A stretch of 64,000 bases of DNA from Streptomyces sp. NBC_00659 (GTDB lineage Bacteria; Actinomycetota; Actinomycetes; Streptomycetales; Streptomycetaceae). The position numbers were made by a program, and so were the translations under genes. The DNA is taken from assembly GCF_036226925.1 (NCBI RefSeq), contig NZ_CP109031.1, positions 3,162,001 through 3,226,000 of the forward strand, written 5' to 3'. Shown piece after piece: positions 1 through 64,000 of this stretch. The notes below the pieces were generated by a model. That model was not told where the DNA came from and did not search any database. It was given only the letters and a program-made list of their open reading frames with translations. Within the stretch, counting starts at the first letter, position 1. Each line of letters begins with the position of its first letter.

Positions 1-96
1 CTGTCCGGCACACGCGAGCGCGATCACCACCCAGGTGGGCGGGGCGGCAGGGGCGGATGTCCGGATGTCTTCAGCGGCTCGGAGCATGGCTGTCAT
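1..96 (-). CDS. N-terminus of a membrane transporter, probably MFS (partial)
   Basis: An open frame of 32 codons runs from an ATG at 96 off the left edge with no stop. The visible end, PTWVVIALACAGQ, resembles the start of the first membrane helix of DHA2-type major facilitator drug exporters, which often continue with QFMVVLD. This is a judgement from a very short stretch. No strong ribosome binding site is visible. It is transcribed leftwards and is unrelated in layout to the thiolase operon on its right. The 147 bases between it and position 244 show no feature I can support. Confidence 0.4.
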   Translation of the reverse strand, partial: MTAMLRAAEDIRTSAPAAPPTWVVIALACAGQ

Positions 97-243
97 GCTC
101 TCAACCCGCTTACACCCCTTGCATCAGGATTTCGACGCAGACCGGCGTACGGCATGGGACCTAGGCCCGTCGTTCGAATCACGCGGCGGTACGCGCGGGG
201 CACCTCGACACCACCTGACCCGAACAACAGACCCTGGGACCGG

Positions 244-1437
244 TCAGGCTCCCGCGCGCAGCAGCGTGACCACCGCCGCGCCGCCGAGCCCGATGTTGTG
301 CGCGAGTCCGACCCGCGCCCCCTGGACCTGGCGCGCCTCGGCCTGTCCCCTCAACTGCCAGACCAGCTCGGCCACCTGGGCGATTCCGGTCGCTCCCAGC
401 GGATGGCCCTTGGAGATCAGCCCGCCGGAGGGATTCACCACCCAGCGCCCGCCGTACGTCGTGGCCCCCGACTCGACGAGTGCGCCCGACTCGCCCTCCG
501 CGCACATGCCGAGCGCCTCGTAGGTCAGCAGTTCGTTGACGGAGAAGCAGTCGTGGAGCTCCACGACGTCCACGTCCTCGATGCCGAGTCCGGAGCGCTC
601 GTAGACCTGGCGCGCGGCCTCCCGCGACATCGGCTGCCCGACGACGTCGACGCAGGAGCCGGAGGCGAAGGACTCCTCGGTGTCGGTGGTCATCGCCTGC
701 GCGACGATCTCCACCGCCCTGTCCTCCAGCGCGTGCCGCTCGGCGAACCGTTCGGACACGACGACGGCGGCGGCGGCCCCGTCGGAGGTGGGTGAGCACT
801 GGAGCCGGGTCAGCGGCCGGTGCACGGCCTTCGCGGCGAGGATCTCCTCGACGGAGTACACGTCCTGGAACTGGGCGTACGGATTGTTCGCGGAGTGGCG
901 GTGGTTCTTGGCGCCGACGGCGGCGAGCTGGGCCTCGGTCGTGCCGTACCGCTCCATGTGCTCGCGGGCCGCGTCGCCGAAGATCTGCGCGGTGGGCGGG
1001 GACATCTCGAAGCCGTGCCGGGCGGCCATGACTCCGTAGTGGCGGGCGACGGGTGATGTGGCGAAGTCCCCGCCGTCGGCGCCCGATCCGAGCGAGCCCC
1101 GCTTCATCTTCTCGAAGCCCAGCGCGAGGACGCAGTCGCTGAGGCCGCCCTCGACGAACTGCCGGGCGAGCATCAGCGCGCTCGCTCCGGTGGCGCAGTT
1201 GTTGTTGACGTTGTAGACGGGCACACCGGTCAGGCCGAGTTCGTAGGCGGCGCGCTGGCCGGCGGTGGACGCCTGGAAGCAGTAGCCGACGGGGACCTGT
1301 TCCACGTCCGTGTACGAGATCCCCGCGTCGGCCAGGGCGCCGGAGCCGGCCTCCCGGACCATGTCCCAGTACTGCCAGTCCCGGGTCTCGGGCTTCTCGA
1401 ACCTGGTCATTCCGACACCGACGACGTACGTCTTCAT
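244..1437 (-). CDS. SCP2/Ltp-type thiolase (lipid-transfer protein)
   Basis: This 397-aa protein belongs to the thiolase superfamily branch of SCP-x and mycobacterial Ltp proteins, which act on acyl-CoA thioesters in steroid and branched-chain lipid breakdown. The nucleophilic cysteine is C81 in NNNCATGAS. The HDCFSVNEL motif and [10 protein letters not shown] (His near 345) match the other active-site blocks. The C-terminal Cys of biosynthetic and degradative thiolases (CxGGG block) is replaced by NIGLGG, as is usual in Ltp proteins, so thiolysis itself is not certain. It starts 9 nt after the acyl-CoA dehydrogenase stop; the stop codon is part of the TAGGAG ribosome binding site, so the two genes are translationally coupled. 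It should share the KstR-type operator at 3852-3865. Confidence 0.85.
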
Positions 1438-1446
1438 GGCGCGCTC

Positions 1447-3807
1447 CTAGTCTCGCGGCAGGCCGAGAATGCGCTCGGCGACGACGTTGAGCTGGACCTG
1501 GGTGGTGCCGCCCGCGATGGTCAGGCAGCGGGAGAGCAGGAAGCCGTGCACGGCCCGCTCGCCGGGGCCCTCGCACAACGCGCCCTCGGGGCCGAGGAGT
1601 TCGAGTGCGAGCTCGGCGACCTTCTGCTGATGTGCCGTCTGCACGAGTTTGCGGACGGAGGCGCCCGCGCCCGGTTCGACGCCGGAGACCTGACGGAGGG
1701 TGGTGCGCAGGCTGATGCAGGCCAGGGCGTGCGCCTCGGCCAGCAGTGCTCCCAGCCGGGGGCCGTCGGCGTCGGCCGGTATCAGCGCCTCCAGGCCGGT
1801 GTCGAAGGTCAACTGGTCGGCCATGTGGACGCGTTCGTTGCCGAGGGTGTTGCGGGCGACCCGCCAGCCGTCGTCGACCTCGCCGACGACGGCGTCCGCG
1901 GGCAGCAGCACGTCGTCGAACCAGACCTCGTTGAAGAGGGAGTCCCCGGTGATCTCCTTCAGCGGGCGGATGCCGATGCCGTCCGTGTTCTTCATGTCGA
2001 CGACGAAGTAGGTGAGCCCCTTGTGCTTGGGCGCGGCCGGGTTCGTCCGGGCGAGGAGGATCCCGTGGTCGGCCCACTGCGCCGCGCTCGTCCACACCTT
2101 CTGTCCGTTGATCCGCCACCGCCCGTCGGCGGTGCGCTCGGCGCGGGTGCGCAGCGAGGCGAGGTCGGATCCGGCGCCGGGCTCCGAGAAGAGCTGGCAC
2201 CACAGGAGGTCGCCACGCAGGGTGGGCAGCAGATAGCGCTCCTGCTGCCGGTCGGTCCCGTGCGCGATGAGGGACGGCACGACCCAGGCCGCAATCCCCA
2301 GTTCGCTGATCCGCACTCCGGCCTCGGTCAACTCCTGCTGTACGGCGAGCTGTTGCACGGGTCCCGCGCCGAGGCCGTAGGGCGGCGGCAGATGCGGGGC
2401 GGCGTACCCGGTGGGCGCCAGGGACCGGCGGGCGTCCGCCGGAGCGAGCCCGCGCACCCGGTCGATCACCTCACGGGCCCCGGCCCGGTACGCGGACGCC
2501 TCCGGCGGCAGTTCCAGGCGCAGTTCCCGCCGTACGCCGTCGCGCGCGAGCCGTACCGCCCGCCGCAGGTGTCCGCTCCCCGCCCCGAGCAACTGCCGCG
2601 CCACCAGGGCCCGGCGCAGATACAGGTGGGCGTCGTGCTCCCAGGTGAACCCGATGCCGCCGAGGATCTGGACGCAGTCCTTGGCGCAGGAGCAGGCGGC
2701 GTCGAGGGCGGTGCCGGCCGCGAGCGCGGCCGCCAACTCCCGTACGCCGTGCGGCTCCTGCCCGGCACGTGCCGCGTCCCAGGTGAGCGCCCTCGCCTGT
2801 TCCAGCCGCAGCAGCATGTCGGCGCACAGATGCTTGACGCCCTGGAAGCGTCCGATGGGGCGGCCGAACTGCTCGCGGACCCTGGCGTGCCCGGCGGCCG
2901 TGTCCAGCGACCAGGCCGCGGTGCCACAGGCGTCCGCGGCGAGGACGACGGCGGCCAGGTCCCGGACCAGTGAGGGGCCGACCGCGAGGACACGGCCGGC
3001 GGGGACCCGCACCCCCCGGGCCCGGACCTCGGCGGTCCCCCGGGTCGGATCGGCACTGTCGTGCGGCCGGACATCCAGATCGACGGCGTCCACCACCAGC
3101 CAGAGGGTGCGCTCGGACTCGTCGCCCGTGTCGGGGGTGCGGTCGGACACGGCGCCCGCACCGAGGGGGTGGCCGGACACGACACCCGACGCCGCCAGTA
3201 CGAGCACGTCCGCGTCGGCACCGGACAGCACGGGCGGCGCCGTCCCGTCCAGCACGTATCCGTCGTCCACCGCCCGGGCCGTCAGGGAGCCCGCGCCGAA
3301 CGCGACGGCACCGATGCGCTCCCCGCACCCCAGGGCCCGTAAGAGATCGGCGCGACCCGGGTCCCGTAAGAGATCGACGCGACCCGGATCCCGTACGAGA
3401 TCAGCCGGCCCCTCCCCTACGAGGTCCTCGCGCCCCGGCGCCCCCACCGGGGGGTCGAACCCGGGCCCGCGCACGGAATCACCCGCTTCGCCCGCTTCCC
3501 CCAGAAGCTCCGCCGCCAGCACCGCGGCCGCCAGGACGTTCGCGGCGAACGGCCCCGGCAGCGCGGCCCGCGCGGCCTCCTCCACGACGACGGCGAGATC
3601 GACGAGGTCGCCGCCACCACCGCCGCAGGCTTCGGGAAGGTGCACGGCGAGCAGCCCCTGCGCGGCGAGCGCGTCCCAGAACGGAGGTCTGCCGCCGCCC
3701 GGCGCGTCCAGGAGCTTGCGGACCTCCTCGGGCGGCACGGCGCGGGCGATCCAGCCGCGCGCGGCCTCGGCGAGCTCCCGTTGCTCCGGCGTGACCGCGA
3801 TGCCCAT
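1447..3807 (-). CDS. Fused double-domain acyl-CoA dehydrogenase, FadE34-like
   Basis: At 786 aa this is about twice the usual acyl-CoA dehydrogenase length. Two complete dehydrogenase units are fused: roughly residues 1-400 (REQFGRPIGRFQ, QILGGIGFTWEHD) and 410-786 (FSEPGAGSDLASL, INGQKVWTSAAQ, LTIAGGTTQVQ). Mycobacterial steroid side-chain dehydrogenases are alpha2beta2 pairs, and FadE34 is a natural fusion with this architecture; I infer that role. In the second unit the position of the classic catalytic Glu (YEGT) reads AGGT, so that half probably lacks the base. Residues ~118-155 contain a repetitive DPGRxDLLR insertion encoded by 27-bp tandem repeats, absent from ordinary family members. 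The ATG at 3807 has GGAGG five bases upstream. First gene of a two-gene operon with the Ltp-like thiolase. Confidence 0.85.
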   Translation of the reverse strand: MGIAVTPEQRELAEAARGWIARAVPPEEVRKLLDAPGGGRPPFWDALAAQGLLAVHLPEACGGGGGDLVDLAVVVEEAARAALPGPFAANVLAAAVLAAELLGEAGEAGDSVRGPGFDPPVGAPGREDLVGEGPADLVRDPGRVDLLRDPGRADLLRALGCGERIGAVAFGAGSLTARAVDDGYVLDGTAPPVLSGADADVLVLAASGVVSGHPLGAGAVSDRTPDTGDESERTLWLVVDAVDLDVRPHDSADPTRGTAEVRARGVRVPAGRVLAVGPSLVRDLAAVVLAADACGTAAWSLDTAAGHARVREQFGRPIGRFQGVKHLCADMLLRLEQARALTWDAARAGQEPHGVRELAAALAAGTALDAACSCAKDCVQILGGIGFTWEHDAHLYLRRALVARQLLGAGSGHLRRAVRLARDGVRRELRLELPPEASAYRAGAREVIDRVRGLAPADARRSLAPTGYAAPHLPPPYGLGAGPVQQLAVQQELTEAGVRISELGIAAWVVPSLIAHGTDRQQERYLLPTLRGDLLWCQLFSEPGAGSDLASLRTRAERTADGRWRINGQKVWTSAAQWADHGILLARTNPAAPKHKGLTYFVVDMKNTDGIGIRPLKEITGDSLFNEVWFDDVLLPADAVVGEVDDGWRVARNTLGNERVHMADQLTFDTGLEALIPADADGPRLGALLAEAHALACISLRTTLRQVSGVEPGAGASVRKLVQTAHQQKVAELALELLGPEGALCEGPGERAVHGFLLSRCLTIAGGTTQVQLNVVAERILGLPRD
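3336..3405. repeat. 27-bp tandem repeat inside the acyl-CoA dehydrogenase gene
   Basis: Two near-identical 27-bp units (3336-3362, 3363-3389) and a degenerate third unit stay in frame and encode DPGRxDLLR-type repeats in the linker of the first dehydrogenase domain. It is probably a replication-slippage insertion in a surface loop. Confidence 0.8.
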
Positions 3808-3851
3808 GCGTGCCTCCTCAAAGGCCCAAGGTGCGTGGATCCGCGCCAGAC

Positions 3852-3865
3852 TAGAACACGTTTCA
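3852..3865. promoter_or_regulatory. KstR-type operator (exact match)
   Basis: TAGAACACGTTTCA matches the published mycobacterial KstR consensus TnnAACnnGTTnnA at every fixed position. It lies 45 bp upstream of the acyl-CoA dehydrogenase start at 3807 and far from the rightward MFS gene. A KstR-like repressor is encoded at 13780-14481, so regulation of the dehydrogenase-thiolase operon is inferred. Confidence 0.8.
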
Positions 3866-3867
3866 TT

Positions 3868-3882
3868 CTGACGATAGGTCAG
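3868..3882. promoter_or_regulatory. 15-bp CTGAC...GTCAG palindrome (second operator type)
   Basis: CTGACGATAGGTCAG is an inverted repeat with 5-bp arms, two bases from the KstR-type box. Palindromes of the same length and outer arms occur at 8724, 16322 and 28458, each just upstream of a lipid-catabolism gene. This copy has the most divergent centre of the four. The binding protein is unknown. Confidence 0.5.
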
Positions 3883-4101
3883 ATACCCATGACTCGGTCA
3901 AGAATTCGTTAGTACGCCGAAGCATCGGAATAGTTGCCCAGGCGGACCGGTTCCTTCTGCACGTACCCCCGCGTGGATCACCCGACCGGCATCCCCCTGC
4001 CCCCAGGGATCACCCCACCGACCGTCCCCGCATCCACAGGGACCACCCCTCCCCTCGCTCTCCCGAGAGCCCCCTTGACTCATGGCCTGGAGGCCCCCTC
4101 A

Positions 4102-6649
<2,548 letters not shown>

Positions 6650-6671
6650 GCGCCCGGTTAGAGTCGCTGAC

Positions 6672-7664
6672 GTGTCGTACGTAGGCCCTGACTTCGAACC
6701 GCCCCAGCCGCGCCGTTCCCGGCGCGGACCGCTCACCATCGCGCTCGCCGCGCTCGTACCGGGCGCGCTGGCCGGGTGGCTGGTGTACCAGGCCGTGGGA
6801 GACGATTCGGGGGGCGGGTCCGACCGGGCCGTTCCCGGGTCGTCGTCCTCAGCGCCGGACTCCGTCTCCCCCTCCTCGCGGGCATCCGCCTCCACGACGG
6901 ACGACGGCAGGGGGGGTACGCCGTCGACCGCGGCACCCTCGTCCTCGTCCTCCTCCTCGTCCTCGTCGTCCTCGAAGCCCGCCGCCTCCGGCTCTCTCAA
7001 GGGCAAGGTCATCGTCATCGACCCGGGGCACAACCCCGACAACTTCCGGCACACGTCCGAGATCAACCGCAAGGTGAACATCGGAACGAACTGGAAGGAA
7101 TGCGACACGACCGGCACGTCGACCAACGCGGGTTACACGGAAGCCCGGTTCACGCTCGACGTCGCGCACCGGATGCGAACCATCCTCGAAAAGCAGGGCG
7201 CCACGGTGAAGTTGACCCAGGACGGCGACCGGTCCTTCGGCCCCTGCGTCGACGAGCGGGCCCGTATCGGCAACACGGCGCACGCTGACGCGGTCGTCTC
7301 CCTCCACGCCGACGGATCGGGGGCCGGCAACCGCGGCTTCCATGTGATCCTCCCGGCGTCGGTGCACGCGGGCGCCGCGGACACCCGTCCGATCGTCGCC
7401 TCTTCCCGCGACCTCGGCGAGCACATCGTGGGCCTGTTCGTCCGCGAGACGGGCAGCGCGCCCTCCAACTACGTCGGTGACGGAACCGGACTGGTGGTCC
7501 GAAAGGATCTCGGCGGTCTCAATCTGTCAACGGTTCCCAAGGTGTTCATCGAGTGCGGCAACATGCGCGATACGAAGGACGCTGCGCTGCTCACCAGTGG
7601 CGTGTGGCGAGAGAAAGCGGCACGGGGGATCTCTGAAGGAATCGTTGGTTTCCTGCACGGGTAG
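6672..7664 (+). CDS. N-acetylmuramoyl-L-alanine amidase (Amidase_3), membrane-anchored
   Basis: This 330-aa protein has an N-terminal membrane segment at about residues 21-44, a low-complexity Ser/Ala/Thr linker (about 48-110, including an unbroken serine run) and an Amidase_3 catalytic domain from GKVIVIDPGHNPDNF onwards. The family is zinc-dependent and cleaves the amide between N-acetylmuramic acid and L-Ala of peptidoglycan. The zinc-binding His of DPGHN, Glu of YTEARF, His of SLHADG and the late Glu of VFIECGNM are all present, so it should be active outside the membrane. GTG start at 6672, 22 nt after the methyltransferase. Confidence 0.9.
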   Translation: MSYVGPDFEPPQPRRSRRGPLTIALAALVPGALAGWLVYQAVGDDSGGGSDRAVPGSSSSAPDSVSPSSRASASTTDDGRGGTPSTAAPSSSSSSSSSSSSKPAASGSLKGKVIVIDPGHNPDNFRHTSEINRKVNIGTNWKECDTTGTSTNAGYTEARFTLDVAHRMRTILEKQGATVKLTQDGDRSFGPCVDERARIGNTAHADAVVSLHADGSGAGNRGFHVILPASVHAGAADTRPIVASSRDLGEHIVGLFVRETGSAPSNYVGDGTGLVVRKDLGGLNLSTVPKVFIECGNMRDTKDAALLTSGVWREKAARGISEGIVGFLHG

Positions 7665-7835
7665 TGATCTACGGATCCAACCCTGCGACACCCTGTTCGA
7701 ACGGGCGATAGTGTCGTCCGTACGATAAAGGGCCATCCCCCGCGCTTCACACCGAGTTCCGACGGCGGCACCATGTCGGCGAACGGTGCACAGCGATGCC
7801 TCACCGATGACGAGACGACTGACGAAGGACCTGAA

Positions 7836-8645
7836 GTGAATATCCGCTCCCTCACTCGAGGCGACGGCGTGGTGATCGGAGCAGCGGTGTTGCTCTTCAT
7901 CGCGTCGTTCCTCAATCTCTACTCCGTTTCGGGGTACAGCGTTGACACGAACGCCTGGGACAACCTCGGCTACGGCCTCGGCGTCTACCTGGGCGGGGTC
8001 ATCGGCGCAGCCCTGATCGTCGTCAACCGCTGCCTGCCGCAGCCGCGCAAGGTTCTCGGACTCGACCTGGGCACGGTCGGCACGGCCTTCACGGTACTGT
8101 CGGCCTGGACCCTGTTCTGGTCGCTCGTGGACGTCGGGGACGGCGCCAGCGCCGCCGCGGGTCTCATCCTCGGCTTCATCGCGGCCCTCGTCCTGGCCGG
8201 CGCGGCCGTCGCGACCCCGCTCGTTCCGGCCCTCCAGGCCGCGCTCGTCGGCGCCGCGACCCCGATCGCCCCGCAGCCCTACGGCGGCCAGCCGCAGGGT
8301 GGTTACGGCTACCCGGGAGCCTCGCAGCCCGGTCAGCCCGGTCAGCCCGGCCAGCAGCCCTACGGCGCCCAGCCCTCGCAGCCCACGCAGCCGTTCGGCG
8401 GGCAGCCGAGCCTGCCGTCGGCGCCGCAGACGCAGACCCCGGCCCAGGACTTCTCTCCGTTCTGGTTCGCCGTTCCGGTCGCGCGGCCGCTGTTCGGTGA
8501 GGACGGCTCGCCGTCGCCGATCGCCGAACTGGCGCCGGGCACCTGGTACCTGGCCGTCGAGCAGCGTGGTGCGACCCTGGTGGCGCAGACGCAGGACGGC
8601 CGTCGTGGTGTGCTTCAGGACACCTCGGGGATCCAGCGCGGCTGA
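7836..8645 (+). CDS. Conserved actinobacterial membrane protein with Gly/Pro/Gln-rich region
   Basis: This 269-aa protein has four hydrophobic helices in the first ~140 residues. A Gly/Pro/Gln repeat segment (QPGQPGQPGQQPYGAQPSQP) follows, then a C-terminal ~90-aa domain ending DGRRGVLQDTSGIQRG. The layout resembles the DUF5336-like membrane proteins of actinomycetes; its role is unknown. I chose the GTG at 7836 because AAGGA precedes it by six bases and the helix follows directly; an upstream ATG at 7773 would add a polar extension. The gene is flanked by its own leader and by the oxidoreductase promoter. Confidence 0.7.
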   Translation: MNIRSLTRGDGVVIGAAVLLFIASFLNLYSVSGYSVDTNAWDNLGYGLGVYLGGVIGAALIVVNRCLPQPRKVLGLDLGTVGTAFTVLSAWTLFWSLVDVGDGASAAAGLILGFIAALVLAGAAVATPLVPALQAALVGAATPIAPQPYGGQPQGGYGYPGASQPGQPGQPGQQPYGAQPSQPTQPFGGQPSLPSAPQTQTPAQDFSPFWFAVPVARPLFGEDGSPSPIAELAPGTWYLAVEQRGATLVAQTQDGRRGVLQDTSGIQRG

Positions 8646-8723
8646 TCCGCCCATCGCTCTCGCGACGGCCCCTCGCCCTTTCCGGCGGGGGGCCGTTGTC
8701 GTACAGTCGCAGCACACCATGAA

Positions 8724-8738
8724 CTGACGGACCGTCAG
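8724..8738. promoter_or_regulatory. 15-bp palindrome CTGACGG-A-CCGTCAG upstream of LLM oxidoreductase
   Basis: A perfect 7-1-7 inverted repeat ends 21 bp before the ATG at 8760 and is followed by the ribosome binding site. It is the cleanest member of the CTGA/TCAG palindrome set also seen at 3868, 16322 and 28458. A repressor bound here would block transcription initiation or early elongation. Confidence 0.6.
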
Positions 8739-8759
8739 GACTCTGTTTCCGGAGGCGAC

Positions 8760-9770
8760 ATGCGGCTCGGTCTCGCGCTCGGCTACTGGGGGCGCGGCCC
8801 CTCGGCGGACCATGTGCCGCTCGCCGTCGAGGCGGAGCGGCTCGGCTACGACTCGGTGTGGACGGCGGAGTCCTGGGGATCGGACGCGTTCACCCCGCTC
8901 ACCTGGATCGCCGCGAAGACCACGCGCATCCGGCTCGGCACGGCGATCGCGCAGATGGCCGCCCGCTCCCCCACCACCACCGCGATGCACGCGCTCACCC
9001 TCGACCATCTCTCCGGCGGGCGCATGATGCTGGGCCTCGGCCTGTCGGGACCCCAGGTCGTCGAGGGCTGGTACGGGCGGCCGTTCCCGAGGTCGCCGCT
9101 GACCGCGACCCGGGAGTACGTCGACGTCGTACGCCAGGTCCTGCGGCGGGAGGGGCCGGTCGAGCTGGACGGCCGCTTCCACTCCCACCCCTACCGGGGC
9201 GCGGACGGCACGGGACTCGGCAAGGCGCTCAAGCCGATCACGCACCCGCTGCGGGCCGAACTGCCCATCCTGCTCGGCGCCGAGGGCCCGAAGAACATCG
9301 CGCAGACGACCCGGATCGCGGACGGCTGGCTGCCGCTGTACTGGTCGCCGACGCGCCCCCAGGCGTACGAGGCCTCGCTCACCGACCTGCCCGAGGGCTT
9401 CCTCGTGGCGCCGATGGCCCGCGCGCACGTCTGTGACGACGTCGCCGAAGGGCTGCTGCCGGTCAAGGCGATGCTCGGCTTCTACATCGGCGGGATGGGG
9501 CACGCGGCCCGCAACTTCCACGCCGACCTGATGGCCCGGATGGGCTTCGAGGAAGAGGCCCGCAAAATCCAGCGGCTGTTCCTCGAAGGGCGCCGGGAAG
9601 AGGCCGTCCTGGCCGTCCCCGACGCCTTCGCGGACGAGATCTCGCTCGTCGGACCGCGTGAACGCATCGCCGAGCGGCTGGAGTTGTGGCGCAAGGGCCC
9701 GGTGACCGACCTGCTGGTCCTGTCCCCGGACCTTCACACCCTGCGTGTACTGGCCGAGCTGAACACCTAG
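8760..9770 (+). CDS. LLM-class F420-dependent oxidoreductase
   Basis: This 336-aa luciferase-like TIM-barrel protein starts at an ATG with GGAGG five bases upstream. Recognisable blocks are RLGYDSVWTAESWGSDAF (residues ~26-43), TLDHLSGGRMMLGLGLSGP (~79-97) and ITHPLRAELPILLGAEGPKN. The family transfers hydride with coenzyme F420 or FMN. Mycobacteria carry an F420-type oxidoreductase (Rv3520c) in their KstR-controlled cholesterol gene set. The CTGA/TCAG palindrome upstream links this gene to the other lipid-catabolism genes in the window. The reaction and substrate remain inference. Confidence 0.85.
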   Translation: MRLGLALGYWGRGPSADHVPLAVEAERLGYDSVWTAESWGSDAFTPLTWIAAKTTRIRLGTAIAQMAARSPTTTAMHALTLDHLSGGRMMLGLGLSGPQVVEGWYGRPFPRSPLTATREYVDVVRQVLRREGPVELDGRFHSHPYRGADGTGLGKALKPITHPLRAELPILLGAEGPKNIAQTTRIADGWLPLYWSPTRPQAYEASLTDLPEGFLVAPMARAHVCDDVAEGLLPVKAMLGFYIGGMGHAARNFHADLMARMGFEEEARKIQRLFLEGRREEAVLAVPDAFADEISLVGPRERIAERLELWRKGPVTDLLVLSPDLHTLRVLAELNT

Positions 9771-9863
9771 GACGCCCCGGCCGCCCGACCCTGGCCCGGC
9801 GGCCGTGTCGGTCGGCGCGGCCCGTTCGGGTTTCATCCGGGGCCGACGGGCAATCCGCTGGAC

Positions 9864-10157
9864 ATGTCCCCTAGATATCGCAACGGTTCGAATCAGGCAG
9901 GAACGGTCATCGCGATCATCGCGGATGTCATGGCCGTCATCCTGGGTCTCTGGATCCTGATGTATCTGCTCGACGCCAATCGTGGCAACGACCTCGTGCA
10001 GTTCATCCACAGCACCGCGGCCTGGCTGGCCGGCTGGTCGCGCGACCTGTTCACCTTCGACAAGGAGTGGGCGCGTGTCGTCGCCGGCTACGGCCTCGCC
10101 GCCGTCGTCTACCTGTTCATCGGCCACGCGGTCGCCAACCGGATTCACCGGCACTGA
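9864..10157 (+). CDS. Small two-helix membrane protein
   Basis: This 97-aa protein has two clear membrane spans, residues ~14-37 (GTVIAIIADVMAVILGLWIL) and ~71-90 (VVAGYGLAAVVYLFIGHAVA). The segment between them is amphipathic and Trp-rich (AAWLAGWSRDLFTFDKEWAR). It looks like a conserved Streptomyces protein of unknown function. It is convergent with the toroid-protein gene, and the 10197-10231 hairpin separates them. Confidence 0.65.
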   Translation: MSPRYRNGSNQAGTVIAIIADVMAVILGLWILMYLLDANRGNDLVQFIHSTAAWLAGWSRDLFTFDKEWARVVAGYGLAAVVYLFIGHAVANRIHRH

Positions 10158-10196
10158 CCGGCGCCGGCCGCCGGGAGCGCCCCGCGGAACCCGAGC

Positions 10197-10231
10197 GTCC
10201 GGACGGTCCGGGAAGCCAGGACCGTCCGGAC
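10197..10231. terminator. Bidirectional hairpin between convergent genes
   Basis: A perfect 13-bp stem (GTCCGGACGGTCC with its complement at 10219-10231) with a 9-base loop sits in the 76-bp gap between a rightward and a leftward stop codon. It can serve both strands. Confidence 0.75.
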
Positions 10232-10233
10232 CT

Positions 10234-11316
10234 TCAGCGGGTGGGCGTGCAGCAGTCGGGGTCCAGGCCGACCGGCAGTCGCTCGCCGCCGAAGACCGCG
10301 CAGGTGGCCTCGTCGCCGCCCAGTGCGGCGACGGCCAGGAGCAGGGAGCCCGCCGTCCAGGTGGTGAGCTCCTCGGGCCAGACGGCCCGGTCATCGAAGA
10401 CATAGCCCGTCCAGTACAGACCGGACTGCGGATCGCGCAGGTGCTGGATGGACTGGAGGATCTCCAGAGCGCGGTCCGACTCACCCACCGCCCAGAGCGC
10501 CAGGGCGAGTTCGGCCGACTCACCGCCGGTCACCCACGGGTTGGGAACCACGCAGCGCACCCCGAGACCGGGCACCACGAAGCGGTCCCAGCCCTCCTCT
10601 ATACGGGACTTGGCCTCGGCGCCCGTCAACGCGCCGCCGAGCACCGGGTAGTACCAGTCCATGGAGTAGCGGTCCTTGTCGAGGAACCGCTCCGGGTGCA
10701 GCCGGATCGCGTGCCGCAGCGCGCCGACCGCCAGCTCCCAGTCGGGCTGCGCCTCCTCGCGCTGCTCGGCGATGGCGAGGGCGCAGCGCAGCGCGTGGTG
10801 GACCGACGAACTCCCGGTCAGCAGCGCGTCGTCGACCGCCGTTCCGTCGTCCTCGCGCTTCCAGCCGATCTGTCCGCCGCTCTGCTGGAGCCGCAGCACG
10901 AACTCCATGGCCGCGTAGACCGTGGGCCACATGCGGTCCAGGAAGACGTCGTCGCCGGTCGCCAGGTAGTGGTGCCAGACGCCCACCGCGATGTACGCGA
11001 CGAAGTTGGTCTCGCGGCTGCGGTCGGTGACGTCCTCGAAGTCCCCGTCCGCGTAGGCCGCGTACCAGGACCCGTCCTCGTTCTGATGCCGTGCCAGCCA
11101 CTCGTAGGCGCGCTCGGCGGCCTCGTGCTCGCCGGCCGCGTCGAGCGCCATGGCGGCCTCGGTGTGGTCCCACGGGTCGAGGTGGTGGCCGCGGAACCAC
11201 GGGATGGCTCCGTCGGGGCGCTGCACCGCGAGGATCCCGCGCACCGTGGCGACGGCCTCCTCGGCGGTGAGGACCCCGGGCAGGACGAGGTGTTCTGTCC
11301 GCCGGGGAGTGGTCAC
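10234..11316 (-). CDS. Alpha/alpha-toroid protein (prenyltransferase/squalene-oxidase-repeat type)
   Basis: This 360-aa protein has repeated helical-hairpin motifs typical of six-hairpin (alpha/alpha)6 toroids: GILAVQRPDGAIPWF, ARHQNEDGSWYAAY, LQQSGGQIGWKREDDG and HLRDPQSGLYWTGY. Such folds occur in prenyltransferase beta subunits, squalene cyclases and glycoside hydrolases. No DxDD or zinc site stands out, so catalysis is uncertain. The GTG start at 11316 overlaps the methyltransferase stop by 4 nt. It is the last gene of a GT4-methyltransferase-toroid operon, which suggests a role in making or processing one glycoconjugate. Confidence 0.75.
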   Translation of the reverse strand: MTTPRRTEHLVLPGVLTAEEAVATVRGILAVQRPDGAIPWFRGHHLDPWDHTEAAMALDAAGEHEAAERAYEWLARHQNEDGSWYAAYADGDFEDVTDRSRETNFVAYIAVGVWHHYLATGDDVFLDRMWPTVYAAMEFVLRLQQSGGQIGWKREDDGTAVDDALLTGSSSVHHALRCALAIAEQREEAQPDWELAVGALRHAIRLHPERFLDKDRYSMDWYYPVLGGALTGAEAKSRIEEGWDRFVVPGLGVRCVVPNPWVTGGESAELALALWAVGESDRALEILQSIQHLRDPQSGLYWTGYVFDDRAVWPEELTTWTAGSLLLAVAALGGDEATCAVFGGERLPVGLDPDCCTPTR

Positions 11317-12080
11317 GTGGCGTCCGCCTCGGAAGCGGACTTCGCGGACGTCCCGGCGAGCTTCGGCAGGTGCGGCTTGGTCGCGTACGCCACGAAACTC
11401 TTGCCGATCAGGGGGTTCAGCGTCTGCTCGACGACCCGGGTGGCCAGCGGCTTCTTCATGATGTCCCAGACCAGCAGCTTGTGGTACGCCCGCACGGGCA
11501 GCGCCTTGTCGTTGTCGACGCCGAACGCGCACTTCAGCCACCAGTACGGCGAGTGCAGCGCGTGCGCGTGGTGCGAGCCGTAGGGCCGCAGGCCGGCCTC
11601 GCGGATCTTCGCGAGCAGTTCGTCCGCCTTGTAGATGCGGATGTGGCCGCCCTCGACCTCGTGATAGGCGTCGGACAGCGCCCAGCAGACCTTCTCCGGG
11701 CCGTAGCGCGGCACGGTGATGGCGATGCGCCCGCCCGGCTTGAGCACCCGGACCATCTCGGCGAGGACGCCCTTGTCGTCCGGGATGTGCTCCATGACCT
11801 CGGAGATGATCACGACGTCGAAGGACTCGTCGGGGAAGGGCAGCGCGAGCGCGTCGCCCTCCATGGCCGTCGCGGTGGCACCCGCGGGCGCCTCCCCGGC
11901 CTCCTTCATCGCCGCGAACCACTTGGCGACCTCGCGGATCTCCTCGCCGTTCTGGTCCAGCGCCACGACCTGCGCGCCGCGCCGGTAGCACTCGAAGGCG
12001 TGCCGGCCGGCACCGCATCCGAGGTCCAGGACGCGGTCGCCGGGGGCGAGCGGGAACCGGGAGAAGTCGACGGTCAGCAC
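11313..12080 (-). CDS. Class I SAM-dependent methyltransferase
   Basis: This 255-aa protein shows the Methyltransf_11 pattern: VLDLGCGAGRHAFECYRRGA (~residues 18-37), VVALDQNGEEI, GDALALPFPDESFDVVIISEVMEHIPD, and VLKPGGRIAITVPRYGP. GTG start at 12080. Its first 7 bases overlap the end of the glycosyltransferase gene, and its stop overlaps the next start by 4, so the three genes are translationally coupled. The acceptor is probably the product of the adjacent glycosyltransferase, but this is inference. Confidence 0.85.
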   Translation of the reverse strand: MLTVDFSRFPLAPGDRVLDLGCGAGRHAFECYRRGAQVVALDQNGEEIREVAKWFAAMKEAGEAPAGATATAMEGDALALPFPDESFDVVIISEVMEHIPDDKGVLAEMVRVLKPGGRIAITVPRYGPEKVCWALSDAYHEVEGGHIRIYKADELLAKIREAGLRPYGSHHAHALHSPYWWLKCAFGVDNDKALPVRAYHKLLVWDIMKKPLATRVVEQTLNPLIGKSFVAYATKPHLPKLAGTSAKSASEADAT

Positions 12081-13540
12081 GTGGCCCTGCTTTCGCGATT
12101 GGCTGCAACTAGTTCTTCGGCGGCGGGAGCGGCTTCCGCGGCCTCGGCACGGTCGGATCCCGGGGTCGCCGGGGAGCCGGCGTCCGGCGCGCCGCCGCGC
12201 CCGTCGGTGCCCGCGGCCCCGCGCGGGCGGAGCCGGGACGCGGAAAGGGCCATCGCCGCACGGTAGTGGGCCACCGTGCCCTCGGCCGCCCTGGCCCAGG
12301 TGAAGCGCGCGAGGACGCGCTCGCGCCCGGCGGATCCGAGCCGTGCCCGGAGTGCGGGATCACCGAGGAGCCGGCCGAGGGCGGCGGCCAGCGCTCCCGG
12401 GTCGCCCGGGGGAACCGCGAGGCAGGTCTCGCCGTCGGGTCCCGCGACCTCCGGGATCGCTCCGCCCGTGGTGGCCACGAGCGGGGTGGCGGTGGCCATC
12501 GCCTCGGCGGCGGGCAGCGAGAAGCCCTCGTACAGGGAGGGCACGCAGGCGACCTCGGCCGAGCGGACGAGGTCGACGAGCTCGGCGTCGGAGATGCCCT
12601 TGACGAACTCGACGGCGCCCTCCAGGCCGTACCGCTCGATGGCCTGGGCGACCGGTCCGTCCTCGGCGCGCCTGCCGACGACGACGAGGTGCGCGCCCGG
12701 GTGTTCGGTACGCACCTTCGCGAGCGCCTCGACGAGGAACACCAGGCCCTTGAGCGGGACATCGGCGCTGGACGTGGTGACGATGCGGCCCGGCACCTGG
12801 GGTACGGAGGGGTCCGGCGAGAAGAGGTCGGTGTCCGCGCCGATGTGGACGACGTGGATGCGGTCCTGCTCCACCCGCAGGTGGTCGACGATCTCCTGCC
12901 GGGAGGTGCCGGAGACGGTGAGGACGGACGGCAGGCGGCGCGCGACGCGCTTCTGCATGCGGGTGAAGGCGTACCAGCGGCGGACCGAGGCCCGGCGCTG
13001 CCAGCCCTCGGCGGCGTCCAGTTCCAGCTGCCGGTCGACGGTAATGGGGTGGTGGATGGTGGTCACCAGCGGGGCGCCGACGTCCCCCAGCAGTCCGTAG
13101 CCGAGCGTCTGGTTGTCATGGATGACGTCGAACTCGCCGCGCCGGGCCCGCAGATGACGGCGGGCGCGCAGCGAGAAGGTCAGCGGCTCGGGGAAGCCGC
13201 CGGTCCACATGGTGCCGACCTCGAGGGAGTCGATCCAGTCGCGGTACTCGTCGCGCGCGGGGGTGCGGAAGGGGTCCGGCTGGCGGTACAGGTCCAGGCT
13301 GGGCAGCTCGGTGAGGCTCAGCCCGGGAAGGCCCTCGTCGAGCACGGGGTAGGGCTGGGAGCCGATGACCTCGACGCGGTGGCCGAGGCGGGCGAGTTCG
13401 CGCGAGAGATGCCGTACGTAGACACCCTGGCCGCCGCAGAACGGGTTTCCCTTGTACGTGAGAAGCGCGATGCGCAGGGATGGTTCCCCGTCGGCTGCCG
13501 TACCCTTCCCGGGGTCCGCCTCCATGGCCTCAGCGGTCAC
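12074..13540 (-). CDS. Glycosyltransferase family 4
   Basis: This 488-aa GT-B enzyme has an N-terminal acceptor domain with KGNPFCGGQGVYVRHLSREL (glycine-rich loop, ~residues 30-49). The C-terminal donor domain carries the diagnostic PSLYEGFSLPAAEAMA EX7E block (~360). Retaining sugar transfer from a nucleotide sugar at the inner membrane face is expected. GTG at 13540 was chosen because GGGAGAAGGGG lies seven bases upstream; ATG at 13525 is possible. It is divergent from the KstR-like regulator, and an exact KstR-type box lies 55 bp upstream, so the GT-methyltransferase-toroid operon may be part of that regulon. Confidence 0.85.
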   Translation of the reverse strand: MTAEAMEADPGKGTAADGEPSLRIALLTYKGNPFCGGQGVYVRHLSRELARLGHRVEVIGSQPYPVLDEGLPGLSLTELPSLDLYRQPDPFRTPARDEYRDWIDSLEVGTMWTGGFPEPLTFSLRARRHLRARRGEFDVIHDNQTLGYGLLGDVGAPLVTTIHHPITVDRQLELDAAEGWQRRASVRRWYAFTRMQKRVARRLPSVLTVSGTSRQEIVDHLRVEQDRIHVVHIGADTDLFSPDPSVPQVPGRIVTTSSADVPLKGLVFLVEALAKVRTEHPGAHLVVVGRRAEDGPVAQAIERYGLEGAVEFVKGISDAELVDLVRSAEVACVPSLYEGFSLPAAEAMATATPLVATTGGAIPEVAGPDGETCLAVPPGDPGALAAALGRLLGDPALRARLGSAGRERVLARFTWARAAEGTVAHYRAAMALSASRLRPRGAAGTDGRGGAPDAGSPATPGSDRAEAAEAAPAAEELVAANRESRATC

Positions 13541-13594
13541 TTCCGGTCCCCTTCTCCCTGCACTTTCCCGCGAGATTACGCCGGGACGCTAATC

Positions 13595-13608
13595 TAGAAC
13601 AAGTTTCA
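13595..13608. promoter_or_regulatory. KstR-type operator in the GT / kstR divergent region (exact match)
   Basis: TAGAACAAGTTTCA fits TnnAACnnGTTnnA exactly. It lies 55 bp upstream of the glycosyltransferase and ~170 bp upstream of the kstR start. It may serve autoregulation of kstR, control of the GT operon, or both. Confidence 0.75.
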
Positions 13609-13779
13609 GACTTGATCGTTCACGGAGCACTGAATCTACCGGCAGGTAGCGCCGCTGTGAGCGGTGGATCAGGTGATTCACGCCACGACGGGCGGCGGGA
13701 TCAGCTGGTCCACCCGGTGGTGTCACCCCCTGGCGGGCCGGCTCGCCGCTCCCTCTCGCTGATGTCACGGAACGGACCC

Positions 13780-14481
13780 ATGCCTGCGGAAGCCAAGGCG
13801 GACTCGAAGAACGCGCGGCCGGCGCCGGGGGGCGGCACGCCCGCCGTGCCTTCCGGTGCCGCGCACACCCGGCCGCACTCCATGTCGCATCCCGCCTCCG
13901 CGCCGCTCACCGAGCGGCAGGAGGCGCGCCGCCGCCGGATCCTGCACGCGAGCGCGCAGCTCGCCAGCCGGGGCGGCTTCGACGCCGTGCAGATGCGCGA
14001 GGTCGCGGAGTCGTCCCAGGTCGCTCTCGGCACCCTGTACCGCTACTTCCCCTCGAAGGTGCATCTGCTGGTCGCCACGATGCAGGACCAGCTGGAACAC
14101 ATGCACGGGACGCTGCGCAAGAAGCCGCCGGCCGGGGACACGGCCGCGGAGCGGGTGGCGGAGACACTGATGCGGGCGTTCCGCGCACTCCAGCGCGAGC
14201 CGCATCTGGCCGACGCGATGGTCCGCGCGCTCACGTTCGCGGACCGCAGTGTCAGCCCCGAGGTCGACCAGGTCTCGCGGCAGACCACGGTCATCATCCT
14301 GGACGCGATGGGCCTCGACGACCCGACGCCGGCCCAGCTCTCCGCCGTCCGCGTCATCGAGCACACCTGGCACTCGGCCCTGATCACCTGGCTCTCCGGC
14401 CGTGCCTCGATCGCCCAGGTCAAGATAGACATCGAGACGGTCTGCCGCCTGATCGACCTGACCGACCCGAACGGCCGGTAG
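13780..14481 (+). CDS. kstR: KstR-like TetR-family repressor of steroid/lipid catabolism
   Basis: This 233-aa protein has a disordered ~40-aa N-terminal extension, then a TetR DNA-binding domain (~residues 45-95: GGFDAVQMREVAESSQVALG then TLYRYFPSKVHLLVA). This segment and the later ALTFADRSVSPEVDQV are strikingly like mycobacterial KstR (GGYEAVQMRAVA, TLYRYFPSKVHLLVS, FADASAASEVDQV). KstR represses sterol catabolic genes and is released by steroid CoA thioesters. I chose the ATG at 13780; ATG at 13762 or the internal Met at residue 35 are alternatives because the extension is poorly conserved. Cognate operators appear at 3852, 13595, 16426, 28291 and 28422, which supports the assignment independently of the protein. 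Confidence 0.88.
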   Translation: MPAEAKADSKNARPAPGGGTPAVPSGAAHTRPHSMSHPASAPLTERQEARRRRILHASAQLASRGGFDAVQMREVAESSQVALGTLYRYFPSKVHLLVATMQDQLEHMHGTLRKKPPAGDTAAERVAETLMRAFRALQREPHLADAMVRALTFADRSVSPEVDQVSRQTTVIILDAMGLDDPTPAQLSAVRVIEHTWHSALITWLSGRASIAQVKIDIETVCRLIDLTDPNGR

Positions 14482-14588
14482 CCCCTCCGGGACGACCGGG
14501 AAGACCGGGACGCCCCGGCCGGCCGGGAGGACCGGAAGGGCCGGAAGACCCAGGGCGCCCCGGCCGGCCGAAGCGGTCACGACAGGCC

Positions 14589-14822
14589 CTATTCCTCGGG
14601 CGGGAACACGGGCTCGCCGCCGGCCAGCAGCGAGATCATGACGGCCTCGACCGGGCAGCCCTCGGCCGCTTCGAGGATCTTCTCGTTGGCGTCGGTCTCC
14701 GGCTCGACGGGATGGGACTGCATGCCGGTGTCGAGGCGGAAGGCGTCCGGGGCGAGGTGGACGCACTGGGCCGAGCCGATGCAGACGGAACGGTCGACCT
14801 CGACCTGCCAGCGGTCGCCCAT
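14589..14822 (-). CDS. [3Fe-4S]-type ferredoxin, P450 redox partner
   Basis: This 77-aa protein fits the small single-cluster ferredoxins that feed electrons to actinobacterial P450s. Its cysteines are C14 and C20 in CIGSAQC and C56 in EGCPVEA; the missing fourth Cys position (Ala19) predicts a 3Fe-4S cluster. The ATG at 14822 follows the aldehyde dehydrogenase stop by 2 nt, so the two are one operon. The obvious partner in the window is the CYP125-like P450 at 28493, which shares the same operator types. Confidence 0.88.
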   Translation of the reverse strand: MGDRWQVEVDRSVCIGSAQCVHLAPDAFRLDTGMQSHPVEPETDANEKILEAAEGCPVEAVMISLLAGGEPVFPPEE

Positions 14823-14824
14823 CC

Positions 14825-16282
14825 TCAGGCCTCCCAGCCGGCCGGCAGGTGGATCATCTTGTGCTCCAGGAACTCGCCGTACCCCTCGGGCCCGAACTCC
14901 CGCCCCAGGCCCGAGTTCTTGTAGCCGCCGAAGGGGCCCAGCATGTCGAGGCTGAAGGTGTTCACCGAGTAGGTGCCGGTACGGACCTGGCGGGCGATGT
15001 CGATGCCATGGGCGACGTCCGCCGTCCAGACGCTGCCGCTCAGCCCGTAGTCGGAGTCGTTGGCGATCTTCACGGCCTCGGCCTCGTCGCCGTAGGGGAG
15101 CAGACAGATCACCGGGCCGAAGATCTCCTCCCGGGCGATGCGCATGGTGTTGTCGACGTCCCCGAACAGGGTCGGCTCGACGTACCAGCCGCGGTCCAGC
15201 CCCTGCGGGCGTCCGCCGCCGGCCAGGATCTTGGCGCCCTCCTCCTGGCCGATGCGGATGTAGTCGAGGTTGCGCCGCCGCTGCCGCTCGGCGACCAGCG
15301 GTCCGACCTGGGTGGCCGGGTCGAGCGGATCGCCGACGACCAGCGCGTTCGCCGCCGTGGCGAAGGCGTCCGCGAACTCGTCGTAGCGCGAGCGGGGCAC
15401 GAGGATGCGGGTCTGGGCCACGCAGGCCTGGCCGTTGTTCATCCAGGCCGCCGAGACGATCCCGGGAACCGAGGTGCCGAGGTCCGCGTCGGGCAGCACC
15501 ACGGCCGCCGACTTTCCGCCCAACTCCAGTGTCACGCGGGTGAGATGACGGGAGGCGACCTCCATCACCCGCTTGCCGGCCGCGACCGAGCCGGTGAAGG
15601 AGACCTTGTCGACGCCCGGGTGTCCGACCAGGTACTCGCTGACCTCGCGGTCGGCCGGGAGGATCGACAGCACCCCTTCGGGCAGCCCGGCCTCCTTCGC
15701 GATCTCCCCGAGCAGATAGGCGTCCAGGGGCGATTCGGGGGACGGCTTCAGTACGACCGTGCAACCGGTCAGCAGCGCGGGCGCGAGCTTGGCCGCCGCC
15801 ACGAACTGCGGGACGTTCCACGGGACCACGGCCGCCACCACGCCCACCGGCTCACGGCGGACGAGGATCCTGCCGAGGACTCCGGCGCGGGCCTCCTCGT
15901 ACGTGTAGCCGCGCGCGACCGTGATCGCCGAGTCCCACACCATCATCGCGCCGAGGGCCTGCGCGAGGACGCTCCAGGAGTAGGGGGAGCCGTTCTCCGA
16001 GGAGATGACGCGGGCGATCTCCTCGTGCCGTACGGCGATGGCGTCCTTGATCCGGGTCACGACCGCGATCCGCTCGTCGAGGCTCATGCGCGGCCAGGGC
16101 CCCTCGTCGAACGCCCGGCGCGCGGCGGCGACGGCGCGGTCGACGTCCGCGGCGGAGGCGTGCGGCACCCGGCCGATGACCTCCTCGGTGTGCGGTGAGA
16201 TCACCTCGATGACGTCCTTGCCGAGCGGGTCGGTCAACTCCCCGCCGATGAACAGCTGTCCGTGTTCCACGAGCTCGGTCAT
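14825..16282 (-). CDS. NAD(P)+-dependent aldehyde dehydrogenase
   Basis: This 485-aa protein is of standard family length. Catalytic residues are visible: Asn156 in PWNVPQF, Glu253 in TLELGGKSA, Cys287 in MNNGQACVAQ, and the FGPVICLLPY and SVNTFSLDM blocks near the C-terminus. It oxidises an aldehyde to the acid. In a sterol context the substrate could be the C26 aldehyde formed by a CYP125-type P450, but this is inference. The ATG at 16282 follows a leader carrying the CTGA palindrome at 16322 and an 8-4-8 inverted repeat at 16341. It is co-transcribed with the ferredoxin and divergent from the metallo-beta-lactamase-fold gene. Confidence 0.9.
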   Translation of the reverse strand: MTELVEHGQLFIGGELTDPLGKDVIEVISPHTEEVIGRVPHASAADVDRAVAAARRAFDEGPWPRMSLDERIAVVTRIKDAIAVRHEEIARVISSENGSPYSWSVLAQALGAMMVWDSAITVARGYTYEEARAGVLGRILVRREPVGVVAAVVPWNVPQFVAAAKLAPALLTGCTVVLKPSPESPLDAYLLGEIAKEAGLPEGVLSILPADREVSEYLVGHPGVDKVSFTGSVAAGKRVMEVASRHLTRVTLELGGKSAAVVLPDADLGTSVPGIVSAAWMNNGQACVAQTRILVPRSRYDEFADAFATAANALVVGDPLDPATQVGPLVAERQRRRNLDYIRIGQEEGAKILAGGGRPQGLDRGWYVEPTLFGDVDNTMRIAREEIFGPVICLLPYGDEAEAVKIANDSDYGLSGSVWTADVAHGIDIARQVRTGTYSVNTFSLDMLGPFGGYKNSGLGREFGPEGYGEFLEHKMIHLPAGWEA

Positions 16283-16321
16283 GGCCGACTGCCTCCCAGG
16301 GGCGCTCTCCGGCACCATGTC

Positions 16322-16336
16322 TGACGGTTCATCAGA
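16322..16336. promoter_or_regulatory. 15-bp CTGA/TCAG palindrome upstream of aldehyde dehydrogenase
   Basis: CTGACGGTTCATCAG differs by one base from the reverse complement of the copy at 28458-28472. It lies 39 bp upstream of the aldehyde dehydrogenase start. Confidence 0.6.
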
Positions 16337-16340
16337 TATG

Positions 16341-16360
16341 AGAACTGATACCAGTTCTCG
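16341..16360. promoter_or_regulatory. 8-4-8 inverted repeat, possible operator
   Basis: GAGAACTG-ATAC-CAGTTCTC is a perfect inverted repeat. Its inner 18 bases align with 28292-28309 in front of the FadA5-like thiolase (AGAAC, then ACCAGTTCT at the same spacing). This may be a degenerate KstR-family site or a third operator class. Confidence 0.5.
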
Positions 16361-16425
16361 CCACATGAGTCCACGGCACGGACACCGTCGTACTCCCGGA
16401 CGGAACAGTCGACTTGGGCTCCCAT

Positions 16426-16439
16426 TGGAACCCGTTCTA
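16426..16439. promoter_or_regulatory. KstR-type operator between ALDH and MBL-fold genes (exact match)
   Basis: TGGAACCCGTTCTA fits TnnAACnnGTTnnA exactly. It ends 36 bp before the ATG of the rightward metallo-beta-lactamase-fold gene and lies 144 bp from the leftward aldehyde dehydrogenase start, so it could control both directions. Confidence 0.78.
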
Positions 16440-16475
16440 GTTATAGTGGCGGGAATCGGCGACGGGTGGAAGCGC

Positions 16476-17555
16476 ATGACGCAGGTGACCGATCACGGCG
16501 GGGGCGTACGGTCCATCAGCGTCCCCATCCCGGACAACCCCCTCGGCCACACGCTGGTGTACCTGGTCGACACCGACGCGGGGCCCGTGCTCGTCGACAC
16601 CGGCTGGGACGACCCGGCTTCCTGGGACACACTCGTCGAGGGGATCACCGGCTGCGGGACCTCGGTCGCGGAGATCCACGGTGTGGTCATCACCCACCAC
16701 CACCCCGACCACCACGGTCTGTCGGGCCGGGTCCGGGAGGCGTCCGGTGCCTGGATCGCGATGCACGCCGCCGACGCGGCGATCGTCCGGCGCACCCGGG
16801 AGACCCGGCCCGAGGGCTGGTTCGCCTACATGGCCGCCAAGTTGGCAGCCTCCGGAGCCCCGGAGGAGCACATCGCCCCGCTGCGCGAGGCACGCACATC
16901 CGTACGCCGCCCCAGTACGCTGCCCGGCTTCTCGCCCGCGCTGCCCGACCGCGAGATCGTCCCCGGCGAACTCCTGCCCCTGCCCGGCCGCCGGCTGCGC
17001 GCCGTCTGGACCCCCGGCCACACACCCGGGCACGTCTGCCTCCACCTGGAGGAGGCCCACCCGGACCGGCTGCCCGGCAACGGACGCCTGTTCTCCGGCG
17101 ACCATCTGCTGCCGAGGATCACCCCGCACATCGGTCTCTACGAGGACCCGGACACCCACGGGCGCCCTCCCTACGCGAACGGGATCGAGGGCCTCGCGGA
17201 GATCGCCGACCCGCTCGGCGACTACCTCGACTCCCTGGAACGCGTCGGACGCCTCGCCCCCGCCGAGGTGCTCCCTGCCCACCAGCACGTGTTCACCGAC
17301 GCCCCGTCCCGGGTCGCGGAGCTGCTCGCGCACCACGAGGAGCGGCTCACCGGCCTGCTCACGCTGCTCTCCGTACCGCTCACGCCCTGGCAGCTCGCCG
17401 AACGCATGGAGTGGAACCGCCCCTGGGCCGACATCCCCTACGGATCACGGAACATCGCGGTCTCCGAGGCCGAGGCCCACATTCGCCGACTGGTGAAGCT
17501 GGGCCGGGCGGAGGCCGTGACGGGCAGCGACCCGGTGACCTACACGGCGGTGTGA
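16476..17555 (+). CDS. Metallo-beta-lactamase-fold hydrolase
   Basis: This 359-aa protein has the zinc-binding HHHPDHH motif at residues 74-80, a later His in GHTPGHVCLH and the bridging Asp in FSGDHLLPRI. A C-terminal helical region (~300-359) ends in a winged-helix-like stretch. The architecture is that of glyoxalase-II/LACTB2-like hydrolases, often thioesterases. The ATG at 16476 follows GGGTGGA; the much longer open frame upstream is non-coding. Position and an exact KstR-type box put it with the sterol-type genes, where a CoA-thioester hydrolase or lactonase would make sense. Substrate unknown. Confidence 0.82.
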   Translation: MTQVTDHGGGVRSISVPIPDNPLGHTLVYLVDTDAGPVLVDTGWDDPASWDTLVEGITGCGTSVAEIHGVVITHHHPDHHGLSGRVREASGAWIAMHAADAAIVRRTRETRPEGWFAYMAAKLAASGAPEEHIAPLREARTSVRRPSTLPGFSPALPDREIVPGELLPLPGRRLRAVWTPGHTPGHVCLHLEEAHPDRLPGNGRLFSGDHLLPRITPHIGLYEDPDTHGRPPYANGIEGLAEIADPLGDYLDSLERVGRLAPAEVLPAHQHVFTDAPSRVAELLAHHEERLTGLLTLLSVPLTPWQLAERMEWNRPWADIPYGSRNIAVSEAEAHIRRLVKLGRAEAVTGSDPVTYTAV

Positions 17556-17603
17556 CACAGCCCCACCCACCGATCACCAGGCCCGGTCGAGCCCAGACCC
17601 ACC

Positions 17604-17731
17604 GGTCACCCGGCCCGACCGACCCCAGGCACTCCGATCACCCGGCCCGACCGACCCCAGGCACTCCGATCACCCGGCCCGGCGTCACCCGCACCCACCG
17701 ATCACCCGGCCCAGCAGCTCCCGCACCCGGC
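17604..17731. repeat. Four tandem 32-bp repeats in an intergenic region
   Basis: Units begin at 17604, 17636, 17668 and 17700. The first two are nearly identical, and the last two keep the leading GATCACCCGGCCC half and diverge afterwards. They fill the gap between two convergent genes. No hairpin dominates, so they look like a slippage-generated minisatellite. Confidence 0.75.
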
Positions 17732-17738
17732 CGATCGC

Positions 17739-18401
17739 TCAGCCCAGCAGCTCCCGTATCAACGCGTCCGCCTCGCCCAGGAGTCCGGTCTCACGCGTGC
17801 TCATCGTCGGGTTGGCCGCCCTGCGCGATGCCGCCTCCTCGAGCCCCTCCTCCGTCACCTGGTCCTCGTTCCCGTCGAGCAGCGCCTCCAGCGTCTCCTC
17901 GGCCACGCCCCCGACCGCCTCGCCGCCGACGGCGACCTGGGCGAGGATCACGGCGGACATGGCCCAGTCGAGACCGGGTGCCCCCTCCTCGGCGTTGGAC
18001 CAGTCGATGACCTTCGGCCCGTCCGGGGTGAGCATCACGTTGTCGGGGTGCAGATCCAGGTGCAGCACACGGACGGCGGGGTCGGCGGAGAGCCGCGCGG
18101 GCACGACGTGCAGCTTGCGCAGCAGCCTGGCCAGGGTGAGGCCCGCCTCCTGGGCGGAGAGCAGGCCCTGGCCGAAGGCCTCCAGCATGGTCGGCCCGGA
18201 CAGCCGCTCCATCACCAGGTCCCCGCCGGTCGCGGCCCGCACCCCCGGCACCGGATAACCGTGCGAGCGCACGTGCTGCATCACCGCCGCCTCGGCCGTC
18301 GCGTCGCCCCAGCCCTCGCGGTCCCGCCGCAGCACCCACGCCTCGTCGATCTCGTAGACGTCCGCCGAACGCCCCGAGCCGAGCAGTCTCCCCGTTCGCA
18401 T
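17739..18401 (-). CDS. APH/choline-kinase-like phosphotransferase
   Basis: This 220-aa protein has a small-molecule kinase fold: a degenerate glycine loop LLGSGRSADVYEID at the N-terminus, the catalytic HLDLHPDNVML loop (~residues 113-123) and VIDWSNAEEG as the metal-binding block. It is shorter than most aminoglycoside phosphotransferases (~270 aa), so the C-terminal helical part is reduced. Substrate cannot be told; calling it an antibiotic-resistance enzyme would not be justified. It is divergent from the cobalamin riboswitch operon. Confidence 0.78.
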   Translation of the reverse strand: MRTGRLLGSGRSADVYEIDEAWVLRRDREGWGDATAEAAVMQHVRSHGYPVPGVRAATGGDLVMERLSGPTMLEAFGQGLLSAQEAGLTLARLLRKLHVVPARLSADPAVRVLHLDLHPDNVMLTPDGPKVIDWSNAEEGAPGLDWAMSAVILAQVAVGGEAVGGVAEETLEALLDGNEDQVTEEGLEEAASRRAANPTMSTRETGLLGEADALIRELLG

Positions 18402-18484
18402 GACCCGAACCTAGCGGATGTCGCCCAGGTCACTCCGGGCCCGTGCCCCAGGCAACACCCGGCGGAATCCGGGCGGCCGGTAGA

Positions 18485-18690
18485 GTGTGCGCGTCGTCAT
18501 CACACCCTTACGAGGAGAAGCCGGTGCGAATCCGGCGCTGACCCGCAACCGTGATCCACTTCGGTGGTGAGCCGGATCGCCTCGCACGGGACGTGACCGG
18601 CTCGCGCCCTCGGCAGCCCGCCGACGGCCGGCATCGTCGAGGGATACGGAGCCGGAGCCGCCCGGATACCTCTGTGTGCCCGGTGCTGCC
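18485..18690 (+). ncRNA. Cobalamin (B12) riboswitch
   Basis: The conserved core is plain: GCCGGTGCGAATCCGGC followed by GCTGACCCGCAACCGTGAT (18519-18555), the classic B12-box, then variable stems and the closing GAGCCG...CCCGGATACC near 18649-18670. It lies directly upstream of a five-gene cobalamin-type transport operon, with the ribosome binding site GGGAGAG only ~30 bases beyond. B12 binding is expected to hide the ribosome binding site or end transcription. Exact outer boundaries are estimates. Confidence 0.9.
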
Positions 18691-18711
18691 CGGCTCCCCG
18701 CAGGGAGAGTC

Positions 18712-19950
18712 ATGTTTGTTCGCCGCACCGCAGCGGTACTGGCCGCCACCGCCGTCATCGGGGCGGTCGTCGCACCGGCCGCCTCCGCCGACTCCTCCCC
18801 GTCGCCGTCGCCCTCGGTGGCGCTGCCCTCGGGCCTGTTCGGCTCCGGCGACCCGACCTACGACGGCGTGTGGCGCCAGTCGCTCGCGCTGCTCGCCCAG
18901 CACACCGTCGGTGTGCGGCCCGCCGAGAAGGCCGTGGACTGGCTGACCGGCCAGCAGTGCGCGAACGGCGCCTTCGCCGCGTACCGCGCCGACGCGAGTG
19001 CCGCGTGCGACGCGAAGACCCAGGTCGACACCAACAGCACCGCGGCCGCCGTCCAGGCGCTCGCCGCACTCGGCGGGCACGACGACGCCACCGGCAAGGC
19101 CGTCACCTGGCTGAAGTCCGCGCAGAACAAGGACGGCGGCTGGGGCTACATGGCCGGCGGACCCAGCGACGCCAACTCGACGTCCGTCGTGATCGGCGCG
19201 CTGAAGGCGGTCGGCAAGAAGCCCGCGAGCGTCTCCAAGGACGGCAAGTCACCCTTCGACGCCCTGCTGAAGCTGTCGACGGCCTGCGACGCGGAGGGCG
19301 ACGGCGCCTTCGCCTACCAGCCCGACAAGAAGGGCAAGCTGGCGGCGAACGCGGACGCGACCGCGGCGGGCGTGACGGCCGGCATGGGCCAGGGCTTCGT
19401 GGCGGCGACCGGCTACAAGTTCGACCTCACGGGTTGCCACACCCTCGACACTCCCGACATCGCGACCGCGGCGGGGAACGGCGCCGGCTATCTCGCCAAG
19501 GCGCTGGCGAAGACCTCGTACCTGAAGTCCGCGCTCCCCGGTGCCAAGGACCAGCCCGACTACGGCAACACGGCGGACGCGGTCGTGGCCCTGTCGGCCA
19601 TCGGTGCGGCGAAGCCCGCGCAGAAGCCGCTCGCCTGGCTGGAGAAGAACTCCGCGGACTGGGCGGCTCAGTCCGGCCCCGCCGCGTACGCACAGCTGAT
19701 CTTCGCCGCGCACGCCACCGGCACCGACCCGCGCGACTTCGGCGGCAAGGACCTCGTGGCACAGCTCAACGCCACGGGCCCGGCGCCGGCCGCGGCGGGT
19801 GCCTCGGCGAGCCCGAGCGAGAAGAAGAACGACGAGAAGAAGGACGACGGCAACGGGCTCGGCGTCTGGTGGATCGTCGGCGTCGGCCTGGTCGCGGGCA
19901 TCGGCATCGGCTTCCTGATCAGCGGCCGCAACAAGAAGCGCCAGCTGTGA
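18712..19950 (+). CDS. Secreted, membrane-tethered alpha/alpha-toroid protein of the B12 operon
   Basis: This 412-aa protein has a signal peptide (residues 1-26, cleavage after ASA). An alpha/alpha-barrel region with repeated hairpins follows (WLTGQQCANGAFAAY, WLKSAQNKDGGWGYM, ADAVVALSAIGAAKP). Then come a charged Ser/Lys linker (~365-385) and one C-terminal membrane helix (~387-407) followed by a basic tail. The fold class is that of prenyltransferase/squalene-oxidase repeats, which is also that of the N-terminal domain of animal intrinsic factor and transcobalamin. First gene after the cobalamin riboswitch, and coupled to an ECF transporter, so I infer a surface cobalamin-binding role. The next gene starts within its stop codon. 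Confidence 0.82.
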   Translation: MFVRRTAAVLAATAVIGAVVAPAASADSSPSPSPSVALPSGLFGSGDPTYDGVWRQSLALLAQHTVGVRPAEKAVDWLTGQQCANGAFAAYRADASAACDAKTQVDTNSTAAAVQALAALGGHDDATGKAVTWLKSAQNKDGGWGYMAGGPSDANSTSVVIGALKAVGKKPASVSKDGKSPFDALLKLSTACDAEGDGAFAYQPDKKGKLAANADATAAGVTAGMGQGFVAATGYKFDLTGCHTLDTPDIATAAGNGAGYLAKALAKTSYLKSALPGAKDQPDYGNTADAVVALSAIGAAKPAQKPLAWLEKNSADWAAQSGPAAYAQLIFAAHATGTDPRDFGGKDLVAQLNATGPAPAAAGASASPSEKKNDEKKDDGNGLGVWWIVGVGLVAGIGIGFLISGRNKKRQL

Positions 19951-20603
19951 CCGCCCGTCGGACGACCGCGCCCCTTCTGGCCCTGGCGCTGGCTCTCCTG
20001 CTCCTCGTCCTCGGCGGCGCGGGGCAGGCCGGAGCCGTCGGCTACCGCTACTGGTCCTTCTGGGACCTGACCGGCGGGAAGTGGACCTACGCCACCCAGG
20101 GTCCGTCGACCGCGCGGCCGTCCGACGGCGACGTCCAGGGCTTCCGCTTCGCGGTGAGCGAGGACTCCCAGCACGCCGTACAGCCGCGCGGGGAGCGGGA
20201 GTTCGCCGCGATATGCGCCAAGACGCCCGCCCGGCACGGCAAGAAGCGGGTGGCCCTGGTCATCGACCCGGGCACCGCCGCCGACGCGCCGTCCGGCGAG
20301 CGGCCGCCGTCCGCGCGCACCGCCTGCGCCCAGGTCGCTCCCGACGCGAGCACCGCGGAGGCCCTGGCCGCGGTGGCAGGTCCCCTGCGCTACGACACCA
20401 ACGCCCTGCTGTGCGCCATCACGGGCTATCCGCGGACGGGCTGCGGCGACCCGGTCGCGGCCGCCGGACCGGCCGCGTCCGCCCGCCCGCACACCTCCGC
20501 ACCGGCCCGGCAGGGCCCTTCGGTGGGCCTGCTGGCGGGAGCGGCCGCGGTGGCCGCGCTGGGTGCGGCGGCCGTCTGGCAGGCCCGTCGGCGCAGGGGC
20601 TAG
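19947..20603 (+). CDS. Exported membrane-anchored protein of the B12 operon (SCO2322-like)
   Basis: This 218-aa protein has an N-terminal signal peptide (~residues 1-30), a central soluble domain (RYWSFWDLTGGKWTYATQGP, then VLRYDTNALLCAITGYP-like C-terminal part with a Cys pair) and a C-terminal membrane helix ending QARRRRG. The GTG start overlaps the previous stop by 4 nt. I recall this family as the Streptomyces SCO2322-like proteins but cannot name an activity. The shared layout with the toroid protein (exported domain, C-terminal anchor) suggests they form a surface complex that hands substrate to the ECF transporter. Confidence 0.75.
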   Translation: MTARRTTAPLLALALALLLLVLGGAGQAGAVGYRYWSFWDLTGGKWTYATQGPSTARPSDGDVQGFRFAVSEDSQHAVQPRGEREFAAICAKTPARHGKKRVALVIDPGTAADAPSGERPPSARTACAQVAPDASTAEALAAVAGPLRYDTNALLCAITGYPRTGCGDPVAAAGPAASARPHTSAPARQGPSVGLLAGAAAVAALGAAAVWQARRRRG

Positions 20604-20612
20604 GCGCAGGTC

Positions 20613-22013
20613 ATGACCGAGTCCGACCGCCCCACCACCTCCACTGGCGACCGCCCCACCACATCCACTGGCGACCGCCCCACCACATCCACTGGCGACC
20701 GCCCCACGGCGCGATGGGGCTCCGCCCCGCCCGAACGGGACCGGGAACCCCGGGTGTCGGGCCCCCGGCGCCCGGACCCGGACACACATGAGACGACGCT
20801 CCCGCCGAGCACCGGCCCGGCGGGACCGTCGCCGACCTCCCGCTCCCGCCCCCGCGCTCTCCCCCTCTCCCTCCCCCGCAGCGGTACGAGCCGTACGAGC
20901 GGTACGCGTACCGTCTCCGTGGCGAACCGGGCCCACGCCCTGCACCCCGGGGCCTGGTGGATCTGGGCGCTGGGGCTCGGTACGGCGGCCTCCCGCACCA
21001 CGAATCCGCTTCTGCTCGCGCTGCTCATGGCGGTGGCGGGGTTCGTGGTGGCCACGCACCGCACCGACGCCCCCTGGGCCCGCTCCTACACCGCGTTCGT
21101 GAAACTGGCGGCGGCCGTCCTCGTCATCCGCCTGGCCTTCGCCGTCTTCCTCGGCTCCCCGATCCCCGGCACGCACGTGATCGTCACCCTCCCCGAGATC
21201 CCCCTCCCGCACTGGGCACAGGGGGTGCGCGTCGGTGGCCGGGTCACCGCCGAGGGCCTGCTCTTCGCGCTCTACGACGGCCTGAAGCTGGCCGCCCTGC
21301 TCGTCTGCGTCGGCGCGGCCAACGCCCTCGCCAACCCGGCACGGCTGCTCAAGTCGCTGCCGGGCGCGCTGTACGAGGCGGGCGTCGCGGTGGTCGTCGC
21401 GCTCACCTTCGCGCCGCACCTGATCGCCGACGTCCAGCGGCTGCGCGCCGCGCGCCGGCTCCGCGGCCGTCCCGACCGAGGGCTGCGCGGCCTCCTGCAC
21501 GTCGGACTCCCCGTCCTGGAGGGCGCGCTGGAGCGTTCGGTCGCGCTGGCCGCAGCGATGGACGCGCGCGGGTACGGGCGTACGGCACAGGTCCCGGCCG
21601 CCGTCCGCCGGACCACCGGAGCCCTCACCCTGGGCGGCCTGCTCGGCGTCTGCGCCGGCACCTACGGACTGCTGACCGCGGCGGGCGACAGCTACGGCCT
21701 GCCGGTCCTGCTGGCCGGGCTCGGCGCGGCACTCGGCGGCCTGTGGCTGGGCGGCCGCCGCACACCGCGGACGCGGTACCGGCCCGACCTCTGGGGCGTC
21801 CGGGCCTGGCTGGTCGCCGGGTCGGGCGTGGCGGTCGCGGCCCTGATGATCGTGGCCGCCTCCAGCGACCCCGCCGCCCTGCGCCCCGGCGTCATCCCCC
21901 TGGTCGCCCCCACCCTCCCGCTCCGGCCGGCGGCGGCGGTCCTGCTCGGCCTGCTCCCCGCTTTCGCGGCCCCGGCCGCCCGGCGAACCCCTGCCCCCGA
22001 GGAGTCTTCGTGA
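20613..22013 (+). CDS. ECF transporter T component (CbiQ/EcfT family)
   Basis: The open frame gives 466 aa. The conserved energy-coupling transmembrane domain begins near residue 103 (VANRAHALHPGAWWIWALG) and has about six helices. The two coupling motifs of EcfT are visible: RLRAARRLRGRP and AMDARGYGR. The first ~100 residues are low-complexity, Pro/Ser/Arg-rich and partly encoded by 24-bp tandem repeats, so a downstream start such as GTG at 20919 is quite possible. It stands between the exported protein and the fused ATPase, overlapping the latter by 4 nt. Confidence 0.85.
   Translation: MTESDRPTTSTGDRPTTSTGDRPTTSTGDRPTARWGSAPPERDREPRVSGPRRPDPDTHETTLPPSTGPAGPSPTSRSRPRALPLSLPRSGTSRTSGTRTVSVANRAHALHPGAWWIWALGLGTAASRTTNPLLLALLMAVAGFVVATHRTDAPWARSYTAFVKLAAAVLVIRLAFAVFLGSPIPGTHVIVTLPEIPLPHWAQGVRVGGRVTAEGLLFALYDGLKLAALLVCVGAANALANPARLLKSLPGALYEAGVAVVVALTFAPHLIADVQRLRAARRLRGRPDRGLRGLLHVGLPVLEGALERSVALAAAMDARGYGRTAQVPAAVRRTTGALTLGGLLGVCAGTYGLLTAAGDSYGLPVLLAGLGAALGGLWLGGRRTPRTRYRPDLWGVRAWLVAGSGVAVAALMIVAASSDPAALRPGVIPLVAPTLPLRPAAAVLLGLLPAFAAPAARRTPAPEESS
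20624..20707. repeat. 24-bp tandem repeat at the start of the EcfT frame
   Basis: Three units (20624, 20648, 20672) and half of a fourth encode DRPTTSTG repeats if translated from 20613. The units are almost identical, implying recent expansion. They may be leader rather than coding sequence if the true start is downstream. Confidence 0.8.
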
Positions 22014-23731
22014 TCCGCTTCGAGGATGTCTCCGTGACGTACGCCGGTGCGGCCGAACCCTCCGTCCGGGGAGTGGGCTTCGAGGTGCCGGAGGGCGAAC
22101 TGGTCCTGCTGGTCGGCCCGTCCGGGGTCGGCAAGTCGACGGTGCTGGGCGCGGTGAGCGGACTGGTCCCGCACTTCACGGGCGGAACGCTGCGCGGCCG
22201 GGTCACCGTCGCGGGGCGGGACACCCGTACCCACAAGCCGCGCGAACTCGCGGACGTGGTCGGCACCGTGGGCCAGGACCCGCTGTCCCACTTCGTGACG
22301 GACACGGTGGAGGACGAACTCGCCTACGGCATGGAGTCGTTGGGCCTGGCACCGGCCGTGATGCGCCGCCGCGTCGAGGAGACCCTCGACCTCCTTTCGC
22401 TGGCCGACCTGCGCGACCGCCCGATCGCCACCCTGTCCGGCGGCCAGCAACAGCGGGTCGCGATCGGTTCCGTGCTCACCCCGCACCCGCGGGTCCTGGT
22501 CCTCGACGAACCCACCTCGGCGCTGGACCCCGGCGCCGCCGAGGAGGTCCTCGCCGTCCTCCAGCGCCTGGTCCACGACCTCGGCACCACGGTCCTGATG
22601 GCCGAGCACCGCCTGGAACGCGTCGTCCAGTACGCCGACCGGCTCGCCCTCCTGCCCGCGCCGGGAGCGCCGCTGACGCTCGGCACCCCGTCCGAGATCA
22701 TGGCCGTCTCCCCGGTCTGCCCGCCGGTGGTGGACCTCGGCCGCCTGGCCGGCTGGTCCCCGCTCCCGCTGACCGTGCGCGACGCGAGACGCCGGGCGGG
22801 AGCACTGCGCGAGCGCCTGGCCACCACCGCTCCGGCACCGGCCGGACCCGCCGCTCCCCTCAGCCCGCCCCTTCCGATTCCCGGGGCACCGGAACGCCCC
22901 GCCACCTCCCCTTCCCCGCTCTCCCGTCTCCTCCGCGGTCGTGGCGGCGGTCGCGGCCCCGCCGCCGCCCCGTCGTCGTCGGAGGTGGCCGTCGTCGCGT
23001 CGCTGGCCGTCCGGCGCGGGCGCGTCGAGGCTCTGCGCCAGGTCGATCTGACGGCGGGGCCGGGCGAGACCATCGCGCTGATGGGCCGCAACGGCGCCGG
23101 GAAGTCGACGCTGCTCGGAGCGCTGGTCGGGCTCGTCGAGCCGACCGCCGGTTCCGTACGGGTCGGCGGGGCGGCACCGCATCGCCTGGCACCGCGTGAC
23201 CTCGTACGGCGGGTGGGACTCGTACCGCAGGAACCGCGGGATCTGCTGTACGCGGACACGGTGGCCGCCGAGTGCGCCGCAGCCGACGAGGACGCCGGGG
23301 CCGCCACCGGAACCTGCCGGTCGCTGGTGTCCGAACTGCTGCCGGACATCGCGGACGGCACGCATCCCCGTGACCTGTCCGAGGGGCAGCGGCTGGCGCT
23401 GGCGCTGGCCGTCGTCCTCACCGCACGCCCTCCGCTCCTGCTCCTCGACGAGCCCACCCGCGGTCTCGACTACGCGGCCAAGGCCCGGCTGGTCGCCGTG
23501 CTGCGCGGGCTCGCCGCCGAGGGGCACGCCATCGTGCTGGCCACCCACGACGTGGAACTCGCCGCCGAGCTCGCCGACCGTGTGGTGATCCTCGCGGACG
23601 GCGAGGTCGTCGCCGACGGTCCCACCGCCGAGGTGGTCGTCGCGTCCCCGTCCTTCGCCCCGCAGGTCGCCAAGATCCTGGCCCCCGCGCCATGGCTCAC
23701 CGTCGCCCAGGTCAGAAGGGCCCTCGCATGA
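22010..23731 (+). CDS. Fused double ATPase of the ECF transporter (EcfA-EcfA')
   Basis: This 573-aa protein carries two complete ABC ATPase domains. Domain 1: Walker A GPSGVGKST (~residues 36-44), signature LSGGQQQR, Walker B VLVLDEPTSALDP. Domain 2: Walker A GRNGAGKST (~360), signature LSEGQRLA, Walker B LLLLDEPTRGLDYA. A Pro/Ala-rich linker of ~60 residues joins them. The GTG start overlaps the T-component gene by 4 nt, and its end overlaps the S-component start. Energises uptake by the ECF complex at the inner membrane face. Confidence 0.92.
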   Translation: MIRFEDVSVTYAGAAEPSVRGVGFEVPEGELVLLVGPSGVGKSTVLGAVSGLVPHFTGGTLRGRVTVAGRDTRTHKPRELADVVGTVGQDPLSHFVTDTVEDELAYGMESLGLAPAVMRRRVEETLDLLSLADLRDRPIATLSGGQQQRVAIGSVLTPHPRVLVLDEPTSALDPGAAEEVLAVLQRLVHDLGTTVLMAEHRLERVVQYADRLALLPAPGAPLTLGTPSEIMAVSPVCPPVVDLGRLAGWSPLPLTVRDARRRAGALRERLATTAPAPAGPAAPLSPPLPIPGAPERPATSPSPLSRLLRGRGGGRGPAAAPSSSEVAVVASLAVRRGRVEALRQVDLTAGPGETIALMGRNGAGKSTLLGALVGLVEPTAGSVRVGGAAPHRLAPRDLVRRVGLVPQEPRDLLYADTVAAECAAADEDAGAATGTCRSLVSELLPDIADGTHPRDLSEGQRLALALAVVLTARPPLLLLDEPTRGLDYAAKARLVAVLRGLAAEGHAIVLATHDVELAAELADRVVILADGEVVADGPTAEVVVASPSFAPQVAKILAPAPWLTVAQVRRALA

Positions 23732-24570
23732 CCACCGCCGACGCGTCCGCCGCCCGCCCACAGCCACAGGCCCGAGCCGTCCGCCTCGGCCCGCGTTCCG
23801 TCGCCGCCCTGGCCCTGGTCAGCGCGACCGGGGCCGCCGGGTTCGCCTGGCCGCTCTTCGCGGGTCCCGGCTCGCAGGTCAGCGCGCACGCCCAGGACGC
23901 GCCGTGGCTGTTCGCCGGGCTCCTCGTCCTGCTGGTCGCGGTGGCCGCGGCGACGATCTCCGAGTCGGGCCTCGGCCCGAAGGCGGTCGCCATGCTCGGC
24001 GTGCTGGCCGCGACCGGCGCCGCGCTGCGCCCGATCGGGGCCGGGACCGCCGGCATCGAGCCGATGTTCTTCCTGATGGTGCTGAGCGGGCGGGTGCTCG
24101 GGCCTGGTTTCGGCTATGTGCTCGGGTCCGTGACCATGTTCGCGTCGGCGCTGCTGACCGGCGGGGTGGGGCCCTGGATGCCCTTCCAGATGCTGGCCAT
24201 GGGCTGGTTCACGATGGGGGCCGGGCTCCTGCCGGGGGCGGACCGGCTGCGCGGCCGCGCGGAGCTCCTGATGCTCGCCGGATACGGCTTCCTCGCCGCC
24301 TTCGCGTACGGCACCGTCATGAATCTGGCCGGCTGGCCCTTCATGGACGCGCTGGCCTCGAACATCGCCTTCGACCCGCACGCCGCCGTCCCCGCCAACC
24401 TCGCCCGCTTCCTCGCCTACTGCCTGGCCACCTCCCTCGGCTGGGACCTGGGGCGGGCGGTCGTCACCGTCGTCCTGACCCTGACGATCGGCACGACCCT
24501 CCTGAAGGCGCTGCGCCGGGCCACGCGGCGGGCGGCCTTCGAGAGCCCGGTCACGTTCGAGCCCCGCTGA
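23728..24570 (+). CDS. ECF transporter S (substrate-binding) component, probably cobalamin
   Basis: This 280-aa integral membrane protein has about six or seven helices. The FFLMVLSGRVLGPGFGYVLG and TGGVGPWMPFQMLAMGW blocks are typical of S components related to the CbrT/QueT-type families. The ATGA overlap with the ATPase gene makes it the last gene of the riboswitch operon. Substrate specificity cannot be read from sequence, but the B12 riboswitch that heads the operon makes cobalamin or a precursor the best inference. Confidence 0.82.
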   Translation: MTTADASAARPQPQARAVRLGPRSVAALALVSATGAAGFAWPLFAGPGSQVSAHAQDAPWLFAGLLVLLVAVAAATISESGLGPKAVAMLGVLAATGAALRPIGAGTAGIEPMFFLMVLSGRVLGPGFGYVLGSVTMFASALLTGGVGPWMPFQMLAMGWFTMGAGLLPGADRLRGRAELLMLAGYGFLAAFAYGTVMNLAGWPFMDALASNIAFDPHAAVPANLARFLAYCLATSLGWDLGRAVVTVVLTLTIGTTLLKALRRATRRAAFESPVTFEPR

Positions 24571-24949
24571 TCCGCGACCCACGTCACATCGCCCCGCAGC
24601 ACCGCGTGGCCGGCCCCGTACCGTCCGTCAGCCACGGGGTGAAGCGGCCCACAGGGCCCACGTCACATACGAAGCGGCTTAGTAGATCAACGGGCGTGGC
24701 ATGGACGCGTCGTCATGCCCTCTGACCTGGGGTTTGAGAGCCACGTCACACAGTGGACCTTCACCCCGGATGCGACCACAACTAGTAAAAAGGGTCATTG
24801 CGGACGAGCTCGGATCCTGTTTGTCTTGTGGACGTCGCCAGGCACCACGAGCCCCCACGGGCCGCGGCGCCGACGTACGCCGCTCCTTCCACACACCACG
24901 TGGTCACGACGTACGAGCGACCCCATGTCCCCGAGGAAACAGGTTCTCC
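24571..24949 (+). other. Long leader / intergenic region before the lysozyme-like gene
   Basis: Nearly 380 bases without a supported gene separate the ECF operon from the transglycosylase-like gene. It contains a short A-rich patch (24778-24792). Similar Streptomyces cell-wall hydrolase genes can carry a c-di-AMP (ydaO) riboswitch, but I could not find its conserved core here, so I only note an unusually long leader. Confidence 0.4.
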
Positions 24950-25369
24950 GTGTCCGTCTCCGTCATCCGCCGCATCGTTTCTTCCCCGAAGAAGGCCCTC
25001 GCCGGTACCGCCGTGGCCGCCGCCACCGCCGGTATGGTCCTGGCCGCGGCGCCCGCCCAGGCCGCCACGCCGACCAGCGCCTCCGCCGCGAAGTCGATCG
25101 CCCACTCGATGATTCCGGACGCCGGGCAGTTCAACGCCTTCAGCAAGATCGTCGAGCACGAGAGTGGCTGGAACGTCAACGCCACGAACTCCTCGTCCGG
25201 TGCGTACGGCCTGGTCCAGGCCCTGCCCGGTTCGAAGATGGCCTCCGCCGGCTCCGACTGGAAGACCAACCCCAAGACCCAGATCAAGTGGGGCCTGGAC
25301 TACATGAACTCCCGCTACGGCAGCCCGGCCGGCGCCTGGAGCTTCTGGCAGGCCAACGGCTGGTACTGA
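24950..25369 (+). CDS. Secreted transglycosylase / lysozyme-like protein (SLT fold)
   Basis: This 139-aa protein has a signal peptide (~residues 1-42, ending PAQAA). A compact lysozyme-like domain follows: IVEHESGWNVNATNSSSGAY (catalytic Glu in HESGW), GLVQALPGSKMASAGSDWKT and IKWGLDYMNSRYGSPAGAW. This is the short C-type transglycosylase domain common in Streptomyces secreted proteins, acting on peptidoglycan. The GTG at 24950 gives a normal signal peptide; a longer open frame to 24701 is not needed. A terminator follows at 25390. Confidence 0.85.
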   Translation: MSVSVIRRIVSSPKKALAGTAVAAATAGMVLAAAPAQAATPTSASAAKSIAHSMIPDAGQFNAFSKIVEHESGWNVNATNSSSGAYGLVQALPGSKMASAGSDWKTNPKTQIKWGLDYMNSRYGSPAGAWSFWQANGWY

Positions 25370-25389
25370 TCAGCCCCACAGCACACACA

Positions 25390-25418
25390 GGCGGCACCCC
25401 GTTCCCGGGGCTGCCGCC
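25390..25418 (+). terminator. Rho-independent terminator after the lysozyme-like gene
   Basis: Outer stem GGCGGCA/TGCCGCC with an inner CCCC/GGGG pairing is followed by TTTGTCGT. It is 20 bases past the stop codon. Confidence 0.8.
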
Positions 25419-25550
25419 TTTGTCGTACCCGCCGCTCCCCTCCCGAGCCCCGACTCCCAGCGCCCGGCACCGGGCACAGCCACAAGCGTTCTTTCGCCCC
25501 CTCCGCCCCTACCCGACCCGTACCCGCAGCGAACGGCCGGAACCACGACG

Positions 25551-25730
25551 CACCCGCAGCCGGGATCCGGCAGAAGGGGCCGTGCCGGTACATCACATGC
25601 CCGTCGCTTACGCCGGATCGAGCAGCGGTTCCCTGCCGGACCGACGTCTGATCCAACGGCGACGGGCGGATGTACCGGCACGGCCCCGACCCCCCACCGA
25701 ACCGGCACCGCACCCGCGAACGCCAGCGCA
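25551..25730 (+). repeat. Dispersed palindromic repeat, copy A
   Basis: The core at 25576-25687 has perfect 19-bp ends (GGGGCCGTGCCGGTACATC and its complement), an inner stem GCCCGTCGC/GCGACGGGC, and ~50 bases of loop. Flanks of 25-40 bp are shared with copy B at 42112-42290 in opposite orientation. A fragment of the GC-rich block seen at 42322 and 43381 precedes it (25490-25535). The region between the terminator and the YoaK gene (25419-25761) holds only this element. Confidence 0.85.
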
Positions 25731-25761
25731 GCGACCCGGCCTCCGTGGTGGACTGACCCCC

Positions 25762-26448
25762 ATGACCACGCGGACGGACACGCCTCACGACCCCGAGTCA
25801 CGAGGCCTGCGGCTCGTGCCCGCGCTGCTGTCGCTGACCGTGGTCAGCGGACTCATCGACGCGGTGAGCTACCTGGGCCTGGGCCACGTCTTCACGGCGA
25901 ACATGACCGGCAACGTGGTGGTGCTCGGCTTCGCCGCGGCCGGAGCACCCGGCTTCTCCGTAGCGCACACCCTCACCTCGCTGTCCTGCTTCGTGGCGGG
26001 CGCCGCTACCGGCGGACGAACGGCGACCCGGCTGAGCGACGGCTCACGCCGCACCTGGGCCCGCGCCGCGTTCGCCGCCGAAGCCGTCCTGACCCTCGCC
26101 TGCGCGGCGGCGGCCTTCGCCGCCCCGCACGCCACCGCCACCACCTACACCGTGATCGCCGTCACGGCCTTCGCGATGGGCCTGCGCAACGCGACGGTCC
26201 GCAGGCTCGGCGTCGCCGACCTGACGACCACCGTCCTGACGATGACCCTGACGGGCCTGGCCGCCGACTCCCGCCTGGGCGGCGGCGCGGGCCATCACTT
26301 CCCGCGCCGGACCGCCTCCGTACTGGCGATGGCGGCAGGCGCCCTGCTCGGCGCGTGGCTCGTCCTGAACCACGGCCTCGCCCTCCCCCTGCTGATCGCC
26401 GCGCTCGTACCGGCGGCACTGGCGGTGACGGCCTCCGGCCGGGAGTGA
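25762..26448 (+). CDS. YoaK-family (DUF1275) membrane protein
   Basis: This 228-aa protein has about six hydrophobic helices. The diagnostic block SGLIDAVSYLGLGHVFTANMTGNVV lies near residue 30, and AMGLRNATVRRLGVADLTTT near 140. DUF1275 proteins are conserved bacterial membrane proteins of unknown function. The ATG at 25762 fits the family start. It stands alone between the palindromic repeat and a convergent membrane-protein gene. Confidence 0.85.
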   Translation: MTTRTDTPHDPESRGLRLVPALLSLTVVSGLIDAVSYLGLGHVFTANMTGNVVVLGFAAAGAPGFSVAHTLTSLSCFVAGAATGGRTATRLSDGSRRTWARAAFAAEAVLTLACAAAAFAAPHATATTYTVIAVTAFAMGLRNATVRRLGVADLTTTVLTMTLTGLAADSRLGGGAGHHFPRRTASVLAMAAGALLGAWLVLNHGLALPLLIAALVPAALAVTASGRE

Positions 26449-26490
26449 CGCGGCCCCGAACCCCGCCGGACGGAGCACCTGTCGGCTCCC

Positions 26491-26883
26491 TCAGGCCGGA
26501 ACGAACCCGGGCCACCATGGCGGGACATTCCCGGGACACACCGGATCGGGGTAGGAACCCATCGTGCCCAGCGCTGTCACGACGTACCAGAGGAACCACA
26601 GGTTGAGAAGGACGCCCACGGCAACAGCGGCGCCTCGGCGGAACCTTCCGATCGCGCCGTGGACAAGGGTCCAGGAAGCCGCTGTACCCATCCAGACGAC
26701 GGGTGCGACGAGAAGCAGGGACAGCGAATCGGCCGACGCGTTCACACCGATGTCGCAGGACGCCCACACCCGGTCGATGACGAGAACCGCGACGAACGAG
26801 GTCGGTACTCCGAGAAGCGCACCCAGGCGGAACCCCGCGAACCAGGGCCCCGGCGCCTCCCCCACCTCGGGCAAGGTCTCCAC
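26491..26883 (-). CDS. Hypothetical three- or four-helix membrane protein
   Basis: This 130-aa protein starts at GTG 26883, chosen because GGAGAAGGGGG precedes it; a GTG at 26919 is also open. Hydrophobic spans are LGALLGVPTSFVAVLVI, LLLVAPVVWMGTAASWTL and AVAVGVLLNLWFLWYVVTAL. The C-terminus ends PVCPGNVPPWWPGFVPA, with Pro/Trp-rich sequence and a Cys. I do not recognise the family. Its codon usage is less GC-extreme than its neighbours. Confidence 0.55.
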   Translation of the reverse strand: METLPEVGEAPGPWFAGFRLGALLGVPTSFVAVLVIDRVWASCDIGVNASADSLSLLLVAPVVWMGTAASWTLVHGAIGRFRRGAAVAVGVLLNLWFLWYVVTALGTMGSYPDPVCPGNVPPWWPGFVPA

Positions 26884-27029
26884 AACCGGACCCCCTTCTC
26901 CCCGCCCCCGCGGGACCACGCGTTCGCGGCGGCACGGAAACGCCGCCGCGAACAGTCCGCACCACGCATGGTCCGGGAACCGACCTGACGCCGAACCCTA
27001 CTTGTCCAAAGGGAGACTGGTACCGCGAA

Positions 27030-28289
<1,260 letters not shown>

Positions 28290-28290
28290 C

Positions 28291-28304
28291 TAGAACGCGT
28301 ACCA
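28291..28304. promoter_or_regulatory. KstR-type operator upstream of the thiolase (one mismatch)
   Basis: TAGAACGCGTACCA matches TnnAACnnGTTnnA except GTA for GTT. The same stretch (28292-28309) aligns with the inverted repeat at 16342-16359, and a longer CAGAACT/AGTTCTG inverted repeat encloses it. It lies ~92 bp upstream of the thiolase start. Confidence 0.6.
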
Positions 28305-28421
28305 GTTCTGCGTGCAGTTTGCTGAGCGAACCCCCCGCGCCGCAAGGGTCGTGCAGCCCCCGAAGTCGTGATCTGTACGAATCCCGCACGCAATTGGGGG
28401 GCCCGCACCTCTTGCCACTTG

Positions 28422-28435
28422 TAGAACCCGTTACT
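28422..28435. promoter_or_regulatory. KstR-type operator upstream of the P450 (one mismatch)
   Basis: TAGAACCCGTTACT fits the consensus except for the last base. GTAG/CTAC arms extend it. It lies 57 bp upstream of the P450 start. Confidence 0.65.
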
Positions 28436-28457
28436 ACCTTCACGGCGATTCCCTTTC

Positions 28458-28472
28458 CTGATGGACCGTCAG
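28458..28472. promoter_or_regulatory. 15-bp CTGA/TCAG palindrome upstream of the P450
   Basis: CTGATGGACCGTCAG ends 20 bp before the P450 ATG, the same spacing as the copy in front of the LLM oxidoreductase. It is one base different from the 16322 copy when read on the other strand. Confidence 0.6.
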
Positions 28473-28492
28473 AAGCGCCCCTGGAGTTGCCG

Positions 28493-29737
28493 ATGTCCTG
28501 TCCAGCGCTGCCCGACGGGTTCGATTTCACCGACCCCGATGTGCTGCACCACCGCGTGCCCCTCCCGGAGTTCGCCGAGTTGCGCCGGGCCCGACCGGTC
28601 CACTGGATCCCGCAACAGCCCGGCGTCGCCGGCTTCGAGGACGACGGCTACTGGGCCGTCACCCGGCACTCGGACGTCAAGTACGTCTCGACACACCCCG
28701 AACTGTTCTCCTCGTTCCTCAACACCGCCGTCATCCGCTTCAACGAGCACATCCAGCGCGAGCAGATCGAGGTCCAGCGGCTCATCATGCTGAACATGGA
28801 CCCGCCCGAGCACACCCGGGTCCGGCAGATCGTGCAGCGCGGCTTCACCCCGCGCGCCATCCGCTCGCTGGAGGACGCGCTGCGCGCCCGTGCCGGTTCG
28901 ATCGTCGCGAACGCGCTCGCGCAGGCCGCCCCCGACGGCTCCTTCGACTTCGTCACCCAGGTCGCCTGCGAACTCCCGCTCCAGGCGATAGCCGAGCTCA
29001 TCGGCGTCCCGCAGGAGGACCGGGTCAAGATCTTCGACTGGTCCAACAAGATGGTGGCGTACGACGATCCGGAGTACGCGATCACCGAGGAGATCGGCGC
29101 CGAGTCGGCCACCGAACTCATCTCGTACGCGATGAACATGGCGGCGGACCGCAAGCAGTGCCCCGCCAAGGACATCGTCAGCACGCTCGTGGCGGCGGAG
29201 GACCAGGGGAACCTCGCCACCGACGAATTCGGCTTCTTCGTCCTGCTGCTGGCGGTCGCCGGCAACGAGACGACCCGCAACGCCATCACCCACGGGATGC
29301 ACGCCCTGCTCACCCACCCCGACCAGTGGGACCTGTACAAGAGGGAACGGCCGAAGACCACCGCCGAGGAGATCGTCCGCTGGGCGACCCCCGTCGTCGC
29401 CTTCCAGCGCACCGCCACCCAGGACACCGAACTGGGCGGGCAGCGGATCAGGAAGGGCGACCGCGTCGGCATCTTCTACTCCTCCGCCAACAACGACCCC
29501 GAGGTGTTCGAGAACCCCGAGGTCTTCGACATCACCCGTGACCCCAACCCGCACCTCGGCTTCGGCGGCGGCGGTCCGCACTTCTGCCTCGGCAGGTCCC
29601 TGGCCACGCTGGAGATCGACCTGATCTTCAACGCGATCGCCGACGCGATGCCGCATCTGCGGCTGGCGGGCGATCCCCGCCGTCTCCGCTCCGCCTGGCT
29701 GAACGGCGTCAAGGAACTCCAGGTCCGTCACGCGTAG
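28493..29737 (+). CDS. cyp125: Cytochrome P450, CYP125-like (steroid C26/C27 monooxygenase)
   Basis: This 414-aa protein has all P450 landmarks: I-helix AVAGNETTRNAI (acid-Thr pair replaced by Asn-Glu-Thr-Thr as in CYP125), the ExxR pair in AEEIVRWATPV, and heme ligand Cys365 in FGGGGPHFCLGRSLA. The N-terminal FDFTDPDVLHHRVPLPEFAE and FNEHIQREQIEVQRLIMLNM blocks recall the CYP125/CYP142 group, which hydroxylates the terminal side-chain carbon of cholesterol. ATG at 28493 with TGGAG ten bases upstream. Electrons likely come from the 3Fe-4S ferredoxin at 14589. Regulation by KstR-type and CTGA-type operators is inferred. Confidence 0.85.
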   Translation: MSCPALPDGFDFTDPDVLHHRVPLPEFAELRRARPVHWIPQQPGVAGFEDDGYWAVTRHSDVKYVSTHPELFSSFLNTAVIRFNEHIQREQIEVQRLIMLNMDPPEHTRVRQIVQRGFTPRAIRSLEDALRARAGSIVANALAQAAPDGSFDFVTQVACELPLQAIAELIGVPQEDRVKIFDWSNKMVAYDDPEYAITEEIGAESATELISYAMNMAADRKQCPAKDIVSTLVAAEDQGNLATDEFGFFVLLLAVAGNETTRNAITHGMHALLTHPDQWDLYKRERPKTTAEEIVRWATPVVAFQRTATQDTELGGQRIRKGDRVGIFYSSANNDPEVFENPEVFDITRDPNPHLGFGGGGPHFCLGRSLATLEIDLIFNAIADAMPHLRLAGDPRRLRSAWLNGVKELQVRHA

Positions 29738-29960
29738 CGGGCGCCGCACGCTCGGGCCGACGTCCTCCCGGCACCGTCGGCCCGTCCCGAGGGAGGCAGG
29801 GGCATCCCCCCGCGCCCGCCTCTGCCTCCCCCGAGACCCACACCCCTCACCACACACGACGCATCACGCACCCGCACCCGCACCCGCACCTCACCTCGGC
29901 GCACACCGCCCCGCCCCCGCCCCGGACACGGCACCGGATCAGCCCCGGCACGTGACCGGA

Positions 29961-32039
29961 TCAGCCTTGTGTCCGGCCTGCCCGGCCCACCGCGCGGACC
30001 GGCGGTTCCACACCCGCCCCGACCTGCTCCACGGGCGTCCGGGACCGCGGGCCGGTGAGGAGATACGTCAGCCCGAAGCCCGTGGCGACCACCGCCGCGC
30101 CGCCGCCGGCGTCCAGGACCCAGTGATTTCCGGTCGCCACGATCGAGGAGAGCGTCAGCAGCGGGTGCAGCAGGCCCAGCGCCTTCATCCACCACCGGGG
30201 TGCCAGCACCGCGATGACGACCCCGCACCACAGGGACCAGCCGAAGTGCAGCGAGGGCATCGCCGCGTACTGGTTGGTCAGCTCGGTCAGCGTGCCGTAG
30301 TCGGGCTTGGAGAAGTCCTGCACGCCGTGCACGGTGTCGATCACGCCGAGGCCCGGCATCAGGCGCGGCGGGGCGAGCGGGTAGAGCCAGAAGCCGACGA
30401 GGGCGAGGAGGGTGGCGAAGCCGAGGGCGGAGCGGGCCCAGCGGTGGTCCGCCGGGCGACGGACGTAGAGCACGGCGAGGATGGTGAGCGGGATGCCGAA
30501 GTGGAACGACTGGTAGTAGAAGTCGAAGAAATCCCTCAGGGCGGGGACCTGGACCACCGAGTGGTTGACCCAGTGCTCGACATCCAGGTGCAGGAACCGC
30601 TCGACGGCGAGGATCTGCTCGCCGTGGCGCTCGGCGGTGGCCCTGCCGCCGGAGTTGGTGCCGCCCGTCGCGGCCAGCCTGACCTGCTGGTAGGCGGAGT
30701 ACCCGACGCGGATCAGGAGCAGTTCGAGCAGCAGGTTCGTACGGGTGAGGACCCGGCCCGACGGCAGCAGCGGGACCCGCCTCCACCGGGTGGGGACGGG
30801 CGTCGCGTGGCCGGCGGGGACCGGGGCCCGGTAGTACGCGGACGTACGGGACAGGAACGGTACGACGATGGCGGCGGCCAGCGCGGCGATCAGCACGACG
30901 TTGTCGCGCAGCGGCTGGAGCACCGGCATGTCCGGCAGCATCATCCGGGCGGGCAGCGTCATGACCAGGACGACCGCGACGGGCCACACATAGCGGTCCG
31001 AGGCCTTGCGGCCGACCCGGCCGACGAGCGCGAGCAGCACCCACAGCACCTGGTGCTGCCAGGTGGTGGGCGAGACGGCGACGGCGACGCAGCCGGTCAC
31101 CGCGACGGCGAGCAGCAGCTGTCCGTCACGGGCGTAGCGCACCGCGCGGCGGAGTCCGACGAAGGCGACGGCCGCGCCGAGCGCCAGGAAGAGACCGACC
31201 TCCAGCGGCCCGGTGAGACCGAGCCGGAGGAGCGCGCCGTGCAGGGACTGGTTGGCGAGGTCGTCGGCGTCCTTGCCGAGGCCGACGCCCGCCAGGTGGT
31301 GCACCCAGTACGTGTTCGAGTCGTGCGGCATCGCGGCCCAGGCGAGCGCGGTGAGGGCGGCGAACGTGGCCCCGGTGGAGGCGGCGGCGCGGCGGCGGCC
31401 GGTGAACCAGAGAAGCGGCGTGAAGAGCAGCACGGTCGGCTGGAGGGCCGCCGCGAGCCCGATGAGGACCCCGCAGACGCGTTCCCCGCGGACGACGAAG
31501 CAGCCGAGCAGGACGAGCAGCACCGGGATGATGCTGGTCTGGCCGAGGTAGAGGGCGTTGCGTACGGGGAGCGACAGCATCAGCAGGCTGACGGCCACGG
31601 GCGCGGCGAGCAGTGACGTCCGCCGGCTCACGGGGGGCGGCAGGGCGCGGGCGGCCACCAGGCCGAGCGCCACGACGAGCAGCAGGGTGCCGAAGGTCCA
31701 GCCCCAGCCGAGGGCCTGTTCGGCCGACCGGGTGAGAGGTTTGAGGACGAGGCCGCCGAGCGGGGTGCCGGTGAACCGTGTCGAGTCGTACAGCGAGCCC
31801 TTCACGTGCAGTACGCCGTTCGGGCCGACCCAGGTCTCCAGATCCGTCAGCCGGTCCGCCTTGGGGGTGCTGAGGACGGCGGCGACCTGTCGTACGGCCA
31901 GTATCGCGGCGACGGCCCAGAGCCCGACGCGAAGGGCGCGCAGCCGTGCTCGCACCGTCTCCGGCGCTCCCACGAGGCTCTCGCCCGGTCGTCCGCCGTG
32001 CTCCACGTTCGCCACGCCTTGTCGACCCTCCTGACCCAT
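29961..32039 (-). CDS. GT87-like glycosyltransferase fused to PAP2 phosphatase-like domain
   Basis: This 692-aa polytopic membrane protein has two parts. The N-terminal ~400 residues resemble GT87 polyprenyl-phosphate-sugar transferases (LETWVGPNGVLHVKGSLYDS, then about ten helices). The C-terminal ~250 residues resemble the PAP2/inositolphosphotransferase group, with YAAMPSLHFGW and SIVATGNHWVLDAGGG supplying the phosphatase His and Asp. Such fusions occur in actinomycetes and are thought to act in envelope glycolipid or phospholipid synthesis, but the exact product is unknown. Start assigned at 32039; the Met is followed by a polar 30-aa tail. It is transcribed alone. Confidence 0.8.
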   Translation of the reverse strand: MGQEGRQGVANVEHGGRPGESLVGAPETVRARLRALRVGLWAVAAILAVRQVAAVLSTPKADRLTDLETWVGPNGVLHVKGSLYDSTRFTGTPLGGLVLKPLTRSAEQALGWGWTFGTLLLVVALGLVAARALPPPVSRRTSLLAAPVAVSLLMLSLPVRNALYLGQTSIIPVLLVLLGCFVVRGERVCGVLIGLAAALQPTVLLFTPLLWFTGRRRAAASTGATFAALTALAWAAMPHDSNTYWVHHLAGVGLGKDADDLANQSLHGALLRLGLTGPLEVGLFLALGAAVAFVGLRRAVRYARDGQLLLAVAVTGCVAVAVSPTTWQHQVLWVLLALVGRVGRKASDRYVWPVAVVLVMTLPARMMLPDMPVLQPLRDNVVLIAALAAAIVVPFLSRTSAYYRAPVPAGHATPVPTRWRRVPLLPSGRVLTRTNLLLELLLIRVGYSAYQQVRLAATGGTNSGGRATAERHGEQILAVERFLHLDVEHWVNHSVVQVPALRDFFDFYYQSFHFGIPLTILAVLYVRRPADHRWARSALGFATLLALVGFWLYPLAPPRLMPGLGVIDTVHGVQDFSKPDYGTLTELTNQYAAMPSLHFGWSLWCGVVIAVLAPRWWMKALGLLHPLLTLSSIVATGNHWVLDAGGGAAVVATGFGLTYLLTGPRSRTPVEQVGAGVEPPVRAVGRAGRTQG

Positions 32040-32459
32040 TGACCGGTCCGTGTCTCACAGATCCCTTATGTCAACCCATATCAGGACCTCGCGTGTCGCG
32101 GCCACCCTCGCCGGAAGGCGCGGGAACCCTCGATCGACCCGACAGCTTCTCCGCTTTTGTCCGAATGTCGACGGTCGGCGAAGGGGCCGGTTCCCCGCCT
32201 GCCTCGCGACATGGATCACAGACGAGCCTCCGCGGGGGCGGCTACGGCCGTCCCGTCGCGCCTGCGTACGCGGCCTTTATGTGCGCTGCGCGGCGGGCCG
32301 CATACACCACGTGACGGGCACGAACGGGCCTAAGGTCGCTTTTCGGCCCGCCTCCGGGTGGGCCGCCGGGTCCGCCCCGGGCGACCCACGGGTCACCTGT
32401 GCGAGCCCCCGGTCCGCCCCCGGGCGGACCCGTCCCTGTCCCCGGCGAAAGGAAGGCCC
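32040..32459. other. Intergenic region between divergent genes
   Basis: About 420 bases separate the GT87-PAP2 gene from the MHS transporter. The part near 32060-32090 is relatively AT-rich (TTATGTCAACCCATATCAGG) and could hold promoters. No operator, RNA or gene was recognised. Confidence 0.4.
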
Positions 32460-33845
32460 TTGCCGACCGCGACCCCGACAGCCCCCGCCGTACGCCTCCC
32501 CGATCCCGCCCGCCCCGTCTCCCCCGAGGTCACCGTCACCGACCCCGCGCTGGTCAGGCGCGCCGTGAAGGCGGCGGCGCTCGGCAACGCGATGGAATGG
32601 TTCGACTTCGGCGTCTACAGCTACATCGCGGTGACCCTGGGCAAGGTCTTCTTCCCCTCGGGCAACCCGACCGCCCAGCTCCTCGCGACCTTCGGCGCCT
32701 TCGCCGCGGCCTTCCTCGTCCGCCCGCTCGGCGGCATGGTCTTCGGCCCGCTCGGCGACCGGATCGGCCGCCAGAAGGTCCTCGCCCTCACCATGATCAT
32801 GATGGCGGCCGGCACCTTCGCCATCGGTCTGATCCCGTCGTACGCCACGATCGGCGTCGGCGCTCCGGTCCTGCTGCTCGCGGCCCGTCTGGTGCAGGGC
32901 TTCTCCACCGGCGGCGAGTACGCGGGCGCCTCGACCTTCATCGCCGAGTACGCGCCCGACAAGAGGCGCGGCTTCTTCGGAAGCTGGCTGGAGTTCGGCA
33001 CGCTGGCCGGATACATCGGCGGCGCGGGTCTGGTGACCCTCATGACCGCCCTGCTGTCCACCGACGACCTGCTGTCCTGGGGCTGGCGCGTCCCGTTCCT
33101 GATCGCGGGCCCGATGGGCATCGTCGGCCTGTATCTGCGGATGCGGCTTGAGGAGACCCCGGCGTTCGCCGCGGAGCTCGAGAAGTCCGAGGCGGGCCGC
33201 CCCAAGGTGCCGCTGCGTGAGATGGTCACCGGCCAGTGGCGCACCCTGCTGCTGTGCATGGGCCTGGTGCTGGTCTTCAACGTCACCGACTACATGCTGC
33301 TGTCCTACATGCCGAGCTACCTGACCAGCGAGCTCAAGTACGACGAGACGCACGGTCTGCTCGTGGTCCTCGGCGTGATGGCGCTGATGATGGTCGTGCA
33401 GCCGTTCGCGGGCGCCCTGACCGACCGGATCGGCCGCCGCCCGGTGATCGCCGCGGGCTGCGCCGGCTTCCTCGCCCTGTCCGTGCCGGCCCTGCTGCTG
33501 ATCCGTCAGGGCAGTCTGCTCGCCGTCGCGCTCGGCATGGGCGCGCTCGGCCTGCTGCTGGTCTGCTTCACGGCCGCGATGCCCGCCGCGCTCCCGGCGC
33601 TCTTCCCGACACGGGTCCGCTACGGCTCGCTCTCGATCGGCTTCAACGTCTCCGTCTCGCTCTTCGGTGGAACGACCCCGCTGGTCGTCACCGCCCTCAT
33701 CGGAGCGACCGGGAACATGATGATGCCCGCGTACTACATGATGGCCGCGGCCGTGATCGGCGGTGCGGCGGTCTGGTTCATGACGGAGTCCGCGGGCCGG
33801 CCCCTGCCGGGCTCGGCGCCCGCCGTGGAACCCGCGAGCCACTGA
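32460..33845 (+). CDS. MHS-family metabolite:H+ symporter (ProP/KgtP-like MFS)
   Basis: This 461-aa transporter has the metabolite-H+-symporter hallmarks: AALGNAMEWFDFGVYSYIAV at the first helix, GDRIGRQKVL and later TDRIGRRPV as motif A copies, and VQGFSTGGEYAGASTF in the fourth/fifth helix. Family members import compatible solutes or dicarboxylates. The start is a TTG at 32460 with GAAAGGAAGG immediately before; no ATG or GTG with a ribosome site exists nearby. Substrate not resolvable. Confidence 0.85.
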   Translation: MPTATPTAPAVRLPDPARPVSPEVTVTDPALVRRAVKAAALGNAMEWFDFGVYSYIAVTLGKVFFPSGNPTAQLLATFGAFAAAFLVRPLGGMVFGPLGDRIGRQKVLALTMIMMAAGTFAIGLIPSYATIGVGAPVLLLAARLVQGFSTGGEYAGASTFIAEYAPDKRRGFFGSWLEFGTLAGYIGGAGLVTLMTALLSTDDLLSWGWRVPFLIAGPMGIVGLYLRMRLEETPAFAAELEKSEAGRPKVPLREMVTGQWRTLLLCMGLVLVFNVTDYMLLSYMPSYLTSELKYDETHGLLVVLGVMALMMVVQPFAGALTDRIGRRPVIAAGCAGFLALSVPALLLIRQGSLLAVALGMGALGLLLVCFTAAMPAALPALFPTRVRYGSLSIGFNVSVSLFGGTTPLVVTALIGATGNMMMPAYYMMAAAVIGGAAVWFMTESAGRPLPGSAPAVEPASH

Positions 33846-33968
33846 CATCCGCGAGGCCCGAAGGCCGTCGGCGCGGCACCGATCCCGCTGGCACGCGGGA
33901 GCGCCGACGGCTAGGTTCGGATCCGGAAGTCCTTAGCGCATCTAAATAGGCTGAGAAAGGCCCGGTGC

Positions 33969-34640
33969 ATGAGCGAGTCGCAGCTCTGGAACGACGTCGA
34001 CGACCACTTCACCAACCTCCTGGCCCCCGCCGACGAGATCCTCGCCGCCGCGCTGCACGACAGCGACGCGGCCGGACTGCCCCCCATCAACGTCGCGCCG
34101 AGCCACGGGAAGCTGCTCCGGCTGATCGCCGAGATCCAGGGCGCCCGCCGCATCCTGGAGATCGGCACGCTCGGCGGTTACAGCACGATCTGGATGGGCC
34201 GCGCGCTGCCGGCCGACGGTCGGCTGATCACCCTCGAGTACGACCCCCGGCACGCCGAGGTCGCCCGCGGCAACCTCGCACGGGCGGGCCTCGACAAGAT
34301 CGCCGAGGTGCGGGTGGGTCCCGCCCTGGAGACCCTGCCGAAGCTGGCGGACGAGAATCCGGAGCCGTTCGACCTCGTCTTCATCGACGCGGACAAGGTG
34401 AACAACCCCCACTACGTCGAGTGGGCGGTCCGGCTCACCCGGCCCGGCAGCGTGATCGTCCTCGACAACGTGGTCCGCGGCGGAGCGGTCATCGACGGGT
34501 CGAGCACCGACCCGAGCGTGGTGGGCACCCGGGCCGCGCTCGAACTGATCGCCTCCCACCCGAAGTTGAACGGCACGGCGCTGCAGACGGTGGGCATCAA
34601 GGGGTACGACGGGTTCGCCCTGGCCCGCGTGGAAGCCTGA
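33969..34640 (+). CDS. O-methyltransferase family 3 (CCoAOMT-like)
   Basis: This 223-aa protein has ILEIGTLGGYSTIWMGRALP (~residues 62-81), LITLEYDPRHAEVARGNL, LVFIDADKVNNPHYVEWA and VLDNVVRGGAV. These are the SAM-binding, metal-binding and active-site blocks of divalent-cation-dependent catechol/caffeoyl-CoA O-methyltransferases. The Asp of FIDADK and DN of LDNVV are the metal ligands. AGAAAGG precedes the ATG. Acceptor unknown; it stands as a single gene. Confidence 0.88.
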   Translation: MSESQLWNDVDDHFTNLLAPADEILAAALHDSDAAGLPPINVAPSHGKLLRLIAEIQGARRILEIGTLGGYSTIWMGRALPADGRLITLEYDPRHAEVARGNLARAGLDKIAEVRVGPALETLPKLADENPEPFDLVFIDADKVNNPHYVEWAVRLTRPGSVIVLDNVVRGGAVIDGSSTDPSVVGTRAALELIASHPKLNGTALQTVGIKGYDGFALARVEA

Positions 34641-34681
34641 CCCCCGGTCCCGCCCCGCAGCGCCGCAGCGCCGCACCGGCC

Positions 34682-35077
34682 CTAGAGCTCGTGGTAGAAG
34701 CCCACGTTCACGGTGTTGGGCCCGGTGCGGTCCTGGATGACGAGTTCACCGGAGCCGCCCGCCGGGAGTCTGGCCGTCCCGCCGTACGGAAGCGGCTGGG
34801 GCTGCAGTCCCGTCAGGATCAGCCGGACCTCGGAGGACGGCTCCGCGTGGGAACCCCGGAGCCAGGTGACCTGCCAGGAGCCGTCCGGGCCGCACTGGAA
34901 CTCCAGGTGGACCCGGGAGACGAACAGCCAGTCGTCGGGGGTCGCGAGACGGCACACGGCCCGGTCCCTGCCCACCCGCAGCATGGCTCCGGGATCGCTC
35001 GGCGCGTCGGCCATCTGCATCCCGGCCGTCGCTCCGGCGTCCCCTCCGGACACCGAGGCCATGGTGAGTTCGAGCAA
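34682..35077 (-). CDS. FHA-domain protein
   Basis: This ~131-aa protein has a forkhead-associated fold: LRVGRDRAVCRLATPDDWLF then VSRVHLEFQ, where the GR and SRxH motifs bind phosphothreonine peptides. The TTG at 35077 has GAAGGAG at ideal spacing; ATG at 35062 is the alternative. Small stand-alone FHA proteins in Streptomyces usually read Ser/Thr kinase signals. Convergent with the O-methyltransferase, divergent from the DUF1992 gene. Confidence 0.78.
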   Translation of the reverse strand: MLELTMASVSGGDAGATAGMQMADAPSDPGAMLRVGRDRAVCRLATPDDWLFVSRVHLEFQCGPDGSWQVTWLRGSHAEPSSEVRLILTGLQPQPLPYGGTARLPAGGSGELVIQDRTGPNTVNVGFYHEL

Positions 35078-35197
35078 CGCGCGCTCCTTCGTGAGGTGCT
35101 GGTCCGATTGTCCCGCCGGGGAACGTCGTTGCCCCGTCGCCGCCGCATGATAATTCGACCTTTCCCCTCGCCGTGTGACCTCCGGCACAATGGACTC

Positions 35198-35710
35198 ATG
35201 ACCGAGCGCAAGCCACCCGGTGTCAGCTTCGAGTCCTGGGTCGACCGACAGATCCGCCAGGCGGAGGCCCGCGGCGAATTCACGGAACTCCCCGGCGCGG
35301 GCAAGCCGCTGCCGGAGGTCACCGACACCCCGTACGACGAACTCTGGTGGATCAAGCGGAAGATGGCCCGCGAGGGTCTGTCGGTCCTGCCTCCCACACT
35401 GGCCCTGCGCAAGGAGGCGGAGGACGTGCTGGCGGCGATTCCCGCGCTTCCTTCGGAGCGGGCGGTACGGCGGGCGGTCGAGGACATCAACGCCAAGATC
35501 CGCGAGGTCATGTTCAAGCCGCCGCCCGGGCCTCCGCTCGGGCTCAAGCCGTACGACGTGGAGAAGATCGTCGGGGAGTGGCGCACGGCCCGCGAGAGCC
35601 CGGCCCCCGGCGGCCCGGGGCCCGACGGCCCGGGGCCCGACGGCCCGGGGCCCGACGGCCCGGGGCCCGACGGCCCGGGGCCCGACGGCCCGGGGCCCGA
35701 CGAGCGGTGA
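35198..35710 (+). CDS. DUF1992 (DnaJ-homologue subfamily C 28-like) protein with GPGPD tail
   Basis: This 170-aa protein's first ~125 residues fit DUF1992: ESWVDRQIRQAEARGEFTEL, LPGAGKPLP and DELWWIKRKMAREGLSVLPP. The last ~40 residues are six or seven GPGPD repeats encoded by an exact 15-bp tandem repeat, giving a collagen- or PPII-like tail not part of the family. Function unknown; related domains occur fused to J-domains. ATG at 35198. Confidence 0.85.
   Translation: MTERKPPGVSFESWVDRQIRQAEARGEFTELPGAGKPLPEVTDTPYDELWWIKRKMAREGLSVLPPTLALRKEAEDVLAAIPALPSERAVRRAVEDINAKIREVMFKPPPGPPLGLKPYDVEKIVGEWRTARESPAPGGPGPDGPGPDGPGPDGPGPDGPGPDGPGPDER
35611..35700. repeat. Six exact 15-bp tandem repeats (GPGPD-coding)
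   Basis: The unit CGGCCCGGGGCCCGA occurs six times without a change. Length is a multiple of three, so copy number can vary without a frameshift. Perfect identity implies recent expansion or active slippage. Confidence 0.9.
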
Positions 35711-35973
35711 GATACCGGCTCCGCGTGAGCCGGGGCGGACGGCGGAACGCCGGAGGCGGTCCGGCCGGAACCGTCGGCACCGTCGGCACGAGGAACCCCG
35801 CGGCCGCCCCCGGACGCGACCGAACGGCGGGACGAACCTGAGCCCGACGGGCCGACGGGCCGACGGGGAGCCTGCGTCTGGCGCGGTGAGGCGGCGCGAA
35901 GGGCGTGAGGCCGCGTCCCGGGGCATGGTCCGGGACGCGGCCTCACTTCACCGGGGAGGGTGTCGGAGCGGGA

Positions 35974-36768
35974 TCAGAGCCGCAGGAGCCGCTCGGTCAT
36001 CTCGCGGTAGTCCCGCAGGGCGAGCCGGAGCCGCTCGGTGTCGGGATCCGTCGTCTTGCCCTCGCCGCCGGACTGCCAGGACGTACGCAGGGCGCGCCGC
36101 CGCCGGGTCACGGCTTCCGTGAACCGGCCCGCGAGTTCCTCCAGCACGTGGTCGGCCTCCTCGACGGAAGCCTGCGGCCCGTCGATGAACCCGCCGACCG
36201 CGTGCCGCATCCGCAACGAGAACTTGTCGTGCTCGTCCAGCGGCAGCATCCGCTCGTCCCGCCCGGCGGAGTCGTCCGCACGGTCCGGGGTGTCCGCCGA
36301 GCCGCCCCTGAGGGCTCCCCCGGCGTCACGGGGCACGGGGCGCGGCCCGGGGCCTTCGGGGGCCCCGGACGCGCGGGATGCGGGGCCGGCGCCCGTACGC
36401 CCCGCACGGCCGTCGCCCGGAGCCTCTCGCTCGTCGATGTCGGCGCCCGTCGTCGCGCGGGCCGTCCCACCGGTCCCGGCCGGACGGACTGCCCGGTCGT
36501 CACGGTCGGCGGCACGGCCGCCGTTCCTGTCCGGGGCGCCGTTCCTGTCCGGGGCACCGTTCCTGTCGGGGGTGCCCGGAGCGGTCTCGGTGGGCGCGGG
36601 CTCCACCTGGCCCTTCAGTGCCTCGCGGCGCGACACGTCCTCGGCCTCTCCGCGGTTCTCGTCCGCCCGGTCGTCCGAGGAACGCCCGGCGGGTACCGGG
36701 GTCACACGGCCCTTCATGGCAGCGGCCTCGCGGGACGGGGTCCGCTCGGGATCCTGTTCTGGCTTCAT
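35974..36768 (-). CDS. Hypothetical charged protein, paralogue of its upstream neighbour
   Basis: This 264-aa protein has a long acidic/basic low-complexity N-terminal part, including GAPDRN repeats at ~75-88. The C-terminal ~90-aa helical domain reads DKFSLRMRHAVGGFIDGPQA then SVEEADHVLEELAGRF. That domain aligns with residues ~90-125 of the next gene (RYAAGWTAAQERFVDSPREAVTEADRLLGELAG). I chose ATG at 36768 with AAGAAGGTGAG upstream; a TTG at 36786 overlaps the neighbour's stop. Function unknown; the pair probably work together. Confidence 0.65.
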   Translation of the reverse strand: MKPEQDPERTPSREAAAMKGRVTPVPAGRSSDDRADENRGEAEDVSRREALKGQVEPAPTETAPGTPDRNGAPDRNGAPDRNGGRAADRDDRAVRPAGTGGTARATTGADIDEREAPGDGRAGRTGAGPASRASGAPEGPGPRPVPRDAGGALRGGSADTPDRADDSAGRDERMLPLDEHDKFSLRMRHAVGGFIDGPQASVEEADHVLEELAGRFTEAVTRRRRALRTSWQSGGEGKTTDPDTERLRLALRDYREMTERLLRL

Positions 36769-36782
36769 GGTGCTCACCTTCT

Positions 36783-37658
36783 TCAACTCCCCTTCGCCTG
36801 ACGCCTGGTGAAGGACCAGGGAAGGTGGGAGCGAGTGTCGGGGGTGGAGGTCCTGGTGCTGTTCTCACTGCTCGCGCCGCTCTCGGCGCTCTCCGTGTGC
36901 CCGGTGCTCTCGGCGCGCCCGGTGCGCTCCGTCGGCTCCGTCGGCTCGGTGTGCCCGGCGCTCGCCGGCGTCGGCTCGGGCTCGGCGCGCCGGGCGTCCT
37001 TGGTCAGGGCGAACCGCTTGCTGCGCTCCGGACGGGCGGCCTGGGGCTCGCTCACGTCGTCCGTGTCGCGCGCCCGGCCGGGCGAGGTGTCCTCGCGGGT
37101 CGGGGTCAGCAGGTCGTCGAAGAGGTCGCGGGCCTCCAGCATGGCCTCGCGCAGCTTCTCGGTGTCGACGCCGCCGTTCCCGTTGCCGTTCCCGCCGGTG
37201 CGGGCCAGTGCGGCCCGGTGCACGCGGCGGTAGCCGTGGACGTGGTGTCCGTGGTGGACGGAGAGCGCGGACACCTGCTCCTCGTAACGGTCCCCGTCGG
37301 GGAATCCACGTGCTCCGGCCAGCTCGCCGAGCAGCCGGTCGGCCTCGGTCACCGCCTCCCGGGGCGAGTCGACGAAGCGTTCCTGGGCGGCCGTCCAGCC
37401 TGCCGCGTACCGTTCCCTGGCCGCGGGTTCCAGCGGCCGCGCCCGCAGTGCGCCGTGCCGCTTCACCCGCTCGTTGAGGTCGCGTTCGGCGGCCTGGGTG
37501 TCGCCGTCGTGCCGGGCGACGGTCCGGTCGTACTCCGGTCCGAAGCGTCGCCGCAGGGAGCGCCCGCCCGGCGGCCTTCGGGCGCGGAGGATGAGGGCGG
37601 CCGCGACAACGGCAACGGCCGCCACGATGATCAGAGCGATGATCACGCCTGTGGACAT
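36783..37658 (-). CDS. Membrane-anchored protein with coiled helical domain
   Basis: This 291-aa protein has one N-terminal membrane helix (~residues 4-26, GVIIALIIVAAVAVVAAALIL) followed by RARRPPGGRSLRRRFGPEY. A helical region shares a motif with the downstream paralogue, and a His-rich patch HHGHHVHGYRRVH lies near 145. The tail is a Thr/Glu/Ser-rich repeat region. The FGPEYDRTV...AERDL pattern occurs in a Streptomyces secreted/membrane family of unknown role. ATG at 37658 chosen so that the helix begins directly; the frame is open further upstream. Confidence 0.65.
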   Translation of the reverse strand: MSTGVIIALIIVAAVAVVAAALILRARRPPGGRSLRRRFGPEYDRTVARHDGDTQAAERDLNERVKRHGALRARPLEPAARERYAAGWTAAQERFVDSPREAVTEADRLLGELAGARGFPDGDRYEEQVSALSVHHGHHVHGYRRVHRAALARTGGNGNGNGGVDTEKLREAMLEARDLFDDLLTPTREDTSPGRARDTDDVSEPQAARPERSKRFALTKDARRAEPEPTPASAGHTEPTEPTERTGRAESTGHTESAESGASSENSTRTSTPDTRSHLPWSFTRRQAKGS

Positions 37659-37829
37659 GGGTGCCTTCCCGGGTTCTCGACCCAACGGGCCGGTTCCTGG
37701 ACCGGGTTGCCCGGAACCCGCTCCTCAAACGGCCCCCGTGCCGTCGCGAGCCGTCAACGCCCCTTCCTCGTCGCACTGTTCGGCCGAGCTCGTTATCCGG
37801 TTGCGCGCCGGGGGCGGCGCCCACCGACA

Positions 37830-38360
37830 ATGGCGCCCATGACCCGATCACCTTCCGGCACACAGGACTCCTGGAGCGTGGCCCCGGAACCCTTCGACTC
37901 CCCTGCCGCCCAAGCCCTGTGGCGGGCGTACTACACGGAGCTCAGCGACCGGTGGTACCAGGTGCACGAAGGGCGCACGACGGATCCCGACGAACTGGAG
38001 CGGGAGATCGCCGCGCAGACGGGCACCGAGTTCACCTTGCCGGCGGGGGTGCTGCTGGTCGCCCGCCACGACGGTGAGCCCGGCGGCACGGCGGGGGTGC
38101 GGATGCTCGACGCCACGACGGGCGAGCTGAAACGGGTCTTCGTCCGCGCGGACCTGCGCGGCAAGGGCGCGGCCCCGCTCCTGCTGGCGGCCGCCGAGAC
38201 GGCCGCCCGTGACCTGGGCGCCCGGCGGCTCGTCCTCGACACCCGCTCCGACCTCGTCGAGGCGCGGGCCCTGTACGCCCGGCACGGGTACCAGGAGACC
38301 CCGGCGCACAACGACGAGACCTACGCCGAACACTGGTTCCGGAAGGACCTGGCCGGCTGA
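37830..38360 (+). CDS. GNAT-family N-acetyltransferase
   Basis: This 176-aa protein (or 173 from ATG 37839) has the GNAT acetyl-CoA block LKRVFVRADLRGKGAAPLLLAAAE (R/Q-x-x-G-x-A type, here RGKGAAP) and RRLVLDTRSDLVEARALYARHGY. It transfers an acetyl group to an amine; substrate unknown. Convergent with the EmrB-type exporter, leaving only 3 bases between the stops. Confidence 0.85.
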   Translation: MAPMTRSPSGTQDSWSVAPEPFDSPAAQALWRAYYTELSDRWYQVHEGRTTDPDELEREIAAQTGTEFTLPAGVLLVARHDGEPGGTAGVRMLDATTGELKRVFVRADLRGKGAAPLLLAAAETAARDLGARRLVLDTRSDLVEARALYARHGYQETPAHNDETYAEHWFRKDLAG

Positions 38361-38363
38361 CGC

Positions 38364-40538
38364 TCAGCCCATTTCTCCCTGGGGCCGGCCGAGCAGCATG
38401 CGCTCGTGGGGCCGCTCCGCGTCGGAGCCGCACATCTCGTCGTTCAGCTCCGCGACCAGCTGGGTGAGGTCGGTCGGGCGGTCCGGCCCCCACCAGTCGC
38501 CGAGGAGTTCGGCGAGGGACTCCTCGCGGGCCCGTGACAGGTTCCCGGCGGCGACGCGGCCCTCGTCGGTCAGGACCAGGTCCAGGCCCTCGCGGCGGAC
38601 GAGCCGGCGTTCCTCGATCTGGCGGGCGGCGGCCAGGACGACGTCCAGGGGCACGGCACTGTGCTCGGCCAGCAGAGCGGGTTCGGCCCACCCGTACTTC
38701 TTGATCCGCAGCAGCAGCCAGCTCGCCGCCGGCAGCAGGTCGTAGCCCGTGCGCGCGGTGATCTTCTCGTAGATCTCGCGGCGCCCCTCCCGGGTGCCGA
38801 GCACGGACAGCGCCCGGCACACCTCGTCGTACGACGACCGCTCGACCGGGTTGCTGGCGAGTGTCTCCGTGACGTCGGGGGCCGTGACGGAGCCGCGCAG
38901 CTTGTCCTCGCGCAGGAACCAGGCCAGCACGAAACCGAGCAGGGCGACCGGGGCGGCGTACAGGAAGACATCGGTGATCGATGTCGCGAACGCGTGCAGG
39001 ACGGACGGCCGCAGGTCGGCCGGGAGCTGGGTGATCCCCTTCGGGTCGGCCTTCAGTGAGTCCGTGGTGATGCCGGGTGGAAGCCGCTGCCCGTCCAGCG
39101 CCTTCGTCAGGTTGTCGCCGAGGCGGCCCGCGAAGACCGTGCCGAAGATCGCGACGCCGAACGAGGCCCCGATGGACCGGAAGAAGGTCGCCCCGGAGGT
39201 GGCGACGCCCAGATCCTCGTACGACACCGCGTTCTGCACGATGAGGACCAGCACCTGCATGACCAGGCCGAGGCCCAGGCCGAACACGAAGAAGTACACG
39301 CTCATCTCGCCCGTGCCGCTGGTCTCGTCGAGCTGGTGCAGCAGGAGCAGACCGAGGGCGGTGACGCCGGTACCGGCGACCGGGAACACCTTCCAGCGGC
39401 CGGTACGGCTGACGATCTGACCGGAGACCGTGGAGGACAGCAGCAGCCCGAACACCATCGGCAGCATGTGCACGCCGGACATCGTGGGCGAGACGCCCTG
39501 CACGACCTGGAGGAACGTCGGCAGATAGGTCATCGCGCCGAACATCGCGAACCCCACGATGAAGCTGATGATCGCGGACAGCGTGAACGTGTGGACCCGG
39601 AACAGCTTCAGCGGCAGAACGGGTTCTGCCGCGCGCCGCTCCACCGCGACGAAGGCGACGGCGAGGACCACACCGAGGATCACGAGCCCGACGACCTGCG
39701 GCGAGCCCCAGTCCCAGGTGGTGCCGCCCAGCGAGGCCACCAGGACCAGGCAGGTGGCGACCGCGGCGATCAGGAACGTACCGGCGTAGTCGATGACGTG
39801 CCGTGCCGACTTCCTCGGGATGTGCAGGACCGCGGCGATCACCGCGAGCGCCACGACACCGACGGGCAGGTTGATGTAGAAGACCCAGCGCCAGCTCAGG
39901 TGTTCCGTGAACAGCCCGCCGAGCAGCGGCCCCAGCACACTCGTCGCGCCGAACACCGCTCCGAACAGTCCCTGGTACTTGCCGCGTTCACGCGGTGGGA
40001 CGAGGTCACCGACGATGGCCATCGACAGCACCATCAGCCCGCCGCCGCCGAGTCCCTGCAACGCGCGGAAGCCGATCAGCTCGCCCATGTTCTGCGACAT
40101 GCCGCACAGCGCCGACCCGATCAGGAAGATCACGATCGCCGCCTGGAAGAGCTTCTTGCGGCCGTACTGGTCCCCGAGCTTGCCCCACAGCGGGGTCGCC
40201 GCCGTCGACGCGAGCAGGTACGCCGTGACCACCCAGGACAGGTGCTCCAGGCCGCCGAGGTCGCTCACGATGGTCGGCAGCGCGGTGGACACGATCGTCT
40301 GGTCCAGCGCGGCGAGCAGCATGCCGAGCAGCAGGGCGCCGATGGACACGAAGACGCTGCCGTGCACCGAGTCCCGGGCGTCGGTCGCCGCCGCGGTGCG
40401 GCGGCGCACCGCCGACTCGCTCACCTCGACCGAGTCGTGCAGTCCGGGCGGCTCGCCCGTGCCGCCGCCGGCCGGCGCCTCCACCCCTTCCGGCCCCTGG
40501 CCGGACGGTGCGTCGGAACCCTGCGCGTCCCCGGTCAT
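38364..40538 (-). CDS. EmrB/QacA-type (DHA2) MFS exporter with C-terminal winged-helix-like domain
   Basis: This 724-aa protein has a ~60-aa charged N-terminus and about 14 helices with [19 protein letters not shown] (motif D1), [15 protein letters not shown] (motif A) and LGPLLGGLF (motif C), the drug:H+ antiporter-2 pattern. After the last helix, residues ~600-724 form a soluble domain ([51 protein letters not shown]) resembling a MarR/PadR-like winged helix. ATG at 40538 with GGAGG five bases upstream. A transporter carrying a DNA-binding-like tail is unusual and could act as its own sensor. Confidence 0.85.
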
Positions 40539-40705
40539 GCGGCCTCCCTGAGCACCGAGGGTCCCGGTCACCCTCCATCCTGATCGGTGTGTCCGGTTAT
40601 GGCCTGTCGAGACAACCAGAATCCACGATTCAGGGGGGCTGCTTGAAGGTTGTATGAAGGTCGTCCGGATAATCACTGGAGTTTTCAGGGGGGAGGGACC
40701 CACTC

Positions 40706-42106
40706 GTGACTGAACCGACCGGGCATGTCTGCCCCGAGTGCGCCGCACACCGGGCGCAGGACGGCACCCCGTCCTGCGCCTGCACCCGCAGGGCGTCCGA
40801 CGCCCTGCGCGACGAGCGCTCGGCGCAGGCCGCGGCAGCGGAGGACTTCAACCCGCTGCGCATACGGCCCTACGTAGAACTGGGCCCGGAGTACCCCGGG
40901 CCCACCGGAGGGGGCTGGGAGCCGGCCGAGGGCGCCGGCGCCCCGGGTCCGGCCGGCGCGGCCATGGGCCCCTGGCAGGCCGCCCCGACGGCTGGAGAGC
41001 CCTGGATGTCCGCCGAAGCGGGCACCTGGGCGTCGGAGGGCACCTCGGCGCCCGTGAGCGCCTATGGGGCATCTCCGGGCGGCGGGGGCTGGGCGGCCGA
41101 TGCCATGCCGGTGAACGGTGACGACCCGCGCTTCCACGGCGGCGCACCGGCCGGCGGCGCCGAGCCGACGGGCTCCGTGGCCGGCGCCCAGCCGGCCGGC
41201 GGGATGCCGATGCCGGCCGCGGGCGGAGAGGACGCGGCCGCTTCGACCATGCAGCTCGCCGTGATCCCGGCCGACGCGACCATGCGGCTGGCCCCGGTAC
41301 CGGCGGATGCCGCCCCGCGCTCGGCACCGCTGCCGCCCGAGGCGGCCACGCCGTCGGCACCGATGCCGGCGGACGCGACCATGCGGCTGAAGGCGCTCCC
41401 CTCGGAGGCACGCGCCACCGACGTCCGCCTCTTCCACGAGAACGCGCGCGCCTCGGGGCCCGGCCAGGAGGCCTCGCCCGCGGGCCGGGCCAGGCGTCGC
41501 CGGCGCAGCGGTGTCCTGGCCGTCACCGGAGTCGTGGTGACCGTGGTGGCCGCGGCGGGGGTGGCGAGCGGTCTGCTCTCCTACGACCCTCCCGCGCGGG
41601 ACGAGGCTCATCCGAAGGACGTCAGGGCGAGCGCCCCGGACGTCCTGTCCGACACGGCCTCCGCGGTGCCGTCGGCGAGCGCGTCCTCGTCGGAGTCCGC
41701 CTCGGCGTCCGCGTCGGCCTCACCGAGCACGAGCCCGTCGCCGTCGGCGTCCGAGTCGGACGCGTCGGCGTCACCGTCCTCGTCGGCCACGGCGTCGGCG
41801 ACATCCGCGCACCCGAGCCCGACAGCGACCGCGACGGGATCCGTGGCGTCCACCGGGAGCGGCGGTTCGAACGAAGTGGCCGGGCCCACCCTGCGGCGCG
41901 GCGACAGCGGGTCCGAGGTGACCGAGCTCCAGCTCCGGCTGAGCCGGCTGAGGATGTACATGCGGAAGGCGGACGGCCAGTTCGACCGCCGCCTCGAAGA
42001 CGCCGTGCGCTGGTACCAGTGGGCACGGGGCATCTCAGGAGACGAACCCGGGGTGTACGGCCCGGCCACCCGGGCGAGCCTGGAGGCGGAGACGTCCCAG
42101 CCGTAG
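40706..42106 (+). CDS. Membrane protein with C-terminal peptidoglycan-binding domain
   Basis: This 466-aa protein starts with a Cys-rich knuckle ([18 protein letters not shown]) and an Ala/Pro/Gly-rich cytoplasmic part. One helix (~270-290, [20 protein letters not shown]) and a Ser/Ala repeat stalk follow. The C-terminal PG_binding_1 domain reads [20 protein letters not shown] then [13 protein letters not shown]. It should span the membrane and hold peptidoglycan outside. GTG start at 40706 with GGGGGGAGGG upstream. A related family in Streptomyces is common, with no defined function. Confidence 0.82.
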
Positions 42107-42111
42107 CCGTA

Positions 42112-42290
42112 GCCCGGCGCTGGCGTTTGCGGTGCCGGTTCGGTGGGGGGCGGGGCCGTGCCGGTACATCCGCCCGTCGCCGTTGGATCAGACGTGGGTT
42201 TCGTAGGGAGCCGCTGCTCGATCCGAACGTAAGCGACGGGCATGTGATGTACCGGCACGGCCCCTTCCGCCGGATCCCGGCTGCGGGTGT
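42112..42290 (-). repeat. Dispersed palindromic repeat, copy B
   Basis: Core 42152-42264 is the reverse complement of copy A (25576-25687) with only scattered changes, and both flanks are also shared. The ends pair over 19 bp, and GCCCGTCGC/GCGACGGGC pairs inside. It begins right after the peptidoglycan-binding gene. Confidence 0.88.
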
Positions 42291-42321
42291 GCGGTGACTT
42301 GGGTGCAGTGCCTCACGGCCG

Positions 42322-42434
42322 TGAAATTCCCGCCCCGGCCGGGGAAAGCTTCAGCCCCTCCGGCGTTTGAGGAGCGGGGTCCGGGGCGGAGCCCCAGGTA
42401 CGGGACGGGTAGGGGCGGAGGGGGCGAAAACCCT
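42322..42434 (-). repeat. GC-rich dispersed repeat block D1
   Basis: Contains TCAGCCCCTCCGGCGTTTGA, GAGGAGCGGGGTCCGGGGCG and AGCCCCAGGTACGGGACGGG. The same sequence in reverse lies at 43381-43492. Blocks of this kind are widely scattered in Streptomyces intergenic DNA and can fold as terminators. The 42107-42497 gap contains only copy B and this block. Confidence 0.85.
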
Positions 42435-42497
42435 ACGCCCAGCCCCACTCCCGTCGCCCCCGGAGGGGATCCGTATCCTCAGCCGGTGCTGAGGACC

Positions 42498-43160
42498 TCA
42501 GCCGATGTGAAGGCGGACGGTGCCGTCTCCGACGACCTCGACCCGCACCTCGGTCAGATCACGCACGAGCACATCCGGCCCATGGAACCCGGCCCGGGGA
42601 CCGACACCCACGACCCGCATCCCGGCGGCCCGCCCCGCGGCGATCCCCGCTCCGGAGTCCTCGAAGACGACACAGTCCTCGGGCGCGATCCCCAGCTCGG
42701 CCGCCCCCTTCAGGAAGCCTTCGGGATCGGGCTTGCTGGCACCGACGGACTCGGCGGTGACACGGACATCGGGAAGTCCGAGCCCGGCCGCGGCCATCCG
42801 CCCGCCGGACAGCGCCACATCCGCCGAGGTGACGAGCGCGTGCGGCACTCCGGCCAGGGAGGCGAGGAACTCCTGCGCACCCGGGATCGCGACGACGCCC
42901 TCCATGTCGGCGGTCTCCTCGGCCAGCATCCGCGCGTTGTCCGCGTGGTTCTGCTCCATGGGACGGTCCGGCAACAGCACCGCCATCGAGGCGTACCCCT
43001 GCCTGCCGTGAACGACCTTCATGACCTCGTCCCCGTCCAGCCCGTGCCGGTCGGCCCAGCCGCGCCAGCAGCGCTCGACGACGACGTCCGAGTTGACGAG
43101 GGTGCCGTCCATGTCGAGCAGGAGGGCGCGAGCGGTCAGAACTGTGGTGGCCGTGGTCAT
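42498..43160 (-). CDS. HAD-superfamily hydrolase (subfamily IA phosphatase)
   Basis: This 220-aa protein has all HAD motifs: LLLDMDGTLVNSD (motif I, nucleophile Asp), HALVTSADVAL (motif II), GASKPDPEGF (motif III Lys) and VVFEDSGAGIAAGRAAGM (motif IV). A helical cap lies between motifs I and II. Likely a small sugar-phosphate or phosphoglycolate-type phosphatase. ATG at 43160 fits family length; the frame extends 17 codons further. The gene is enclosed by ~300-bp inverted repeats (D1 plus copy B left, D2 plus copy C right). Confidence 0.9.
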   Translation of the reverse strand: MTTATTVLTARALLLDMDGTLVNSDVVVERCWRGWADRHGLDGDEVMKVVHGRQGYASMAVLLPDRPMEQNHADNARMLAEETADMEGVVAIPGAQEFLASLAGVPHALVTSADVALSGGRMAAAGLGLPDVRVTAESVGASKPDPEGFLKGAAELGIAPEDCVVFEDSGAGIAAGRAAGMRVVGVGPRAGFHGPDVLVRDLTEVRVEVVGDGTVRLHIG

Positions 43161-43380
43161 CGGCAGGCTCCAAAACGCAGACAGGGGGACAAAAGCACCC
43201 CCGGGAAACAAGGCGGCCCCGCCCGCCGGTCAGGGAGATGCGGACGGGAACCACTTTGTTCCTACAAGATACAAAACAACTCCCCCCAGCGCCACCGCCC
43301 CCACCCCAGACACCGGCCCCACCTCCCTCCCGGGGGCGACGAGAGCAGGTCCGGGGGCAACGGAAGCTGGTCCGGGGCGC

Positions 43381-43492
43381 AGGGTTTTCACCCCTCCGCC
43401 CCTACCCGTCCCGTACCTGAGGCTCCGCCCCAGCCCCCGCTCCTCGAACGCCGGAGGGGCTGAAACGTCCCCGGCCGGGGCTGAAATCCGGA
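43381..43492 (+). repeat. GC-rich dispersed repeat block D2
   Basis: Reverse complement of block D1, with about 10 percent differences by eye. It sits between the HAD gene and palindromic copy C. Confidence 0.85.
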
Positions 43493-43532
43493 CCGGCCAC
43501 CACAACGCACCCGCAGTCGGCCACGCACGGAA

Positions 43533-43618
43533 GGGGCCGTGCCGGTACATCGATGCCCGTCGCCACCGACGGCCACGCCTCATCCAACGGCGACGGGCTG
43601 ATGCACCGGCACGGCCCC
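43533..43618 (+). repeat. Dispersed palindromic repeat, copy C (shortened)
   Basis: Same 19-bp ends (one mismatch in the right arm) and inner GCCCGTCGC stem as copies A and B, with a loop ~27 bases shorter. It is followed by a CCGACG trinucleotide-type run to 43675 and then the GDT1 stop. Confidence 0.85.
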
Positions 43619-43682
43619 GACCCACAACGCACCCGGCACCGACACCCACAGACGCCGACGCCGACGCCGACGCAGCGAACCC

Positions 43683-44264
43683 TCAGGCAGCCACAGCCTC
43701 GTACAAGCTCCAAGCCCCCAGCCCCAGCATCAGCACAGCCGCCACCTTGGTGATCAACGACAGCGGCACCCGCTTCATCAGCGCCTTGCCGCCCACGATC
43801 CCCAGCCCCGCGACGGCCCACAGCCCCAGCACCGCGCCGAGCCCCACCGACAGCGGGTCGTCGTACCGCGCGGCGAGGTTCGCCGTCATGATCTGCGTGA
43901 GGTCGCCGAACTCGGCGACGAGGATGAGCATGAAGCCCGCCCCGGACACCTTCCAGAAGCTCTGGTTCGCCGGCTTGCGGACCTCTTCCTCGTCCTCGTC
44001 CTTCTTCATCAGCAGCACCGCGGCGCCGCCGAGGAAGAGCACACCGGTGACGGCGTGCACGATCTGCTGCGGCAGCAGCGTCAGCACACTGCCCGCCGCG
44101 ACGGCGAGCGTCACATGGACGGCGAACGCGGCGGCGACACCGACGAAGACGTACGAGGCGCGGTAGCGCGTGCCGAGGACAAGGCCGGCGAGCGCGGTCT
44201 TGTCCGGCAGCTCGGCAAGGAAGACGACACCGAAAACGAGCGCCATCACGCTGAAGCTGATCAA
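43683..44264 (-). CDS. GDT1/TMEM165-family Mn2+ (Ca2+) exporter
   Basis: This 193-aa membrane protein has two three-helix halves, each with the cation motif of UPF0016: LAELPDKTALAGL in the first helix and VAEFGDLTQIMTAN in the fourth. A central acidic loop KKDEDEEEV separates them. Family members export Mn2+ or exchange Ca2+/Mn2+ for protons. The start is a TTG at 44264 with GAGGG upstream; ATG 44246 would cut the first helix. A yybP-ykoY manganese riboswitch lies in its ~270-nt leader and strongly supports the role. Confidence 0.9.
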   Translation of the reverse strand: MISFSVMALVFGVVFLAELPDKTALAGLVLGTRYRASYVFVGVAAAFAVHVTLAVAAGSVLTLLPQQIVHAVTGVLFLGGAAVLLMKKDEDEEEVRKPANQSFWKVSGAGFMLILVAEFGDLTQIMTANLAARYDDPLSVGLGAVLGLWAVAGLGIVGGKALMKRVPLSLITKVAAVLMLGLGAWSLYEAVAA

Positions 44265-44404
44265 AATCCCTCAATCGGTCGGGCTGCCCCGCCGAGAGTG
44301 TTGCGATGACGCGTGCTGTGACTGCGCGACCACTTCGGCACGGCAGCACACAGCAACGCCCGCACCGGGTGGCTCGGGCACAAGCGCCCACGCCGGAAAG
44401 GCCC

Positions 44405-44531
44405 GGCAGGGCAAGTGCACTGCTTGCCGAAGGTCTCGCTGGCCGGTCTCGTGATCGAGGCCTGCCTCCGGGCGCCGGCTCAGACGAGCTGAGCAGTATG
44501 TCGACGGTCCGGCGAAGAGCTACTCCCCTTC
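44405..44531 (-). ncRNA. yybP-ykoY manganese riboswitch
   Basis: Read on the minus strand, the leader starts with AAGGGGAGTAGC (44530-44519), followed by GTCGACATACTGCTCAG and ends with GCGAGACCTTCGGCAAGCA. These are the conserved entry, GUCaACAUAC loop and closing GAGACCUU of the Mn2+-sensing yybP-ykoY class. A GCAAG...CTTGC hairpin follows. Boundaries are estimates. It precedes the Mn exporter gene with the usual ON-switch logic. Confidence 0.88.
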
Positions 44532-44746
44532 TGCGCCGTCCATAGTACGCGACCCGCGCGGCGGCCCCACAGGGCCGAAAGCCCCCCGGCCCGGACACCC
44601 TCACGCCGGAGAAAGTTCTGTCATGAACCTTGTTATGTCATGCACGCGTCATTATTTTCTAACCGCGCACTTACCTCACGGCAACACGACGCCGCGAGCA
44701 TTCGTTCGCCCGCACTCCAACACCCCCACACCACAAGGGAGTTCGC

Positions 44747-45391
44747 ATGCCAAAGGTCTACGCGCGTCGACGCCTGAGCATACTCGCAGGCATCACGGGT
44801 CTGATAGCCATGGCCAGTGTTTTCACCGGCCCGCCCGCCTCCGCCGCCCTCCCCACCCCGGTCAGCGCGGCCACCGCCCGCACCTACCTCGCGTCCCTCA
44901 CCGTCGCGACGGAGAGCCGCACCGGCTACGACCGTGATCTGTTCCCCACCTGGATCACCATCAGCGGCACCTGCAACACCCGTGAGTACATCCTCAAGCG
45001 CGACGGTTCGAACGTCGTCACCGACTCCGCGTGCGCGTCCACCAGCGGCAGCTGGTACTCCGTGTACGACGGCGCCACCTGGACCGCCGCCTCCGACGTC
45101 GACATCGACCACCTCGTACCGCTCGCCGAGGCCTGGGACTCCGGCGCCGGCGCCTGGACCACCGCCCAGCGCCAGGCCTTCGCCAACGACGTGACGCGCC
45201 CCCAGCTCATCGCCGTCACGGACAACGTCAACCAGTCCAAGGGCGACCAGGACCCGGCCACGTGGATGCCCTCACGCACCGCGTACGCCTGCACCTACGT
45301 CCGCGCCTGGGTCCAGGTGAAGTACTACTACAACCTGAAGGTCGACTCCGCCGAGAAGACCAAGCTGAGCTCGGTCCTGGCCGGCTGCTGA
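44747..45391 (+). CDS. Secreted HNH-family nuclease (DUF1524/GmrSD C-terminal-like)
   Basis: This 214-aa protein has a signal peptide (residues 1-34, ending ASAAL). The DHxxP-type core SDVDIDHLVPLAEAWDSGAG (~residues 120-139) and DNVNQSKGDQDPATWMP (~165-181) supply His, Asn and Asp of a beta-beta-alpha metal nuclease. Four Cys are likely disulfides. Streptomyces secrete nucleases of this family to digest environmental DNA. AAGGGAG precedes the ATG. The 44620-44680 leader is unusually AT-rich and probably contains the promoter. Confidence 0.88.
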   Translation: MPKVYARRRLSILAGITGLIAMASVFTGPPASAALPTPVSAATARTYLASLTVATESRTGYDRDLFPTWITISGTCNTREYILKRDGSNVVTDSACASTSGSWYSVYDGATWTAASDVDIDHLVPLAEAWDSGAGAWTTAQRQAFANDVTRPQLIAVTDNVNQSKGDQDPATWMPSRTAYACTYVRAWVQVKYYYNLKVDSAEKTKLSSVLAGC

Positions 45392-45549
45392 CCGCACCCT
45401 CGACCCGCACCCTCGGCCCAGAGACCGGCGGCCGTAAGCCGCCAGGGTTCCGGACACCGTCCCCCCACGGTGTTCCCACGGTCTCCGGAACCTCCCCACA
45501 GGCCTCCGTCGTTCCGTACCGTACGGGGCGACGGAGGAGGGGGATCACC

Positions 45550-47220
45550 ATGGCCGAGCTGCGTCTGGGACCGCTGCTGAGGTATGTGGACGGCTCGTCG
45601 GCGACCTTCTGGGTCGAGGCGAGCCGCCCGTGCACCGCCGAGGTGCGCTGCGCGGACGGCGCCCGCGGACAGGCCCGCACCTTCCAGGTGGCGGGCCATC
45701 ACTACGCGCTCGTGCCGGTGAGCGGACTGACACCGGGCACGGACACCCCGTACGAGATCCTGCTGGACGGCACGCCCGTGTGGCCGCTGCCCGACTCGCG
45801 CTTTCCCCCCTCGGTCGTCCGCACTCCCGAGGGCGACGACGCCGTCGTCCGTGTCACCTTCGGTTCCTGCCGCTGGGCCTCGCCGCCCGCGGACGAGAAG
45901 GACCCCGTGGGACCCGACGCCCTGGACACCCTCGCCGCCCGGATCGCCTCGGCTCCGGACGCCGAACGCCCGGACGTGCTCCTGCTGCTGGGCGACCAGG
46001 TGTACGCGGACGAGGTCTCCAGGGCGACCCGCGCGTGGATCGCGGCACGAAGAGGTCTGGCGGACCCCCCGGGCCATCAGGTCGCGGACTACGAGGAGTA
46101 CACCCGCCTCTACTACGAATCCTGGCTCGACCCCGAGATCCGCTGGCTGCTGTCGACCGTGCCGAGCTGCATGATCTTCGACGACCACGACGTCATCGAC
46201 GACTGGAACACCAGCGAGGCCTGGCTCGCGGAGATCCGGGCGACCCCGTGGTGGCGCGAGCGGGTGCTCAGCGGTCTGATGTCGTACTGGGTCCACCAGC
46301 ACCTCGGCAACCTCTCCCCCGCCGAGCTCTCCGCGGACCTCCTGTACGCGGCCGTACGCGAGACCCCCGACGGCACGGACGTGCTGCGCGCGTTCGCCGC
46401 CCAGGCCGACGCCGACCCGGCCTCGGTGCGCTGGAGCTACCGCCGCGACTTCGGCCGGACCCGTGTCCTGATGCTCGACACCCGCGCGGCCCGCGTCCTG
46501 GACGAGAAGCACCGCGCGATGCTCGATCCCGGGGAGGCGGCCTGGCTGCGCGAGCAGGCCCTGGAGGCGCCGGGCTCCCGGGACCATCTGCTGATAGGCA
46601 CGTCGTTGCCCTGGCTGCTGCCCCCGCTGATCCATCACGTGGAGACGTGGGACGCCGCTCTGTGCCGGGGCGAGCGGGGCGGGCGCTGGGCGCGGTTCGG
46701 CGAGCGGCTGCGGCGCGCGGCCGACCTGGAGCACTGGGCGGCGTTCCCGGAGTCGTTCGGGGAGCTGGCGGAGCTGATCGCCGAGGCCGGTTCGGGCGAG
46801 CGGGCACCGGCGACCGTGTGCGTGCTGTCGGGAGACGTGCATCACGCCTACGTCGCCCATCCGGTCTGGACGGACCCCGCCGAGCAGCCCTCCTCCCGGG
46901 TGCTCCAGCTGACCTGCTCCCCCGTCCACAACTCCATCCCGCTCTCCGTACGGCTCGGCTTCCGCTTCGGCTGGAGCCGCCCGGCCCGACTGCTCGGCAC
47001 CCTCCTTGCCCGGCACGGCCGTTGCGGGCACCCGCCGGTCGACTGGCTCAAAACCGGTGGCCCTTGGTTCGGCAATCAGCTCATGACCCTTACCCTGCAA
47101 GGCCGTTCGGCCTCCCTGCGCCTCGAACAGGCGCGGCCTGTGCGGGGCGGCGGCGCCGAGGGTACGGGCCGAGCGGCCCGGCTGACGACGGTGTCGGAGT
47201 CCCGGATCACCCCGGAATAG
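45550..47220 (+). CDS. PhoD-like metallophosphoesterase
   Basis: This 556-aa protein has the alkaline phosphatase D fold: an N-terminal beta-sandwich (~1-100), then GSCRWASP, LLLLGDQVYADEVSRA, MIFDDHDVIDDWNTSEAW and VLSGDVHHAYVAHPV as metal-binding blocks. There is no Tat signal, so unlike classical PhoD it should remain in the cytoplasm. ATG at 45550 with GGAGGAGGGGG upstream. It follows the secreted nuclease gene with ~160 nt between, and is probably a separate unit. Confidence 0.88.
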   Translation: MAELRLGPLLRYVDGSSATFWVEASRPCTAEVRCADGARGQARTFQVAGHHYALVPVSGLTPGTDTPYEILLDGTPVWPLPDSRFPPSVVRTPEGDDAVVRVTFGSCRWASPPADEKDPVGPDALDTLAARIASAPDAERPDVLLLLGDQVYADEVSRATRAWIAARRGLADPPGHQVADYEEYTRLYYESWLDPEIRWLLSTVPSCMIFDDHDVIDDWNTSEAWLAEIRATPWWRERVLSGLMSYWVHQHLGNLSPAELSADLLYAAVRETPDGTDVLRAFAAQADADPASVRWSYRRDFGRTRVLMLDTRAARVLDEKHRAMLDPGEAAWLREQALEAPGSRDHLLIGTSLPWLLPPLIHHVETWDAALCRGERGGRWARFGERLRRAADLEHWAAFPESFGELAELIAEAGSGERAPATVCVLSGDVHHAYVAHPVWTDPAEQPSSRVLQLTCSPVHNSIPLSVRLGFRFGWSRPARLLGTLLARHGRCGHPPVDWLKTGGPWFGNQLMTLTLQGRSASLRLEQARPVRGGGAEGTGRAARLTTVSESRITPE

Positions 47221-47418
47221 GTCCATTCCTTGCGGTTGCCGACGCCGTACGGAGTACCGGAGCGTGGGGAGGCGTGAACGTGATGTGACCGACACATGCG
47301 TCCCCGGAGGATCTTCCGACCCATCCGCGGCGTACGCTGTATGGCTGTATGGCTGCCATGCCACTCCCCGCGAGTAGCGGCGCGGCCGGGCTTACGGGGG
47401 AGTCGGGGGAAGAGTCCG

Positions 47419-48048
47419 GTGCTGGAGAGTGTGGGGTCGCTGACAAGCAGCCCATGGATCTACGCGGTGATCGCCGTGTCCATCGTTCTTGACGTCTTCC
47501 TGCCTGTCCTGCCGAGTGGCGTCCTGGTCATCACGGCGGCGACGGCCGCCGCGGGCTCCGCCACGGCGACCGGCAGCGTCCCCCACGCCGTGCCCGACAT
47601 CCTGGTGCTCACCCTCTGCGCGGCGACGGCCTCGGTCCTCGGCGACCTGGTGGCGTACCGCCTCGCCTGGCGTGGCGGCGACCGTCTGGATCGCGCCATC
47701 GCCCGGTCCCGCCGCCTGACCCGGGCGCAGGAACGTCTCGGCGAGGTCCTGGCGCACGGCGGCGGTGTGCTCGTGGTCGTCGCCCGGTTCGCGCCGGCCG
47801 GCCGCTCGGTCGTGTCGCTCGGTGCGGGCGCCGCGCACCGCCGGGTCCGCGACTTCCTGCCCTGGTCGGTCCTCGCCGGCCTGGCGTGGGCCGGTTACAG
47901 CGTGGCCCTCGGCTACTTCGGCGGCCAGTGGCTGGGCGCCACCTGGCTCACGACGGCCATCTCGGTGGGGGCGCTGTTCGTCGCGGGGGCGGGCGCGGCC
48001 TATGTCGTACGCCGGCCCGCGCTGCGGGAGCAGGAAACCGGCGCCTGA
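47419..48048 (+). CDS. DedA-family (SNARE-associated) membrane protein
   Basis: This 209-aa protein has about five helices. The DedA/VTT signature appears as ARFAPAGRSVVSLGAGAAH with the conserved Arg and Gly, and DFLPWSVLAGLAWAGYSVALGYFGG follows. DedA proteins recycle lipid carriers and affect membrane energetics. The GTG at 47419 (after GGGGGAAGAG) was chosen; the open frame back to 47296 adds an Arg-rich stretch without a helix. Confidence 0.82.
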   Translation: MLESVGSLTSSPWIYAVIAVSIVLDVFLPVLPSGVLVITAATAAAGSATATGSVPHAVPDILVLTLCAATASVLGDLVAYRLAWRGGDRLDRAIARSRRLTRAQERLGEVLAHGGGVLVVVARFAPAGRSVVSLGAGAAHRRVRDFLPWSVLAGLAWAGYSVALGYFGGQWLGATWLTTAISVGALFVAGAGAAYVVRRPALREQETGA

Positions 48049-48076
48049 GCCACCGCACAGGCCGGCACCGGCGTTC

Positions 48077-48106
48077 ACGGGTACGGGTACGGGTACGGGT
48101 ACGGGG
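48077..48106. repeat. Hexanucleotide microsatellite (ACGGGT)
   Basis: Four perfect ACGGGT units and a partial fifth lie between the DedA stop and the DUF2277 gene. No function is apparent. Confidence 0.85.
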
Positions 48107-48221
48107 GCACCGACCACGGGGTGCGGCCGAAGCCGTGAGCCACGGCCGTGAGCCCGTGGCCCGCGTGCCGCCCTGGGTGCGCGCGCCCGGGGCGGCGGTC
48201 GGGTTCCGGGCGGCGGGTGCG

Positions 48222-48452
48222 TCATCCGGCGCGCTGGGCCGCCGCCCCGCGCACCTCCAGGTGGTCGAGCAACTCGGCCGTGGCCGCCGCGACCGCCTCG
48301 ACGGCGCGGTCGAAGACCTCACGGTTGTGGGCGGCCGGGGCACGGAACCCGGAGACCTTGCGGACGTACTGGAGAGCGGCGGCGCGGATCTCCTCCTCGG
48401 TCGCTTCCTCGGGGATCGCGGGCGGGCGAAGTGTCTTGATGCTGCGGCACAT
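48222..48452 (-). CDS. DUF2277 protein
   Basis: This 76-aa protein begins MCRSIKTLRPPAIPEEAT, the invariant opening of DUF2277, and continues EEEIRAAALQYVRKVSGFRA. These small actinobacterial/proteobacterial proteins have no known activity; the conserved early Cys and the RxxALQYVRKVSG helix suggest a binding role. ATG at 48452. Confidence 0.88.
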   Translation of the reverse strand: MCRSIKTLRPPAIPEEATEEEIRAAALQYVRKVSGFRAPAAHNREVFDRAVEAVAAATAELLDHLEVRGAAAQRAG

Positions 48453-48563
48453 GCGTCCAGTCTTGCGCGTCCGGCGCCGTCCTGGTCACCGCTCGCGCAA
48501 GGCGGCCCGCCACGGCCGGGAATACCGCCGCCGGATCCGTGGACCGAGCGGAACACGGCCTCA

Positions 48564-48860
48564 GTGGAGATCACTTACGTCGGCGGTCCCACCGCCGACA
48601 TCGCGATCGGTGGCCTGCGGCTTCGGGGACGGGCTGCCCAAGGTGTACATGAGCGGTGACAACGCGTCCCTGGACGCCGTACGGGAGATCGCGGACCAAG
48701 AGGGCCCCTTCGATGTGGCCGTGCTGTTCGCGGGCGCGGCGCGCACCCCGCTGGTACCGGCCGCCCCGCTCACCCTGACCAGCGAGGACGCGGCACGGGC
48801 GGCGGTGATCCTCGACGCCGTCCGGGTGCTCCCGCTGCACCGGCGCGGCCCGGTTCGCGC
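48564..48860 (+). pseudogene. Decayed metallo-beta-lactamase-fold hydrolase
   Basis: The 5' part in one frame reads VEITYVGGPTADIAIGGLRL, like the MEITYLGHATVLLE... start of MBL-fold hydrolases. The 3' part in another frame reads KVYMSGDNASLDAVREIADQ then FDVAVLFAGAARTPLVPAAPLTLTSEDAA, the C-terminal half of the same family. The middle, which would carry the HxHxDH site, is gone, and the join is out of frame. A large internal deletion plus frameshift explains it. Confidence 0.7.
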
Positions 48861-48976
48861 AATACCCTGGCGAATGCTTGGAGTTCGGCAAGCTTCTCCG
48901 AGGATTGACTCGGATCGCCGCGAGTTGTGACGATCTCCGGGGGCCGTCCGGGTCCCGTGGAGAGAAGCGAGGATCC

Positions 48977-49891
48977 ATGGCGAACGACGCGCTGACGGTG
49001 GCGGTGCTGGGTCCGGGAGGGGTCGGCGGGCTGCTCGCGGGACTCCTGTCCCGCGCCGGTCACCGGGTCATCTGCCTCGCCGGTGACGAGACCGTGCGGA
49101 AGCTGGCCGCGGACGGCATCGAGGTGCGCAGCGGCCACTTCGGTGATTTCACGGCGCGGGTGGAGGCGGACACCGAACTGCGCGAGCCGGCCGACGTGTG
49201 CTTGATCGCCGTCAAGGCGACGGCCCTGGACGCCGCGCTGGAGCGCCTCCCGGCGAAGGCCCTGGGCGAGGAGTGCCTGATCGTCCCGCTCCTGAACGGT
49301 GTCGAGCATCCGGCGCTGCTGCGCGAGCGCTACCGCTCCGAGCAGGTGGCCCCCGCGGTGATCCGCGTGGAGTCGACGCGGGTCGCCCCGGGAGTGATCG
49401 AGCACGGCAGTCCGTTCGCCGAGCTCGATCTGACCGCCGACACCGCGCCCCGAGCGCGGGTCGAGGCACTCGCCGGGGCGCTGGAGTGGGCCGGAGCGCG
49501 GGCCCGGGTCCAGGACGGGGAGTCGGCGACGCTCTGGGCGAAGATGTCGTTCCTCGCGCCGTTCGCGCTGCTGACGACGCGGTACGGGGTGCCGGTGGGC
49601 GACGTGCGCACGCTGCACCGCGAGGAGTTGACCGCTCTCGTCGAGGAGACGGCCGCGGTGGGCCGTGCGTGCGGAGCCGCCACCGATCCGGCGACCGCCC
49701 TCGCCCGCTACGACGCCTTCCCGGCGGCCACCAAGTCCTCCATGCAGCGGGACCACGAGGCGGGCCGGACACTCGAACTCGACGCGATCGGCGGCGCTTT
49801 GCTGCGAGCGGCGGAGCGGACCGGGGTGCCGGTACCGGTGGCGAGCGAACTGGTCGGGCACCTGACGCCGATCGCCGGCACGGGCAACTGA
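48977..49891 (+). CDS. panE: 2-dehydropantoate 2-reductase family protein (PanE/ApbA)
   Basis: This 304-aa protein has an NADPH-binding Rossmann motif VLGPGGVGGLLAGLLSRAGH at ~residues 9-28. Lys75 lies in IAVKAT, NGVEH is conserved, and the C-terminal Ketopantoate_red domain carries KSSMQRDHEAGRTLELDAIGG (Lys-Ser-Ser-Met and Glu-x-Asp substrate residues). It reduces ketopantoate or a related 2-ketoacid. Because the family has many paralogues, pantothenate synthesis is likely but not certain. ATG at 48977 after GAAGCGAGGA. Confidence 0.85.
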   Translation: MANDALTVAVLGPGGVGGLLAGLLSRAGHRVICLAGDETVRKLAADGIEVRSGHFGDFTARVEADTELREPADVCLIAVKATALDAALERLPAKALGEECLIVPLLNGVEHPALLRERYRSEQVAPAVIRVESTRVAPGVIEHGSPFAELDLTADTAPRARVEALAGALEWAGARARVQDGESATLWAKMSFLAPFALLTTRYGVPVGDVRTLHREELTALVEETAAVGRACGAATDPATALARYDAFPAATKSSMQRDHEAGRTLELDAIGGALLRAAERTGVPVPVASELVGHLTPIAGTGN

Positions 49892-49996
49892 CGGCGGTAC
49901 CGCGGCACTACGGCTGGGCCGAGAGCGAGGGCGCCGTACCGGGAGGGCGGGGGCGGTGCCCGACGGCGTCCGGGTGTCGTGGGGCCGGTGCCGGGG

Positions 49997-50908
49997 TCAG
50001 TCCCCCGCCGCCGTCCCGGCGCCCGAGCAGTGCCGGGCCACCGTGTCGGCGAAGGCGTGCGCCGCGGGTGACAGGGCGTCCCAGCGGCGGACGGCCCAGC
50101 CGACCGCGAGAGGTGGCAGGGCCGGTACGGGGAGGAAGCGGAGGCAGGGGTGGCCGGGTCCGGGCAACCCGGGCAGGGCGGGGACGACGGCGTGGCCGAG
50201 CCCGAGTTCGGCGAGCAGGATCGCGGTGTCCCAGTCCGCGACACTGGTGTCGGAGGTACCCGTCGGTATCCCCAACTCCCGGTAGGCGGCGTCGAGATGG
50301 GCACGGGAGGTGGAGCGCTCGGGCAGCCCCACGATCCGCAGTCCGGCCAGCTCCCGCGCCTCGATCCGTTCCCGCGCCGCGAGTTCGTGGTCGGCGTGCA
50401 CGGCGAGCACCCAGGGGAGTTCGGCGACGGCCCGCTGCTCGACCCCGCGTACGGGAGGGCCGAGGGTGACCCAGGCGAGGTCGAGCCCGTGGTCGGCGAG
50501 CGCGTCGAAACAGCTCCGGCTGGAGTTCTCGGTCTGGAACTCCAGGCTCACCTTGGGGTACCGCCCCCGGAACTCGACCACGGCCTCGGCCATGAAGTGC
50601 CGCACGGTGGTGCCGCCGGTGGCGATCCGCACCGTACCGCCGCCCCCGCGCGCCAGCTCGTCGAGCCCGCGCAGCGCGAGGTCGAGCCCGGCGATGCCGT
50701 CGGCGGCGGCCCGTTCGAGGAGCCGCCCGGCGCGGGTGGGCACCACGCCCCGGGCCTGCCGCTCGACGAGCCCCAGCCCGACCTCGCGTTCCAGCCGGCG
50801 TACGTGCTGGCTCACCGCCGACTGCGTGCAGCCCAGTTCCCGGGCCACCGCGCTCAGGCTCCCGGCCCGGCAGACGGCGACGAACACACGAAGATCATCC
50901 AGGGTCAC
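49997..50908 (-). CDS. LysR-family transcriptional regulator
   Basis: This 303-aa protein has an N-terminal winged HTH (residues 1-60: MTLDDLRVFVAVCRAGSLSA, REL, GCTQSAVSQHVRRLEREVGL) and a two-lobed effector-binding domain with VRIATGGTTVRHFMAEAVVE. Target unknown. It is convergent with panE and lies directly upstream of the isochorismatase-like gene on the same strand, though a 37-nt gap and shared orientation make it the distal member if co-transcribed. Confidence 0.9.
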   Translation of the reverse strand: MTLDDLRVFVAVCRAGSLSAVARELGCTQSAVSQHVRRLEREVGLGLVERQARGVVPTRAGRLLERAAADGIAGLDLALRGLDELARGGGGTVRIATGGTTVRHFMAEAVVEFRGRYPKVSLEFQTENSSRSCFDALADHGLDLAWVTLGPPVRGVEQRAVAELPWVLAVHADHELAARERIEARELAGLRIVGLPERSTSRAHLDAAYRELGIPTGTSDTSVADWDTAILLAELGLGHAVVPALPGLPGPGHPCLRFLPVPALPPLAVGWAVRRWDALSPAAHAFADTVARHCSGAGTAAGD

Positions 50909-50945
50909 GGCCCCAAGGTACCTGTGGACCGGTGGAGTTGGCCGA

Positions 50946-51533
50946 TCAGGCTCGGGTCTTGTCGAGCAGCTCGACGATCTCCTCGCTCGTGCCGGTCTCG
51001 CCGAGGCGGGGGAAGATCCGCTCGACGCTGTTGCGGTGCGTCTCGGGGTCGATGTCGGACATGGCGTCGGTGGCGAGGGTGACGTGGTAGCCGTGTTCGT
51101 GGGCGGCGCGCGCCGAGGACTCCACGCCGATGCTGGTGGCGATGCCGGCCAGCACGATCTGGGTGATCCCGCGGCGGCGGAGCTGCAGGTCGAGGTCGGT
51201 GCCGTAGAAGGCGCCCCAGTTCCGCTTGGTCACGGTGATGTCCCCGGGGTGCCCGGCCAGGTCGTCGACGATGACGTCCCAGCCCTCGGGGAAGGAGCGG
51301 CCGGGGCCCTGGCCGTCGATCCGGCCGTGTACGGCGTCCGCGCCGTCGGCGGCGGCGGTGACCCGGACGAGGACGACCGGGAGGCCGTGGCCGCGGAAGG
51401 CGTCCGCGAGCCGGACGGAGCGCTCCACGACGTCGGCGGCGGCGTGCGGGGCGAGGCCCGGGTTGCCGACGATGCCGTGCTGAAGGTCGATGAGGACGAG
51501 CGCGGTGCGGGGGTCGAGCGTGGTGACTGCCAT
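50946..51533 (-). CDS. Isochorismatase-family hydrolase
   Basis: This 195-aa cysteine-hydrolase-fold protein has TALVLIDLQHGIV with the catalytic Asp, Lys in ITVTKRNWGAFYGTDLD, and VLAGIATSIGVESSARAA where the usual catalytic Cys (xxCV) is replaced by Ser/Gly (TSIGVES). The Cys loss argues against normal amidohydrolase activity. ATG at 51533, two bases after the MFS stop, so it is the last gene of the marR-MFS-hydrolase operon. Confidence 0.85.
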   Translation of the reverse strand: MAVTTLDPRTALVLIDLQHGIVGNPGLAPHAAADVVERSVRLADAFRGHGLPVVLVRVTAAADGADAVHGRIDGQGPGRSFPEGWDVIVDDLAGHPGDITVTKRNWGAFYGTDLDLQLRRRGITQIVLAGIATSIGVESSARAAHEHGYHVTLATDAMSDIDPETHRNSVERIFPRLGETGTSEEIVELLDKTRA

Positions 51534-51535
51534 GG

Positions 51536-52966
51536 TCAGGCCTTTCGGGGGGGGGTGAGATCGCGAAGGGATCGGTCGATGAGGGTCACCGCCAGGAGCA
51601 GCACCGCTCCGGCGAGCATGAAAAGGGCCAGATGGTGCAGGCCGCCGGTGTCGGCGCCGTGCGTGAAGAAGGCGGCGTCGGCGGCGGAGGCGGCCATCGC
51701 GCCCAGGTAGGTGAAGGTGCGCAGCAGTCCGGCCGCGGAGCCCATCCGGGCGGGGTCGGCCTGCCGGTACAGGGCGTTCTGATTGGCCAGGCCATTGAGA
51801 CCCTGCGGAACGCCCATCAGGGCGCCGACGCCGGCCAGCAGCCAGATCGCACTGGTGGAGTTCATCGTCAGCAGCACCAGGCAGCCCGCGATCTGGACGA
51901 GACTGCCGACCACGAGCTTGCCGCGGACGGCTTCCCGCCGTCCGGTGACGCCGGAGACGACGAGTCCGCTCAGCGACAGCGGCAGCAGGACCAGCCCGGC
52001 ACCGGCAGCGTGCAGCCCGCGCCCCTCCTCCATCCACTGTGTGAACCCGTAGAGGAAGGCGTACGCGGTGGTGTAGCCGAGGAACTGGCGCAGGAAGGTG
52101 GCGAGCATCGGTCCGTTGCCGCCGAGCACCCGCAGGTCGATGAACGGGGCCGGAACGCGGAGTTCCCGCCGGGCGAAGGCGGCCCCGGCGACGAGCGCGA
52201 GCACCGGCAGGTACCAGTCGGCGGCCCGCGGTCTCATCAGGAACAGCATCAGAGCGACGAGCAGCGCGGTGAACAGGGCCATGCCGACGAGGTCGACACC
52301 GCGCGAGGCGGACGCTGGTGACTCCTCCGGTGCTGGCTTCGCGGCTTTCGGCAGCCGCAGGGTTCCGAGGACCAGACAGGCCAGGGACAGGGGCACGTTG
52401 ACGAGGAAGATGGTGCGCCAGCCGCCCACGCCGATGAGCAGGCCGCCCAGCGTCGGCCCGACCACGGCGACGGTCTGCGCGGAGACGGCGAGCGCGGTCA
52501 GCACGCCGGCCGGGCTGCTCTGCCCGGTGCGTTCCGCCTCGCTCCGGGTCAGGTGCATCGCGGCGGGATACGCGGCCGAGGTGCCGAGTCCGAGCAGCAC
52601 CCGGGCGGCGACCAGCGCGCCGAGATCCGGGGAGAGGGCGCCGAGGAGTCCGGCGACGCCCACCATGGCCGTACCGACGAGGTAGAGGCGGCGGGGCCCG
52701 TACAGGTCGACGAGACGCCCGATGACGGGCTGCCCCACCGCGGTGGCGAGATACAGCCCGGAGACCAGCCACGCCGTCTCCGCCGGGGACGCTCCGAGCG
52801 CCCTGCCGATCGGCACCAGCGCCACGGCGATCATCGAGGAGTTGACGGGGTTCAGTACGGACCCGAGGACCATCGGGGCGATCAGCCGACGGTCGAAGCG
52901 GTCGGGCGGGCGGTGACGTGCGGGGGTGATCCGGTGCTGGAGCCAGTCGCGGAGGGTGGCCATCAC
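51536..52966 (-). CDS. MFS transporter (14-TM type), MarR-controlled
   Basis: This 476-aa protein has SVLNPVNSSMIAVALVPIGR (motif D1-like), VIGRLVDLYGPRRLYLV (motif A) and VVGPTLGGLLIGVGGWRTIFLVNVP (motif C), the drug-export MFS pattern. Start is GTG at 52966 (4-nt overlap with the marR stop) or the adjacent ATG at 52963. Placement behind a MarR regulator with two operator palindromes suggests induction by a toxic compound, and the next gene, an isochorismatase-like hydrolase, might modify it. Confidence 0.87.
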   Translation of the reverse strand: MMATLRDWLQHRITPARHRPPDRFDRRLIAPMVLGSVLNPVNSSMIAVALVPIGRALGASPAETAWLVSGLYLATAVGQPVIGRLVDLYGPRRLYLVGTAMVGVAGLLGALSPDLGALVAARVLLGLGTSAAYPAAMHLTRSEAERTGQSSPAGVLTALAVSAQTVAVVGPTLGGLLIGVGGWRTIFLVNVPLSLACLVLGTLRLPKAAKPAPEESPASASRGVDLVGMALFTALLVALMLFLMRPRAADWYLPVLALVAGAAFARRELRVPAPFIDLRVLGGNGPMLATFLRQFLGYTTAYAFLYGFTQWMEEGRGLHAAGAGLVLLPLSLSGLVVSGVTGRREAVRGKLVVGSLVQIAGCLVLLTMNSTSAIWLLAGVGALMGVPQGLNGLANQNALYRQADPARMGSAAGLLRTFTYLGAMAASAADAAFFTHGADTGGLHHLALFMLAGAVLLLAVTLIDRSLRDLTPPRKA

Positions 52967-53427
52967 GACCGGGTGAGCCGTTCCAGCAGTGCCATGGCCT
53001 CGATGACGGTCTGCCGCTCGTCCTCAGTGCAGCGCTCCTCGAAGGCTCGGGCGAGCCACTCCGAACGGGCCTGCCGGGTGCCTTCGACGCGCTCGCGCCC
53101 GGCATCCGTGAGCGTCACCAGCTGACGCCGGCCGTCCCCGGGGTCGGGGTTGCGCTGGATGAGTCCGAACTGGTCGAGGGCCGCGAGCGTGGCGGCCATC
53201 GACTGCGGGCGCACCCCTTCGGCCGCCGCCAGCGCACTGGCCGTGGCGGCCCCGCTCTTGCTCACCAGGGTGAGCGCGGAGATCTGGGAGGGCGTGAGGT
53301 CCTGCGCCTCGGACACCTCGCGGATCCGCCGCCGGAGCAGGCTGAACGCGACCCGAAGATCCTGCGCGGCCCGCGCCGCGGAATCCGAGACGCCCGCTTC
53401 GTTCGACCCCTTGCCGCTCACATCCAT
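52963..53427 (-). CDS. MarR-family regulator
   Basis: This 154-aa winged-helix protein has LTPSQISALTLVSKSGAATA, SALAAAEGVRPQSMAATLAA (recognition helix), then NPDPGDGRRQLVTLTDAGR (wing). ATG at 53427 is chosen; the frame is open nine codons more. It is the first gene of the operon and probably autoregulated through the two palindromes at 53454-53478. Confidence 0.9.
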   Translation of the reverse strand: MDVSGKGSNEAGVSDSAARAAQDLRVAFSLLRRRIREVSEAQDLTPSQISALTLVSKSGAATASALAAAEGVRPQSMAATLAALDQFGLIQRNPDPGDGRRQLVTLTDAGRERVEGTRQARSEWLARAFEERCTEDERQTVIEAMALLERLTRS

Positions 53428-53453
53428 ACCGCCACGGTAGATCGCCCAGCCCA

Positions 53454-53478
53454 AACTGTCCAGTTCAAACTGTACAGT
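53454..53478. promoter_or_regulatory. Double palindromic MarR operator
   Basis: AACTG-TC-CAGTT (53454-53465) and ACTGTACAGT (53469-53478) are both perfect inverted repeats with centres 14 bp apart, 27 bases upstream of the marR start. They share the ACTGT/CAGT half-site. Confidence 0.75.
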
Positions 53479-53646
53479 CCAGCCTGTTCAATTTGTCGCC
53501 CCTACGACGGGCGGGATTCACCGTCCGCCACCCCTGCCGCGGGCGAGATTCCCACCCTTACTGGAACAGGCGTTCGGAACACCCGTTCGCGTGAAGTCCC
53601 GGAAGGAACTCGCACCTCAAAATCGAACAGGCGTAGCATTGCCGCC

Positions 53647-53979
53647 GTGGCTGCGACCTATGACTTTCCAAGTGACCTCCTCGCCGGTCAGGAGGAGCTG
53701 CACCAGGTCCGGGCCGAGCTGCTGGCCCTGCTGAAACGACTCCCCTGGTCGGTGGAGCCGCTGGACGGCTTCAGTGACACCGGTGGCTGGCGCAAGGTGG
53801 AGCGCCCCGCTTCCCCCGGCTGGACCGACGACGAACAGGCCGAGGTGGAAAAGCTCCGGCAGCGCGAGCGCGAGCTCACCGTGTTCGTGTCCGGCCACCG
53901 CTTCTGGTCGGAGATCACCCCTCCGGACAAGGTGGACGCCCGGATGCGACTGAAGCACACACGCGACACTCCGCCCTGA
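53647..53979 (+). CDS. Hypothetical protein
   Basis: This 110-aa soluble protein starts at a GTG (MAATYDFPSDLLAGQEELHQ) and continues with a helical stretch, a WRKVERPASPGWTDDEQAEVEK segment and a charged C-terminus KVDARMRLKHTRDTPP. It shows the coding bias of real Streptomyces genes. I do not recognise the family; the composition suggests a small cytoplasmic helical protein. The upstream 169 bp contain the operators of the divergent marR. Confidence 0.65.
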   Translation: MAATYDFPSDLLAGQEELHQVRAELLALLKRLPWSVEPLDGFSDTGGWRKVERPASPGWTDDEQAEVEKLRQRERELTVFVSGHRFWSEITPPDKVDARMRLKHTRDTPP

Positions 53980-54154
53980 GGCGACGCGGGCCGCTTCGTC
54001 GCGGGTCCGCGTCCCCTACGAGGGCGCCCCGGCAAGCCGGCCGGCCACGCCGCCGTGATGCGAGCACGTACCTCGCCGGTGCGCGGAATAGCTGTACGTA
54101 CCGTCGCCGCACAGCTCTTCCTGTCCTCCGCCGTCGGCCGAGGTCTCTGATTCC

Positions 54155-54484
54155 GTGATGCCGGCGTCCGCCCGACCGTTCGACGCCTTCGAGTCGGCGC
54201 CTTGCGACACTGCAGCGGTGCCGACGCTGATCCTGGCGAGGAAGGGGGAACGTGTGCTTCTTATCGGCGTGCTCGCACTGACAGCGGGCGGCGCGCTCCT
54301 CGTGGTGGCCGGTGGCTACCGCGGCGCGGACGTATGGGTAGGGGACTGGGCGGACGTGACGTTCTCACCGCGCTACCGGACCCCTTGGGGGACGCCTTGG
54401 AAGAGCCTCGGACGCATGAGACTGCAATGCGGGTTCCTGGGAGCCGGGTTGGCGATTCCGGGTCTGGTGACGTTGACCCGCTGA
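54155..54484 (+). CDS. Small hypothetical membrane protein
   Basis: The frame gives 109 aa with hydrophobic spans at about 33-54 (VLLIGVLALTAGGALLVVAG) and 90-107. The start is uncertain: GTG 54155, ATG 54158 or GTG 54252 are possible. The central RTPWGTPWKSLGRMRLQCGF segment is typical of small Streptomyces membrane proteins. Function unknown. Confidence 0.45.
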   Translation: MMPASARPFDAFESAPCDTAAVPTLILARKGERVLLIGVLALTAGGALLVVAGGYRGADVWVGDWADVTFSPRYRTPWGTPWKSLGRMRLQCGFLGAGLAIPGLVTLTR

Positions 54485-54598
54485 GAGCGCACTGTGCGAG
54501 CCGCCTCCCGCCGGCATGCCGGTCACGGTGCTCGGCGCGTGCGCTCCTGAACCTCTTCGGACGCAGGCCGGGCAACGGCAGTTGGGCTCGCTGGGCGT

Positions 54599-54820
54599 GT
54601 GCTCGATGCCGGCCGACGGCTCGCGGCGGACGACCAAGGCCACGACTCCCGGCTTCATGTTCTTTTAGAAACCGGGGAGTTGGCGGAGCAAGCGCCCAGA
54701 GGCCGGACCCGGGCTCACGATCTCCGGCACACCGGCAGCACTCTCCCTGCCCCCGGCGGCGCCACCACCCGCGAGCCGATGCACCGCAAGCAGTCGTCAG
54801 CGCCGGTCATTCTCGCGTGG
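54599..54820 (+). pseudogene. C-terminal remnant of a tyrosine recombinase (site-specific integrase)
   Basis: In frame with 54599 the translation includes RAHDLRHTGSTLPAPGGATT then REPMHRKQSSAP, which corresponds to the HDLRHTGNTLAAxTGAxxREL(M) catalytic block of Streptomyces/actinophage integrases (His-x-x-Arg near 54716). The following GHSS and YxH blocks are lost or frame-shifted. No intact N-terminal part is visible upstream, so it is a decayed fragment. It occupies the otherwise gene-free gap 54485-54806. Confidence 0.65.
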
Positions 54821-55901
54821 CCGTTCCGCACCCCGCGTCGCCGGCTTCCCGCATACGTGTTTCCATCGACTTGCTCCGGTTGTAGGGATCGACCTCAGGG
54901 CCGTCTCCTGGGCTCGAAGTCGCGCGCTCCGCCTCGAACTTGGGGGTGAGGTAACCGGTGAAGGTGTCGCAGCCGCCGTTGGTGCTGTCCACCTTGTAGG
55001 AGACGAAGGAGAACGTACCCGGCTCGATGACGACCTTCGCCGGGTCGTCCCAACTCATCACGACCTCGCGGCGCACGATCGTGCGCACGACTTCGTCGCT
55101 TCCCGCTGCGGCGCGTACGACCGGATATACGTACGTGACATCGGTGGTCACCTCGACCGCACCGCGCTTGCCCTCTCGGTAGGTGATCCGCCCCCGTGTC
55201 TTGACCACATCCCCGACAAGCCGGACCTTCGACTTCTCGAACCGGCTGAACAGCAGCAGAGGATCGTTCTCACGGCTCGGCGAACGGAACGCGGTCGCCA
55301 GGAAGTCCTGGACATCCCGCTGATGAGGATTGATCAACGCGATCGCCTTCTTCGGCATCTCCCCGCGCAGCACACCAGGATCCAGACTGGACGCGTCGAG
55401 GAAGTCCCGGGTCTTTTCGAGTGCCTGTGCGACCTGCCGCTTGTTCATCCAGCCGGTCGCCTGCGCCTCGGGCAGACCGATCCCATCCGTCCCGTCACCC
55501 CACCGCACCGCAGGCGACCCCTTGAACGGCTCGTCCAAGGTGGCTTGTTGGGCTACTGCTTCCGTCGGCGGCGGCTGATCCGGGCTCTCCGATTCCGCGG
55601 CGAGCGGCGCGCTCTCGCCGCCCCCGCCTCCGAACCATCCCGTGACCCGCCCGGGATCCAGAGCCACGACCAGCAAGGCGGCCGCAGCCAGCAGACCGAC
55701 GGCGTACCAGCCCTTGCCTCTTTGCCGCCGGGCCGGTTGATGACTCCGCCACGGCTCCGGTCGGGCGGTCTCCTCCAGGCGCCGCGCCACCATACGGGCT
55801 CGCGCCGACGGCTCCTTGGGCGCGCCCTTGGTCCCCGCCTCGGCTTCGCGAAGGAAGCGCTCCCACTCTTCGTCCGGTATGGACTCCCCACCCTTGCCCA
55901 C
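54807..55901 (-). CDS. Membrane-anchored hypothetical protein
   Basis: This 364-aa protein starts with a short acidic/basic cytoplasmic part (ESIPDEEWERFLREAEAGTK) and has one membrane helix at ~65-83 (WYAVGLLAAAALLVVALDPG). A ~270-aa extracytoplasmic domain follows, with MNKRQVAQALEKTRDFLDAS, VKTRGRITYREGKRGAVEVT and VYPVVRAAAGSDEVVRTIVR. The layout is that of a Streptomyces family of unknown function. GTG 55901 preceded by AAAGGTGGGG. Its 3' end overlaps the integrase remnant on the other strand. Confidence 0.75.
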   Translation of the reverse strand: MGKGGESIPDEEWERFLREAEAGTKGAPKEPSARARMVARRLEETARPEPWRSHQPARRQRGKGWYAVGLLAAAALLVVALDPGRVTGWFGGGGGESAPLAAESESPDQPPPTEAVAQQATLDEPFKGSPAVRWGDGTDGIGLPEAQATGWMNKRQVAQALEKTRDFLDASSLDPGVLRGEMPKKAIALINPHQRDVQDFLATAFRSPSRENDPLLLFSRFEKSKVRLVGDVVKTRGRITYREGKRGAVEVTTDVTYVYPVVRAAAGSDEVVRTIVRREVVMSWDDPAKVVIEPGTFSFVSYKVDSTNGGCDTFTGYLTPKFEAERATSSPGDGPEVDPYNRSKSMETRMREAGDAGCGTATRE

Positions 55902-56194
55902 GACGGGCCCCACCTTTCGCGCGCGCCAGGCCCTCCCCCGGACCGGCAATGTTCAGCGCATCATCACACAGCTCGACTTGAGCCCATGATCGCCACTGGT
56001 GGATCTCCGGGGGCTCCTGCCGTTGCACCGAGTTGAGCACCACTTCAGGAGTTCGGTCCATGGCGCTACCGCATGCAGCGGCAAGGGGCGCGGCGGCGTA
56101 GCGGACTGCCGGGGACCGCTCATGGCCCACGCGCACGTCGTCTGCCGCCGTTGATGTCAGGCGCGGATGTAGGAACGGATGTCAGGCGCGGATG

Positions 56195-56419
56195 TCAGGC
56201 GGGCCGAGGCACGATGCTCACGGCGCGGTAGTCGTACCCGTCCTGCTTGAAACCGGGGGCTTCCCATGTGAGGTCGATCCGCTGTCCGGGAGACAGCGTG
56301 CGGAAGCCGGTCATCTGGATGTCGGAGTAGTGGCCGAAGCAGCCGCCGGGGGTCTCGGGGGAGTCGAGCACGCCCCACCCTTCCTCGTCGTTCCACTCGC
56401 GGACAGTCGCAGTCACCAT
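56195..56419 (-). CDS. Cold-shock-domain-like protein
   Basis: This 74-aa protein reads MVTATVREWNDEEGWGVLDS, then GGCFGHYSDIQMTGFRTLSP and QDGYDYRAVSIVPRPA. The GWGVLDSPE.. and FGHYSDI blocks correspond to RNP1/RNP2 of the cold-shock OB fold, although several aromatic RNA-contacting positions differ from CspA. It may bind single-stranded nucleic acid. Variants like this are common in Streptomyces accessory regions. ATG at 56419. Confidence 0.72.
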   Translation of the reverse strand: MVTATVREWNDEEGWGVLDSPETPGGCFGHYSDIQMTGFRTLSPGQRIDLTWEAPGFKQDGYDYRAVSIVPRPA

Positions 56420-56783
56420 GGGCAGCACCCTATGGGCTCTGTCTGCGCCGGCCCCTACCTGGAGCCTTGGCCTCGAAGCCACCGGGGCCCGCGACCGGTT
56501 GAGAGGCTGCTGAACGGCCGGGCGAACGCCGGGGCCTTGACCGACTCGGGCCGACCTGAGGTGTACGTACAACCATGCCCCAGGTGGAGGGTGTTGTGCA
56601 CACCCGGACTCCAGGAGCGGGGTGCCGACCCACCTGTCGTTCTGAACGTCGCTGAATGAGACGGAAACTGAGACGGCCTGGCACGAGGCCAGATCATCTC
56701 CATCTCCGTCTCCATCTGGGCAGCCTTCTGAGCCGTAGCTCCAGCCAGTTCGGTCAGCGCCGGTCAGCGTCGGTCAGCGTCGG
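56420..56783. other. Gene-poor stretch with 10-bp tandem repeats
   Basis: No supported gene. The right end (56751-56785) has three CGGTCAGCGT-type units and a partial fourth next to the YrhB stop codon. Around 56655-56725 are GAGACGG and CCGTCTC half-sites that could fold back. Nothing else was recognised. Confidence 0.5.
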
Positions 56784-57179
56784 TCATTCCGGTCGCTCCG
56801 AGGCCTCGGAGGGACGGCAGCGGACAGGGGCGGTCGCGGGGGGTGCGGTATCGCGCTCCCGCGCAGCCCGCTTCGCTGCCGTGTTCCGGGCGTGAGCTTC
56901 GCGTCGTAGTCGCCGTTCGTAGTCGGCGATCTGACGAGCCACGGGGACGCCGGTACCAGTTCGGATCAACCGCTCATTGTCGCGATCCACCAAGAAGGGT
57001 CCGTTGCCTCCCAATCGAGGGCGCTGTCCGCTCCGACCGTCCCAGACTGCTCCCCAGTAGAAGATCCACCCGAACGGCAAGGCCTCTACGCGCAGGATCT
57101 GAAGGTCGTACTCGACGCAGCCTCGCACGCCTTCGATCTCGGCAAGCACCAGTCGGCGCGCGTCCCCCTCGGTCAGCAT
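56784..57179 (-). CDS. YrhB / immunity-protein-35-like domain protein
   Basis: This 131-aa protein resembles the YrhB (Imm35) family in FGWIFYWGAVWDGRSGQRPR and LGGNGPFLVDRDNERLIRTG (the conserved W-x-F-x-x-N/G and GNGP-x-VVDR blocks), residues ~35-75. A ~55-aa Arg/Ala-rich tail follows. Family members often protect against contact-dependent toxins or act as small chaperones. No toxin gene was recognised next to it, so orphan immunity is one possibility. ATG 57179. Confidence 0.75.
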   Translation of the reverse strand: MLTEGDARRLVLAEIEGVRGCVEYDLQILRVEALPFGWIFYWGAVWDGRSGQRPRLGGNGPFLVDRDNERLIRTGTGVPVARQIADYERRLRREAHARNTAAKRAARERDTAPPATAPVRCRPSEASERPE

Positions 57180-57185
57180 CGGCCG

Positions 57186-57542
57186 ATGATGACATGGTGC
57201 CGCCACGCGCCCGCCCGATTCGGCGATGAGGATTCGGCGGGCCTGTTGGCGTGGCTGTTTTTTGGGTGGCTGCCCGATCCCACTCTCGGCATGTTGACTA
57301 CGAGCATGCTTGCGCTCTGGCCTGCGGTTGAGTTGCACCGTGCGGGACCGCCCCGACGGCTCGCCGTTGTTGCCGCTGTCCTTGCGCTGGCAACGGTGAC
57401 ACTGCTCGTGGCTGCAGTAGCGAACTGGGCCCTTCCCGCGTCGGCTGACTCAGACGTCGGTATCCTCATCGGCTACGTTGTCGCCGTACCCGTCGGCGCG
57501 GCTGTGTTCGCGTGGTTCATCAACAGGGCAAACGTTGCCTGA
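57186..57542 (+). CDS. Small hypothetical membrane protein
   Basis: The frame gives 118 aa with three likely spans (LLAWLFFGWLPDPTLGML, LAVVAAVLALATVTLLVAAV, IGYVVAVPVGAAVFAWFI). The true start may be ATG 57291. GC content is lower than in neighbours. It starts 6 bases from the divergent YrhB start. Function unknown. Confidence 0.5.
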   Translation: MMTWCRHAPARFGDEDSAGLLAWLFFGWLPDPTLGMLTTSMLALWPAVELHRAGPPRRLAVVAAVLALATVTLLVAAVANWALPASADSDVGILIGYVVAVPVGAAVFAWFINRANVA

Positions 57543-57549
57543 TGCGGCA

Positions 57550-57774
57550 CTAGCTGCTGCTGGCAGCGTTCCGAGCCTGCCTCCTTGATCGGCGGTACCG
57601 GTGCCACCTTGGCGCAAGCTCACCGCACACGGCCACCCAGGCGGCGGCGACGGCACACGTACCGATGCCTTCGGGTTCTCCCGTCAGCTTGCTCAACGCC
57701 CAGAGGGCCGGCGTCGTAATGAGCCATGCCAGGAGCAGGGGCCTTGCCTTCGGCCACCAGTGCGGATCCTTCAC
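57550..57774 (-). CDS. Small hypothetical membrane protein
   Basis: This 74-aa frame from a GTG at 57774 has two hydrophobic spans (PLLLAWLITTPALWALSKL and GIGTCAVAAAWVAVCGEL) and a basic C-terminus. It is plausible but unsupported by recognisable homology. Convergent with the previous gene, eight bases between stops. Confidence 0.45.
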   Translation of the reverse strand: MKDPHWWPKARPLLLAWLITTPALWALSKLTGEPEGIGTCAVAAAWVAVCGELAPRWHRYRRSRRQARNAASSS

Positions 57775-57899
57775 AGGCGGGACGGTATCAAGGGCTCATC
57801 CATCCGCCTGATGACGGCAGGAGGTCGGCTCCGAGACCTTGGGAGGGAGCTGCCATGGGGCGAGTGATCATGGACCCTTAAGCTTCCGGCGAGCGTTGC

Positions 57900-58571
57900 T
57901 CACTTCGCGACCGGCGCGCTCACTGGAACCGCGCTCTTGAAATCGGTCAGCGTGAGCGTGCTCTGAAAGCCGGGCTCGGACGCGAAGTGGACGTCCTGAC
58001 GTACGCGTACGATCCGGCCGTCCTTGTCGATCCATACATCGGCGTTGATCGCGATGGCGGGGCGCAGGTTGCGCCCGCTGATCTTGTCGACCGATTCGAT
58101 GTCCTTCGGAGTGAGGCGGCCCGACACACGGACGGGTTCGCTCTCCCGGTGCACCGAGCCGCCGTGATCAAGGATGAGATCCACGTACTGAGGAAGTCGG
58201 TCCACGGGAATGCCGCCCTTGGCCACCGATGCGGGGAACTCCTGCCACACACCATGGGAGCCAGTGGCCCTCCGGTACACCTTTTGCCGGGTGATCACGA
58301 CGTCCTCGGTGTACTGCTCGGTCTCGTCTCTCGTGCGCCCAGTGAAGGGCGCGTTGAGGTTGATCCGCCCGACAACACGCTGCAGTCGTCTGGTACCAGA
58401 CTGCGTGACAGCTTTGAGCGCTGCCGAGTAGGGGGTGTCGTCGGCTGCGGCCAGCCGGTCGTGGACCACCTGCTCGCCGGTTTTCACGCGCGTGGGTGAG
58501 TCCGTGGCGCATGCCGAAAGCATCAATCCCGAGAACACCAGAATCAGGGCCATTGTCCGGTTGTGGGTCAA
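57900..58571 (-). CDS. Lipoprotein
   Basis: This 223-aa protein has a lipoprotein signal with lipobox LSAC (Cys21). The mature domain includes YTEDVVITRQKVYRRATGSH, IPVDRLPQYVDLILDHGGSV and VWIDKDGRIVRVRQDVHF, the pattern of LppX/LprAFG-like or LolA-like beta-sheet lipoproteins of actinomycetes. It should sit on the outer face of the membrane. Start is TTG 58571 or ATG 58553; either keeps the signal peptide. Confidence 0.78.
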   Translation of the reverse strand: MTHNRTMALILVFSGLMLSACATDSPTRVKTGEQVVHDRLAAADDTPYSAALKAVTQSGTRRLQRVVGRINLNAPFTGRTRDETEQYTEDVVITRQKVYRRATGSHGVWQEFPASVAKGGIPVDRLPQYVDLILDHGGSVHRESEPVRVSGRLTPKDIESVDKISGRNLRPAIAINADVWIDKDGRIVRVRQDVHFASEPGFQSTLTLTDFKSAVPVSAPVAK

Positions 58572-58677
58572 GAGTGAGTCCTTGCAGTACCCGGCCTGGA
58601 GAGAGCCATAGCCCAGGCCGCAGGGTGGTTGGTCGACTCATCCTTGCCTGCCGCCGGAACCAGGAAGCATTCGGGTC

Positions 58678-58830
58678 ATCCGGCTGCACGATGCCCGGCA
58701 CTGCTGCGCGACCCTGCTCACCGCGGCCGGCGTGGCGCCCCGCGTCGTGATGGAAATCCTGGGGCACAGCCAGATCGCCGTCACGATGAACGTCTACGCG
58801 CACGTCGTCCAGGACACGCAGCGCGAGTAG
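58678..58830 (+). pseudogene. C-terminal remnant of a tyrosine recombinase next to an att site
   Basis: An open frame without a start reads IRLHDARHCCATLLTAAGVA, PRVVMEILGHSQIAVTMNVY and AHVVQDTQRE then stop. It contains the catalytic HxxR (HDAR), the LGHSQ His and the Tyr nucleophile in MNVYAHV, which is the classic C-terminus of phage/ICE integrases. The N-terminal ~350 residues are missing. It ends 66 bp before the tRNA-Val 3'-end copy at 58897, exactly where an integrase gene would sit beside attL or attR. Confidence 0.88.
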
Positions 58831-58860
58831 TCACGGCACTGATGTCAGATCTGGATGTCA

Positions 58861-58892
58861 AAGGCCCCCAGCCATGATCGGCTGGGGGCCTT
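58861..58892. terminator. Perfect 13-bp hairpin terminator
   Basis: AAGGCCCCCAGCC pairs with GGCTGGGGGCCTT around a 6-base loop, 30 bases after the integrase remnant and directly before the att copy. It is likely the terminator of the lost tRNA (minus strand) and of the integrase. Confidence 0.85.
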
Positions 58893-58896
58893 GTTC

Positions 58897-58953
58897 CTGG
58901 TGGGCGCGGACGGTTTCGAACCGCCGACATCCGCCTTGTAAGGGCGGACGTGG
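58897..58953 (-). repeat. att-like copy 1: 3' half of a tRNA-Val(UAC) gene
   Basis: On the minus strand it reads TCCGCC-CTTACAA-GGCGGA (anticodon stem-loop, anticodon TAC), ATGTC variable loop, a T arm GGCGG-TTCGAAA-CCGTC, acceptor strand CGCGCCC, A and CCA. The 5' half (acceptor GGGCGCG and D arm) is absent, so it is not a functional tRNA. An identical 57-bp copy lies at 61600-61656 in direct orientation. Homology continues to ~59076, including repeated TGTGGCACG and GTTGACCG words that look like integrase arm sites. Confidence 0.88.
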
Positions 58954-59414
58954 CCGGCGGCGGAGTTCCCCAGGTCGTTCCGGCTGTAGCGGCAGCCCGG
59001 GGGAACGGTGCATCTCAACTGCGGCAAACCGTTGTTGACCGTGGTTGACCGCAGGATGTGGCACGACTGTGGCACGCGACCTTCTGATCCGTAGCACTAC
59101 GCAGGTCGGTCGATGAAGGTCAAACCGCTCGGCCAACGGTTCTCAGCGAACCTTGCCGGGCGGGGTCGGCCGCTGTGGTCGCTGTACTTCGCTGCTGTAC
59201 CGCAGCACTCGTTGCAGCGGCTTCGCTTGGTCGTGCTCGGCTGCCCTGAACGTGGGCCCGTACGTGATCTGAGGTTGGGTGCGCTCGGTCATCGCCAACA
59301 GCTCGTCGGCTGACGAGGGACGACCGGAAGCACCGTACGGCGGCGACCGCCGGGCCGGGGAGTTGCTCCCGTTGCGCCCCAAGGGCCGGCGCGGGCCGGA
59401 TACCGTTCCCCGAC
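58954..59414. other. att flank with integrase arm-type repeats; otherwise gene-free
   Basis: 58985-59076 contains GTTGACCG twice and TGTGGCACG twice, matching 61687-61780. The remainder to 59414 shows no gene I can support. Confidence 0.6.
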
Positions 59415-59645
59415 ATGAAGATCGTGATCTGGTCCTTCCTTGCCCTGTTCCTCATCGTCGCCGCCATCGGCGGCTTGCTCAGCGCCGCACATGGACACGA
59501 CGCCCCAAGCGTCATCCGCGGCCTGGTCGCCAGTGCCTGGTTCTCGTGGGGGGCCTGGGTCAGTTGGAAGAGGGCATCTCGCCCCCGGAACACGGAAATT
59601 GCCCCCATCCAAGAACCGCACCAGAGACTTTGGCGGCGACGATGA
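59415..59645 (+). CDS. Small hypothetical membrane protein
   Basis: This 76-aa frame starts MKIVIWSFLALFLIVAAIGG and has a second weak span (SVIRGLVASAWFSWGAWVSW) and a basic tail. It lies inside the segment bounded by the two tRNA-Val fragments. Family unknown. Confidence 0.5.
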   Translation: MKIVIWSFLALFLIVAAIGGLLSAAHGHDAPSVIRGLVASAWFSWGAWVSWKRASRPRNTEIAPIQEPHQRLWRRR

Positions 59646-59900
59646 CCCCTGCTGTCGGCCTGGCCACGGGAGTACGCACCTCAATTGACCATTGGTTGAG
59701 GAGCAGTTGTTGACGGTCGTCATTGGTCGTCGCGGGAGGTTCCCGACTTGGGCCCCGGACATCGCACGCCGGGCGTCCGGCCGTGCTGTCGGAGGCGGCT
59801 TGTATCCTGCACGCATTCGACGATCAAACGATCACGGATACGGGCATGCGGGCATGCGGGCACGGGGCGGGCGTCCAGGGGCGGGAGCGCGGGGATTTCG

Positions 59901-61454
59901 ATGAGTGACGCACATCCGATACAAAGCCATAGACCGGGCCTCTCGGTCGGCGCGCGCATCATCGCCGTGGTCGTCCTCGTCGCGATCGGGGCCGTCAGCG
60001 CCTGGCTCCAGCACGACGCTCCCGGCCGGAGTGCGGAGCCGCGTACGGAGTTCACCGCGAACAACCCGCCCGCCGGTCTGCCCACCGCGCTCACCACCGG
60101 CCAGCACCTCCACTGGTCCGACTGCACCTCGCCGCCCACCGCGCGCACGGGCTACGACTGCGCCACCATGAAGGCCCCCCTCGACTACCGGAAACCGGAC
60201 GGCAGGACGATCGACGTCGCCCTGATCCGCCGCAAGGCCACCGGCCCGAACGCCCGGCGCATCGGCTCGCTCGTCCTCAACTTCGGCGGCCCCGGCGTGT
60301 CCGGCGTGAGCGGACTGCCCGAATCCCTCAACGAGTACGAACCGCTCCTCGACCGCTACGACCTGGTCTCCTTCGACCCGCGCGGCGTCGGCGCCACCAT
60401 CCCCGTGCGATGCGGGAAGACCGCGGACGACACCGGCTACGACGGGGCCGAGGCCTGCGCCGAGCACTTTGGGGCGCTCCTCCCGTACATCGGCACCTCG
60501 CACACCGCGCGCGACCTCGACCTGATGCGCTACCTCCTCGGCGACGAGCGGCTGCACTACTTCGGCGTCTCGTACGGAACGGCGCTCGGCGCGGTCTACG
60601 CCCACCTGTACCCGTCGCACGTCGGACGGCTCGTCCTCGAAGCGTCCGTCGATCCGACCGAGGACCTCGACGAGGAGCAGGTGTCGCAGGTCAAGGCGGT
60701 CCAGGCGGCGTTCGACCGGTTCGCCGCGCACTGCGCGGCCCGTATCCGCCACTGCCCGACCGGCGACGGGCCCGAGGAGGCCGCGCGGCGCATGGCGCGC
60801 CTGGCCGACCGCCTGGAGAAGAAGCCCGCCCCGGCCGGCGCCGGAAGGAACCTCGACGCCGACGACCTCGCGTTCTCCGTCAGCGACCATCTCCGCCTCG
60901 GCACGGACGGCTGGGCGCCGCTCGCCAAGGCCCTCACCGCGCTGATCGACCACAACGACGGCCGTCCGCTGATCAAGGACCCGGACGACATCGGCTCCGC
61001 CGACCGCGCGGCGAGCCCGCGCGACAGCATCCGCGCCGCCCTGATTGCGATCACCTGCGCGGACTCCAGCCTGCGCCCCGGCTTCGAACGCCTCGACCGG
61101 GACGCGGCCCGCGTCAAAGCCGCCTCACCCGTCTTCGGCGCGGCCTGGTCCAGCGGCGTCTACCTCTGCTACGACTGGCCGTTCGACGGCGAGCGCGCCA
61201 CGCTCCAGGTGAACGCCGACGGCGCTGCTCCCGTCCTGGTGGTCGGCGGCACCGGCGACCCGACCACCCCCTACCCCGGCGCCCGCCACATGGCCCGCGC
61301 CCTGGGCGACGGCGTCGGCGTCCTCCTGACGGCCGAGGAGGAGGGCCACGGCACATACCCGCAGAACCGCTGCGTCACGGAGACGGTCGACCACTACCTC
61401 CGCACGGGCCGCACCCCGGCCCCGGGGACGGTGTGCCGGGGCAGCATGTCCTGA
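59901..61454 (+). CDS. Alpha/beta hydrolase, tripeptidyl-aminopeptidase-like (S33), secreted or anchored
   Basis: This 517-aa protein has an N-terminal signal/anchor (~residues 16-37). The S33 blocks are LVLNFGGPGVSGVSGLPESL (oxyanion), SFDPRGVGATIPVRC, LHYFGVSYGTALGAVYAHLY (nucleophile Ser in GVSYG), VVGGTGDPTTPY (Asp) and AEEEGHGTYPQN (His). The TAP-like C-terminal domain is present. It cleaves short peptides from N-termini or related esters outside the cell. ATG 59901 gives the signal helix. It is the main gene between the two att-like copies and has core-like high GC. Confidence 0.88.
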   Translation: MSDAHPIQSHRPGLSVGARIIAVVVLVAIGAVSAWLQHDAPGRSAEPRTEFTANNPPAGLPTALTTGQHLHWSDCTSPPTARTGYDCATMKAPLDYRKPDGRTIDVALIRRKATGPNARRIGSLVLNFGGPGVSGVSGLPESLNEYEPLLDRYDLVSFDPRGVGATIPVRCGKTADDTGYDGAEACAEHFGALLPYIGTSHTARDLDLMRYLLGDERLHYFGVSYGTALGAVYAHLYPSHVGRLVLEASVDPTEDLDEEQVSQVKAVQAAFDRFAAHCAARIRHCPTGDGPEEAARRMARLADRLEKKPAPAGAGRNLDADDLAFSVSDHLRLGTDGWAPLAKALTALIDHNDGRPLIKDPDDIGSADRAASPRDSIRAALIAITCADSSLRPGFERLDRDAARVKAASPVFGAAWSSGVYLCYDWPFDGERATLQVNADGAAPVLVVGGTGDPTTPYPGARHMARALGDGVGVLLTAEEEGHGTYPQNRCVTETVDHYLRTGRTPAPGTVCRGSMS

Positions 61455-61543
61455 GGCTCGTACGGATCCGCCGGGCGGCTCAGCAACAGCGCGGGCGTTA
61501 GCACGTGAATGGCGCAGCGGCCCCCACCGGCCGGAAACGACAG

Positions 61544-61584
61544 AGGCCCAGATCACCGGCTTCACACCGGCTGACCTGGGCCTT
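61544..61584. terminator. Hairpin terminator before att-like copy 2
   Basis: AGGCCCAG...CTGGGCCT outer stem with an inner CCGG pairing, occupying the same position relative to the tRNA fragment as the 58861 hairpin. Confidence 0.75.
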
Positions 61585-61599
61585 GTTCGTGTCCTGAGA

Positions 61600-61656
61600 C
61601 TGGTGGGCGCGGACGGTTTCGAACCGCCGACATCCGCCTTGTAAGGGCGGACGTGG
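61600..61656 (-). repeat. att-like copy 2: 3' half of a tRNA-Val(UAC) gene
   Basis: Identical over 57 bp to 58897-58953. The adjoining ~120 bp (to 61780) are also similar, including the GTTGACCG and TGTGGCACG words, but have more differences, so the two flanks come from related but not identical elements. Confidence 0.88.
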
Positions 61657-61975
61657 TCGGTGACATGTTCGCCCAGGTCACTACGGCCCTTGCGGCAGCC
61701 CAGGCGAACGGCGCATCTCGACTGCGGCGAGCCGTCGTTGACCGTGGTTGACCGCACGATGTGGCACGGCTGTGGCACGTTCCGAACGACCGAGGGTCTA
61801 GAAGGCACTTTGCGGGTAGAGCGTCCACCCTCGGCTGACCTGCCTCTCCCTACGCCCGGCCGCTCTCCGAAGAGCACCGAGAGCGCGACGATCCGTGACA
61901 GAGTCGGCGGTGGTGCAGCCTGCGTCCCGCCTTGCGGGGTTCCATGAGCGATCCATTAGCACTACGGTGCCGCTC

Positions 61976-62434
61976 GTGAACTGGGGGACACAGATCAGCA
62001 CGGTCATCGGCGCCATGCTGGGCATCGGTGCCACCTTGCTCGTCGATCGCGTGCGGTACCGCCGTGATCATGCGAGCCGTGTTCAGGATGTACGACGAGA
62101 TCTCTACACCAGGTACCTCACGGCCCTGACCGAGAGTTCATCCTCCTTGCGGCTGATCATCCTGAGGGAGGCTGACCCAACTGTTCGCTACCAGGCCGCT
62201 TTGGATGCCTTTCGAGACTCCTCGGTGCTCATGCGGCGCTATGAAATCAATCTGCAGGCACCGCCGGCAGTCAAGGAGAAGTCGGATCGCGTGTACCGAC
62301 TCTTGCGTCAGTGGCGAGACCTGCTCGACACAAGGCCGGACCTCTCCTTGACCTCAGCGGAGTACATCGAAGCTCTTGATCAGTTCCACGAAGCACGCAA
62401 GGACCTTCAGGCGGTAATGCGCGAAAACCTCTGA
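61976..62434 (+). CDS. Hypothetical protein with one membrane helix
   Basis: This 152-aa protein from a GTG (ATG 61895 possible) has an N-terminal helix TVIGAMLGIGATLLVDRVRY followed by a ~120-aa helical cytoplasmic domain (RDLYTRYLTALTESSSSLRL, RQWRDLLDTRPDLSLTSAEY). This N-anchored helical layout is common in Streptomyces proteins encoded near mobile elements. GC is clearly below the window average, consistent with acquisition. Confidence 0.65.
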   Translation: MNWGTQISTVIGAMLGIGATLLVDRVRYRRDHASRVQDVRRDLYTRYLTALTESSSSLRLIILREADPTVRYQAALDAFRDSSVLMRRYEINLQAPPAVKEKSDRVYRLLRQWRDLLDTRPDLSLTSAEYIEALDQFHEARKDLQAVMRENL

Positions 62435-62721
62435 CACAGGGCACCGTTGGCCCGCGATCAGTGGAGCCTGGCTGGTGGGGCGCCGTTCATCGCTTGCCGA
62501 CCGTGCCGCGCCCCTGACACAGGCTTTGAAGTCTGGCCTCATCCTTATCAGGTCGATCACAGGGTCCTATCAGCGTCGCTCAACCGGCCCTACGTCCCGC
62601 TCGATCGTCCATTGAGGTCCCGCGCCGACCGCTCGTGTTCGTGCCTGTTGGTGTCAGCCGCTGATGTCAGCCGGGCCGCACAGTGCCCAAGGTCCCTCCA
62701 GGCGTGACCATCCGGCGCCCC
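62435..62721. other. Gap between hypothetical gene and metal operon
   Basis: About 290 bases show no supported gene. A GTGTCAGCCGCTGATGTCAG stretch near 62650-62670 contains two GTCAG words, similar to the GATGTCAG words at 56155-56200 and 58840. No function assigned. Confidence 0.35.
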
Positions 62722-62752
62722 TTGCAATCGGTACTCAGGTACAGGTTTACCG
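62722..62752 (+). promoter_or_regulatory. MerR-type promoter with 19-bp spacer
   Basis: TTGCAA (-35-like) and TTACCG (-10-like) are separated by 19 bp containing a GGTAC-TCA-GGTAC/GTAC dyad. An over-long spacer with a dyad is the hallmark of promoters activated by MerR-family proteins, and a MerR protein is encoded in the operon. The -10 is a poor match, so this is tentative. Confidence 0.5.
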
Positions 62753-62779
62753 TCGGAGGTGTCCCAGAGAGGGGACGTG

Positions 62780-63142
62780 ATGACGGGAGTGAGCGCGATG
62801 ACAGAGCTGGGCTGGGTACCGCAGTCGTGCACGCTGCCGACCGAGGAGCAGCCGTTGCGGCTGGCTGAGTGGGATGCCCTGTTCGCCACGCAGGTCACGG
62901 CGCCTATGCGGCTGGAGCCGCTGCGGGTTCGGCTGGAGCTGCCCGGTGGAGCGGAGTGCGAGGAACGGACGCGGGACCTGGCGGAGCGGGAGAACGGTTG
63001 CTGCTCGTTCTTCGGCTTCACGGTCACCGGTACCTCGGCCGCGGTTGTACTCGATATCTCGGTGGGTCAGGAACATGAGGCCGTGCTGAACGCTCTGGCG
63101 GCACGGGCGGGCGCCGCAGTCGCCTCTCAGGAACTGCAGTGA
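62780..63142 (+). CDS. Hypothetical protein with ENGCCSFF motif, first gene of the MerR operon
   Basis: This 120-aa protein has LRLAEWDALFATQVTAPMRL then RVRLELPGGAECEERTRDLA and ERENGCCSFFGFTV. The paired Cys in the CCSFF block could bind a metal. Small proteins of this kind sit next to MerR regulators in other actinomycetes, as far as I recall, with no established role. ATG at 62780 follows GAGAGGGG. Its stop overlaps the merR-like start by 4 nt. Confidence 0.68.
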   Translation: MTGVSAMTELGWVPQSCTLPTEEQPLRLAEWDALFATQVTAPMRLEPLRVRLELPGGAECEERTRDLAERENGCCSFFGFTVTGTSAAVVLDISVGQEHEAVLNALAARAGAAVASQELQ

Positions 63143-63588
63143 GCGGCGCAGACCTGCGCAGTGGCCAGGTCGCCGATGCCGCCGGGGTGAACATCCAGAC
63201 CCTGCGCTATTACGAGCGCCGCGGGCTGCTCGCCGAGCCGGATCGAAGCCCCGGAGGTCACCGCCTGTACGGGGGTGAAGCGGTGACCACGCTGCGCATA
63301 ATCAAGGCTGCTCAGCGCCTGGGCTTCACGCTGGACGAGGTGGCCGAGCTGCTGGAGACCGGACGCCACCGCCACGGCCGCCCCGTCGCGGGCTTGCAGG
63401 AGCGTGCGGCGGCCAAGCTCGCCGAGGTCGACGCGAAGATCGCGGACCTGACCACGATTCGCACCGCGCTGGTCACGGCCGTCGAGGCCGGGTGCGATGA
63501 CCTGACCGAGTGCGCGGCGAATGCCTGCTGCCCGATCCCCTTCACCGACCTAGCCGAGGAGAACCGCAATGCCGGCCCCTGCTGCTGA
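63139..63588 (+). CDS. MerR-family metal-responsive regulator
   Basis: This 149-aa protein has the N-terminal MerR HTH: SGQVADAAGVNIQTLRYYER, RGLLAEPDRSPGGHRLY. A dimer helix and a Cys-rich C-terminus with C119, C125, C130, C131, C148 and C149 follow. The dimer-helix Cys (about residue 79) used by mercury MerR is not present (GRHRHGR there), so a metal other than Hg, or a different Hg site, is possible. GTG start with 4-nt overlap. It probably activates the promoter at 62722. Confidence 0.87.
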   Translation: MSGADLRSGQVADAAGVNIQTLRYYERRGLLAEPDRSPGGHRLYGGEAVTTLRIIKAAQRLGFTLDEVAELLETGRHRHGRPVAGLQERAAAKLAEVDAKIADLTTIRTALVTAVEAGCDDLTECAANACCPIPFTDLAEENRNAGPCC

Positions 63589-63883
63589 TCCCCGCCCGCC
63601 CCGGACCACCAACGCGCTGGCGAGCCTAGCCGGGCTGGCCTGCCTGGCGTGCTGCCTGCTGCCCGTCCTCATCACCGCAGGCGTGGTGGGCGCGGGAGCC
63701 TCCGCGATCGTGGGATGGCTGCCCGCCATCGCCATCACCCTGGCCGCCCTGGCCGGAGTGACCTGGTGGGCCATCCAGCGACGCCCCTCGTGCTCCTGCG
63801 CTCCGTCGACCGGAAGCGACGCTGGCTGCGGGTGCGGGAACCGTACGCACCCGGCGAAGATCACAGACTCTAGTGCTGGGTAG
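63569..63883 (+). CDS. MerF/MerT-like small Cys-rich transport protein
   Basis: This 104-aa protein has two helices. The first holds [18 protein letters not shown], with a Cys pair (C28-C29) facing the membrane entrance as in MerT/MerF mercuric transporters. The C-terminus [17 protein letters not shown] supplies a second thiol cluster. ATG 63569 with GAGGAG upstream overlaps the MerR gene by 20 nt. Import or binding of a thiophilic metal is inferred. Confidence 0.75.
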
Positions 63884-63894
63884 GGTCCCGATCC

Positions 63895-64000
63895 ATGGTC
63901 GTCGCCCGCTCCCTTGCTCTGTTCGCCGTCGCTGCCCTCTTCGAAATCGGTGGGGCCTGGCTGGTGTGGCAGGGCATCCGCGAGCACAAGGGCTGGATCT
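63895..64000 (+). CDS. YnfA/UPF0060-family membrane protein (partial)
   Basis: The first 35 residues ([35 protein letters not shown]) match the opening of the YnfA small four-helix family, including the FxxAALxEIGG motif. The frame runs off the right edge. It starts 12 bases after the MerF-like gene and is probably in the same operon. Confidence 0.85.

Follow-up and report, generated by a model that had tools for sequence, protein, structure and literature searches.

A putative two-part vitamin B12 clamp related to transcobalamin in a riboswitch-headed ECF transporter operon of Streptomyces

What is taken up by a Streptomyces operon that is headed by a cobalamin riboswitch and begins with two exported, membrane-anchored proteins? 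The locus (18474-24570) lies in a 64,000-nt stretch of DNA, the whole of which is called the window here. The riboswitch aptamer (RF00174; 18474-18619, + strand; 31.6 bits against a cut-off of 31.5) is followed by five genes on the same strand. The first gene (18712-19950, +) encodes an exported alpha/alpha-toroid of 412 aa with a C-terminal membrane anchor (P0001; NF053823 SCO2321_fam, 632 bits), and the second (19947-20603, +; GTG start) an exported beta-grasp protein of 218 aa with a C-terminal anchor (P0002; NF040672 SCO2322_fam, 227 bits). The others encode EcfT of the CbiQ family (20613-22013, +; PF02361, 34.8 bits, residues 108-323 of 466), a fused EcfA-EcfA' ATPase with two ABC_tran stretches (EcfAA'; 22010-23731, +; GTG start) and EcfS, the substrate-binding membrane component (23728-24570, +; PF12822, 30.8 bits against a cut-off of 30.7). 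Gene calls and family matches agree with the order of elements given in the preliminary description. Its wording "five overlapping genes" holds at all junctions but one: neighbouring genes share 4 bases at three of the four, and the second and third genes are separated by a 9-base gap. The description had also stated that a BtuF-type binding protein and a BtuC-type permease are absent, and no such family is among the Pfam matches listed for the five operon proteins (for EcfAA', the best 25 of 45).

The riboswitch is the sole Rfam match at the gathering threshold in the window. Taken alone, it is borderline, being 0.1 bit above the Rfam cut-off. In two sets of genomes, the homologous gene had a same-strand RF00174 match upstream in 39 of 45 genomes of one and 34 of 40 of the other. 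With each genome counted once, 73 of 82 actinobacterial genomes with the small protein have such a match; many of the matches in these scans are below the Rfam cut-off. The two sets were scanned with E-value limits of 0.01 and 0.05, respectively, within 3.3 kb upstream, and have three genomes in common, which were negative in both. Because the upstream position is conserved in homologous loci, a chance match at the borderline was rejected as an explanation. A linked match was absent in nine of the 82 genomes. When six of these were rescanned for RF00174, nothing was found in G104, G182, G474, G513 and G383, and G023 gave 17.6 bits (E 0.82); the other three are G002, G269 and G206. Furthermore, 52 of 60 loci have EcfT, EcfAA' and EcfS genes adjoining the beta gene. 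Co-occurrence of the five genes and the riboswitch had been proposed as a check, and it holds across the phylum. The same genome contains six other RF00174 matches, three of which precede metE, cobQ-cobN and nrdA.

The second protein, P0002, is a circularly permuted transcobalamin-type beta domain. A GPS-CTERM sorting domain was detected in it (31 bits, cut-off 28), and a Pfam search gave no match. The AF2 model had ten-residue pLDDT means of 90-98 over residues 31-170. Foldseek and VIA searches with this model found no convincing or significant relative, and the beta profile found nothing credible among PDB sequences. A permuted beta domain would be hidden from ordinary domain and fold searches, so the silence of Foldseek and VIA might be expected. 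In the model, strands are followed by a strands-helix-hairpin unit, which we read as strands 3-4-5 and then 1-2-helix-hairpin. By profile and BLASTP comparisons, relatives hold the two beta pieces in the opposite order. When profiles of the permuted beta domain were compared with the unpermuted relatives, the score increased from 33.9 bits unshifted to 61.2 bits at a cyclic shift of 66 columns. When the two halves were searched separately by BLASTP, one relative was matched in swapped order. Nine loci at first yielded a single beta piece; their matches to the unpermuted profile cover most of that profile (54-158 bits). In ten unpermuted relatives, Pfam did not report DUF4430 (PF14478) at E up to 1. 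G206 gave a weak match with stops; an S component is encoded about 2 kb away, and the match may be real.

The toroid was analyzed in the same manner. P0001 matched the toroid Pfam models PF13243, PF13249 and PF00432, all above cut-off. Compared with unpermuted relatives, its chain order is hairpins 3-6 followed by hairpins 1-2, with the hairpin numbering and the anchor read from sequence and alignment. In the cyclic-shift profile test, a shift of 228 raised the score from 95.2 to 127.3 bits; three of the 27 rows in the native set are cut copies of another row. By BLASTP, the N-terminal part of P0001 matched residues 134-326 of the L112 region and the C-terminal part matched residues 29-126. 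In G491, an insertion splits the toroid match.

Since toroids are built of similar hairpins, the gain in the shift test is modest and the native set contains the cut copies, the permutations might be an artefact of internal repeats and HMM register. We consider this highly improbable. The beta domain gives the same pattern as the toroid, and the matches of the nine beta loci mentioned above cover most of the unpermuted profile. Moreover, plain BLASTP with separate pieces gave matches in swapped order to L021 and L112 (38-43% identity), and the permuted toroid domains (305-358 aa) resemble in length 24 of the 27 native rows, which measure 306-444 aa with flanks of up to 30 residues. On these comparisons, both domains in the Streptomyces lineage are circular permutants of forms that other actinobacteria have, and at least the beta domain is also a permutant of the animal form.

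The relationship with transcobalamin (TC) and intrinsic factor (IF) was visible in a natural toroid-beta fusion, L047, which has the unpermuted order (AF2 pLDDT 91.5). In Foldseek, the top 12 rows for the L047 model were all TC or IF, with E-values of 1.6e-10 to 1.1e-8 over both domains, and the isolated TC beta domain 5np4 was matched with E 1.9e-3. The beta elements of L047 are E309-315, E324-330, H336-342, E347-352, E355-361, E377-383, E389-392 and E406-412. These form a beta-grasp with a hairpin insert after the helix, and P0002 contains the same elements in permuted order. A search of L047 against PDB sequences gave no useful match. The two domains are positioned differently relative to each other in the L047 model and in holo-TC, the rmsd over both being about 20 A. 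The second protein supplies the other half of the IF comparison drawn in the preliminary description. The structural comparison suggested there succeeded for the L047 fusion, but the P0002 model gave nothing significant in Foldseek, and the toroid alone scored higher with squalene-hopene cyclase than with IF. The toroid is not specific to IF. With its profiles, squalene cyclases, complement and prenyltransferases were found among PDB sequences, and TC and IF were not among the rows listed. A squalene cyclase-like enzyme was considered for the toroid because the strongest fold match is there, but was rejected: the riboswitch, the pairing and the operon argue against it.

The permutation states of the two proteins are coupled. 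When each locus was scored against permuted and unpermuted profiles, 44 were permuted-permuted, 23 native-native and none mixed; the rows used to build the profiles match their own profile by construction. The G105 toroid was a close call (149.8 bits native against 123.0 bits permuted, with a longer stretch scored). In the same scoring, 16 permuted and 4 native loci had no adjacent toroid. Sixteen genomes have a permuted beta protein and no detectable toroid. The ECF genes adjoin the beta gene in 14 of these 16, and RF00174 lies 174-387 bp ahead of the beta match in 14 of the 16. Two of the beta-only loci, L107 and L108, lack both the ECF genes and a riboswitch linked to them. In addition, the toroid is missing from the operon in three native-beta genomes. 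B12 might accordingly be bound by the beta protein only, and the toroid, whose fold is common to enzymes, might have another role in the wall, such as glycan or other cobamide binding, and be merely co-regulated. This is an unlikely alternative, because the permutation state is common to both proteins, the two are fused in L044, L047 and L056, and unlinked toroids in three genomes are each preceded by their own B12 riboswitch (one of the three below the Rfam cut-off).

In an ECF tree (52 rows, weak backbone), at least four changes between permuted and native are needed. L106, which is permuted, was placed among native rows (99 and 87% SH-aLRT). This placement suggests that the toroid-beta pair has been exchanged. 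In a scan for relatives in named organisms, the 80 listed of 288 comprised 79 titled Streptomyces and one titled "Actinobacteria bacterium".

Pfam matches show that the operon encodes an ECF transporter set, i.e., EcfT, two ATPase domains and an S component. EcfT has a Pro/Ser/Thr-rich N-terminus and a long C-terminal part past the PF02361 match, and the ECF ATPase models matched EcfAA' below their own cut-offs. When the EcfS-family profile was searched against PDB sequences at E up to 10, no chain at all was matched, and so no solved S component. Instead of complete B12, the operon might import cobalt or a corrinoid that is a precursor or incomplete, such as cobinamide or cobyrinate diamide; the binding proteins would then be related ones for another ligand. 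A review glosses cbrUVT as cobyrinate diamide uptake (PMC8123684). Cobalt transport genes also follow cobalamin riboswitches: in a Streptomyces lividans table, one of two RF00174 elements precedes cobalt transport genes and the other cobD-cobQ-cobN, and the SCO2321/SCO2322-type operon is absent from that table (PMC8079986). In L095, the toroid-beta pair is divergent from genes that resemble, as judged by eye, the cobU-cobT-cobS salvage genes. However, a toroid/beta clamp is unneeded for cobalt, and a TC-type beta domain points to a corrinoid.

Streptomyces makes B12, so that the need for uptake is not obvious. CobQ, CobN and CbiE are present in the genome studied, and CbiE was above the cut-off in all 12 genomes of the same genus in the sample. 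Outside the genus, 41 of the 47 genomes that have the S component had no CbiE above the cut-off, against 168 of the 237 that lack this component (Fisher p 0.019, uncorrected for kinship). This suits uptake of the complete corrinoid, and we regard a precursor or cobalt as an improbable ligand.

From the computed homology, permutation, linkage and riboswitch association, we infer the ligand, the clamp geometry and the hand-over. The operon probably encodes a cobalamin (corrinoid) importer, in which a two-part surface B12 clamp feeds a dedicated ECF transporter. This supports the guess in the preliminary description of a two-part B12 trap that delivers to an ECF S component. At low B12, the riboswitch would permit expression of the operon. 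The beta protein and the toroid, predicted to be exported and each held by its C-terminal membrane anchor, would close on B12 from both sides, so that B12 bridges the two. For TC, assembly of the separately made alpha and beta parts is reported to require cobalamin, and crystals of TC beta with cobalamin were obtained (PMC5599065). The beta protein would be the core part, since 16 genomes retain it without a detectable toroid, and the toroid may raise affinity or capture. B12 would then be handed to EcfS, with EcfT and EcfAA' powering uptake. We give even chances to a more specific reading, in which the pair is an actinobacterial IF-type clamp whose halves are separately anchored and permuted in step. 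The new chain ends would shift both anchors, and the clamp could thereby close over B12 and present it to EcfS. In the same reading, inheritance or exchange involves both genes together, and in some lineages, several of which have small genomes, the beta half alone is retained for minimal B12 binding.

This assigns a concrete, testable role to SCO2321 and SCO2322, which are widespread families without a stated function. It also indicates that bacterial kin of the animal B12 carriers can escape notice through circular permutation. The split-permuted, beta-only and fused versions within one phylum form a natural series on the contribution of each clamp half to B12 capture, and the locked permutation of two partner proteins is an unusual evolutionary pattern. 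In the open-licence literature, we found no paper that treats SCO2321/SCO2322 as B12 binders or describes a permuted transcobalamin domain. The preliminary description knew of no characterised example of the arrangement. The general idea had been predicted by Burroughs et al. in 2007, who proposed B12 scavenging for bacterial SLBB/toroid proteins in CbiO/CbiQ operons (PMC1796856); the double permutation, the riboswitch link and the beta-only forms were not found in the open-licence papers searched.

The operons of that report combine an exported toroid and SLBB with a CbiO-like ATPase and a CbiQ-like protein, and the same combination is found in the window. Their clade comprises low-GC Gram-positives, planctomycetes and, less often, euryarchaea, as well as animals, and the bacteria are usually without B12 synthesis (PMC1796856). 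In contrast, the Streptomyces case is from actinobacteria of a B12-making genus and has a riboswitch, an S component and the permutation, none of which three is mentioned in the text concerned. BtuFCD is alike in the proposed function, but its binding protein and permease belong to other families, which were not among the Pfam matches listed for the Streptomyces operon proteins. BtuG and BtuH of Bacteroides also capture B12 at the surface ahead of a transporter; they are from gut Bacteroidetes, and the likeness is by description, not by sequence or fold (PMC6143338, PMC8941943). ECF-CbrT of Lactobacillus delbrueckii shares the EcfT/EcfA/S-component architecture for corrinoid uptake (PMC5997447), whereas the Streptomyces operon has a dedicated fused EcfAA', surface binding-type proteins and an S component without a PDB sequence match. 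TC, IF and haptocorrin (2BB6, 2PMV, 4KKI) likewise consist of a toroid and a beta-grasp domain whose helix is followed by a hairpin. The animal proteins are one chain with the toroid first, an arrangement also found in L044, L047 and L056, whereas Streptomyces has two membrane-anchored proteins encoded by two genes, both permuted. Thus, we do not file the Streptomyces pair as an intrinsic factor but as a homologue of TC and IF that may work alike.

On the forward strand of the window, a cobalamin riboswitch (RF00174; 18474-18619; 31.6 bits, cut-off 31.5) is followed by the genes for a toroid protein (P0001; 18712-19950), a small beta protein (P0002; 19947-20603), EcfT (20613-22013), EcfAA' (22010-23731) and EcfS (23728-24570), in this order. 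The genome containing the window is a single contig of 9.66 Mb. P0001 belongs to the NCBIfam SCO2321 family (632 bits), and its toroid is recognised by Pfam. P0002 belongs to the SCO2322 family (227 bits), has no Pfam match and carries a GPS-CTERM sorting domain (31 bits, cut-off 28). The names of both NCBIfam families give no function. Among the best 80 of 288 relatives of P0002, the closest named one was from Streptomyces populi (91 percent). EcfT begins with three DRPTTSTG copies (20613-20710), and a long stretch lies C-terminal to the CbiQ match; elsewhere, the EcfT match spans about 350 aa in many loci and just 210-270 in some.

The chain order of both proteins is circularly permuted relative to that of other relatives (native order). 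Profiles were built from permuted-type domains only, their columns were rotated, and unpermuted relatives were scored. The mean score of native beta domains (20 rows) rose from 33.9 bits at rotation 0 to 61.2 at rotation 66, and that of native toroids (27 rows, three being cut copies of another) from 95.2 to 127.3 at rotation 228. The permuted sets scored best at rotation 0 (beta, 180 bits; toroid, 384 bits). BLASTP of separate pieces, with relatives numbered within the excised regions, agreed with this result. P0002 residues 29-78 and 96-170 matched residues 98-144 and 26-91 of locus L021, and the N- and C-pieces of P0001 matched residues 134-326 and 29-126 of L112; thus, the order was swapped in both cases. 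AlphaFold2, given P0002 together with 50 relatives, produced a model with a mean pLDDT of 84.5 and with ten-residue means of 90-98 over residues 31-170. The modelled strands 31-42, 45-48 and 63-71 precede strands 100-107 and 124-130, helix 136-143 and strands 147-149 and 155-158, so that the predicted order is beta 3-4-5, then 1-2-helix-hairpin. According to an excerpt of PMC1796856, a hairpin following the helix marks the transcobalamin-like clade.

Both domains of every locus were then scored against permuted and unpermuted profiles. The states were permuted-permuted in 44 loci and native-native in 23, and no mixed locus was found; counting by piece order gave the same totals when the G491 toroid, whose match is split by an insertion, was included. 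The narrowest assignment was the G105 toroid (native 149.8 bits, permuted 123.0). Two genomes from the genus of the window, G162 (L042) and G404 (L117), each have an unpermuted operon in addition to the permuted one; the toroid gene of L042 is located 3' of EcfS rather than ahead of it.

An adjacent toroid was missing from 16 permuted and four native loci, one of the latter (G056) at a contig end. In all 16 permuted genomes, drafts among them, no toroid was detected genome-wide at E 1e-8. This suggests that the beta protein can do without the toroid. The remaining three native genomes each have an unlinked toroid, which matched as two natively ordered pieces in G129 and G247 and as a single piece in G099. 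Each lies about 0.2 to 0.6 kb downstream of a B12 riboswitch (L207, RF00174, 32.5 bits; L208, RF01482, 52.6 bits; L209, RF01482, 43.1 bits, below the cut-off of 50), which indicates that the toroid by itself is also under putative B12 control. Glycine riboswitches (RF00504) occur near all three. The beta-only operon is kept in the 1.3-2.2 Mb genomes G338, G358, G516 and G372 (L087, L088, L120 and L110); the EcfT match there is shorter, and a riboswitch precedes the operon by about 0.2 kb. The fetched stretches L107 (G513) and L108 (G383) hold a permuted beta gene and no toroid, ECF genes or linked riboswitch; RF00174 matches elsewhere number five in G513 and two in G383.

The SCO2322 profile (NF040672) matched 45 of 296 phylum-wide genomes, 13 above the cut-off; the weak matches in G129, G247 and G294 comprised two pieces in swapped order. 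EcfT, EcfAA' and EcfS of the window kind adjoined the match in 19 of 20 fetched loci, the sole exception being L055, whose contig is 7 kb long. When the search was made class-wide, 123 of 296 genomes matched (102 above the cut-off), and 39 usable loci were added. Among the resulting 60 loci, window included, 52 possess all three ECF genes; the other eight are L055 (cut contig), L095, L097, L102, L107, L108, L109 and L115. In L095, a permuted toroid-beta pair lacking ECF genes is divergent from genes judged by eye to be cobU/cobT/cobS-like.

RF00174 was counted as linked when on the same strand and at most 6 kb upstream. It was linked in 39 of 45 genomes of the first set and in 34 of 40 of the second, of which 37 were hand-picked from the 123 class-wide matches. 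In total, 73 of 82 distinct genomes were positive, at distances of 174-3205 bp. Among the nine negatives, rescanning of six gave a 17.6-bit trace in G023 and no RF00174 match in G104, G182, G474, G513 and G383; the other three are G002, G269 and G206. The window genome has six other RF00174 matches, three of which precede metE, cobQ-cobN and nrdA.

CbiE, a marker of own B12 synthesis, was above the cut-off in 87 of 296 genomes, and EcfS reached at least 180 bits, a line chosen after the scores had been seen, in 59. Both were present in 12 of 12 same-genus genomes. Outside the genus, CbiE was found in 6 of 47 genomes with EcfS versus 69 of 237 without it (Fisher p 0.019, ignoring relatedness). 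Thus, the system is mostly in B12 non-producers, and Streptomyces is the exception.

As judged from their sequences, P0001 and P0002 both seem to have a C-terminal membrane helix flanked by basic residues (201-217 in the P0002 model). With such an anchor, the permutation would alter the face from which it exits each domain; that this is the reason for the permutation is speculation. The beta protein may bind B12 first, the toroid would then close, and B12 would be passed on to EcfS, as the operon suggests.

In human transcobalamin, according to parts of PMC5599065, separately made alpha and beta domains assemble only with cobalamin, and the beta crystal structure was obtained with cobalamin bound. 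By analogy with this assembly, a natural two-chain B12 binder is plausible. A role in B12 scavenging was predicted for SLBB/toroid proteins, along with CbiO and CbiQ, by Burroughs et al. 2007 (PMC1796856) in the section concerned; the present analysis adds the split actinobacterial form, the permutation of both halves with locked states, the riboswitch linkage, unlinked toroids included, and the beta-only forms.
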